From: Nitrospirota bacterium
GTDB lineage: Bacteria; Nitrospirota; Thermodesulfovibrionia; Thermodesulfovibrionales; Magnetobacteriaceae
Direction: 5' to 3'
NCBI GenBank assembly: GCA_015233045.1
Contig: JADFYL010000007.1
Coordinates: 1-38,894, forward strand
DNA: 38,894 nucleotides
Positions 1 through 38,894 of the stretch are shown here, piece after piece; positions within the stretch are counted from its first letter, which is position 1, and every line of letters begins with the position of its first letter. The notes under the pieces were generated by a model that was not told the DNA's origin, did not search any database, and worked only from the letters and a program-made list of their open reading frames with translations. A program made the position numbers and the translations under genes.

Positions 1-30
1 ACGCCTCCGCGGCAGACTCATCCCCACCTC

Positions 31-48
31 AAAAAAAAAGGGGGGGGG
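31..48. other. A9-G9 homopolymer junction
   Basis: Nine A residues (31-39) are followed directly by nine G residues (40-48). I see no coding role. Such runs are prone to length errors in sequencing and assembly, so exact coordinates at the left edge of the window should be treated with caution. Confidence 0.6.
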
Positions 49-74
49 CTGGCCTACTATTGTGACACAGTCTG

Positions 75-150
75 TTGTCCGGAATCGTCATTTAAGTAGT
101 CGTTCCATGATGATCTGAGGGATAAGGATAGATTCCGGACAAGCCGGAAT
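75..150. repeat. REP-like palindromic intergenic repeat
   Basis: TTGTCCGGAATC at 75-86 is the perfect reverse complement of 131-142. A second, tighter palindrome (ATTCCGG, 5-nt loop, CCGGAAT) occupies 132-150 and is followed by AATGACAG. Short palindromes built on ATTCCGG...CCGGAATGACAG are common dispersed intergenic repeats in many bacterial genomes (established, from memory). Only this copy is clear in the window, so family membership is inferred. Apart from this repeat and the leader below, I see nothing else in bases 1-471. Confidence 0.5.
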
Positions 151-284
151 GACAGACAAAGAAAAGAACAGTCTGGAAATCATTGCAACTTCCCACATTT
201 GAGAACTTGTTTTATTCGTTAGAACAAAATTACCGTGATCCCCGACATCCCCGACATAATTATTAGCAAATATTCAAATCTCTA

Positions 285-293
285 TGCTATACT
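285..293 (+). promoter_or_regulatory. Candidate extended -10 promoter of the metal-transport cluster
   Basis: TGCTATACT is a TG-N extended -10 element (TATACT at 288-293). No good -35 hexamer sits at the usual distance, which is tolerated with an extended -10. A start near 300 would give a leader of about 170 nt ahead of cbiM that contains the whole hairpin region at 313-413. Confidence 0.35.
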
Positions 294-312
294 GATGGAG
301 GATTTATCGGGT

Positions 313-418
313 CGCGAAGGCCTGTGTGTAAGAGCCGCGAAGGCAGCAACAGCAACCAGCTTGTGCGTGGGCATGTGTCGGTTGGTTTGTGATTGCCTCC
401 GCGGCTTTTAGTTTTTAA
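313..418 (+). promoter_or_regulatory. Structured 5' leader with terminator-like hairpin ahead of cbiM
   Basis: GCCGCGAAGGCA (334-345) can pair with TGCCTCCGCGGC (394-405) in a 12-position stem with a single A.C mismatch, followed by a T-rich stretch (406-416), which resembles an intrinsic terminator. Nested inside, AACCA (354-358) can pair with TGGTT (383-387). A second copy of the left arm core, CGCGAAGGC, lies upstream at 313-321 and could compete for the same right arm. That is the usual logic of a riboswitch or attenuator. Its position before a Ni/Co importer suggests metal or cobalamin control, but I do not see the conserved cobalamin-riboswitch core and cannot confirm a NiCo aptamer. 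The aptamer class is therefore unassigned. Confidence 0.5.
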
Positions 419-471
419 CTATGTCGCATATTTAGGTTATGTACTAAACATATTTAAAATGGGAGATAGAG

Positions 472-1158
472 ATGCACATACCGGACGGCTACCTAAGCCC
501 TCAGACGTACATACCGATGTTTGCGGTTACGGGAACGTTTTGGGCTGTGGCGCTGCGGAAATTAAAGAGGAGGCTCTCGGTGAAGGAGATTCCTTATCTG
601 ACGATGGCCTCGGTGTTTTCATTTCTCATTATGATGTTTAACATCCCGATTCCAGGGGGAACGACGGGCCATGCCGTCGGGGCGGCAATCGTCGCAGTGC
701 TGCTTGGGCCGTGGACTGCCGTTATGGCGGTGTCGGTGGTATTAATCGTTCAGGCGCTTGTGTTTGGCGATGGGGGGATTACCGCAATCGGCGCGAATTG
801 TTTCAACATGGCGGTTGTTATGCCGTTTGTTTCCTATTGGGTATTTAAGCTAATAAGGGGAAAGTCCGCAAGTTTGGCGAGGTTGTCAGCCGCGGCCTTC
901 TTATCCGGTTATGTGGGTCTTCTGGCCTCTGCTATGGCGGCGGCGGTTGAGCTGGGAATTCAGCCTCTAATCGCCGCTGCCCCAGACGGCAAACCCCTCT
1001 ACGCGCCGTATCCACTCTCAATTACCATACCGGCGATGGCAATAGGCCACATGTTCCTGCTCTGCATTGTTGAGGGCATGGTGACTATGTTATTATTGCG
1101 ATATTTCTATAAACAGCAACCTGAACTTATCTACGCTTTTAAGGAGGCTGAGACTTAA
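472..1158 (+). CDS. cbiM: Ni/Co ECF transporter substrate-binding subunit CbiM/NikM
   Basis: Membrane S-component of an energy-coupling factor importer for Co2+ or Ni2+. The protein (228 aa) begins MHIPDGYLSP, the family hallmark, and its start is fixed because Met1 and His2 bind the metal. His67, in TTGHAVGA, is the third known metal ligand in NikM structures and is at exactly the expected position. About six to seven hydrophobic segments are visible. A GGGAG ribosome binding site lies at 461-465. It works with the PDGLE, CbiQ and CbiO proteins, but here those genes lie 6.9 kb downstream, separated by an RND system and a porin. Sequence alone does not distinguish nickel from cobalt; the symbol follows family convention. 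A structured leader precedes it and may control it. Confidence 0.93.
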   Translation: MHIPDGYLSPQTYIPMFAVTGTFWAVALRKLKRRLSVKEIPYLTMASVFSFLIMMFNIPIPGGTTGHAVGAAIVAVLLGPWTAVMAVSVVLIVQALVFGDGGITAIGANCFNMAVVMPFVSYWVFKLIRGKSASLARLSAAAFLSGYVGLLASAMAAAVELGIQPLIAAAPDGKPLYAPYPLSITIPAMAIGHMFLLCIVEGMVTMLLLRYFYKQQPELIYAFKEAET

Positions 1159-1186
1159 GATGCGGGGGGCGTACGGAGAGATGAAA

Positions 1187-2449
1187 ATGCCGACTGCGGG
1201 CGTTGCCCTCAGAATTATTCAGTGTGTCGTTGCAATTGTGCTTCTTTTGTTCGGGGCTTTTGTGCCTTCGGCCAATGGCGAAGTTACAGCCGAAATTTCA
1301 ATAGAGCAGGCCCTAAGCGATTTCTATCAGAACAACTATGATATCCTGATAAGTAAATACGAAATTGACAAGGCCCAGGCCGACTACATAGGGGCACGTC
1401 TGCTTCCCAACCCAAATCTGAGCTTCAATTATACATTTATCAGTCTTCAGAGGTTCCCGCAGACTACCGACAACACGCAAACTGTAACGCGCCTTGACCA
1501 GCTCATAGAACTTGGCGGTAAGAGGGGACTGAGGACGGGCGCCGCCCTTGAAGGCATTGAGGCAAGCAAACTCACACAAAAAGATACGGTAAGGACGCTG
1601 CTGATTGGCTTTTACACCGTGTTTTTTCAGATTAACACAGATATTCTTAGTGTGGATATGGCAAAGAGTGAATTAAAACGGTTTGACCGGACGATGGAGA
1701 TTGGCGAAAAAAGGTTTAACGCCGGTTTCCTGTCCCTTGTGGATTTTACAAAATTAAAACTTGCAAGGATAGACCTTGAGAATAATCTCACCACCGCTGA
1801 ATCTCAAATGAGAGACGACGCGGAGCAGTTTTCCTTTCTTTTGGGAAGCGCGGACCCTGTCAGGGCGGCCCTTCATATAAGCGAGGATTTCCCGCAATAC
1901 ACAGAAAACGACCTCGTTGAAAGCGCGAATAAGTACCGGTTTGACCTGCTCTCTATTGAAAGGCAGTTAAAGGCGTCGGAGTTTAATAAAGACCTTGCCC
2001 ACGCACAGGCTATCCCGGACATTACAGCGGGCGTTGAGCTTGACACCGTCGGGCAGGGCAACAGCCCCAGCATCGGCTTTGGCGTAAGCCTTCCAATTCC
2101 ATTGTTTAATAGAAATCAGGGGGAGATAGCCAGAAGACACGCTGAACATAGCCAGCTTGAGATTCAGAGAGACAAGCTGAAGCGTCAAATTGTCTCCGAC
2201 ATTCGCCACGCCGTCAACAGCTATGCAACAGCAATAACAGTCTTTGATTCATACAAGGGCAGAAAAGAGGCAATGCAAGAGCTGATGTCAAGGACAGAAA
2301 AGGCGTTCTCTCTTGGCGGAATCACAATGCTTGACCTCCTTGATACCGAAAAACAATACAGAGATTTTATGACAAAGTACAATCAGGCCCTCGTGCAGGC
2401 CAATCTGGCGAGGGAACTTCTAAAGGTTTATACGGGAGAGATAAAGTGA
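1187..2449 (+). CDS. TolC-like outer-membrane efflux channel (CzcC/CusC type)
   Basis: Outer-membrane factor of a tripartite RND system, forming the channel through outer membrane and periplasm. From ATG 1187 there is a signal peptide (hydrophobic core RIIQCVVAIVLLLFGAF, cleavage near SANG/EV), then long heptad-rich helices with the two internally repeated halves typical of the TolC fold. The total is 420 aa, normal for CzcC. An in-frame ATG at 1160 is only 1 bp after cbiM and has GGAGG 12 bases upstream. I prefer 1187 because GGAG at 1175-1178 is well spaced and the signal peptide then starts properly. Its 3' end overlaps the adaptor gene by 4 bp (GTGA), so the two are translationally coupled. 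Confidence 0.85.
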   Translation: MPTAGVALRIIQCVVAIVLLLFGAFVPSANGEVTAEISIEQALSDFYQNNYDILISKYEIDKAQADYIGARLLPNPNLSFNYTFISLQRFPQTTDNTQTVTRLDQLIELGGKRGLRTGAALEGIEASKLTQKDTVRTLLIGFYTVFFQINTDILSVDMAKSELKRFDRTMEIGEKRFNAGFLSLVDFTKLKLARIDLENNLTTAESQMRDDAEQFSFLLGSADPVRAALHISEDFPQYTENDLVESANKYRFDLLSIERQLKASEFNKDLAHAQAIPDITAGVELDTVGQGNSPSIGFGVSLPIPLFNRNQGEIARRHAEHSQLEIQRDKLKRQIVSDIRHAVNSYATAITVFDSYKGRKEAMQELMSRTEKAFSLGGITMLDLLDTEKQYRDFMTKYNQALVQANLARELLKVYTGEIK

Positions 2450-3489
2450 AAAAAGCCGCCATTTTTATCATAGTCCTTTCGCTTCTTTTGGGCTGCGAAA
2501 AGAAACAGCCCCCAAAGGAGGAGGCAAAAGATGCCCCACGCACCTGCAAGGTTGCCTTCCAGAAGGTTCAGACGTTCATAGAGGCTACTGGCAGCGTGGC
2601 CGCAGACCTTGAAGGAGGGGCTAAGATTCTCTCTCCCCTTGCCGGGTCAGTAGAAAAGATTTTCGTAAAAATAGGGGATTCTGTCAAAAAGGGCACACCC
2701 CTGGCCGTTGTCAGGAGCGCTGACGTAAGTGACGCCTACTCAAGCCACCTTTCTACGGAGGCACAGCTCAAGCAGGCAGAGCGCATTTACAATCTGAACA
2801 AGCAGCTCTTTGAAATCGGGGCGGTTACGAAAAACGACCTTCTGAACAGCGAGGCGGGCTATGAACAGGCACGGGCGATGTCCGAGGGACTGAGAAAGAA
2901 ACTTGACATATATGGCACGGCACAAAGTGGGGCGTCCGCCGATAAGCTGGTGCTTAGCGCCCCGATAGATGGCCGCGTTGCCGACATTGCGGCGCACATC
3001 GGCGACAGGTTTGACACCGCCACTCCTTTGATGGTCGTGGCAAACCCCAAAAAGCTGCTGGTTGTTGCAAATATCTATGACACCGACATTCCTAAGATTC
3101 AAAAGGACAGCGAGGTTACCTTTTCTATTGATATATTTCCCAATACTCAGTTTAAGGGCACAGTTTTTTATATGAGCGATGTAGAGGAACTGGAGTCAAG
3201 GACAATCAAGACCTACATCAGGGTTGCTACCGGTAGTACAGGACTTTTCAAACAGAATATGTTTTTGAAGCTCAAGATATTTGATGGGGAAAAGACCCTG
3301 CCAGTAGTCCCCAAGACGGCCATGATTTATAAAGAAAATAAGTTTTATGTGAACGCCAAAGACAACACTACATTCGCACTGAAAGAGGTAAAGCCCGTGA
3401 GAGACGCCTCCGAAAAGCTTATGGCCGTTGAGGGATTGAAAGAAGGGGACGAAATAGTGTGCAGCGCTATTGATATGGAGAAGACATGA
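2446..3489 (+). CDS. RND periplasmic adaptor (membrane fusion) lipoprotein, CusB/CzcB-like
   Basis: Adaptor linking the inner-membrane RND pump to the outer-membrane channel. The start is GTG at 2446 with GGGAG at 2434-2438. The first 17 residues form a lipoprotein signal with lipobox LLGC (Cys17), so it is membrane anchored by lipid. A lipoyl-like half (GGAKILSPLAGSVEKI and SAPIDGRVADI) flanks a helical hairpin around residues 90-150, followed by beta-barrel and membrane-proximal domains. This is the order seen in HlyD/CusB proteins. It is 347 aa, slightly short, with no Met-rich or His-rich metal-binding extension. It overlaps both neighbours by 4 bp. Confidence 0.87.
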   Translation: MKKAAIFIIVLSLLLGCEKKQPPKEEAKDAPRTCKVAFQKVQTFIEATGSVAADLEGGAKILSPLAGSVEKIFVKIGDSVKKGTPLAVVRSADVSDAYSSHLSTEAQLKQAERIYNLNKQLFEIGAVTKNDLLNSEAGYEQARAMSEGLRKKLDIYGTAQSGASADKLVLSAPIDGRVADIAAHIGDRFDTATPLMVVANPKKLLVVANIYDTDIPKIQKDSEVTFSIDIFPNTQFKGTVFYMSDVEELESRTIKTYIRVATGSTGLFKQNMFLKLKIFDGEKTLPVVPKTAMIYKENKFYVNAKDNTTFALKEVKPVRDASEKLMAVEGLKEGDEIVCSAIDMEKT

Positions 3490-6400
3490 GGAAATTGGTA
3501 ATCTTTGTCAGCACACACGCCCTCATGTTTATGCTGCTGACGGTTTCAGCTTTTCTGGTATCTGTCTTTTTCGTAAAAGACCTCAACGTGGAGGCATTTC
3601 CTGACCCGGCACCGGCTATCGTAGAGCTGGTGTCCCTCTTTGAAGGCAGGTCGGCGGAGGAGGTGGAGCGTCAGATAACCGTCCCCATAGAGGTCGCCCT
3701 TGCTGGAATGGAGGGATTGAAGAGGATTAACTCCATATCGCTCTATGGGCTTTCCGACGTCAAGTGTAAGTTTTCTTACGCGACAAACTACAAGGAGGCC
3801 AAGCAGGAGGTCATAAACAGGCTTGCCAATGTGACACTCCCCGACAATATTCAGCCCTCCATTATCCCTAATCCCATAGGCGAGGTAATGAGATACACAG
3901 TGACAGGCTCAGAAAATCTCATTGAACTGAGGACAATTGAGGACTGGACAGTGGAGAGACACCTGAAAACCGCCGACGGCGTTGAAGATGTCTCAGGCAG
4001 GGGTGGATTTATAAAGGCATATACTGTTGTGGTCAATCCTGACAATCTGGTTAAGTATGGAATAACCCTCGCTCAGGTCACAGACGCCCTCTCAAAGACG
4101 AATCTGAATGTCGGTGGAAGGGTCGTCGAAATGGGCGACCAGTACTATATGGTCAGAGGGTTGGGCCTTATAAAAAGCCTCGCGGATATTGAAAACGCTC
4201 TGGTAGTTTTAAAAAATGGAAAACCAATCCTCATAAAGAATGTCGCACAGGTAAGCATTGGAAATTCCCCAAGAACGGGAATCAGCGCCCTGAACAACAA
4301 TAATGACGTAGTTACCGGCACAGTGGTTCTAAGAAAAGGCGCCAAGAGCATTCCTTCAATAAAATCGGTTCACAAAAAGATTGATGAGCTAAACAACAGG
4401 ATTCTCCCAAAGGGAATAAAAGTGGTTCCCTATTACGAAAGGTGGGACCTTATCATTACCGTTGTGAAAAAAGTGGTGGAGACGGCGATGTCAGGGGTAG
4501 GGCTGGTTGCTATTGCGCTCTTTCTCTTTATGGGAAATGTCAGGGCTGCCCTTTTAACCGCCCTCGTAATCCCGATATCCCTGCTGATAACCCTCTCCGT
4601 CATGGCTATAAGGGGTGAGTCGGCCAATCTGCTTTCCATAGGGGCAATTGATTTTGGCATAATAGCGGACATCCCTCTGATACTCATCGAGGACTACTTC
4701 AGGCTTTCTAAAAAGTATGGCACAGGGATCACGTCAATTGAGAGGGCGGCGCATGAGATAGGAAGGCCTATGTTCTTTTCGATAGTTATTATACTTCTGG
4801 CCTTTGTTCCGATATTTATGATGCAGGGCGCTGAGGCGCAGATATTCTCCCCTATGGCAAAGACCTATCTCTACGCGATCCTATTTACCGTGCTGCTTAC
4901 ATTTACATATCTTGTCGCCTCGAAAACCCTCTTCCTCAAAGGCGTTGAGGACAAGGAGTTCGGTTTTGTCAAATATCTCAGGGACATGTATATTCGGGTT
5001 GTGAACATACTGTTACCAAATACAAGGAAGACCATCGCCGTGGTTCTTATTATTGTTATAGCTGGTTTATTTGTGGGGGTAAAGGTTATTGGGAGCCAGT
5101 TTCTGCCAAAGATGGATGAAGGGAATATCTATGTAAGAATAAGCTTTCCATATTCCATTTCACTGAACAAGACATATGAAAATGCCATTAAGGCAAAGGA
5201 GCTTATGCGCAGTCTCCCTGAGGCAGAGACAGTTGAGGCACAGGTGGGAAGGCCTGAGGACGGCACAGACCCAACCGGCCCTTTCAACTCGGAATATACG
5301 GTGCTTTTGAAACCCTACGATAAATGGCCAAAAGGGCAGACAAAAGAGAAGCTTGAGGCCGTGGTGCGGGAAAAACTCTTAAAACTCTTCCCCAACGCGG
5401 ACATCAACATTTCCCAGTACATTGAGGACAACCTTGAGGAGGTCATGTCAGGGGTAAAAGGCGAAAACTCTGTAAAAATATTCGGCGACGACCTCGCCCA
5501 GCTCGACGCGGCGGCTAAGGGCGTCAAAGAGGGCCTCGAAAAAATAGATGGCATAGAGGACGAGGGGATAATGCGGGAGTTGGGGCAACCGAATCTGCTT
5601 ATTGAGGTAATCAGGGAGAATGTCTCAGCCCTTGGGCTGACTGTCCAGGATGTGCTTGATACCGTCTCGGCGGCCTTGGGAGGCAAAGAGATAGGCAAGG
5701 TAATTGAAGGGGCGAAGAGTTTCTCTCTCATGGTAAGTTTCCCCCCTGACTATAAAAAATCCTTTGGAAAAATCGAAAACATCCCCATAGTGCTTCCTAA
5801 CGGCGGGATTGTCCCCCTGTCGCGCATCGCCAACATCCACTACGACACGGGCGCGTCATTCATATACAGAGAGGGGTTCAGGCGGTATATCCCCGTAAAG
5901 TTTACGGTTACGTCGCATGACCTCGGTGGAACGGTAAAACTGGCACAACTGGAGACATCGAAACTAAAACTCCCCGAAGGATACTACATGGAGTGGAGCG
6001 GCATGTTCAATGAGATGAAGGAATCCTTCAAGCGCTTCTACGTCTCAGTGCCAATATCGCTCTTCCTGATACTTGCCACGCTCTATATACTGTACCGCTC
6101 GGTGAGAAATGTGCTTATTACGATGGCAGCCCCTGTGTTTGCGGTATTTGCGGGGTTGATGAGCCTTCTTGTTACCGGAGAGTCGCTTAGTGTGTCTTCA
6201 ATGGTCGGGTTTATCTCCATAATAGGGGTCTCGGTGCTCAACGCGTCCATTATTATCAGCCATTTCATCAGGCTGACGATGGGGGGGATGGCCAGAGAAA
6301 TCGCGATAATTGAGACGGTGAAGGATAAATTCAGGCCGGTGCTTATGGGTGGCTTTGTCGCCTCGCTGGGACTTCTGCCGGCGTCTATGGCCCACGGCAT

Positions 6401-6515
6401 TGGAAGTCAGGTACAAAGGCCGCTGGCCGTTGTGGTAGTCGGTGGGATGCTGCTTGGGACGGCGATGACTCTGCTTCTGATCCCGCTGCTGCTGCAATCG
6501 GTTGAGACGGAGTAA
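3486..6515 (+). CDS. Heavy-metal-type RND inner-membrane pump (CusA/CzcA family)
   Basis: Proton-driven inner-membrane pump of 1009 aa with the RND layout: TM1 at residues 7-30, a large periplasmic loop, a TM block near 328-480, a second periplasmic loop and a C-terminal TM block. PDPAP...EEVERQITVPIE near residues 39-70 matches the CusA/CzcA N-terminal signature. The charged TM4 residues are kept as DFG (389-391), Asp395 and Glu402. Around them the usual divalent-metal motif (DFGxxxDGAxxxxEN) reads DFGIIADIPLILIED, so the familiar DGA and EN are changed. The substrate therefore cannot be assigned from family motifs. Its ATG overlaps the adaptor stop by 4 bp (ATGA). Confidence 0.87.
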   Translation: MRKLVIFVSTHALMFMLLTVSAFLVSVFFVKDLNVEAFPDPAPAIVELVSLFEGRSAEEVERQITVPIEVALAGMEGLKRINSISLYGLSDVKCKFSYATNYKEAKQEVINRLANVTLPDNIQPSIIPNPIGEVMRYTVTGSENLIELRTIEDWTVERHLKTADGVEDVSGRGGFIKAYTVVVNPDNLVKYGITLAQVTDALSKTNLNVGGRVVEMGDQYYMVRGLGLIKSLADIENALVVLKNGKPILIKNVAQVSIGNSPRTGISALNNNNDVVTGTVVLRKGAKSIPSIKSVHKKIDELNNRILPKGIKVVPYYERWDLIITVVKKVVETAMSGVGLVAIALFLFMGNVRAALLTALVIPISLLITLSVMAIRGESANLLSIGAIDFGIIADIPLILIEDYFRLSKKYGTGITSIERAAHEIGRPMFFSIVIILLAFVPIFMMQGAEAQIFSPMAKTYLYAILFTVLLTFTYLVASKTLFLKGVEDKEFGFVKYLRDMYIRVVNILLPNTRKTIAVVLIIVIAGLFVGVKVIGSQFLPKMDEGNIYVRISFPYSISLNKTYENAIKAKELMRSLPEAETVEAQVGRPEDGTDPTGPFNSEYTVLLKPYDKWPKGQTKEKLEAVVREKLLKLFPNADINISQYIEDNLEEVMSGVKGENSVKIFGDDLAQLDAAAKGVKEGLEKIDGIEDEGIMRELGQPNLLIEVIRENVSALGLTVQDVLDTVSAALGGKEIGKVIEGAKSFSLMVSFPPDYKKSFGKIENIPIVLPNGGIVPLSRIANIHYDTGASFIYREGFRRYIPVKFTVTSHDLGGTVKLAQLETSKLKLPEGYYMEWSGMFNEMKESFKRFYVSVPISLFLILATLYILYRSVRNVLITMAAPVFAVFAGLMSLLVTGESLSVSSMVGFISIIGVSVLNASIIISHFIRLTMGGMAREIAIIETVKDKFRPVLMGGFVASLGLLPASMAHGIGSQVQRPLAVVVVGGMLLGTAMTLLLIPLLLQSVETE

Positions 6516-6525
6516 GGGGCTTATA

Positions 6526-6597
6526 GTCGCAATATCACAGGGGGCGGTGCCTACGGTATTGCCGTGATTATAAAATATTTTGCCGCAAAACAGGAGG
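6526..6597 (+). promoter_or_regulatory. Hairpin and strong RBS between RND pump and porin genes
   Basis: This is the only sizeable gap (86 bp) in the first half of the cluster. ATCAC (near 6535) can pair with GTGAT (near 6564) around a GC-rich interior, giving a hairpin without a clean T tract. An AT-rich TATAAAAT-like stretch follows, then AGGAGGT just before the porin ATG. It may be a weak internal promoter or an mRNA processing/stability element that sets porin level apart from the pump. This is inference from the sequence only. Confidence 0.3.
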
Positions 6598-6601
6598 TAA
6601 C

Positions 6602-8014
6602 ATGTTCAACGACAGACTTAGGCCGTGGTTGTATTGTGTGGTTGCATTGGCGGCGCTAATGCTTCTTGCGCTGTCACAATCTGTCAACGCTGATAGTAAT
6701 GGGCAGCCGACTCAGGCCAGTACTGACACAACGACGACATGGCAAGACCAATTTCCAGAGTCGTTTCCAAAACTGCTGGGATTGCAGTTTAATGGTATAT
6801 ATCAAAACGTGCCGGGGTTTCGCAGCCCCTACACAGGGCAAAACAGCTTTAATACCGACGGGGTTTTCGGACATACCCTCACTCATGTTTATGGAATATA
6901 TCTCGGCGCTCAACTAGCTCCAACCCTGCAGTTCTATTTCGACTACGAGATGGCTAAGGGTGACGGGGTCAGCGGGGGGCATGGCCTTGGCGGATATACT
7001 AATGGGGATGTCATAAGAACCGGCTCTGGAAACATTGGAAGTGGCCCTTATGTAGCGCGGGCATATTTTCGCCATATAGTTCCCTTGGGCGATGAGACCG
7101 AAAAGGTGGAGCGCGCGCCTGACCAGCTCCCCGGCAATGAGTACGTCAAACGCGTAGAGATAAAGGCGGGTAAGATGTCGCCAGGCGATGACTTCGATTT
7201 GAACCGCTACGCAAACAACACACGCACCCAGTTTCTTAACTACGCGTTTATTTATAATCCAGCCTGGGATGAGGCAACTGATACGCGCGGCTACAGCTAT
7301 GGGGTAGTTGCCGCCCTTGTTCAGCCGAAATGGAGACTGGCCCTGGGCGCCTATATGATGCCGACCTACGCAAACGGCGGCAGAATGGACACACAGGTGT
7401 TTCAGGCGCAGGGAAGCTATCTGGAACTTACCTTTAAACCCAACGATTACGGTACGGTGGTACGAGTGCTGACCTATTTGAACAGGGCGCGCATGGGCAA
7501 TTATAATGAGGCAATGGAGATAGGGCTTGATAGCGGCTCAACTCCCGATGTTGGAGCCGATGAGAAGCGCGGGCGAACTAAATATGGCTTTGGTGTGAAC
7601 TTCGAGCAGCCGCTGGCCGATGATGGCGAGACCGGCATATTTGGCCGCATAGGTTGGAACGACGGCCATAACGAGACTTTTAGTTATACCGAAGTTGACC
7701 AGCACCTGAGCCTTGGCGCGCAATTAAGCGGCACGCACTGGGGCAGAGCCGAGGACCGTGTGGGGCTGGCCTATGCGATACAAGGCATATCAAAAGAGCA
7801 TAGGGATTATCTGGCCGCCGGGGGCTATGGGATGTTAATAGGCGACGGCGCGTTAAACTATGGCCCGGAGCAGATTCTCGAACTCTATTACAGGGTTCAA
7901 ATCGGCAAATTCGTGCAGATAACGCCTGATTATCAGCTTGTCGCAAATCCTGGATATAACCGTGACCGCGGCCCGGCAAGCGTTATCTCCATGAGGCTGC
8001 GCGTTTCATATTGA
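6602..8014 (+). CDS. OprB-family carbohydrate-selective-type porin
   Basis: Outer-membrane beta-barrel protein (470 aa). The signal peptide spans residues 1-30 (LYCVVALAALMLLALSQSVNA, then DSNG). The mature chain is rich in alternating aromatic/polar strands and ends in ...MRLRVSY with a C-terminal aromatic residue, as needed for barrel assembly. The C-terminal third (QLSGTHWGRAEDRVGLAYAI, then LELYYRVQIGKFVQITPDYQ and NPGYNRDRGP) is characteristic of OprB. OprB porins classically pass sugars, but here the gene sits inside a metal-transport cluster, so diffusion of Ni/Co chelates is a reasonable alternative. A near-consensus AGGAGGT precedes the ATG. Confidence 0.85.
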   Translation: MFNDRLRPWLYCVVALAALMLLALSQSVNADSNGQPTQASTDTTTTWQDQFPESFPKLLGLQFNGIYQNVPGFRSPYTGQNSFNTDGVFGHTLTHVYGIYLGAQLAPTLQFYFDYEMAKGDGVSGGHGLGGYTNGDVIRTGSGNIGSGPYVARAYFRHIVPLGDETEKVERAPDQLPGNEYVKRVEIKAGKMSPGDDFDLNRYANNTRTQFLNYAFIYNPAWDEATDTRGYSYGVVAALVQPKWRLALGAYMMPTYANGGRMDTQVFQAQGSYLELTFKPNDYGTVVRVLTYLNRARMGNYNEAMEIGLDSGSTPDVGADEKRGRTKYGFGVNFEQPLADDGETGIFGRIGWNDGHNETFSYTEVDQHLSLGAQLSGTHWGRAEDRVGLAYAIQGISKEHRDYLAAGGYGMLIGDGALNYGPEQILELYYRVQIGKFVQITPDYQLVANPGYNRDRGPASVISMRLRVSY

Positions 8015-8031
8015 CAGGGGGGTGATGTGTG

Positions 8032-8367
8032 ATGCGGAAAAAACTGTGGATAGGGCTAATGGTTATGGCGCTGATGGTGCCGCTTGGGATTATCGTGCCG
8101 GAGAGATTTGGCGCTGCGGGCGCGTGGGGGGAGTGGAGCGCTGAGACGCTCAACCAAATGCTCGGCTATCTCCCTGAGGGGTTGCGGCACTATACTGACC
8201 TATGGAAGGCCCCTATAGGCGATTACTCGGTCGTCCCATACAGCACAAACTTGTTCGTCAAGTCTCTTTCCTACATTGCGTCAGGACTGATTGGGGCTGC
8301 CCTTGCCGGTCTTGGCATCTTTATAATATCCAGGTCCGCGGCCCGGCCTGAAAAAAATGAAAAATAA
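8032..8367 (+). CDS. PDGLE-domain (CbiN/NikN-like) ECF accessory membrane subunit
   Basis: Small two-TM protein (111 aa) with hydrophobic segments at residues 5-22 and about 79-100 and an extracytoplasmic loop holding PEGLRHYTDLWKAPIGDYSV. This matches the PDGLE domain found beside or fused to CbiM/NikM. Such subunits help CbiM load metal (established for NikN/CbiN). I chose ATG 8032, 8 bases after a GGGGGGT stretch; a GTG one codon earlier (8029) is possible. Its 3' end overlaps cbiQ by 11 bp. Confidence 0.8.
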   Translation: MRKKLWIGLMVMALMVPLGIIVPERFGAAGAWGEWSAETLNQMLGYLPEGLRHYTDLWKAPIGDYSVVPYSTNLFVKSLSYIASGLIGAALAGLGIFIISRSAARPEKNEK

Positions 8368-9268
8368 GATACCATCTTTTTTATTGCATACCCGGCCGTA
8401 CCCAAAGGCCAGAGGCGGCGGCGTTAAGGGTTCGTTCATAGACAAGGGAATCGGGCATATCTCTGAATTTTATGAGACGGTTTTTTTGCAGTGGGAATTG
8501 TCGCAAAAGGACGGCCTGTTTCAGAGGTTAAACGCGCGGACAAAGGTGCTGTTTCTGGTGTTGTATCTTTTTGTCATCAGTGTGAAAAAAGATGTGCCCT
8601 CCGAGGTGTTGACAGCGGTGTTTATTTTGCCATTTGTTATCATGTCGAGGGTTGGGATTTTGGCGTTTTATCGGAGGGTTATTACAGCAGGGTTTTTCTT
8701 TGGGTTTATCGCCGGAGTTCCCGCCGTGTTAAATATTATCACGCCGGGGGAGCCGGTTTATACAATTTTGGAACTGCGGCGGCAGTACGATTTTTGGATA
8801 TACCATGTGCCACAGACTATCACTGTGACTCGTGAGGGAACGCTGGCGGCGCTAATGCTCACGGCGAGGGTGGCTAATTCGGTTTCCATAACGCTTCTGG
8901 TCGTCTGTACGACGCCGTTTTCAGATGTGGTGAAGGCGTTAAAGGTCTTCAGGGTGCCCGAATATTTCCTGATGATACTGACCTTGTCACACAAGTACGC
9001 GTTCATATTTTTAAAGATGCTCTGCGATATGCACACAGCAAAAAAGGCGCGCCTCATAGGCCCTGCGGACGCCACTGGCTGGATAGCCGGAAGGGCTGCC
9101 TATATATTCAAAAAGACGCAGCTCCGGTGTGAGGATGTGTATAAGGCGATGGCTGGGCGCGGATTCACCGGAGAGGTAAAATTAGCCAAATTGGGGCACA
9201 CAAAAACTGTGGACATCATTGCAGGGGCTATGTTTTTAACGCTGTGGATGTTATTATTAATCCTGTAG
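8357..9268 (+). CDS. cbiQ: Ni/Co ECF transporter T-component CbiQ
   Basis: Transmembrane scaffold coupling the CbiO ATPase to CbiM. The protein (303 aa) has five or six hydrophobic segments. The two cytoplasmic coupling-helix signatures are recognisable: KKARLIGP at 229-236 and AGRGF at 266-270 (the Ala/Gly-Arg-Gly motif that docks on the ATPase). It is longer than the usual 220-270 aa because of a roughly 50-residue N-terminal extension before the first membrane segment. The ATG at 8357 overlaps the PDGLE gene by 11 bp; a later start would lose the charged N-terminus but not the core. Confidence 0.9.
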   Translation: MKNKIPSFLLHTRPYPKARGGGVKGSFIDKGIGHISEFYETVFLQWELSQKDGLFQRLNARTKVLFLVLYLFVISVKKDVPSEVLTAVFILPFVIMSRVGILAFYRRVITAGFFFGFIAGVPAVLNIITPGEPVYTILELRRQYDFWIYHVPQTITVTREGTLAALMLTARVANSVSITLLVVCTTPFSDVVKALKVFRVPEYFLMILTLSHKYAFIFLKMLCDMHTAKKARLIGPADATGWIAGRAAYIFKKTQLRCEDVYKAMAGRGFTGEVKLAKLGHTKTVDIIAGAMFLTLWMLLLIL

Positions 9269-9276
9269 GGGATTCG

Positions 9277-10086
9277 ATGGAGACGATACTTGCCCTGAAA
9301 GGGGCGACATATAAGTATTATGAAAAAATAACCGCCCTCAACGGCGTAAGCCTGTCAATTGGAAGGGGACAGCGAGTTGCGGTAATCGGTGCAAATGGGA
9401 GCGGGAAGTCGTCCCTGCTGCAAGTGCTTGCGGGGTTGATGTTTCCCCAAAGCGGCGAGGTATTTTTTCAGGGCGCGCCGTTTACTGAAAAATCATTTAA
9501 GGATGTGGAGTTTCTGAGGCATTTCAGGACAGCGGTCGGGTATGTCTTTCAGCACTCTGACGTGCAGTTGTTCTGCCCTACGGTGTATGATGAGCTGGTG
9601 TTCGGGCCGCTTCAGATGGGGATGGACGAGGGGGAGGCATCCGGGCGTGCTATGGAGATTATGGGAATGCTTGATATAGAGGCCCTGCGGGACAGGCCGC
9701 CCTATATGCTCTCTGGCGGCGAGAAAAAGAAGGCGGCAATCGGTTCAGTACTCACCATGAACCCTGAGGTGATACTGCTTGATGAGCCGACAAGCGGGCT
9801 TGACCCCCGGACACAGGCCTTTCTGGTTGAACTGCTCTTTGCCATCAACGACTCGGGTAAGACCATCGTCGTATCCACGCATGACCTTGCCCTCGTTGAG
9901 GAGTTGCAGGGTGAGACGGTGGTGCTTTCTGAGGGGCACACGATTGAGCGGGCAGGTGCCGCGGACGATATCCTCTCTGACGAGGAGATGCTCCTGAGGG
10001 TAAACCTTATTCATGAACATTTCCACAGGCACAAAGGGCCGGGCGGCTCAATCACACACGTCCACCGCCACGCCCACGGGGATTGA
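9277..10086 (+). CDS. cbiO: Ni/Co ECF transporter ATPase CbiO with His-rich tail
   Basis: Cytoplasmic ATPase driving the importer (269 aa from ATG 9277). Walker A is GANGSGKS (38-45), the Q-loop is Gln92, the signature is LSGGE (145-149), Walker B is VILLDE (165-170) and the switch is His202. I chose ATG 9277 because AGGGGA (9267-9272) precedes it; a GTG at 9244 would overlap cbiQ and has no such site. The C-terminus carries HEHFHRH (246-252) and HVHRHAH (261-267), a clear metal-binding His tail that could buffer or sense imported Ni/Co. CbiO proteins often work as homodimers, so one gene suffices. Confidence 0.94.
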   Translation: METILALKGATYKYYEKITALNGVSLSIGRGQRVAVIGANGSGKSSLLQVLAGLMFPQSGEVFFQGAPFTEKSFKDVEFLRHFRTAVGYVFQHSDVQLFCPTVYDELVFGPLQMGMDEGEASGRAMEIMGMLDIEALRDRPPYMLSGGEKKKAAIGSVLTMNPEVILLDEPTSGLDPRTQAFLVELLFAINDSGKTIVVSTHDLALVEELQGETVVLSEGHTIERAGAADDILSDEEMLLRVNLIHEHFHRHKGPGGSITHVHRHAHGD

Positions 10087-10093
10087 TGGTACA

Positions 10094-11488
10094 ATGAATG
10101 ACAAGAATACGGAGGTCAGCAAGGGGGGGATTTCCCCTGAATGGGTTTTCTTATTAATAAGCGTAGTGTTTGGGTATATATTTGTATTTGTAACGCCGCC
10201 GTTTCAGGCCCCCGATGAGTATCATCATATGTTTCGTGCCTATCATGTGTCAATGGGCGGGTTAGTTTCGTCAAAGGCGGGCGGCGTCTCCGGGGCGCAG
10301 CTTCCCGTAAACCTTGGAAATACGGTGATAAACGTATCTACAAATCTTTCCCAGCATCCAAATAACAAGCAAAAACTGTCAGACCTCGGCAAGGTCATGC
10401 ACATCCCGCTTGAGCCGGAGAAAACCGTGTTTTACTTCTTCCCAAACACGGCACGATACGCCCCTGTCATGTACGCCCCGCAGGCGCTGGGAATATTCGT
10501 GGGAAGGCTATTGCACGTTGCCCCTATTTTCATAATGTACTTAGGGCGGATAACGAACCTGATTGTCTGGATAGCACTTATCTACATAGCGATAGTCGCA
10601 ACTCCGGTATATAAGTGGCTCTTTGTGCTGTTGGCTCTGACGCCGATGTCGCTGTTTCTGGGGGCGTCGCTGTCTGCCGATGCCTTTACCAACGCGGTTG
10701 CGTTTGTATTTGCCGCGTTGATATTTAAGGCTGCCTTTGGGGGCGGTGGAGAGGTGTCAACGAGGGAACTCGCGCTTATTTTTTTGGCGGCGGTGATGCT
10801 TTCCCTGTCGAAACAGGTCTACGTGCCGGTGCTGTTAATTTTTCTGATGATACCTGTTAGCAAGTTTGGCTCATTAAAAAGATATACGGCCATTGCGGCC
10901 TCATTTTTTGTTGTTAACGCCGCAGTGGCCTGTTCGTGGTTTTTCATGTCGGGGGATTTACTTGTCCCGCTCAGGGAAAAACTGGACATATCGCCGCAGA
11001 GGCAGTTATATTCCATAACGCGTCATCCACTGGACTTCGTCATTGCAATGAGAAACACGCTTTTTAAATATTGGTCTGATGTGCTGACAGACTTCATAGG
11101 GAAACTTGGCTGGCTTGATACGGAGCTTCCCGCGTATATTCACGTAACGTTTTGGGGGCTTCTGATTTTCACGGCCCTTTGCGAAAACAACAGCGACATC
11201 GTGGTAAAAATAAAAGACAAGGCTATAGCGGCGGCGGCATTTGTGAGTACGACCTTTCTTATAGTCCTCTCGCAGTATCTGACGTGGACGGAGGTTGATA
11301 AAAATATAATAGATGGCCTGACGGGAAGGTATTTTATACCCGTGGCTGCCGCGCTGTTCCTCTTATTTTACAACAATAAATTCCACATAAACACGAAGAG
11401 GCCGCTCTTTGGCATATTGATATTAAGCTATCTGGCAGTTGTAATGATTTCCACGTTGGCGGCCATGATAACGCGTTATTATTTGTGA
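10094..11488 (+). CDS. DUF2142 polytopic membrane protein
   Basis: Predicted inner-membrane protein (464 aa) with about ten hydrophobic segments and, after TM1, the motif PPFQAPDEYHHMFRAYHVS. This PDE...H/RAY signature in the first periplasmic loop matches the DUF2142 family, whose layout resembles GT-C glycosyltransferases. The biochemical function is not established. The ATG lies 7 bp after the cbiO stop; a longer reading frame from 10013 would overlap cbiO by 74 bp and is unlikely. It may only be a passenger of the metal operon, as nothing in it suggests metal binding. Confidence 0.72.
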   Translation: MNDKNTEVSKGGISPEWVFLLISVVFGYIFVFVTPPFQAPDEYHHMFRAYHVSMGGLVSSKAGGVSGAQLPVNLGNTVINVSTNLSQHPNNKQKLSDLGKVMHIPLEPEKTVFYFFPNTARYAPVMYAPQALGIFVGRLLHVAPIFIMYLGRITNLIVWIALIYIAIVATPVYKWLFVLLALTPMSLFLGASLSADAFTNAVAFVFAALIFKAAFGGGGEVSTRELALIFLAAVMLSLSKQVYVPVLLIFLMIPVSKFGSLKRYTAIAASFFVVNAAVACSWFFMSGDLLVPLREKLDISPQRQLYSITRHPLDFVIAMRNTLFKYWSDVLTDFIGKLGWLDTELPAYIHVTFWGLLIFTALCENNSDIVVKIKDKAIAAAAFVSTTFLIVLSQYLTWTEVDKNIIDGLTGRYFIPVAAALFLLFYNNKFHINTKRPLFGILILSYLAVVMISTLAAMITRYYL

Positions 11489-11511
11489 GACGCTGGATGT
11501 ATAGAGTGTTA

Positions 11512-11685
11512 TCAGTCCCGCGCAGGCAGTTCTCTTTTTTTCATTCTATCCAAAAGTCTTTTTTTGATAGGTTCTGCTTCTGTCCGACTTACTTCTATTT
11601 GCATTTTAAACGATAAATTTTTCATTCTCTCGTAATTATTTTCTCTGATTATGTGGAGACGCCTCATCGTTTTTGCCTCATTCAT
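11512..11685 (-). CDS. Unrecognised 57-aa basic protein
   Basis: Short minus-strand ORF starting MNEAKTMRRLHIIRENNYER and ending KKRELPARD. I do not recognise it. It is preceded on its own strand by AGGAGG with good spacing, which is the main reason to call it real. It is strongly charged, with many Lys, Arg and Glu, predicted helical, and has no signal peptide or membrane segment. It lies 58 bp downstream of the next small ORF on the same strand, so the two could be co-transcribed. The setting beside toxin-antitoxin genes would allow a small regulator or antitoxin-like role, but that is a guess. Confidence 0.5.
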   Translation of the reverse strand: MNEAKTMRRLHIIRENNYERMKNLSFKMQIEVSRTEAEPIKKRLLDRMKKRELPARD

Positions 11686-11743
11686 CGTTATCCTCCTGAA
11701 TCCAGCTCTGGGGGGTTGCTGTGATACCTGATACCAATTTCCC

Positions 11744-11959
11744 TTATCTTAAATTACCTGTATGATTGCAACTTGGTATTAAGCGTTTGATTGCCTGTTC
11801 TATACTTTCAGTGTTCCCACCTCGTTCAATTTCGGTTGCGCATTTACCATCTCTTGTTATAGCATCAAGACGGCGGTCTCCTGGGAGTGGAACTTCTGTT
11901 TTACCTCCTTTTCCTGCTGCCTCGTTTTTAGCATTTTTATGGCTCTGACTTTCTGACAT
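11744..11959 (-). CDS. Small hypothetical protein, probably C-terminally truncated
   Basis: 71-aa minus-strand ORF with a near-perfect AGGAGGT ribosome binding site 6 bases before its ATG. The sequence is polar, with KGGKTEVPLPGDRRLDAITRDGKCATEIERGG in the middle (given here in outline: EVPLPGDRRLDA, then ATEIERG, then a helix EQAIKRL). This resembles, from memory, the N-terminal half of a widespread small hypothetical protein family of about 110-120 aa in proteobacteria. If so, the stop after NHTGNLR truncates it. There are no membrane segments. Function unknown. Confidence 0.55.
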   Translation of the reverse strand: MSESQSHKNAKNEAAGKGGKTEVPLPGDRRLDAITRDGKCATEIERGGNTESIEQAIKRLIPSCNHTGNLR

Positions 11960-12113
11960 AGCTATACCTCCTAATTATTTTAGTTTAATACTCTAACACA
12001 TTTAGTATTTAATTGTAAAGAGCTACTATATATTGTGGCACTTAATATTGCATATCCATTTTTTGCCCCATACCGTATATGTCCCTTTACATTATTGCGC
12101 GTCTGAAATTCCA

Positions 12114-12250
12114 TCAGTCGAAAATATCTGAATGTGTACCGATTCGCTCAAAAATAATGTACTCGCCATCTATCTTATAAATCAGAAGCCAGTCAGGTTT
12201 GATGTGACATTCCCGTCGACCTTACTGCGTCTATCGTTTACGCTCAGGCA
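12114..12250 (-). pseudogene. Decayed YafQ/RelE-family toxin (C-terminal remnant)
   Basis: On the minus strand, 12114-12218 translates to RRECHIKPDWLLIYKIDG followed by EYIIFERIGTHSDIFD and a stop. RECHI-PDWLLIY and GTHSDIF are the hallmark C-terminal motifs of YafQ mRNA interferases, including the catalytic-region His. Upstream the frame is broken: stops occur in frame, while another frame reads LSVNDRR, similar to the segment that normally precedes RECHI. That suggests a frameshift. No start codon, N-terminal half or DinJ/RelB antitoxin remains, since HicBA begins 70 bp away in the other direction. This looks like a dead type II toxin. Confidence 0.75.
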
Positions 12251-12322
12251 TCATCGTTTGTAATAAAAAAAACGGACTTGTACGTATCGACAAACCCGCA
12301 TGATTGAGAGTAGAATATTCTT

Positions 12323-12523
12323 ATGAGACAGGTAATAATATACCCCGGCGACGACGGCTACTGGATAGCTGAATGTCCATCATTGCCCGGATGTGTCACT
12401 CAGGGAAAAACCAAAGAAGAAGTTATAGCAAATGTTAAAGAAGCCATAGGGCTTTATGTTGAGGTGCTAATGGAAAGAGAACATAATGTGCCTGAAGACA
12501 CCCTTGAAGTCCTTATGGTATGA
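12323..12523 (+). CDS. hicB: HicB-family antitoxin
   Basis: 66-aa protein, YPGDDGYWIAECPSLPGCVT...GKTKEEVIANVKEAI, the partial RNase H-like fold of HicB antitoxins. It neutralises HicA by binding it directly. The C-terminal DNA-binding domain of longer HicB proteins is absent, so autoregulation, if any, must work differently. The ribosome binding site is poor (GAGAG 12 bases upstream), and a possible -10 TAGAAT (12311-12316) lies only 6 bases before the ATG. It overlaps hicA by 4 bp (ATGA) in antitoxin-first order. Confidence 0.85.
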   Translation: MRQVIIYPGDDGYWIAECPSLPGCVTQGKTKEEVIANVKEAIGLYVEVLMEREHNVPEDTLEVLMV

Positions 12524-12738
12524 AATTTCCATGTATTTCCAGCCATCAATGTATAAAGGCTCTTGAGAAAATTGGGTTCCGCGAAATAAGGCAGCGGGGG
12601 AGCCATGTCGTTTTATACAGAGATAATCCGCAAGCTCAGCTTGTCGTTCCTATCCACGACACATTAGACAGAGGTACACTGAGGGCGATAATTCGACATT
12701 CACACCTTATGGTCGCCGAATTTATTGAGCTGCTTTAG
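12520..12738 (+). CDS. hicA: HicA-family mRNA interferase toxin
   Basis: 72-aa double-stranded-RNA-binding-like toxin that cleaves mRNA during stress. ALEKIGFREIRQRGSHVVLYR contains the family GSH motif with the catalytic His, followed by LVVPIHDTLDRGTLRAIIR, the conserved VPxHxxxxxGTLxxIxR segment. The length is standard and the frame intact, so the pair is probably functional. It is translationally coupled to hicB. The locus interrupts otherwise housekeeping sequence, consistent with horizontal arrival. Confidence 0.88.
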   Translation: MKFPCISSHQCIKALEKIGFREIRQRGSHVVLYRDNPQAQLVVPIHDTLDRGTLRAIIRHSHLMVAEFIELL

Positions 12739-12814
12739 GTTGCCACCCACCATTGTGGACAGCACCTGACGTTTGGTTTTCGGGCAGCGTCTCCAATAAA
12801 ATTCCATGGCTTAT

Positions 12815-12843
12815 TTGCATAAGCCGCCAATATTTGATATAAT
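12815..12843 (+). promoter_or_regulatory. Sigma70-type promoter of yebC
   Basis: TTGCAT (12815-12820), 17-bp spacer, TATAAT (12838-12843): a close-to-consensus promoter with a start near 12850. It gives a 45-nt leader ending in a GGGGGA ribosome binding site before yebC. It probably drives the yebC-htrA-glmU-glmS run, whose gaps are 8-19 bp. Confidence 0.7.
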
Positions 12844-12894
12844 ATAGCCGTGAAAGTTATATCTGCTAAATAAAAACGACATCGGGGGATTTTA

Positions 12895-13638
12895 ATGTCA
12901 GGCCATTCAAAATGGGCAAGTATCAAAAGAAAAAAGGCTGTCACAGACTCAAAAAGGGGTAAGGTGTTCTCCAGACTAGTTAAAGAGATCTCCGTCGCGG
13001 CAAGGATGGGCGGGGCAGACCCCGAAGGCAATCCCCGTCTGCGTACCGCTATTGACAAGGCCAAGGAAGTCAACATGCCCCTTGATAACATCAAAAGGGC
13101 AGTCCAAAAGGGCGCCGGTGAGCTTGGCGGCGCTATGTACGAAGAGATAATCTACGAAGGCTACGGCCCGGGCGGAATAGCAATCCTTATCGAGGCCATG
13201 ACCGACAACAAAAACAGGACTGTGGCAGAGATAAGATACGCCCTCACCAAACAAGGGGGAACCCTGGGCGAATCCGGCTGTGTCGCCTGGATGTTCTCCA
13301 AAAAGGGCTGTCTCTTAATAGACAAAAAGGCCGTCACCGAAGACGTGCTCATGTCAGAGGCCCTTGAGGCCGGCGTGGACGATTTGAAAAATGACCCCGA
13401 TGACGATATGTTCGAACTCATAACCACCGCCGAGGACATGCCCGCCGTTAAGGCACATTTAGAGAAAGCGGCAATACCCGTCTCCTCCGCGGAGATTACT
13501 ATGATTCCCGGCAGCTATATTACAGTTGATAACCCCACGGCACAGAAGATGATGAGGATTATTGACGCCCTCGATGAACTGGAAGACGTCCAAAATGTCC
13601 ATGTCAATTTCGAAATGCCCGACGAGGAGCTGTCATAG
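12895..13638 (+). CDS. YebC/PmpR (TACO1) family protein
   Basis: 247-aa cytoplasmic protein beginning [20 protein letters not shown], the diagnostic N-terminus, followed by [19 protein letters not shown] and the [21 protein letters not shown] core. The family was long annotated as transcriptional regulators; recent work on YebC/TACO1 supports a role in relieving ribosome stalling at proline-rich stretches. Full length, with three-domain organisation intact. A strong promoter and a GGGGGA site precede it. The usual ruvC neighbour is not adjacent here; ruvC is at 22388-22885 on the other strand. Confidence 0.93.
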
Positions 13639-13646
13639 TAAATTCA

Positions 13647-14810
13647 ATGAGGGAATACCCCCCGCGCCGAAAGACGATATGTCGGCCTTCATTTGAAGTG
13701 CCGCCGAATGGCCGTTGTTTACTGATGAGGGGGGGCTGTTTACTATTTATAGCCCTGTTATTAATTGGATTATTATTTACCGGAGTTGCCCCCGCCTTCG
13801 CCGCTGGCACCGCTGGTAGAATGACCCCCGAGGAGGAGACCTCAATCTCCATATACAAACAGGCAAGCCCCTCTGTTGTCAACATAACCACGACTACAAT
13901 GGTGCAGGATTTTTTCTCTGTTTACCCGCAAAAAGGCTCCGGCTCAGGGACGATTATAACCCCCGACGGCTTCGTCCTGACTAATTACCACGTCGTTGAG
14001 GACGCCACCGAGATAGGTGTAACTATGATTGACGGGACAAAATACCCCGCGAAGTTCATAGGGGCTGACCAGGACAACGACATTGCCGTGATAAAAATAA
14101 TAACTGACAGCAATACCGCCTTTAAGGCCATCGAAATGGGGGTGTCTGAGTCCCTGCAAGTCGGGCAGCATGTCTATGCCATAGGAAACCCGTTTGGGTT
14201 GAACTCCACTATGACAAGGGGTATTGTAAGCGCCCTTGGCCGCCCGCTGACCACAGGGTCAGGCAAGGTAATTGACAACGTCATTCAAACAGATGCGGCC
14301 ATTAATCCCGGCAACTCCGGCGGCCCTCTCATTGAGACCAGCGGCAAGATGATAGGAATCACAACCGCCATCTTCACCCCCACAGGCGGCAACGTAGGCA
14401 TCGGATTTGCCATCCCAATAAACGTTGCCCGCGCGCTCGTCCCTGACTTAATTAAACACGGGAAGATAAGAAGGCCGTGGATTGGAATTGTCGGCGTTCC
14501 CCTTTGGGAAAAGCTCTCAAAGGCGCTTGGCCTTCCCGTAGGCACGGGGGTCCTCGTCTCTCAGGTCGTCCAGGACAGCCCTGCCCACAAGGTCGGCATT
14601 AGGGGGGGCAACAAGCCTGTGGAAATCAGCGGCACGGTCATTTACCTTGGCGGCGATATAATCGTCGAGGCCGGTGGTGTGAAGATTCACTCCCTGCAGG
14701 ATTTAACTAAGGCACTAAAAGATAAAAAACCAAGGGATGTCATCGCAATTAAACTCATACGCGGCTCACAGATGATTGTCGTAAACTGCGTCGTGGAGTT
14801 GAAATCTTAG
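13647..14810 (+). CDS. HtrA/DegP-like trypsin-type serine protease with one PDZ domain
   Basis: Periplasmic or membrane-anchored S1C protease for quality control of envelope proteins. A hydrophobic segment (residues 30-52, CLLFIALLLIGLLFTGVAPAFA) acts as signal peptide or anchor. The catalytic triad is complete: His115 (TNYHVV), Asp145 (DNDIAV) and Ser224 (GNSGGPL). A single PDZ domain follows (about 285-385), so it is DegS/HhoB-like in build (387 aa) rather than two-PDZ DegP. The PDZ has an unusual insertion around GGNKPVEISGTVIYLGGD. The start is uncertain: ATG 13725 would give a more normal signal peptide, but neither site has a clear ribosome binding site. Confidence 0.88.
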   Translation: MREYPPRRKTICRPSFEVPPNGRCLLMRGGCLLFIALLLIGLLFTGVAPAFAAGTAGRMTPEEETSISIYKQASPSVVNITTTTMVQDFFSVYPQKGSGSGTIITPDGFVLTNYHVVEDATEIGVTMIDGTKYPAKFIGADQDNDIAVIKIITDSNTAFKAIEMGVSESLQVGQHVYAIGNPFGLNSTMTRGIVSALGRPLTTGSGKVIDNVIQTDAAINPGNSGGPLIETSGKMIGITTAIFTPTGGNVGIGFAIPINVARALVPDLIKHGKIRRPWIGIVGVPLWEKLSKALGLPVGTGVLVSQVVQDSPAHKVGIRGGNKPVEISGTVIYLGGDIIVEAGGVKIHSLQDLTKALKDKKPRDVIAIKLIRGSQMIVVNCVVELKS

Positions 14811-14829
14811 CGTACTGGAGGACAAGCCT

Positions 14830-16224
14830 ATGAAAACCTGTGCCGTTGTCCTTGCCGCCGGACTTGGCAAGAGGATGAAATCAGCAACGCCCAAGGTTGT
14901 CCATAATTTAATGGGTAAACCCATTGTCACATACTCAATAGAGGCGGTTAAGGCCGTTGCAGGGGTATCGAAAGTTGTCCTTGTCATAGGGAGGCACTCA
15001 GAGCAACAGCTCAAAGACATATTTAAGGCAGACCCGATGGTGTCATTTGCCTTTCAGACCAGCCTGCTTGGCACGGCGGACGCCCTTAAATCGGGGCTTG
15101 GCGGCCTTGATGGCGAGCAATTTGACTATACGCTGGTAATGACAGCAGACGCGCCCCTTATCAGGGGAGAAACCCTGCAGGGCCTGATTGACAGACACAT
15201 CCAGGGCGGCAATGCCGTAACGGTGCTGAGTTTCGTATCTAAAGACCCATCGTCTTACGGCAGAATAATCAGAAATCCAGACGGCACTATCAAATCTATC
15301 ATAGAAAATCCAGACGCCACCCAAGAGCAAAGAGAAATAAACGAGGTTAACAGCGGCATCTATGTATTCAGTAAAGACGCCCTGCCGCTTTTAGATAAGA
15401 TTCAAATGAACGCAAAAAAGGGTGAGTTCTACCTTACTGACATCGTCTCAATCGCCAGTGAGAATGGCCTGAAAGTCGAGGCGCAAAAGATGTTTGACGA
15501 GGACGAGTTCATAGGGATAAACTCACGAGCGGAGCTGCTGCAGGCCCTAAACGCCATGAAGCGTAGGATTAACCGGCACTGGATGGACGAGGGCGTTACG
15601 CTGATGGACGAAAACACCACGCTCATCTGCCCTGATACGGCAATAGGGCGCGATACGATTATATATCCAAACGTAATCATAGAAGGAAAGACCGTGATAG
15701 GCGAGGGCTGTGTTATATATCCAAACGTGAGAATCGTGGATTCCGCTATTGAGCGCGACGTTGTGGTGAAGGACTCAACGCTGATAGAGAACGCGACTAT
15801 ACAGTCTGGGGCGGCTGTCGGGCCGTTTGCCCATCTAAGGCCAGGGGCGGCAATAGGAAAGAAGGCAAAAGTAGGGAATTTCGTCGAGATAAAAAACTCC
15901 ACGCTGGGCTACAACACAAAGGCCTCACACCTGTCCTACATAGGGGACGCCGCCGTCGGTGACAACGTAAATATCGGCGCCGGTACAATAACATGCAACT
16001 ACGACGGTGTAAATAAATTCAAAACGGTAATAGAAGACGACGTATTCATAGGGAGCGATTCACAGTTGGTCGCCCCCGTGACAATAGGCAAGGGTGCCTT
16101 CGTAGGGGCAGGGTCAACCATAACGCAGGATGTCCCCGATAACGCGCTGGCGATAAGCCGCGTAAGGCAGCGCGCAATTTTGGACTGGGTTACGGCAAAG
16201 TTCACCACAGATAAACATAAATAG
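14830..16224 (+). CDS. glmU: Bifunctional GlcN-1-P acetyltransferase / GlcNAc-1-P uridyltransferase GlmU
   Basis: Makes UDP-GlcNAc, the precursor of peptidoglycan and lipopolysaccharide. The N-terminal pyrophosphorylase domain has VVLAAGLGKRMKSATPKV (residues 6-23) for UTP binding. From about residue 250 the chain becomes a left-handed beta-helix of hexapeptide repeats (IYPNVIIEGKTVIGEG...), ending with the acetyl-CoA site NIGAGTITCNYDG. It is 464 aa, the usual length. GGAGG precedes the ATG. It lies 16 bp upstream of glmS, an arrangement that pairs the first and last steps of the hexosamine pathway; glmM is not in the window. Confidence 0.97.
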   Translation: MKTCAVVLAAGLGKRMKSATPKVVHNLMGKPIVTYSIEAVKAVAGVSKVVLVIGRHSEQQLKDIFKADPMVSFAFQTSLLGTADALKSGLGGLDGEQFDYTLVMTADAPLIRGETLQGLIDRHIQGGNAVTVLSFVSKDPSSYGRIIRNPDGTIKSIIENPDATQEQREINEVNSGIYVFSKDALPLLDKIQMNAKKGEFYLTDIVSIASENGLKVEAQKMFDEDEFIGINSRAELLQALNAMKRRINRHWMDEGVTLMDENTTLICPDTAIGRDTIIYPNVIIEGKTVIGEGCVIYPNVRIVDSAIERDVVVKDSTLIENATIQSGAAVGPFAHLRPGAAIGKKAKVGNFVEIKNSTLGYNTKASHLSYIGDAAVGDNVNIGAGTITCNYDGVNKFKTVIEDDVFIGSDSQLVAPVTIGKGAFVGAGSTITQDVPDNALAISRVRQRAILDWVTAKFTTDKHK

Positions 16225-16240
16225 TGAGGGCGGAGGGACC

Positions 16241-18100
<1,860 letters not shown>

Positions 18101-18108
18101 AAAAATGC

Positions 18109-18310
18109 AACTAAAATATGGTGAAATTTGTTATTATAAGAGTTCCGGGAGTTGGGAGGAATGACAGGGAGTTTTGCGTTAGACAAGTTGAGTGGGCAGT
18201 AAGGGCTTAATGGTATAGCAGAAATAAAACTAAATCAAGGTGAAATTTGTTATCATAGGAGTTAGAGGAAATGACAAAGAATCTTGCGTTAGATAAGTTA
18301 AGCGAGCAAC
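18109..18310 (+). repeat. Imperfect tandem duplication of helicase 5' region
   Basis: About 90 bp from 18109 (AACTAAAATATGGTGAAATT) recurs from 18228 (AACTAAATCAAGGTGAAATT), covering the leader, the ribosome binding site and the first 13-14 codons of the helicase. The copies are about 119 bp apart at the leader and 110 bp apart at the ATGs, because copy 1 holds an extra 9-10 bases (CCGGGAGTTG region). The first copy is cut off by a stop codon. Confidence 0.8.
18161..18202 (+). pseudogene. 13-codon truncated copy of the helicase N-terminus / possible upstream ORF
   Basis: ATG 18161 with GGGAGGA just upstream encodes MTGSFALDKLSGQ then TAA. The helicase proper starts MTKNLALDKLSEQQ, so 9 of 13 residues match. 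Its ribosome binding site is better than that of the real gene. It may be a relic of the duplication, or it may be translated as an upstream ORF and affect helicase expression. Only the homology is directly visible. Confidence 0.55.
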
Positions 18311-20376
18311 AAGAGGCTGCCATAGACTATATGGATGGTCCGGTACTTGTCTTAGCCGGGGCAGGGTGTGGCAAGACTCAGCTCATAACCCACAAATACG
18401 CCCACCTTTACAACAAAGACAAGGAAAAGTACGGTTCCATGCTTGCGGTAACGCTCACAAATAAGGCAGCCGATGAGATGAGAGACCGGATTGCCTGCGA
18501 GATAAACGGCGACCCCGGCAACAATCTCAAGGGCGCATGGGTAGGGACATTTTACTCACAGTGCAATCGCATACTGCTGAAGGAGAAGGCCTCCATTGGG
18601 ATTACGGAGGATTATGTAATATATGACACTGAGGACCAGTGCAGGCTGATTCGCCATATTCTCAACGATATGAAACTCTACGAGGCCCTGTACAAGGGCA
18701 TTTCCAGCAAGATACGATACTTCAAATCCTCACTCCTGACCCCCGACGAGCTGCTCAGTACGTATAGCAATTTCGATTTCGACGAAAAACTCCTGAAGGT
18801 CTATGTCCGCTATCAGGACGAGATGAGAAAGACAAACGCCCTTGACTACGACGATTTAATCTCATACACAATAAGATTATTTGAAGAGCATCCGGCGACT
18901 TTAGACATGTATCGCGAGATATTTTCCTACATACTAGTTGATGAATTTCAGGATACCACCTATGCCCAGTACCAGTTCCTTAAACTGCTTGCCGGTGACA
19001 ACATCTTCGTGGCGGGCGACGACGACCAGACTATTTATAAGTCCCGTGAGTTTGAGGCGGGGAATATATTGACAAAGTATGAAACTGATTTTGCAAATAC
19101 AAAGCTCCTGAGGCTTGAGCAGTCATTCAGATGTACGCAAAACATACTGCAAGTCTCCGGCAGTGTCATATCAAAAAATACATACAGAAAACCTAAACTC
19201 CTATGGACAGACAAGAAAGCCGGTGAGAAGGTATGCCACTACTGGTTCATGTCCGAGGAGGATGAGGCGAAGTATATAGCGAAGAACATAAAGGACCTCT
19301 ATCTGAAGGGGAATTATTCGTACAGCGACATCGCGATTCTCTACAGGGTGAACCTCCAGTCGAGGGTAATTGAGGAGGCACTCAAAAACGAGAGGATACC
19401 GTTTAAGATAATAGGCAGCACTGCGGTTTACCACAAAAGGGAGACTAAGGATTTAATCTCATACTTGCGGATGATATGGAACAAAGACGACAACGTCAGC
19501 CTTAGGTGGATTATAAACCAACCCAACAGGGGAATTACCGCCAACTCACTGAATAAGATAGAAAACGAGGCAAAAAAAGAGGGCATAAGCCTGTACAAGG
19601 CCATCGTAAAGCTCTGCACAGGGAAGGGATTTTCCTCCGCGATAAAGGAAAAACTTGGTAATTTCCTGTCGCTGCTGGATGTGCTTTCCGAAAAAAAGGA
19701 CATTACCCTTTCCCAAGGGATAAAGCTGGTTTCTACTCACACCAGCTACATAGAGGCCCTTGACGAAGGCTCATTAAACGACATCTCAGAGATAATGTTC
19801 CGGTCAGGAAACCTGCCATTAGGCGAATTTCTCTCAAACGTGTCTCTTACCACCGCCAACGACGACATCAGGAGCAGCAGCGCGGTATCGCTGATGACCC
19901 TGTATAATGTCAAGGGGATGGAATTCCCCGTGGTCTTTATAAGCGGTCTTGAAGACGGCCTTATTCCATATTTTAAGGCCACAGAAACTAATGAAGAGCT
20001 GGACGAAGAGAGAAGGCTTTTTTATCTGGGAATGACTCGCGCCAAGGACATCTTATTTATGACGGGTGCAAGAAAGCGGCGGTTATACGCGAAGTTTCAG
20101 AATCAGGAGCCCTCGCGTTTCCTAAAGGACATCCCCAAGGACTGCTGCCAGTGGATAGAGAAAAACGCCATACCCGCAAACGCCACCTCAAAGCCAGCGT
20201 TGCCCCCTGTGGAATTCCCATATAACACGGGATGCCGCGTAAAACACCCAAAATGGGGAATCGGCGTTATCAGGGATTGTTACGGCGAGAAAAACGACAT
20301 CAAGGTAACAGTGAATTTCCCCGAAATAGGGGTGAAGCGTCTCGCGCTGAAGTACGCGAATTTGGAGAAAATATAA
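18271..20376 (+). CDS. UvrD/PcrA/Rep-type superfamily 1A DNA helicase
   Basis: ATP-dependent 3'-5' helicase (701 aa) for repair or replication restart. Q-motif LSEQQEAAI, Walker A AGAGCGKT (29-36), motif Ia TLTNKAADEM, motif II VDEFQDTT (223-230), motif III GDDDQTIYKSR (249-259), motif IV LEQSFRC, motif V TLYNVKGMEF and motif VI EERRLFYLGMTRAK are all found. In motif III the usual G(W/F)RGA is replaced by KSREFEAG, and in motif V the conserved His (T-x-H-x-x-KG) is Tyr, so it is a divergent member. The C-terminal VKHPKWGIGVI...FPEIGVKRLALKYANL resembles the PcrA Tudor-like RNA-polymerase-binding domain. GAGGAA precedes the ATG; a duplicated start region lies upstream. Confidence 0.92.
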   Translation: MTKNLALDKLSEQQEAAIDYMDGPVLVLAGAGCGKTQLITHKYAHLYNKDKEKYGSMLAVTLTNKAADEMRDRIACEINGDPGNNLKGAWVGTFYSQCNRILLKEKASIGITEDYVIYDTEDQCRLIRHILNDMKLYEALYKGISSKIRYFKSSLLTPDELLSTYSNFDFDEKLLKVYVRYQDEMRKTNALDYDDLISYTIRLFEEHPATLDMYREIFSYILVDEFQDTTYAQYQFLKLLAGDNIFVAGDDDQTIYKSREFEAGNILTKYETDFANTKLLRLEQSFRCTQNILQVSGSVISKNTYRKPKLLWTDKKAGEKVCHYWFMSEEDEAKYIAKNIKDLYLKGNYSYSDIAILYRVNLQSRVIEEALKNERIPFKIIGSTAVYHKRETKDLISYLRMIWNKDDNVSLRWIINQPNRGITANSLNKIENEAKKEGISLYKAIVKLCTGKGFSSAIKEKLGNFLSLLDVLSEKKDITLSQGIKLVSTHTSYIEALDEGSLNDISEIMFRSGNLPLGEFLSNVSLTTANDDIRSSSAVSLMTLYNVKGMEFPVVFISGLEDGLIPYFKATETNEELDEERRLFYLGMTRAKDILFMTGARKRRLYAKFQNQEPSRFLKDIPKDCCQWIEKNAIPANATSKPALPPVEFPYNTGCRVKHPKWGIGVIRDCYGEKNDIKVTVNFPEIGVKRLALKYANLEKI

Positions 20377-20377
20377 G

Positions 20378-20671
20378 ATGCCAGATAAGATAACAGAAAG
20401 GGACGTAACGCACATAGCCGCGCTGTCACGCCTAAAGTTGAGCACTGAGGAGACCGGTATGCTTGGCAGACAATTAAATGATATCCTGTTGTACATCGAA
20501 AAACTCAACGAGCTGGACACCACAGGCATTGAGCCCACGTCGCATATCCTTCCTCTGAAAAATATCTATCGTGAAGACCACCCGAAGGCACCGCTTGACA
20601 GAGACGCCGCCCTCTCAAATGCCCCCGACAAGACCGAACGTTTCTATAAAGTAGCCCGAATTATCGAATAA
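20378..20671 (+). CDS. gatC: Asp-tRNA(Asn)/Glu-tRNA(Gln) amidotransferase subunit C
   Basis: 97-aa subunit stabilising GatA in the GatCAB complex that amidates mischarged Glu-tRNA(Gln) and Asp-tRNA(Asn). ITERDVTHIAALSRLKLSTEE and the C-terminal NAPDKTERFYKVARIIE are diagnostic. It starts 1 bp after the helicase stop, so it depends on helicase transcription and probably on translational coupling. GatA and GatB, often next to it, are absent; the next gene is convergent. It also implies the organism lacks a direct GlnRS and/or AsnRS route. Confidence 0.93.
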   Translation: MPDKITERDVTHIAALSRLKLSTEETGMLGRQLNDILLYIEKLNELDTTGIEPTSHILPLKNIYREDHPKAPLDRDAALSNAPDKTERFYKVARIIE

Positions 20672-20679
20672 CACCCCAA

Positions 20680-20724
20680 GGATTAACAACGAAGGGGGGC
20701 AACCCCCCTCCCGTATTTCGCACC
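20680..20724. repeat. Partial copy A of the dispersed intergenic hairpin repeat
   Basis: GGATTAACAACGAAGGGG at 20680 begins a shorter relative of the 90-bp repeat found at 31289 and 35007. Its hairpin is GGGGGG (20694-20699), CAA loop, CCCCCC (20703-20708). It ends near 20724 and lacks the second hairpin. It lies between convergent gatC and the DUF1460 gene and could terminate transcripts there. Confidence 0.7.
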
Positions 20725-20738
20725 GGCGATGTTTAAAA

Positions 20739-21485
20739 CTAAAACCTTGTAACTTTGATACCGACAAAGGACATCTGGCTGACGTAATCCTCAAAGGGGA
20801 GTTTTTTTACATGGCTTGGCGTTTGCGCGTTTTTTCTGCCGCTAGCGTGAATGAGATAGACCTTGCCGCTTTCTTTTTTTATAATCCCCAGGTGGGCAAC
20901 GATTTCGCCAACGACACGTTTCTCAACGGCCTTGATAAAATAGATGATGTCGCCACTGTTTAGTTTGTCTATTGAATCAATAATGGCGTCTTTTGGGAGG
21001 ATCTCCGTGGATTCAATCCCCCGCGCGCCCTTTATCTTAACCGCCGTGCCGATTTCTGTGGTAATATCCTTCCCCCATTTGCCGCTTAAGATCATGTCCT
21101 CGGCATATTCAAACCTGTCATCGTAGTTTGTTACCTTGCCTGCCTCATCAAGTGTGCCAAGGCCTTTGAAGCGCAACCTCAGGGCAGCGTTTACCGCCCC
21201 ATCAGGGGTTGCTCCGATGGATAGTTCCACCGCCCTGAACGTGTGGTACATGCAGTCAACCGCGCTATCATATACAATGACCTTGTTACGCACATACGCG
21301 CCAAGCGGGTCTGTGTCATAGGGGGTGCCAACAAACTGCTCCGCCCAAAAGGCAATCCTCTGCCCTAATGGCAGCTCCGCAAGGCTCTCCTGTGTCTTTG
21401 ATATGTTGTCCGGCGTCCCGACAAACGCCCCTGCTGAGGCCGCTGCCATAAGAAAGGGTATGAGAAATAATAACATCCTTCGCAT
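20739..21485 (-). CDS. DUF1460 (NlpC/P60-like) exported peptidoglycan amidase-type protein
   Basis: 248-aa exported protein. The signal peptide is MRRMLLFLIPFLMAAASAGA. FWAEQFVGTPYDTDPLG followed by SAVDCMYHTFRA fits the catalytic-Cys segment of the DUF1460/YiiX-NlpC superfamily, with Cys in VDCMY. HLGIIKKESGKVYLIHASG supplies the catalytic His region. The family is described as N-acetylmuramoyl-L-alanine amidase-like. The canonical DCMTF reads DCMYH here. The ribosome binding site is weak, and an 85-bp gap separates it from the upstream gene of the same strand, so it may have its own promoter. Confidence 0.8.
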   Translation of the reverse strand: MRRMLLFLIPFLMAAASAGAFVGTPDNISKTQESLAELPLGQRIAFWAEQFVGTPYDTDPLGAYVRNKVIVYDSAVDCMYHTFRAVELSIGATPDGAVNAALRLRFKGLGTLDEAGKVTNYDDRFEYAEDMILSGKWGKDITTEIGTAVKIKGARGIESTEILPKDAIIDSIDKLNSGDIIYFIKAVEKRVVGEIVAHLGIIKKESGKVYLIHASGRKNAQTPSHVKKLPFEDYVSQMSFVGIKVTRF

Positions 21486-21570
21486 GTCATAATAATATCA
21501 AAAAACAGGGGATTAATGGAAAATTTATTTTGTTTTGGGCAATACGATAAGCCCAACGGCCTCGGCCCCA

Positions 21571-22407
21571 TCAGCCGGAATAAATAGCACATGACTTACA
21601 GACATTGTCATCACGCATGGCACCACACGCCCCTGATATGCCGTGGTGGCACAGGGCGAAGTCGTATTTGAGCGGGTCGTCAGGGTCGAGGCGTTTCAGT
21701 GCCTCTGTTATCTGCACAGCCGTCTTCCAGTCGTTACCCTTTCTGTTTGTCAGGCCAAGGCACCTTGCGATCCTTGCAATGTGCGTATCAAGGGGGATGA
21801 TGAGGGAGTTTTTTGGAATTTCTGTCCATATGCCAAGGTCAATGTCGGCGTCTCTGACCATCCAGCGCAGAAACATATTAAATCGCTTACACGCCCCACC
21901 CTTATACGGCGATGGAAAGAGCTGGCGCAACCCTGGTGGTTTGACGTTACTGCCATAGACCTCCGTCGTGTTTGCTGAGAGCATACCATCAGAAAATTCC
22001 CCCAGCCCCTCATATATTGAGCCATGAAATGTTCGCATAAAGGCGTTTTTTATTGAGCCGTGTGTTACTATCGCCCTGTGCAGGATGTAAATAAAGGCGA
22101 TTATGTCCTCGTTTTTGTTAAACCTGTATGAAATCCCCGAAAAGAGCCACGCCTGGCGCTTTATGTCAAAGTCCCGCAGAAAATCCGCCGGACTTGACCC
22201 CATCACGGAGAGGATTTTCCCTATTACCGGCTTAAACAGCTCTACTTTACCGTAGGCAAGGCAGGCCGCTATGAGACCAGCCGCCTCTATGTCATGCCGG
22301 TACGTACATCGGCGCGGGAACTCAATAGGATCATTATTAACCCTTTCGCCGAAATCAAATGTTGAATAAAACCCGTCAAGGAGGGTTTTAAGGTTTACCG
22401 ATGCCAT
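21571..22407 (-). CDS. TIGR02757 family protein (DUF2400, HhH-GPD-like)
   Basis: 278-aa cytoplasmic protein. The N-terminal half has YRHDIEAAGLIAACLAYGKVELF, and the C-terminal half has KRFNMFLRWMVRD and PLDTHIARIARCLGLTNRK, resembling the helix-hairpin-helix DNA-glycosylase fold. It closes with four Cys in a C-x-C-type tail (LCHHGISGACG...VCKSCAIY) reminiscent of the 4Fe-4S loop of endonuclease III. Function is not established; a DNA-repair role is inferred from the fold and from ruvC next door. Its ATG lies inside the last 20 bp of ruvC, so the genes are coupled. Confidence 0.85.
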   Translation of the reverse strand: MASVNLKTLLDGFYSTFDFGERVNNDPIEFPRRCTYRHDIEAAGLIAACLAYGKVELFKPVIGKILSVMGSSPADFLRDFDIKRQAWLFSGISYRFNKNEDIIAFIYILHRAIVTHGSIKNAFMRTFHGSIYEGLGEFSDGMLSANTTEVYGSNVKPPGLRQLFPSPYKGGACKRFNMFLRWMVRDADIDLGIWTEIPKNSLIIPLDTHIARIARCLGLTNRKGNDWKTAVQITEALKRLDPDDPLKYDFALCHHGISGACGAMRDDNVCKSCAIYSG

Positions 22408-22885
22408 ATAGTTCCGTCATATTAAGGTGCGTAAGCGCAAGGGCGAGGGCGTCCGAGCTGTCTGGTGACAGCGCGATGTCTATATTTAAAATTGCCCTTA
22501 TCATAGCCATTACCTGCGATTTCTCCGCCCTACCGTAGCCCGTTAACGCCTTTTTCACCTCAAGCGGGCTGTATTCAAACACGGGGATGCCAACAACCGA
22601 CGCCGAAAGCAGCGCCACCCCACGCGCGTGTCCGAGGCTTAGGGCGGCCTTAATGTTGCTCGCAAAGAATATCTTCTCAACCACAGCCTCATCGGGGCTA
22701 TATGTGTCTATCGCCTTCCTTAGCCCCTCGTATACGCATTTCAATCTCTTTGGAAGCGGCTGCCCCTTAGGCACGGCTATCTCTCCCGATGCCACATAGA
22801 CAATTGACTTGCCCTCTTTTCTCAGCACACCGTAACCGCACACAATACTGCCCGGGTCAATGCCAATTGCCGTCCTAATGGACAT
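22388..22885 (-). CDS. ruvC: Crossover junction endodeoxyribonuclease RuvC
   Basis: Resolves Holliday junctions as a dimer. It is 165 aa, with all four catalytic acidic residues at the expected spacing: Asp10 (GIDPG), Glu70 (VVEKIFF), Asp142 and Asp145 (SPDSSDALALALTH). RuvA and RuvB are not in this window. It begins 9 bp after the GmhA-like gene and overlaps the next gene by 20 bp. Confidence 0.95.
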   Translation of the reverse strand: MSIRTAIGIDPGSIVCGYGVLRKEGKSIVYVASGEIAVPKGQPLPKRLKCVYEGLRKAIDTYSPDEAVVEKIFFASNIKAALSLGHARGVALLSASVVGIPVFEYSPLEVKKALTGYGRAEKSQVMAMIRAILNIDIALSPDSSDALALALTHLNMTELYGIGKP

Positions 22886-22894
22886 GCTGTTTAT

Positions 22895-23509
22895 TTACGA
22901 TTTCGCCGCGCTTACGGCCTGTTTTGTCTTCTTTGCGGGAAACTCAAACAGTATCGTCTCCACAAGCTCACATATCACATGCCCAATCGTTATATGAGTT
23001 TCCTGGATGCGCGCAGCGTCCTCCGATGGCACAATAAAGGCAATTGTGGATTTCTCCGCGAATTTTATCCCCTTAGCCCCAGTGAAGGCAATCACCGTGA
23101 GTTTCTTTTTCTTTGCCGCGTCAACGGCCTTCATTACATTTTTTGAGCCGCCGCTTGTGCTTATCGCAATAACAACATCCCCGGTGTCGGCGATGCTCTT
23201 TACCTGACGGGCGAATATGTCAGAAAAATCGTAGTCATTGGCAATCGAGGTCAGCACGGCCATATCTGTGTTGAGGGCGATTGCGGGAAGGCCGGGGCGC
23301 TCACGCTTGAATCTGTTTATGAATTCGGCGGCGATATGAGAGGCGTCGCTTGATGAGCCACCGTTGCCAAACAGCAGGAGTTTCTTGCCCTTACTGAAGG
23401 CGTCGGCTACGGTCCTGGCGGCCTCGGCTACCTTGTCGGCGTTTTCGTTAAAAAACCTCTCTTTCACGGCGATACTCTCGCCCACTATCTTTAAGATTAC
23501 CTCTTTCAT
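22895..23509 (-). CDS. gmhA: Phosphoheptose isomerase (GmhA-like SIS protein)
   Basis: Converts sedoheptulose-7-phosphate to D-glycero-D-manno-heptose-7-phosphate for the LPS inner core. From ATG 23509 (204 aa), a single SIS domain contains FGNGGSSSDASHIAAEF with the zinc residues His58 and Glu62, STSGGSKN (117-124), and RIQETHITIGH with Gln169 and His177. An upstream ATG at 23536 overlaps the lipoprotein gene, so 23509, 1 bp after that gene's stop and preceded by AGGGG, is preferred. A DiaA-like replication factor is the main alternative, but the intact zinc residues favour the isomerase. Confidence 0.88.
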   Translation of the reverse strand: MKEVILKIVGESIAVKERFFNENADKVAEAARTVADAFSKGKKLLLFGNGGSSSDASHIAAEFINRFKRERPGLPAIALNTDMAVLTSIANDYDFSDIFARQVKSIADTGDVVIAISTSGGSKNVMKAVDAAKKKKLTVIAFTGAKGIKFAEKSTIAFIVPSEDAARIQETHITIGHVICELVETILFEFPAKKTKQAVSAAKS

Positions 23510-23510
23510 T

Positions 23511-23726
23511 CTATGGTTCCCCTTGTTTCTCCCCATGTGTCATTGAGTTTTGAAAACGGCTGCTGTCCTCGTCGTACGGGCTTAACTCCCCCTGCGGTTT
23601 TTGCGGTGGGGCTTCCTTTTTTTCGGCACCACTGGTCTCTTTAAGCGTGGGCGGCCCTTTATGCCCGCATGATATTAATACGAACGACAACAGCGCCGCG
23701 ATGACAACTGCGATTATTCTTTTCAT
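23511..23726 (-). CDS. LptM-like small lipoprotein
   Basis: 71-aa lipoprotein. The signal is MKRIIAVVIAALLSFVLISC with lipidated Cys20, followed by GHKGPPTLKE, close to the CGxKGPLYLP motif of LptM (YifL), which helps assemble the LptD LPS translocon. The remainder is Pro/Glu/Lys-rich and disordered. It sits between argH and gmhA on the same strand. Small lipoproteins of this type are often found beside argH, so the context agrees. Confidence 0.75.
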   Translation of the reverse strand: MKRIIAVVIAALLSFVLISCGHKGPPTLKETSGAEKKEAPPQKPQGELSPYDEDSSRFQNSMTHGEKQGEP

Positions 23727-23744
23727 TCCGTTTTCATTCCTTTG

Positions 23745-25133
23745 TTATTCCTCTGTCCAGTTCTTATCAACTTTCTCACGAATCCTTTTTATTTGCTCCT
23801 CAACCTCTCCCGTCCCGCCGTATGATTTCCTGCCCTTCACAGACGCCTCAACGGTCAGGCGTGAGTATATATCATTATCTATTAAATCTGAGAATCGCTT
23901 AAACTCTTCTATCGTCAATTCGTGGAGATCCATAGACTTATCAACACAATATTTGACGATGTTGCCGGTGACTTCATGCGCCTCTCTGAACGGCATTTTT
24001 TTTGTTACCAGATATTCGGCCAAATCGGTTGCCAGAGAAAACCCCTCGGCGGCAGTTTTTCGCATACGTTCTTTGTTGAATTTAATGTGTTTGAACATCT
24101 CGTTTATTACATGTAGGACGTTTGTTATCGTATCTATAACGTCAAAAAGCGGTTCTTTATCCTCCTGCATATCCCTGTTGTAAGCCAGTGGAAGGGCCTT
24201 CATTGTGGTGAGTATGGAAACCAACGCGCCATACACCCTGCCGGTCTTGCCTCTGATGAGCTCGGCAACATCGGGGTTTTTCTTTTGCGGCATAATGGAT
24301 GAGCCTGTTGTATAGGCATCAGATATTTCGATAAAAGAGAATTCCTTCGTACTCCATAAGACTAGTTCCTCAGCCATTCTGCTCATGTGCATCATCAGAA
24401 TAGACGAATTAGATATGAACTCAATAACAAAGTCCCTGTCTGATACGGCATCAATGCTATTGCTGGAGGTGCGCTTAAACTTGAGCTGCTTTGCCACGCT
24501 CTCCCTATTTATATTTAATGTAGTTCCGGCAAGGGCACATGCCCCAAGTGGAAGTGTGTCAATTCTTTTGTAGGCGTCTTTGTATCTCTCTTTGTCTCTT
24601 TCAAACATCTCCACATATGCAAGGAGGTGGTGGGCAAGCGTAACGGGCTGTGCCCGTTGCATATGTGTATAGCCGGGCATTATTGTGTTGATGTTATTTG
24701 CTGCAATCTCTATAAGGGTTTTTTGAAATTTAACTATCTGAACCGTTATGCGCCGTTTGGTTATACCCCTCAGTAAGAGTCTGAGGTCGAGTGATACTTG
24801 GTCATTTCTTGATCGTGCGGTATGAAGTTTTTTCCCCGCTTCAGGAGATTTCTTAATAAGAGCGGCCTCCATGTTCATATGGATGTCTTCAAGGGCAGAG
24901 TCGAACTCAAATTCTTTGGATTCAATTTCATTTTTGATTTCACCAAGTCCGGCAAAGATTTTAGAAGCCTCTTCTTCTGTTATAATTCCCTGTTCTGCAA
25001 GCATCTTTGCGTGTGCTACAGAGCCTCGAATGTCATAAAGCCACAACTCATGATCAAACGAAATGGATTCGGTAAATGCCTCCACACTTTCTGCCGTTTC
25101 TTCTGTGAATCTGCCAGACCAAAGTTTGCTCAT
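23745..25133 (-). CDS. argH: Argininosuccinate lyase
   Basis: Last step of arginine biosynthesis, splitting argininosuccinate into arginine and fumarate. It is 462 aa, the usual length. HTARSRNDQV (104-113), GYTHMQRAQPVT (154-165) and the superfamily signature GSSIMPQKKNPD (277-288) with the catalytic Ser are all present. The ATG at 25133 has no ribosome binding site and lies directly below a plausible promoter (25141-25170), so the message may be leaderless. The lipoprotein gene follows after 18 bp. Confidence 0.96.
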   Translation of the reverse strand: MSKLWSGRFTEETAESVEAFTESISFDHELWLYDIRGSVAHAKMLAEQGIITEEEASKIFAGLGEIKNEIESKEFEFDSALEDIHMNMEAALIKKSPEAGKKLHTARSRNDQVSLDLRLLLRGITKRRITVQIVKFQKTLIEIAANNINTIMPGYTHMQRAQPVTLAHHLLAYVEMFERDKERYKDAYKRIDTLPLGACALAGTTLNINRESVAKQLKFKRTSSNSIDAVSDRDFVIEFISNSSILMMHMSRMAEELVLWSTKEFSFIEISDAYTTGSSIMPQKKNPDVAELIRGKTGRVYGALVSILTTMKALPLAYNRDMQEDKEPLFDVIDTITNVLHVINEMFKHIKFNKERMRKTAAEGFSLATDLAEYLVTKKMPFREAHEVTGNIVKYCVDKSMDLHELTIEEFKRFSDLIDNDIYSRLTVEASVKGRKSYGGTGEVEEQIKRIREKVDKNWTEE

Positions 25134-25140
25134 ACCGTTA

Positions 25141-25170
25141 AGGATAAAATTTTGCCCGTCAATTGGTCAA
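25141..25170 (-). promoter_or_regulatory. Candidate argH promoter giving a near-leaderless mRNA
   Basis: Read on the minus strand: TTGACC (25170-25165), 18-bp spacer, TATCCT (25146-25141). A start 6-7 bases after the -10 falls at 25134-25135, immediately before the argH ATG at 25133. Confidence 0.45.
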
Positions 25171-25214
25171 CATGAATTTAACGAAGTGTCACAGCAAAGT
25201 AGAAATGTCCTGAG

Positions 25215-25598
25215 TCAGGCCAAAAATTTAGTCAGGAGGTTTAACAATTGTTCTGGTTTGAACGGTTTTATGATCCAGCCGGTGGCCCCCGCCAATTTCC
25301 CCTCTTGCCTTCTGGAGACATGAGCCTCTGTGGTCAGCATAATGATTGGGATAAAGCGGTAAGCGTGTAATTGCCGTGCCTGTATAACAAACTCAAGGCC
25401 GTTCATGTTCGGCATGTTGATGTCAACGAACATCATATCAACCTTTTTGTCCTTTAACTTGACTAATTCGTCTAATTTAGCAAGGGCATCACCGCCGTCA
25501 ACCGCCTCCAGTACCTCGTAACCGGCGTTGACAAGCGTCAGGCCGACAAGCTGTCTTACACTGGCTGAATCGTCAACTATTAGAATAAGTCTCTTCAT
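25215..25598 (-). CDS. Single-domain CheY-like response regulator
   Basis: 127-aa stand-alone receiver domain with a complete acidic pocket: Asp9, Asp10, phospho-acceptor Asp59 (FVDINMP), Thr89-Thr90 and Lys111 (IIKPFKP). The length equals CheY and there is no output domain, so it works by protein-protein contact in chemotaxis/motility or a phosphorelay. I chose ATG 25598 (MKRLILIVDD); a GTG at 25619 would overlap a TATAAT at 25611-25616, which looks like its -10. No ribosome binding site is visible. No cognate kinase is adjacent. Confidence 0.87.
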   Translation of the reverse strand: MKRLILIVDDSASVRQLVGLTLVNAGYEVLEAVDGGDALAKLDELVKLKDKKVDMMFVDINMPNMNGLEFVIQARQLHAYRFIPIIMLTTEAHVSRRQEGKLAGATGWIIKPFKPEQLLNLLTKFLA

Positions 25599-25610
25599 TT
25601 CTGTCAGTAT

Positions 25611-25616
25611 ATTATA
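25611..25616 (-). promoter_or_regulatory. -10 hexamer of the cheY-like gene
   Basis: Perfect TATAAT on the minus strand, 12 bases before ATG 25598. The -35 region is A/T-rich without a good hexamer. Transcription would start near 25604, leaving a leader of about six bases. Confidence 0.4.
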
Positions 25617-25701
25617 CACTAAGGCGATTAAAAAAAGCTGGACTATTTTTTGTGTTAATATTTTGCGCGTCTGATTGCGTGCGTGGGGGCGGTCCGCGCC
25701 G

Positions 25702-26685
25702 TTACAGCGAAAGCATTTTATTGAGGGCCTTCCATGCCAACTCCCTTGTTTTGCTGCTTACTTTCACTACGTGCTTCATTTCTTTCAGGGAGGCATACAC
25801 GGATTCGAGCGTGGTTTTTTTCATATTTGGGCACACCATGTCTGTTCTAAGGGGATAAAACACCTTGTCAGGATTTTCTTTTCTCAGCCTATGAAGTAGT
25901 CCAATCTCCGTCCCTACGATAAATTCCGTCGAAGACGACTTCGCCGCGAATTTCAGCATCCCCGATGTGCTTGCCACGTTGTCAGCCATTTCCAGTATGT
26001 TGAGCCTACACTCAGGGTGAGCCATAAGGATGGCGTTGGGGTGGGCATTCCTCGCCTTTTCGACGTCCGACGGCCTTATCCTGTCATGCACATGGCAGTA
26101 GCCGTCCCATGATATTACCTCTTTTTTCGTGTTCTTTGCCGCCCATGCGGACAAATTCTTATCCGGGACACAGATTACCCGCTCATCAGGGAGGGATTCG
26201 ATGACCTCCACGACGTTTGCCGACGTGCAGCATATATCACTTTCCGCCTTCACCTCGGCGGTCGTATTGACGTAGGCCACGACAGGCACACCGGGATAGT
26301 CCCTTTTTATATCTGCAAGCGTATATTTAACCGGATATACATACCTCGGTGGGTCCTTGTACCCGGGGAACGCCTCATACAGCTCCCTTTCCATGCCGAC
26401 ACTAATCATATCCGCCATCGGGCAGAAGGCGTCATAGGCCGTCAGCAGCACCACCTTGTCAGGCGACAGTATCGAGGCGCTTTCGGCCATAAAGTTAACG
26501 CCGCAAAACACGATTACGTCACAGTCTGTTGACGCGGCCTTTCTTGACAGCTCAAGGGAATCACCCGTCATGTCGGCAATATCCTGTACCTCGTCCCGCT
26601 GGTAGTTATGGGCAATAATCAGCGCGTTTCTCCGCTCTTTAAGTCTTTGTATCTTTTCCTTCAGATTTTCGAGGGATTCGCCCAT
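25702..26685 (-). CDS. nadA: Quinolinate synthase A
   Basis: 4Fe-4S enzyme condensing iminoaspartate with DHAP to quinolinate in de novo NAD synthesis. IIAHNYQRDEVQDIAD, VIVFCGVNFMAE and VPDKNL are family motifs. By comparison with the E. coli enzyme the cluster ligands are Cys88 (AFCPMAD), Cys197 (DGYCHVHD) and Cys285 (CPNMKKT). At 327 aa it carries about 20 extra residues between Cys88 and the AYVNTTAEVKAE motif (around 97-121, PGYKDPPRYVYPVKYT) compared with the E. coli spacing. It starts 6 bp after the lytic transglycosylase gene, so the two are probably co-transcribed. NadB and NadC are not in view. Confidence 0.95.
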   Translation of the reverse strand: MGESLENLKEKIQRLKERRNALIIAHNYQRDEVQDIADMTGDSLELSRKAASTDCDVIVFCGVNFMAESASILSPDKVVLLTAYDAFCPMADMISVGMERELYEAFPGYKDPPRYVYPVKYTLADIKRDYPGVPVVAYVNTTAEVKAESDICCTSANVVEVIESLPDERVICVPDKNLSAWAAKNTKKEVISWDGYCHVHDRIRPSDVEKARNAHPNAILMAHPECRLNILEMADNVASTSGMLKFAAKSSSTEFIVGTEIGLLHRLRKENPDKVFYPLRTDMVCPNMKKTTLESVYASLKEMKHVVKVSSKTRELAWKALNKMLSL

Positions 26686-26691
26686 GGCCTG

Positions 26692-27561
26692 CTAAAACCT
26701 TCCCGACAACGGCTTGTTGCCATACTGGGGTGTGTTCGTATACAGCACAGTGCCGTCTGGCATAGCCACCCTGAATATATGTGAGTCGAGGCTCTGGCTG
26801 GAGACTTGGCTGTATGAACGGGGGTAATATGGCTGATAGTTGCCGCCATTATAGGTACTCAGCACCTTAGCCACATATTCCTGAGTCTCCGCATAGGGGG
26901 GGATTGTCCCGTAGCGGTCAACGGCATTCGGGCCGGCGTTGTAACCGGCGAGGGCTAAGGATACGTTACCGTTAAATTTAGCCAACAAGTATTTCAAATA
27001 TCTGGCACCGCCGTCTATGTTCTGGGTAGGGTCATATGGGTTGTTGACAGACAGCAGATTTGCCGTGCCCGGCATCAATTGCATCAGCCCCATAGCGCCC
27101 TTAGGAGACAGAGCGTCGCTGTTCCAGTTTGACTCGGCCTTTATTACCGCCTTTATCAGGCCAGGGTCAATGTTGTGTTGCGCCGCCTTGAGGTGTACGA
27201 TTTCCTCGTAGCCCTTAAGGTTTGCGGCCTGTTGCTTTACGTCGTTATTGCCGGTGGGCGCTGGCATTGCCGACTGTACCGCCGCCTTTGGTTTGTCGGC
27301 ATCTGGTGGCGTGGCGGCTGGCCTATCCAAACTGCCGGTTAACACCACCTTTGCCGGTGGCTTAGCGTCAGAACGCCCCGTTTGTTTTGGGGGAGACTTG
27401 AATAGCCTCACATATTTAGGATTTTTAGGTACATCAGTGTAGTAGACAATCCCATTGGCGTCGATAAACTTATATATATCGGCGTCCGCCGCGGCACACA
27501 ACGCCATGCACCCCGCGGCCAACAGGACAGCTATAATCACCCTCTTAAATATTCTAAGCAT
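26692..27561 (-). CDS. Exported lytic transglycosylase (SLT domain) with DUF4124 segment
   Basis: Cleaves peptidoglycan glycan strands in the periplasm. From ATG 27561 (289 aa), a signal sequence ([20 protein letters not shown]) may be a lipoprotein signal (AAGC) or a normal one cleaved before DIYKF. A DUF4124 segment follows ([18 protein letters not shown]), then a Pro/Ala-rich linker, then the SLT domain with [20 protein letters not shown], whose catalytic Glu is residue 143 of this start, and GLMQLMP and [11 protein letters not shown] second DUF4124-like stretch ([15 protein letters not shown]) closes the chain. A TTG at 27588 is a possible longer start. Confidence 0.88.
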
Positions 27562-27804
27562 ATCCCGCGGCACAATCTCTGCCGTCAACTAAGTCCGCCG
27601 TCAAAAAGGCCTGCACTCGGCGCACCTCCACCCCCTTTAACTTTCCATGTTAACCGGCAACCCATTAACCGGTAAATAGCTTTACGTCGTACCGCCGCCA
27701 CACCCCTTGGCACACCGCCACGAGACCCGACTCCAAACACCTACACATCAGGTATTCCATCGGCAAAAACCAGCATAATGTTTAGGCGGTAACCGCCTTA
27801 TTTC
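27562..27804. other. 243-bp intergenic stretch with one perfect short palindrome
   Basis: There is no ORF with a ribosome binding site. TTAACCGG occurs twice (near 27653 and 27666). GGCGGT-A-ACCGCC (27785-27797) is a perfect hairpin just past the tusA stop, with T-rich sequence on its + strand side, so it may be a weak terminator. The rest is C-rich and unremarkable. Confidence 0.4.
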
Positions 27805-28041
27805 TTATGCCTTTTTAATAAAAAACGATATAACGTTTCCGTTTTCCTTCGTTTCAAGGAGTTCATGGCCTAATCTGCTCAAAAGGGCCGGAATATCCGA
27901 CTTTGAGCCGGCATCGGTTGATTGAACCTCAAGTACCTTCCCTGACGCCAGGGCATCAATGGCCTTTTTTGTCTTTAATACCGGCATGGGGCAATTCAAT
28001 CCCTTAGTGTCAAGAATCTCATCAGGCTTTATATCTGCCAT
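27805..28041 (-). CDS. TusA/SirA-family sulfur carrier protein
   Basis: 78-aa cytoplasmic protein with the CPMP motif (LDTKGLNCPMPVLKTKKAI), whose Cys carries persulfide sulfur for tRNA thiolation, molybdopterin or dissimilatory sulfur metabolism. The two-layer alpha/beta length is typical and it ends FFIKK. GGAGG precedes the ATG and a near-consensus promoter lies 87 bp upstream. No tus or dsr partner is adjacent, so which sulfur pathway it serves cannot be told. Confidence 0.88.
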   Translation of the reverse strand: MADIKPDEILDTKGLNCPMPVLKTKKAIDALASGKVLEVQSTDAGSKSDIPALLSRLGHELLETKENGNVISFFIKKA

Positions 28042-28089
28042 TACAACCTCCGTAACACGCGTTATATGTATTGGCCAATGGCCATTTTC

Positions 28090-28104
28090 TTTCAGCCGCT
28101 GAAA
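28090..28104 (-). promoter_or_regulatory. Hairpin in the tusA leader
   Basis: TTTCAG-CCG-CTGAAA is a perfect 6-bp stem with a 3-nt loop, inside the predicted 5' leader of tusA (start near 28121). It has no T tract. It could be an mRNA-stability or protein-binding element. Confidence 0.3.
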
Positions 28105-28127
28105 CCGCGGCTCATCTAACCGATAGT

Positions 28128-28156
28128 ATTTTACTTCAATATCATAAAATTGTCAA
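28128..28156 (-). promoter_or_regulatory. Sigma70-type promoter of tusA
   Basis: On the minus strand: TTGACA (28156-28151), 17-bp spacer, TAAAAT (28133-28128). This is the best promoter match in the window. Confidence 0.7.
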
Positions 28157-28174
28157 CATCCCCTAAAAATGACG

Positions 28175-28204
28175 TTGCAACGGTGAATTTAGTTATGGTA
28201 TTAT
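28175..28204 (+). promoter_or_regulatory. Candidate promoter of the TPR gene
   Basis: TTGCAA (28175-28180), 18-bp spacer, TATTAT (28199-28204). A perfect TATAAT at 28230-28235 lacks a -35 at proper distance and is the alternative. It is divergent from the tusA promoter, the two -35 regions being 18 bp apart. Confidence 0.45.
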
Positions 28205-28257
28205 GTATCGTTGTTATATGTATAGCCATTATAATAGGGATATGGAGGCGCTGAAAG

Positions 28258-29400
28258 ATGAGTATACTGGGGACGCTGACGGCGGTGGAGACCTACACTA
28301 TTGCCGGTGTTTTATTGGGATTGGCGGGGATATTAACCGCGTACTGGCTGCACAGCTCAAAGAAAAATAAGGAAAAAGGGATAATTATGTCTAAGATTGA
28401 AAATGCTGAAAAGGTTCGGGAGATTAATCCGAATGAGGCTTTGGATATATATGAAGAGATATTAGACACCCTGTCCGCAGACAAATATCCCCGATTGTAC
28501 GCCCGAATACATCATGGAGAAGGGTTATGTTACTACTCATTATCCTTAGTAAAAGATAAAGAAGATAATCTAAATCTCTCAATAATCTCCTTTGAGAAGG
28601 CGCTGAGAATACGAACAATTGAGGAATATCCTGTGGAATACGCGGCAACTCAAAACAGTCTGGGAAATACCTATGCTATCCTCGCGCGAATACGGGATAA
28701 AGAGGTAAATTTAACCCTTGCCATTAAGGCGTACCTTGAGGCTCTCATCATCAGGACGGCTGACAAATTTCCCGTTGAGCACGCCACAACTCAGAACAGC
28801 CTCGGAAACGCCTATCAGAGCCTGTCAGAGGTGCGCGACAGAGAGGATAAATTGAGCCTTGCCATTGCGGCATACGAGGATGCCCTTGTAATCAGAACTG
28901 AGGAAGAATTTCCATCCGACTACGCGACAACTCAAAATAATCTTGGAAACGCGTACACCGGCCTATCGCAGGTATGCGATAAGGAGGTGAATTTAGACCT
29001 TGCAATTGAGGCATACGAAGAGGCCCTGAAGGTAAGAACTGTTGAGAAATATCCCGTAGATTACGCCAGGACTCAAAACAGCCTTGGCGTTGCATACAGG
29101 AAACTGTCGCAAACCCGGGATAAGGAGTACAATTTAACCCGTGCGATTGAGGCATACGGAGAGGCGCTTAAAATCAGAACCGCCGACAAACTTCCTGTTG
29201 ACTATGCGGCGACACAGAATAATCTCGGTGCCGCATACAGAAACCTGTCAAAGGTAAGGGACAAAGAGGAGATGTTAACCCTTGCAATTGAGGCATACGA
29301 AGAGGCCCTGAAAATCTGGACAGCCGACAAATTCCCCGCTAGTTACGCGCAAACCCAAAGCAACCTACTGATTGCCCTGAAAAACCTGGATACACCCTAG
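28258..29400 (+). CDS. Membrane-anchored TPR-like repeat protein
   Basis: 380-aa protein with one N-terminal membrane segment (about residues 10-30, YTIAGVLLGLAGILTAYWL) followed by Lys-rich sequence, so the bulk is probably cytoplasmic. From about residue 70 it has six full repeats and one partial repeat of 47 residues with consensus YPVDYAxTQNNLGxAY...L...RDKE.NL.LAIEAYEEAL.IRTxxK. Each repeat holds helix pairs typical of TPR_10/TPR_12-like solenoids used for protein binding. The repeats are also alike at DNA level (141-bp period), indicating recent internal duplication. GGAGG precedes the ATG. Partner unknown. Confidence 0.82.
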   Translation: MSILGTLTAVETYTIAGVLLGLAGILTAYWLHSSKKNKEKGIIMSKIENAEKVREINPNEALDIYEEILDTLSADKYPRLYARIHHGEGLCYYSLSLVKDKEDNLNLSIISFEKALRIRTIEEYPVEYAATQNSLGNTYAILARIRDKEVNLTLAIKAYLEALIIRTADKFPVEHATTQNSLGNAYQSLSEVRDREDKLSLAIAAYEDALVIRTEEEFPSDYATTQNNLGNAYTGLSQVCDKEVNLDLAIEAYEEALKVRTVEKYPVDYARTQNSLGVAYRKLSQTRDKEYNLTRAIEAYGEALKIRTADKLPVDYAATQNNLGAAYRNLSKVRDKEEMLTLAIEAYEEALKIWTADKFPASYAQTQSNLLIALKNLDTP

Positions 29401-29403
29401 TAC

Positions 29404-29440
29404 CTCCGGCGCGTCCCCGTCTTGTGAGGCTGCGCCGGAG
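29404..29440. terminator. Bidirectional hairpin between convergent genes
   Basis: CTCCGGCGC (29404-29412) and GCGCCGGAG (29432-29440) are perfect 9-bp arms with a 19-nt loop, located 3 bp after the TPR gene stop and 15 bp from the end of the convergent phosphorylase gene. There is no T tract on either side, so termination strength is uncertain. Confidence 0.5.
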
Positions 29441-29454
29441 ATCCTGCTGTGTAG

Positions 29455-31167
29455 CTATCTGATATAGGCCTCTGTGACGTATCTTCTCATCATCCTGTGG
29501 GTGTTGAAGTAGTAGGCGTTTTTGCCTATCGTGTTTTTCATGATGAAAATCCACTTTTTCTTGTCGTTGTAGTAGGTCGGGATGATGACATTCTCAAGCT
29601 TGTCGTAGAGGTCATCGGCATCAATTTTATTCATACTCTCGTCGGGTTCAATCTCCGTCGGGGCAGGGCCGATTGACCATCCGGTGTATCCTTCAATATG
29701 TCCTTCTATCCACCAGCCGTCAAGGACGCTGAAATTGGGAACGCCGTTATGGGTGGATTTCATTCCACTTGTGCCGGAGGCCTCCAGTGGCCGAAGCGGG
29801 TTGTTCAACCACACATCCACCCCTGTTGAGAGCATGAGGCCGATGTCCATTTTATAGTTTTTGATGAAGGCGAGCTTTAGTTTCCCCTTCAACTCTTTGG
29901 CATAGCTAAAGATATTTTGGATGAGTTTCTTGCCGCCCTCATCCTTGGGGTGTGCCTTGCCGGCAAAGACGAACTGCACTCTGCCTCCGGCGACTTTGAC
30001 GAGGCGGTCAATGTCTGAGAATAACAGGTTTGCGCGCTTGTAGGTCGCGAATCTTCTGGCAAAACCTATTGTGAGCGTGTTGACATCCATGTCCGCGTTA
30101 CAGTTATTGTTTACGTAGTTTATTAAATCTCTCTTTGCGTCCTGATGGGCATTCCAGATTGCCTCGTCGGGGATGGTCTCTACGCGCACGAATATTTCCG
30201 GTTCATTTGCCCAGCCTGGGATGTATTTGTCATACAGGCGTTTAAAATGCTCGTTTGTCCATGTGTAGGAGTGCACGCCGTTAGTAATAGCGTTTATTCT
30301 GTAACCGGGGAACATGTTTTGGGAGACCTCGCCGTGTTTTTTGGCCACGCCATTAACGTAGTTGCTGAGATTCAGGGCAAGCAGCGTCATATTGAGATTC
30401 TCATCGCCGGCAAGCCAGCGAATCACCTTCTCTGGGAAGTAGTCACCCAACACCCTGTGGTATATATCATAGGTAAATTTGTCGTGTCCGGCTTCAACGG
30501 GGGTATGCGTGGTGAAAACACATATCTCTTTTACAGAGTCAAAGTCCCAGATGAGGGATTCGTCCCATACGGACTCAATATCTTTCTTGCGCTCATGCAA
30601 CAGCTCAAGTGTCAGAAACGATGCGTGACCCTCGTTCATGTGATATTTTTTGACCGTAAAGCCGAGCTCCTTAAGCATTCTCACGCCGGCTATCCCTAAT
30701 ATTGCCTCCTGCTTGATCCTGTATAAAGAGTCTCCACCGTATAAGTGGTGCGTCAGCTCCCTGTCTTCAGGGCTGTTTTCAGGCAGGTCAGTGTCCAGGA
30801 AGAATACGGGCAGCGATCCACCCCTTAAACTTTCCACAATATACGTCCATGCCGCAACATAAATCGTGCGGCCTTCCAACTTGATAGTGACCTTTGCCGG
30901 AGCAAGCGTCATGTATCTCGCGGGATCCCATACGACATCCCTTGACAACTGGTATCCGGTTTCATCGAAATCCTGTGTGAAATAACCCTTCCTGTGCATA
31001 AGGGTGACAGCGATAAACGGCAGACTCAAATCGGCGGCAGACTTAATCGTATCGCCCGCTAAAATCCCAAGGCCCCCGCTATACGTCGGTATATCGTCCT
31101 TCAGGCCTATCTCCATAGAAAAATACGCAATCTTTGGTTCGTCCAGATACTTACTCAAAAATGACAT
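29455..31167 (-). CDS. glgP: Alpha-glucan (glycogen) phosphorylase, short type
   Basis: Releases glucose-1-phosphate from alpha-glucans. The protein is 570 aa, much shorter than the 800+ aa classical enzyme and typical of the TIGR02094 short family. KYHMNEGHASFLTLEL, ARRFATYKRANLLF and FVFAGKAHPKDE are family motifs. The PLP-binding Lys is Lys470 in EASGTSGMKSTHNG. GAGGAGGAG lies just before the ATG. The gene is isolated on the minus strand, with no other glycogen gene nearby. A maltodextrin substrate is equally possible. Confidence 0.92.
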   Translation of the reverse strand: MSFLSKYLDEPKIAYFSMEIGLKDDIPTYSGGLGILAGDTIKSAADLSLPFIAVTLMHRKGYFTQDFDETGYQLSRDVVWDPARYMTLAPAKVTIKLEGRTIYVAAWTYIVESLRGGSLPVFFLDTDLPENSPEDRELTHHLYGGDSLYRIKQEAILGIAGVRMLKELGFTVKKYHMNEGHASFLTLELLHERKKDIESVWDESLIWDFDSVKEICVFTTHTPVEAGHDKFTYDIYHRVLGDYFPEKVIRWLAGDENLNMTLLALNLSNYVNGVAKKHGEVSQNMFPGYRINAITNGVHSYTWTNEHFKRLYDKYIPGWANEPEIFVRVETIPDEAIWNAHQDAKRDLINYVNNNCNADMDVNTLTIGFARRFATYKRANLLFSDIDRLVKVAGGRVQFVFAGKAHPKDEGGKKLIQNIFSYAKELKGKLKLAFIKNYKMDIGLMLSTGVDVWLNNPLRPLEASGTSGMKSTHNGVPNFSVLDGWWIEGHIEGYTGWSIGPAPTEIEPDESMNKIDADDLYDKLENVIIPTYYNDKKKWIFIMKNTIGKNAYYFNTHRMMRRYVTEAYIR

Positions 31168-31288
31168 TGCTCCTCCTCAGGAAATATTTTATTCTATGTA
31201 ATCAGCATAAACATTCATAACTCATCGTGAACTGCAATCATACTAAAATATTTCAAAAAAAAACAAGTACCTGCCAAGTCCCAAAAAA

Positions 31289-31378
31289 GGATTAACGACG
31301 AAGGGGAGTAACTCCCCTTCACCCCGTAAATTCCGCCGCGTTTTATCTATTGCGTTTGGGCTGCCGCCCGTTGGCGGC
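31289..31378. repeat. Copy B of the dispersed 90-bp two-hairpin repeat
   Basis: Matches copy C (35007-35096, opposite orientation) over 90 gap-free positions with 12 differences by my count. Hairpin 1 is GAAGGGGAGT / ACTCCCCTTC (31300-31320), perfect. Hairpin 2 is GCCGCC / GGCGGC (31363-31378 region). On the minus strand hairpin 1 is followed by CGTCGTTAATCCTTTTTT, so this copy could terminate mutL. The rest of the 31168-31389 gap is AT-rich leader of glgP with nothing else I recognise. Confidence 0.85.
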
Positions 31379-31389
31379 GTGGGTGCTCA

Positions 31390-33069
31390 TTATGTTCTTT
31401 TGAACATTTTTCTGAGGTGGTCAAGTGATAAAAGTATCTGTGTCGGTCTGCCGTGCGGGCAGTGCTCCGGGTCGTCAGCCGCGTTAAGGTCGTCAATTAA
31501 CTGTGATAACTCCCTGTCCGATAGCACAGCCTTTCCCCTCACCGAACTGTGACAGGCTATGCGTTTGGCAATGATGTCTTTTATAATGTCAACGGGCTGC
31601 TCAACCATCACATCAACCAGACCCGCGGCAATGTCAGATAGAATCGCTGTCATATCCGCACCCAACAGCTCCACCGGCAACGCCCTTATAACAAACATGT
31701 CCTTCCCAAAGTCCTCAATCTCTATTCCCATCTCATTAAGTAGCCCAAGATTGCCACAAAGCAGCGCATACTCCCGCGCTGGCAAAGTTACATTATAAGG
31801 AAAGAGCAGTCTGCCCGTCATAGGCGACCGCGCGCCCTTAAATCTCTCATATAAGACCCTCTCATGAGCGGCATGATGGTCAATAACACAAAGGCCATCC
31901 CCATGAGCATAGGCCGCATATACATCCCCAAGATATATGAAATCCCTCGAGTGCGTCATGGGAAGGTGGACAGGAGGGGCAATAGTATTTTCAGAGAATA
32001 CGGCGGTCATATTTCGCGGGCGCGGCGGTGTTGGCACCTCAGGCCTGACGGTGTCAGGTATGCCCTCCGGCTGCTGGGTTTTAACTAAAACTTTGCCAAT
32101 TCCTGATATCGTCGCGCGATATATGGCGTCTCGGTCAGTAAATCTGACCTCCTTTTTTGTCGGGTGGACGTTGAAATCAACCTCTGCGGGGTCTATACCA
32201 ACATATAAGAAAAAAATTGGGTGCATCCCGTCTTTCAGCAATGTTTTATACGCCTGGTAGACCGCGTATCGCAGTACATTGTCCTTCACCGGCCTTTGAT
32301 TAATAAACATGTACTGGTGGCTCCTCGATCGCCTGTAAAACCCCTCCTTAGATGTAAATCCATGTATTGAGAGCTGCGGGGATTCTTTTTTAAACGCCAT
32401 GAGGCCGTCTAAAAACGCTGCGCCGTAGATTTGCTGTATCCTCTCGTCCAGAGTTGCCGCGTTGGGTAGGTTCATAGTCTCCCGCTCATCAACATTGACA
32501 ACAAATTTTACGTTAATATAGGACAATGCGGCATTGGTAATTGTTTCTATAATGCAGGACAGCTCGCTCTGCGTGCTTTTGAGGAATTTCTTTCTGGCCG
32601 GGGTGTTGTAAAACAGCTCCCTTGCCTCAATCGTTGTCCCAATAGCGGCACATTCGCGCACACTCTTGACTGCGCCGCCGTGGATTTCTATCGTTGTGCC
32701 GGGGGTTGTGCCGACATGGGCGGTGGTTATCGTCATCCTCGACACAGAGGCGATAGACGATAACGCCTCCCCCCTGAAGCCCAGTGTTGCGAGGTGTGAT
32801 AGGTCGTTCTCATGTTTTATCTTGCTTGTGGCGTGTCTTTTTATGGAGTTAAGGGCGTCCTCGGGTACCATTCCTGTACCGTCGTCCGCTATGCGTATCA
32901 GGTGCTTGCCGCCGTTTAGGATATCTATTTTGATTGAGGAACTTCCCGCGTCAAGGGAGTTTTCGACAAGTTCCTTCACCACAGAGGCCGGTCGTTCTAT
33001 CACCTCACCAGCGGCTATCTTATCAATGAGTGTGGTGTCAAGAAGATTGATAATCGGCATCGCCGACAT
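31390..33069 (-). CDS. mutL: DNA mismatch repair protein MutL (endonuclease type)
   Basis: Links MutS recognition to strand incision. The N-terminal GHKL ATPase has KELVENSLDAG with Glu33 and Asn37, DDGTGM, and TLGFRGEALSSIASVS. The C-terminal domain has the metal-binding endonuclease motifs DHHAAHERVLYE (397-408, with His where Gln is usual), ACHSSVR (from 505) and CPHGRP (from 537), so it nicks DNA itself, as expected where MutH is absent. 559 aa. Its ATG overlaps the stop of the upstream gene (TAATG); an ATG three codons in (33060) is an alternative. MutS is not in the window. Confidence 0.95.
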   Translation of the reverse strand: MSAMPIINLLDTTLIDKIAAGEVIERPASVVKELVENSLDAGSSSIKIDILNGGKHLIRIADDGTGMVPEDALNSIKRHATSKIKHENDLSHLATLGFRGEALSSIASVSRMTITTAHVGTTPGTTIEIHGGAVKSVRECAAIGTTIEARELFYNTPARKKFLKSTQSELSCIIETITNAALSYINVKFVVNVDERETMNLPNAATLDERIQQIYGAAFLDGLMAFKKESPQLSIHGFTSKEGFYRRSRSHQYMFINQRPVKDNVLRYAVYQAYKTLLKDGMHPIFFLYVGIDPAEVDFNVHPTKKEVRFTDRDAIYRATISGIGKVLVKTQQPEGIPDTVRPEVPTPPRPRNMTAVFSENTIAPPVHLPMTHSRDFIYLGDVYAAYAHGDGLCVIDHHAAHERVLYERFKGARSPMTGRLLFPYNVTLPAREYALLCGNLGLLNEMGIEIEDFGKDMFVIRALPVELLGADMTAILSDIAAGLVDVMVEQPVDIIKDIIAKRIACHSSVRGKAVLSDRELSQLIDDLNAADDPEHCPHGRPTQILLSLDHLRKMFKRT

Positions 33070-34970
33070 TACAGCCCCAGCGCCGCCGCAACTGATGGAA
33101 ATTTCGAAATATCCGTGTGCGGGATAAACATGGCCGACATGTATTCGTCCATATAGCCTCCAACTACCGAAAGCTCTATGTAGGTCATCTTCGACGCGAT
33201 TGACTCAAGGTCTTTTCTTAGCGTATCAGACATCAGGGTAAGGTATGCCCCAATGATGGATGTGTTTCCAAGGAATATGTATTTGTCGGGCGGCAGGTCA
33301 GGAATCATCCCAAGCATCACGGCCTTTTCTACGTTCAGGGAGTTGCCAAATCCGCCTGCAACGTAAACCTTCTCCAGCACATCCAAAGTAAGCCCCGCCT
33401 CACGAAGCAACAGAGAGACACCCGCAAATATCGCCGCCTTTGCCCTGATGAGGTTTTCCATATCCACAGTTGTCAGCACAATGTCCCTTGTCAACACAAT
33501 GTCCCGTTGCGAGTTGTCTGATTTGTATATTAAAAATTCAAGCCCGTCCTCACCTTCTCTGACGAGTGGCGTCTTTGCGGGGTTAAACACCCCCTTTTGA
33601 TTTATTATGCCGTGTTTGTATAGCTCAACGATGGCGTCAATCATACCGGAGCCGCAAATCCCCGTGGGTACGCCCCCTCCGATTACGCTGACAGACGGCG
33701 TCAGGGTATTGGGGTCAATCTTGATTGATTCTATTGCCCCCTGAGTTGCCCTCATCCCAAACTTTATCCCGCCGCCTTCAAAACATGGCCCCGCCGAACA
33801 CGCCGCTGTCATAATCCATTCGTCGTTTCCAATGGCCACCTCGGCATTTGTCCCAATGTCCATAAAGAGCGATATGCCGGGGCTGCGGTGCATCTTTGAG
33901 GCAAGGATTCCCGTTACGATGTCCCCGCCCACATAACTCGCAACCGAGGGGGCAGTATAGACAGCGGCCTGCTGGTTAATGTTGAGCCTTGCCTGTGAAC
34001 CGTGCCAAAGTGGATAGTAATTAACCGTTGGTATGTACGGGTCTTCTCTTATTGAGGCGGGGTTTAGTCCCCAGAAGATATGAGACATGGTGGTGTTTCC
34101 AGATATAACCGCTGCTTCAACGTGGCGGCTTTCAATGTTGTGTTTGCCGCATAGCAAATCTATGATTGTATTTATATCGCCGACTACGGTATTGCGGAGG
34201 TCTGCGAGGCCGCCGCCTTCGGTGGCGTGGACTATCCTCGTGATGACATCGTCGCCGTATTTGGTCTGGGAGTTGTAGGTTGAGCCAATGTCTATGACGG
34301 CACCGTTGGCTATATCAACCATATAGACAACCACTGTGGTAGTACCAATGTCAATTGCAAGGCCGTAGCGGCCATTGCATTGCTCATGGGGATAGACTGA
34401 AATAGCGTCGAAGGCGGTATCGCTCTGTTTTGAATATGATACCACGACGCTAAAGTCACCTTCTCTAAGCGTCTCCATGAGGGTGGACACAAATTTGTGG
34501 GCAAACCTCATATTGGTTATTCCAACATCCTCAAGTGAGCGGGTGAGGCGTTGGAGGTCTCCGATGTTGTCCTGAATGCTTGGAGGGGGAAGGGTAAGGG
34601 ACACACGCTTTGCAAGCGGGTCAATGCCGACGCCGTATGACTGCAGATATGCGGCTGTATCTTTAAATATGCTTACAGCTATCTTGCCGCCGAGTACGAG
34701 TTTGGAGTGCTCAGGGATTTCGATATATAAATCGGAGGTTGCGCTGGTCTGGCAGGCCAGCGCAATCCCGTCCTTGCGCTCTTGCTGGGTGAGCTTTCCA
34801 TAGGATTTGACTGTTGCGCCGCCGCTTGTAACTTTCACCTGACACTTTCCGCACGTGCCTTTGCCTCCACACGGTGAGACAAGAAACACGCCGTTAGCCT
34901 TCAGGGTCTCGTATATTGTTGCGTTGGCGTTTGTCTCAAATGAGCCGCCGCCGGTAATTGATAATTTCAT
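33069..34970 (-). CDS. Corrinoid-protein reductive activator (RACo/RamA-like, DUF4445)
   Basis: ATP-dependent reactivator that reduces inactive Co(II) corrinoid proteins to Co(I). The 633-aa chain begins with a plant-type 2Fe-2S ferredoxin domain (Cys34, Cys40, Cys43, Cys73 in CGGKGTCGKC and LACQT), then a linker, then an ASKHA actin-like ATPase: AIDIGTTTVVVYMVD, GGDIVTGILASKM, MDIGTNAEVAIG and VAGGFGNSLN. This order is that of RACo, which serves the corrinoid iron-sulfur protein of the Wood-Ljungdahl pathway; methyltransferase activators are the alternative. GGGGGG sits 6 bases before the ATG. No methyltransferase gene is adjacent; it is coupled only to mutL, an odd neighbour. Confidence 0.9.
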   Translation of the reverse strand: MKLSITGGGSFETNANATIYETLKANGVFLVSPCGGKGTCGKCQVKVTSGGATVKSYGKLTQQERKDGIALACQTSATSDLYIEIPEHSKLVLGGKIAVSIFKDTAAYLQSYGVGIDPLAKRVSLTLPPPSIQDNIGDLQRLTRSLEDVGITNMRFAHKFVSTLMETLREGDFSVVVSYSKQSDTAFDAISVYPHEQCNGRYGLAIDIGTTTVVVYMVDIANGAVIDIGSTYNSQTKYGDDVITRIVHATEGGGLADLRNTVVGDINTIIDLLCGKHNIESRHVEAAVISGNTTMSHIFWGLNPASIREDPYIPTVNYYPLWHGSQARLNINQQAAVYTAPSVASYVGGDIVTGILASKMHRSPGISLFMDIGTNAEVAIGNDEWIMTAACSAGPCFEGGGIKFGMRATQGAIESIKIDPNTLTPSVSVIGGGVPTGICGSGMIDAIVELYKHGIINQKGVFNPAKTPLVREGEDGLEFLIYKSDNSQRDIVLTRDIVLTTVDMENLIRAKAAIFAGVSLLLREAGLTLDVLEKVYVAGGFGNSLNVEKAVMLGMIPDLPPDKYIFLGNTSIIGAYLTLMSDTLRKDLESIASKMTYIELSVVGGYMDEYMSAMFIPHTDISKFPSVAAALGL

Positions 34971-35006
34971 ATTTTACCCCCCATAGCCTTCAGCCGGAGT
35001 TCTGAA

Positions 35007-35096
35007 GCCGCCAACGGGCGGCAGCCCAAATTCAATAGATAAAACGTGGGCGAGATTACGGGGTGAAGGGGGATTATCCCCCTTCGTCGTTAATCT
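35007..35096. repeat. Copy C of the dispersed 90-bp two-hairpin repeat
   Basis: Reverse-complement orientation relative to copy B. Hairpin 1 is GAAGGGGGAT / ATCCCCCTTC; relative to copy B an AG-to-GA change on the left arm is matched by CT-to-TC on the right arm, so pairing is kept. Hairpin 2 (GCCGCC-AACG-GGCGGC) is identical to copy B. It fills almost the entire gap between the REC-PAS gene and the RACo-like gene. Confidence 0.85.
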
Positions 35097-35104
35097 TTTG
35101 GCTG

Positions 35105-35869
35105 TTAGCATGTAACTTCTTTGTCCGCGGCGTTGTGAACGACGACAACAACGCCGATGGCTTTGTGCTGGTCGTCTGAAATCGCAACGGCGCTGAAGCC
35201 GACGGTGCGTTTCTCGCCGGCCTTTGTGGTTAGCACGCAGTCCGTGCCGATTGCCATTGCCTCGTCTATTGCCTTTCGCAGTGGATCACATGGGGCGACA
35301 TCAAAGACCTTGCTGAGGTCTTCGCCGATGGCCTCGGCGGCATCCCAGCCGGTTATAGCGGCGGCGCCGTTATTCATAAACATCACTGTCCCGTCTATGT
35401 CTGTCGTTATTACGGCGGCTGACATGAGTTTTAAAATGGCAATCAGCCACTGCTCGCTTTCTCTTAGTTTCCTCTGCATTTTGTGTCTGTACAGGGCAAA
35501 TTCGATATTGATATACAGTTCCCGCTCCTCAAATGGTTTTAATATATATCCATAGGGTTTGGTATGCTTTGCCCTGGACAGTGTATTGTCGTCTGAAAAG
35601 GCCGTTAAATAAACGACAGGAATATCAAAGCGGCTATGAATAATTGAGGCCGTGCTGACGCCGTCAAGTTCCCCCTTCAGGACGATGTCCATTAAGATAA
35701 GGTCGGGAGGGGTCTCCTCTACCTTTTTTATTGCGTCCTCACCTGTTGAGGCTATGCCGGTAACGGTAAACCCGAGTCCAAGCAGCTTGTCCTTAATGCT
35801 CATAGCGACAATGCTCTCATCCTCTACGACAAGAATCCGGGCTGTTGAACCGTTAATCTTATCTGCCAT
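35105..35869 (-). CDS. Response regulator with receiver and PAS domains
   Basis: 254-aa protein. Receiver domain residues 11-125 have Glu16/Asp17, phospho-acceptor Asp61 (LILMDIVLKGELDG), Thr89 and Lys111 (ILKPFEE). A PAS domain follows (about 135-245: AVITTDIDGTVMFMNNGAAAITGW). The receiver type, MDIxLKGxxDGxxxA, is common in regulators paired with HisKA_2 kinases. There is no DNA-binding or enzymatic output, so it likely acts by protein contact or relays the signal. Its ATG overlaps the upstream kinase gene by 11 bp; AGAGGT precedes it. Confidence 0.88.
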   Translation of the reverse strand: MADKINGSTARILVVEDESIVAMSIKDKLLGLGFTVTGIASTGEDAIKKVEETPPDLILMDIVLKGELDGVSTASIIHSRFDIPVVYLTAFSDDNTLSRAKHTKPYGYILKPFEERELYINIEFALYRHKMQRKLRESEQWLIAILKLMSAAVITTDIDGTVMFMNNGAAAITGWDAAEAIGEDLSKVFDVAPCDPLRKAIDEAMAIGTDCVLTTKAGEKRTVGFSAVAISDDQHKAIGVVVVVHNAADKEVTC

Positions 35870-37019
35870 CTTTAGTACCTCTTGTAGTGTATTTTAATTC
35901 TCTGAAAACAATCCAAAAGCTGGTTCCATTGTTAGTGTCAAACTCAAGCGTACCTTCTAATTGCTCAATAACGAGGGCATTTACGAGCCGCAGCCCAAGG
36001 GTTTTGGAGTTTTTTAAATCAATCCCATCAGGCAGGCCAACGCCTGTGTCGCTGACGGTGAGTTTAAACCGCCCATCGTCCAATTTGTGGAGGTAGACGT
36101 TAAGCTGGCCGCCCTGCCGCCCCTTAAACGCGTGTTTAAGGGAATTTGAGACAAGTTCGTTGACGATTAACCCGCATGGCACGGCGGTATCTAACCCGAT
36201 TGTCGCCTTGTCTATATCTGTAGTCATCAATATGCAAGATGTATCAATGCAATATGAGCGATACAGGTGGTCAAGCAGATTAGTAAGATACTTAGCGAAG
36301 TCAATCTCTGCCATATTGTCCGACTGGTAGAGCTTCTCGTGTAAGAGCGCCATAGTTTTAAGGCGGTTTTGGCTGTCTTTAAACATGTCCAGCGTTTCGG
36401 GGTCTTTGATATACTTTGTCTGTAGGTCCAGCAGACTGGATACTATTTGAAGATTATTTTTTACCCTGTGGTGGATTTCACGAAGGAGAACCTCTTTATC
36501 TCTTAGCGAACGTGTGGCAAGTTTCTCGGCGTTGGTGCGCTCGACAATCTCCTTTTGCAGCATATCGTTCGTAGCTTGCAGCTCGCCGGTGCTCTTTTCG
36601 ACGAGTTCCTCAAGATGGTCGCGATAGCTGCGCAGCTCCTGCTCGACTTTTTTTAAGGCAATCGAATGCGAAACAATGCCAAGAAGTTCATATATATTAA
36701 ATGGCTTGCGTAAGAAGGCGCTGATGCCAAGCTCAAAGCACCTCTCCATTTCCTCGTCGCTGCCGTGGCCGGTGAGGACAACCACCGAACATGAGTCAGA
36801 CGGCGACAAATTTATCTTTCTTAGAAACTCCACGCCATCCATGACAGGCATTCTGAGGTCAAGTATTATCAAAATTGGATTTACATCATGGTATAACGCA
36901 AGACCTTCTTTGCCGTTTTTGCCGGAATATATTTCGTAATTACGCCTACTTAGATTTTTTGTAATGGCGTCAATGACAATCTGTTCATCGTCCAGAATCA
37001 GAATCTTATCGTTTCCCAA
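35859..37019 (-). CDS. Hybrid receiver-HisKA_2 histidine kinase
   Basis: 386 aa from a TTG start at 37019, chosen because GGGAGG (37030-37025) is ideally spaced and MGNDKILILDDE then begins exactly at the receiver domain; a much longer frame from 37103 would read far into the preceding gene. Receiver: Asp10-11, phospho-acceptor Asp54, Thr83, Lys105. A coiled-coil follows (about 122-180), then a HisKA_2 segment (REIHHRVKNNLQIVSSLLDLQ region with His183/184) and an HATPase (VNELVSNSLKHAF, SDTGVGLP, GLRLV). An N-terminal receiver on a kinase suggests it is itself switched by another kinase, plausibly the one encoded just upstream. Confidence 0.88.
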   Translation of the reverse strand: MGNDKILILDDEQIVIDAITKNLSRRNYEIYSGKNGKEGLALYHDVNPILIILDLRMPVMDGVEFLRKINLSPSDSCSVVVLTGHGSDEEMERCFELGISAFLRKPFNIYELLGIVSHSIALKKVEQELRSYRDHLEELVEKSTGELQATNDMLQKEIVERTNAEKLATRSLRDKEVLLREIHHRVKNNLQIVSSLLDLQTKYIKDPETLDMFKDSQNRLKTMALLHEKLYQSDNMAEIDFAKYLTNLLDHLYRSYCIDTSCILMTTDIDKATIGLDTAVPCGLIVNELVSNSLKHAFKGRQGGQLNVYLHKLDDGRFKLTVSDTGVGLPDGIDLKNSKTLGLRLVNALVIEQLEGTLEFDTNNGTSFWIVFRELKYTTRGTKDGR

Positions 37020-38894
37020 TATCGCCTCCCACCGGTATCGTAATCGTAAACACGGTTCCCTTGCCGACGTTCGAATCACAGTGTACCGTGCCGTTGTGTT
37101 CACTTATTATCCCGTAAACGATAGAAAGGCCCAGCCCTGTGCCCTTTCCTACCTCCTTGGTGGTATAAAATGGCTCAAATATCTTGTCTATAATCTCCTT
37201 ATTAATACCTGAGCCGTTGTCAGAAAATTTTAGAATAATAGCCTTCTTTTTTACTGAATAACGTGCGGTGATACGAATAGCTGCGTCATCCTTACCGAGG
37301 GGAAAGGCGTCAATGGCATTTTGCAGCAGATTAATAAACACCTGCTCGAGCTGGTTAGCGTTTCCCGAAAAATTCGGTATATCCCTGTCAATATCCTTTA
37401 TGAGTGTAATATTGCTAAGCCTTATCCTCTCACTCATGAGAAGCATCGTGTTATCAATAACAGTTTCTATGTTTATCAACTGCATCTCAATATCGTCCCT
37501 TCGGCCAAAGGTGCGCAGATGTTGAATAATATTGACGATTCGCCCGACTTGTTTATACGCGATAGCGGCGTCGTTGATAGCTACGTCTATGTTTAACTGT
37601 CCCTTTTTAATATCGAACAACAGGCCTTGAATGAAACTACTTATATATGTAAGCGGTTGATTTATCTCGTGCGCTATGCCGGTTGATATCTCTCCGAGGG
37701 TTGCCATTTTAGAAGATGTAAGCATCTTAACCTGAATGCGCTTAGTCTCCTCTTCAAATTTTTTCATCTCCCTCATGTCGTGGGCTGCCAAAATAGTCTC
37801 GTTACCTTTGCTGCCAAGTCTGGAAAGATTGGCAAGGACGGGAATAGAAACCGATTGCTTAGTCTTCATGTTCATAAGGACATCTTTTGCGAAGCCGTTT
37901 CGCTGCGCCTCGCGTATGTATTCAATAATATTGTCTTCGAATATTTCAAATACACTTTTACCGACAAGTTCACCCTCGGAATATCCGAGGAGCTGAGCGG
38001 CTGTTTGATTAATGGTCTTTATTATATGGTCAGGGCCGGCCACTAACAGGGCGTCAGTGAGGGAAGACAACACGGTCTCAAGATACGTATTGGCGTGAAG
38101 CAGCTCACCAGTCCTTTCTTTGACCCTGAGTTCAAGCACGTCGTTAATCCTCTCAAGGGCCTCTTTGGCCTTTTTAACCTCTGTAAAATCGTGGAAAATT
38201 CCCCTCGCAACAGACGGCTCATCGTCTTCGCAACTGCAGTTGACGCTTCCTATAACGGCTATGGAGCTGCCATCCTTCTTAACAAACGTCATTTGGTTAT
38301 TGCTGATTGAACCCCCTCCTAAGACAGAGTTAAACAGCCCAAGACATCTGTCTCTGTCATCGGGATGTATTATTTCGGCCAACGTCATCGTCTCGACCTC
38401 TTCTTTAGTATAGCCAAGAGTATCCTGCCATGAGCGGTTTACATACAGGAACTTCCCATCGGTATTGACAATCTGGATCATATCGTGCGCGTTATCGAAG
38501 AAGTCCTGGAGTTTTTCCTTGTTTTTCCTGACCTCCTCTTCTGCGAGTTTTCGTTCAGTTATGTCGGTAACAAGCCCGTCATAGGCAACTAAACGCCCAT
38601 CACTTTCATACCTTGGGACAGGGGTACTCCTCACCCACTTTATTTGGCCGTCTTTGTGTATGATACGATGCTCAAGAGCTTGAAAAATCCCGCCATGCAA
38701 GACCTTTTTCCCGAGTCTGACAACGGCGACTCTGTCCTCTGGATGCACCATATTCAACCACAGGAAAGAATCCTCGGCAAGCTCTTCCTGCGTATAACCT
38801 GTAACAGCCAGGCAGCTTGGCCCATGAGTAGTTGAGACAGGCACGCCGTCTCTGACGTCAACGGTGTAGATATAGTCGGTAATGGCGTCAAGCA
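37006..38894 (-). CDS. Multi-PAS sensor histidine kinase (5' end beyond window)
   Basis: The frame is open to the window edge, reading ...LDAITDYIYTVDVRDGVPVSTTHG, so the true start lies outside and the GTG at 38844 is internal. Visible domains: a PAS (ending GLVTDITERKLAEEE), a second PAS (FFDNAHDMIQIVNTDGKF), a third PAS (VLSSLTDALLVAGPDHII), then HisKA with GEISTGIAHEINQPLTYIS (phospho-His in AHEIN) and HATPase with NLLQNAIDAFP, FSDNGSGI, FEPFYTTKEVGKGTGLGLSIV. No membrane segment is in the visible part, so it may be cytosolic. It overlaps the next kinase by 14 bp, implying stoichiometric co-translation. Confidence 0.9.
   Translation of the reverse strand, partial: LDAITDYIYTVDVRDGVPVSTTHGPSCLAVTGYTQEELAEDSFLWLNMVHPEDRVAVVRLGKKVLHGGIFQALEHRIIHKDGQIKWVRSTPVPRYESDGRLVAYDGLVTDITERKLAEEEVRKNKEKLQDFFDNAHDMIQIVNTDGKFLYVNRSWQDTLGYTKEEVETMTLAEIIHPDDRDRCLGLFNSVLGGGSISNNQMTFVKKDGSSIAVIGSVNCSCEDDEPSVARGIFHDFTEVKKAKEALERINDVLELRVKERTGELLHANTYLETVLSSLTDALLVAGPDHIIKTINQTAAQLLGYSEGELVGKSVFEIFEDNIIEYIREAQRNGFAKDVLMNMKTKQSVSIPVLANLSRLGSKGNETILAAHDMREMKKFEEETKRIQVKMLTSSKMATLGEISTGIAHEINQPLTYISSFIQGLLFDIKKGQLNIDVAINDAAIAYKQVGRIVNIIQHLRTFGRRDDIEMQLINIETVIDNTMLLMSERIRLSNITLIKDIDRDIPNFSGNANQLEQVFINLLQNAIDAFPLGKDDAAIRITARYSVKKKAIILKFSDNGSGINKEIIDKIFEPFYTTKEVGKGTGLGLSIVYGIISEHNGTVHCDSNVGKGTVFTITIPVGGDIGKR

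Follow-up and report, generated by a model that had tools for sequence, protein, structure and literature searches.

Nickel and cobalt importers of the ECF type, NikMNQO and CbiMNQO, have been described as assemblies of M, N, Q and O components (PMC2667541), and nikMNQO operons as targets of NikR (PMC545781). In Geobacter sulfurreducens, an OprB-family porin whose gene is preceded by a FUR box and lies before feoAB was predicted to be the partner of feoAB in iron uptake (PMC545781). Three-component HME-RND pumps of the CzcCBA/ZneCBA type belong to metal-induced resistance operons. The HME1 and HME2 subgroups share the consensus DFGX3DGAX3VEN (PMC3637150). Another CzcABC set of G. sulfurreducens, induced by Co stress, lies within a Fur-regulated cluster (PMC7726332), and therefore provides a precedent for a pump under an uptake-type regulator.

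The window analysed here (38,894 nt) is an entire contig from an incomplete Nitrospirota MAG (74% complete; genome G000). It encodes an ECF importer with M, N-like (PDGLE), Q and O components but, unlike in the known NikMNQO/CbiMNQO systems, the importer genes are broken by four foreign genes (tolC, cusB, cusA and oprB). Each of the proteins is of a known kind; their combination in this operon is new. No report of this operon or of its leader was found in the open-access literature.

Gene order and identity of the products

The original prediction placed eight genes in the order cbiM, tolC-like channel, adaptor, HME-type RND pump, OprB-family porin, PDGLE subunit, cbiQ and cbiO. Inspection of the ORFs and their Pfam/NCBIfam matches confirmed all eight in this order on the + strand (Table 1). 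In the window, cbiO is followed by a gene coding for a DUF2142 membrane protein, the position of which is conserved in congeners.

Table 1. Coordinates in the window of the operon genes and of the upstream elements, with the evidence for each
Feature	Position	Strand	Evidence
Promoter-like block, putative promoter (TTAGCA, 19 nt, extended -10 TGCTATACT)	262..293	+	Kept in congeners, the surrounding DNA not
Small upstream hairpin, second copy of the CGCGAAGGC motif, genus-specific	308..324	+	Alignment of 5 congeners; fold
Leader hairpin with terminator-like T-run	332..415	+	Model R1 E 1.1e-11 (this copy is one of the 18 members used to build the covariance model R1); fold z -4.0; covariation
cbiM/nikM, ECF S component with Met1, His2, His67	472..1158	+	Pfam CbiM E 8e-63; 47% identity to PDB 4m58; residues
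tolC-like outer-membrane efflux channel	1160..2449	+	Pfam OEP 1e-49
cusB/czcB-type periplasmic adaptor, lipoprotein-like signal	2446..3489	+	Pfam HlyD_D23 3e-27; TIGR01730
HME-type RND pump (cusA), divergent clade; D389, D395, E402 retained	3486..6515	+	Pfam ACR_tran 4e-206; TIGR00914 731 bits, above cut-off; best PDB match ZneA; motif and tree
OprB-family outer-membrane porin	6602..8014	+	Pfam OprB (PF04966) E 5e-41, above cut-off
PDGLE (NikN-like) subunit	8029..8367	+	PF13190 1e-5, slightly below gathering score; NF005598 2e-12; congener synteny
cbiQ, ECF T component	8357..9268	+	Pfam CbiQ 3e-25; TIGR02454 above cut-off
cbiO, ECF ATPase; likely start 9277 from congeners	9244..10086	+	Pfam ABC_tran 3e-30; TIGR01166 below cut-off
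DUF2142 membrane protein; likely start 10094	10013..11488	+	PF09913 8e-69; synteny

The gaps between the genes had been described as short or negative. This held for most junctions: cbiM and tolC are 1 bp apart, the tolC/adaptor and adaptor/RND junctions are overlaps of 4 bp each, oprB and the PDGLE gene are separated by 14 bp, the PDGLE gene overlaps cbiQ by 11 bp, and cbiQ and cbiO are close. The exception, absent from the original prediction, is a gap of 86 bp between the RND gene and oprB. This gap could hide a second promoter 5′ of oprB; a search for a terminator-like fold within it found none. Promoter-like sites inside the operon numbered 21, against 16 expected, no clear excess. These observations support the proposal of one operon-like unit, the genes of which are probably read as a single transcript. 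Mis-assembly is an unlikely cause of the split gene order: synteny with congeners is seen on both flanks, each junction coincides with a gene border, and a comparable split is present in two congener assemblies.

The M, Q and O components scored above curated cut-offs (Pfam CbiM, CbiQ and ABC_tran; CbiQ also TIGR02454). The N component, PDGLE, fell marginally below the Pfam cut-off, but was backed by synteny and by a C-terminal match to NF005598, an NCBIfam model of the fused CbiM-PDGLE form. Met1, His2 and His67 of CbiM are presumably nickel ligands, and the protein resembles PDB 4m58 (NikM2, the S component of a Thermoanaerobacter tengcongensis nickel importer). Given this likeness and the NikN-like PDGLE subunit, the importer fits the NikMNQO type (PMC2667541). 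We infer nickel as the substrate from the family, the residues and, indirectly, the exclusion of NikR described below.

The pump has the HME-RND characters, scoring above the TIGR00914 cut-off and retaining in TM4 (DFGIIADIPLILIED) two Asp and one Glu, the acidic proton-relay triad of HME pumps for divalent metals. In these respects, and in its three components, it resembles CzcCBA/ZneCBA. It differs from them in its place within an importer operon, theirs being metal-induced resistance operons, and in the divergence of DFGIIADIPLILIED, from which the DGA and VEN of the HME1/HME2 consensus are missing. This variant marks an RND clade present in several phyla (Nitrospirota, Thermodesulfobacteriota and Aquificota among them), usually in tolC-cusB-cusA sets that stand alone; no characterised member or close relative of the clade was found. 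The best-listed RND match in a plasmid collection was a Cupriavidus CH34 record, which carries no annotation there. For the porin, a search of PDB sequences gave no match, and an AlphaFold2 model built from a 2-sequence alignment had a pLDDT of 28.

An insertion site between cbiM and the PDGLE gene

The gene order was compared at 30 CbiM loci fetched among 60 relatives, some of which end before cbiQ/cbiO. Outside the genus, the PDGLE gene lies directly 3′ of cbiM wherever an N-type subunit is detectable, and cbiQ and cbiO come next in nearly all loci with sufficient fetched DNA. The importer genes are therefore contiguous in all other families examined, in agreement with the premise of the original prediction, and their interruption, as judged from gene order, is the derived state.

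Within the genus, the contents of the cbiM-PDGLE joint differ from species to species. The joint is empty in G004 and G006. In G001 it holds a gene coding for a 311-aa secreted protein that putatively resembles TorF/Gcw_chp-type outer-membrane barrels, the match being weak (its own PF09694 E is 0.019; the TIGR02001 E of 1e-4 is that of a homologue beside an ammonium transporter). In G005 it contains genes for Fur, an adaptor, an HME-RND pump and a NodT-type channel; in G002 a CDF exporter gene comes after the same four genes, and there the contig ends. The HME-RND pump of these two joints shows about 34% identity to that of the window and, at the strictness used, its type was found in those two genomes only, among the 60. 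The window RND, in turn, is 88% identical to that of a stand-alone set in G002, which suggests that the window set probably moved into the operon. In the importer tree, G000 and G001 lie apart from G005, G006 and G004 (the finer forks with modest support), while the GlmS tree shows a firm group of G000, G001 and G003 and pairs G005 with G006. It follows that this one joint has taken up no fewer than two HME-RND sets that are unrelated to each other.

These comparisons bear on the main rival explanation, namely that insertions after cbiM are tolerated in an operon that happens to be well expressed, and that pump and porin hitch-hike on its promoter without serving the uptake of nickel. Such chance cargo would agree with slot contents that change among close species and are missing in two of them, and with the stand-alone relatives of the window RND, whose clade is mostly stand-alone in other phyla. 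However, all the inserts seen code for envelope transporters or for a likely regulator of these, namely OprB, a putative barrel, two HME-RND sets unrelated to each other, CDF and Fur. In another phylum, OprB meets the same RND clade next to an NRAMP importer as well. We consider this explanation rather unlikely.

That second meeting was found in Oryzomonas (Geobacterales), in which the gene order is NRAMP, MgtE/CBS, OprB, tolC, cusB, cusA, and the RND is 75% identical to that of the window. Few genomes of the phylum encode a relative of the window OprB (5 of 396 at E 1e-60). One such gene lies 3′ of a different cbiM operon (G015), another 5′ of NRAMP importer and MgtE_N/CBS genes (G005), another between a CDF exporter gene and an NRAMP/MgtE/GDT1 series (G110), and another adjoins cbiK and cobalamin genes (G010); further copies, for example in G002 (L075), G005 (L076) and G010 (L079), have no metal-gene neighbour. 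A more distant OprB-like porin is encoded by the first gene of nikKMLQO operons in several genomes of two families of the same taxonomic order. As in the window, these operons combine a porin with a nickel ECF importer behind the same leader; they differ in the leading position of the porin gene and in lacking an RND set. The OprB-feoAB arrangement of G. sulfurreducens (PMC545781) is likewise predicted to serve metal import, but of iron rather than nickel, and includes no RND. Given this recurrent linkage to metal importers, the role of the window porin as an uptake component is well supported by gene context. OprB and the window-type RND were each found without the other in relatives. A genome search for the whole arrangement, as originally suggested, recovered the exact gene set from this single MAG only, but also the comparable split by a non-orthologous HME-RND in two congeners and the Oryzomonas cluster.

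The leader upstream of cbiM and the distribution of NikR

Upstream of cbiM, conservation among congeners is limited to the promoter-like block and the hairpin with its T-run. The core of the leader consists of AAGCCACGAAGGCTT, a variable inner hairpin and AAGCCTTYGTGGCTTTTTT. Rfam searches, permissive ones included, gave no family match, and the leader may be a new kind of element. Changes on both sides of the helix were seen in 13 cells, compared to 2.8 in shuffles, and 93.9% of cells were paired; the helix thus appears to be kept by compensatory change, as expected of a structured RNA leader. Departures were 12 in the 5′ arm and 57 in the 3′ arm, a difference biased by the seeding of the search on the 5′ arm. 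A second helix, formed by the 3′ arm of the leader and downstream DNA, was rejected as a general mechanism: it is strong at some loci (L128, L172 and L174) but absent in most.

At E 1e-7, the leader was detected in 63 of the 396 phylum genomes: 56 in the same order, seven elsewhere in the class and none outside it. Of the 45 leader loci with sequence, assigned with a reference set built from loci examined earlier, 39 stand before a gene of a Ni/Co ECF importer, before nikK or before the oprB of such an operon. At four others, what follows is a methyltransferase-ExbB operon or a gene for TonB, for a DUF4198 protein or for an outer-membrane barrel; two were uninformative. Outside the model-building set, ECF, NikK or OprB genes followed at 21 of 27 loci. 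The window genome has a second, weaker leader site before genes for a TonB-dependent receptor and a TonB-like protein.

NikR-controlled nikMNQO operons (PMC545781) are the same kind of target, and each of the 16 genomes with nikR among the 60 relatives has a cbiM/nikM gene 0.3-4.3 kb away from it. Unlike these, the leader-carrying genomes of the class lack NikR. Among the 60 relatives, the leader (E 2e-5 or better) was present in 29 and NikR in 16, with no overlap (Fisher p 2e-6, uncorrected for ancestry); among the 396 phylum genomes, the leader was present in 63 and NikR in 190 (41 of them in the class), again with no overlap. Four NikR genomes showed weak leader matches (E 1e-3 to 3e-5), which are not counted at the stricter cut-off; at the one whose locus was fetched (L152), no uptake gene accompanies the match. 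A search for NikR in the window genome, the assembly of which is 74% complete, found none. Leader-only and NikR-only states both occur inside five families (f1, f2, f13, f14 and f15) and also inside two genera (g78 and g85), suggesting that one replaced the other several times.

The leader can be read as a nickel-control element; an RNA sensor, a protein-bound attenuator and a DNA operator would all fit. Its position at Ni/Co uptake operons, and the lack of co-occurrence with NikR, indicate that the window operon is most likely part of a regulon for nickel uptake whose nickel switch is unusual. Import and efflux, as the original prediction noted, are normally regulated in opposite directions; here, where the leader is one common to nickel-uptake operons, co-expression within an uptake regulon is the likely state. 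It is possible, and we suggest it tentatively, that the leader at 332-415 is an undescribed nickel-responsive element (an RNA attenuator, or an operator for a further regulator) that replaces NikR across the class and drives importer, porin and pump together, efflux being part of nickel acquisition and not of resistance.

A model for the operon

We favour, with modest confidence, an explanation in which a nickel-uptake operon of the NikMNQO type gained a porin and a divalent-metal RND set at the joint of the genes for its two substrate-binding subunits, with co-expression under the leader and a pump that clears the periplasm. One promoter and the leader hairpin in front would cause all the genes to be expressed together when nickel is wanted, the leader most likely releasing transcription under nickel shortage. 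OprB would admit Ni2+ and other cations to the periplasm, CbiM, PDGLE, CbiQ and CbiO would import nickel at the expense of ATP, and the RND pump would clear the periplasm of divalent metals that are in excess or of the wrong kind, so that the leaky pore could stay open. Leader release and joint production are reasonably supported; that the pump clears unwanted or excess divalent metal during uptake is more doubtful.

The pump might instead export nickel itself, importer and exporter together holding periplasmic/cytoplasmic nickel in a narrow range. The sharing of one operon is consistent with such a set-point, as are the three acidic residues of divalent-metal pumps (PMC3637150), but the departure from the HME1/HME2 motif, with no characterised close relative found, argues against it, and RND export of nickel and a strong periplasmic need for it are treated as opposed in PMC11247825; we regard it as improbable. 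The proposals that porin and pump form a single trans-envelope conduit, or that a nickel chelator leaves by way of the pump and comes back through the porin, draw on gene adjacency and nothing else, and are very improbable: the RND set comes with a TolC-like channel of its own, the operon contains no metallophore biosynthesis gene, and the pump scores as HME rather than as a drug-efflux type.

If correct, the favoured explanation, with uptake and efflux genes expressed together, would counter the rule that metal import and efflux respond oppositely, and would offer a testable idea of how a leaky pore in the outer membrane of a Gram-negative cell stays selective. It also points to a nickel-control element in the place of NikR, which could be tested directly in cultured relatives; the leader deserves study of its own.

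Leader hairpin and possible nickel control

Among confident leader matches (the window and the class-wide loci L123-L184), the hairpin and NikR, the usual nickel regulator, were mutually exclusive, weak matches at a looser cut-off being present in four NikR genomes. No Rfam family was found for the hairpin, in the window or at the class-wide loci. It is a candidate nickel-control element. At three loci (L128, L172 and L174) a downstream stretch, e.g. GCCGCGGGAAAGG, can pair with the leader's 3′ arm, and the likely ribosome site falls inside it; this pairing is a possible alternative switch helix in one family.

Features and their coordinates
Feature	Position	Context
Leader hairpin	332-415 (window); also L123-L184, class-wide	Precedes Ni/Co uptake operons
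Second leader copy, weaker	L161:2217-2268 (G000:C26:6216)	Window's own genome
DUF2142 membrane protein	10013-11488 (window)	Downstream of cbiO
NRAMP, MgtE_N/CBS, OprB, tolC, cusB, cusA	L095:2852-13033	Oryzomonas

Surroundings of the importer and pump genes

The DUF2142 gene 3′ of cbiO was retained in every congener with a complete operon, and was duplicated in one (G004, locus L034). The Oryzomonas locus places importer, porin and RND pump side by side without an ECF system.

Genes in leader-preceded operons

The first gene in leader-preceded nickel ECF operons often coded for a PF13557 (Phenol_MetA_deg) outer-membrane barrel (L155, L128, L136, L177, L183). Downstream of the second leader copy lay the gene of a TonB-dependent receptor, which reads as two ORFs, together with a TonB-like gene. 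Leader operons L154, L159 and L157 carried genes for a methyltransferase, a TonB-dependent receptor and a periplasmic binding protein, and possibly encode a route for nickel-chelate uptake.
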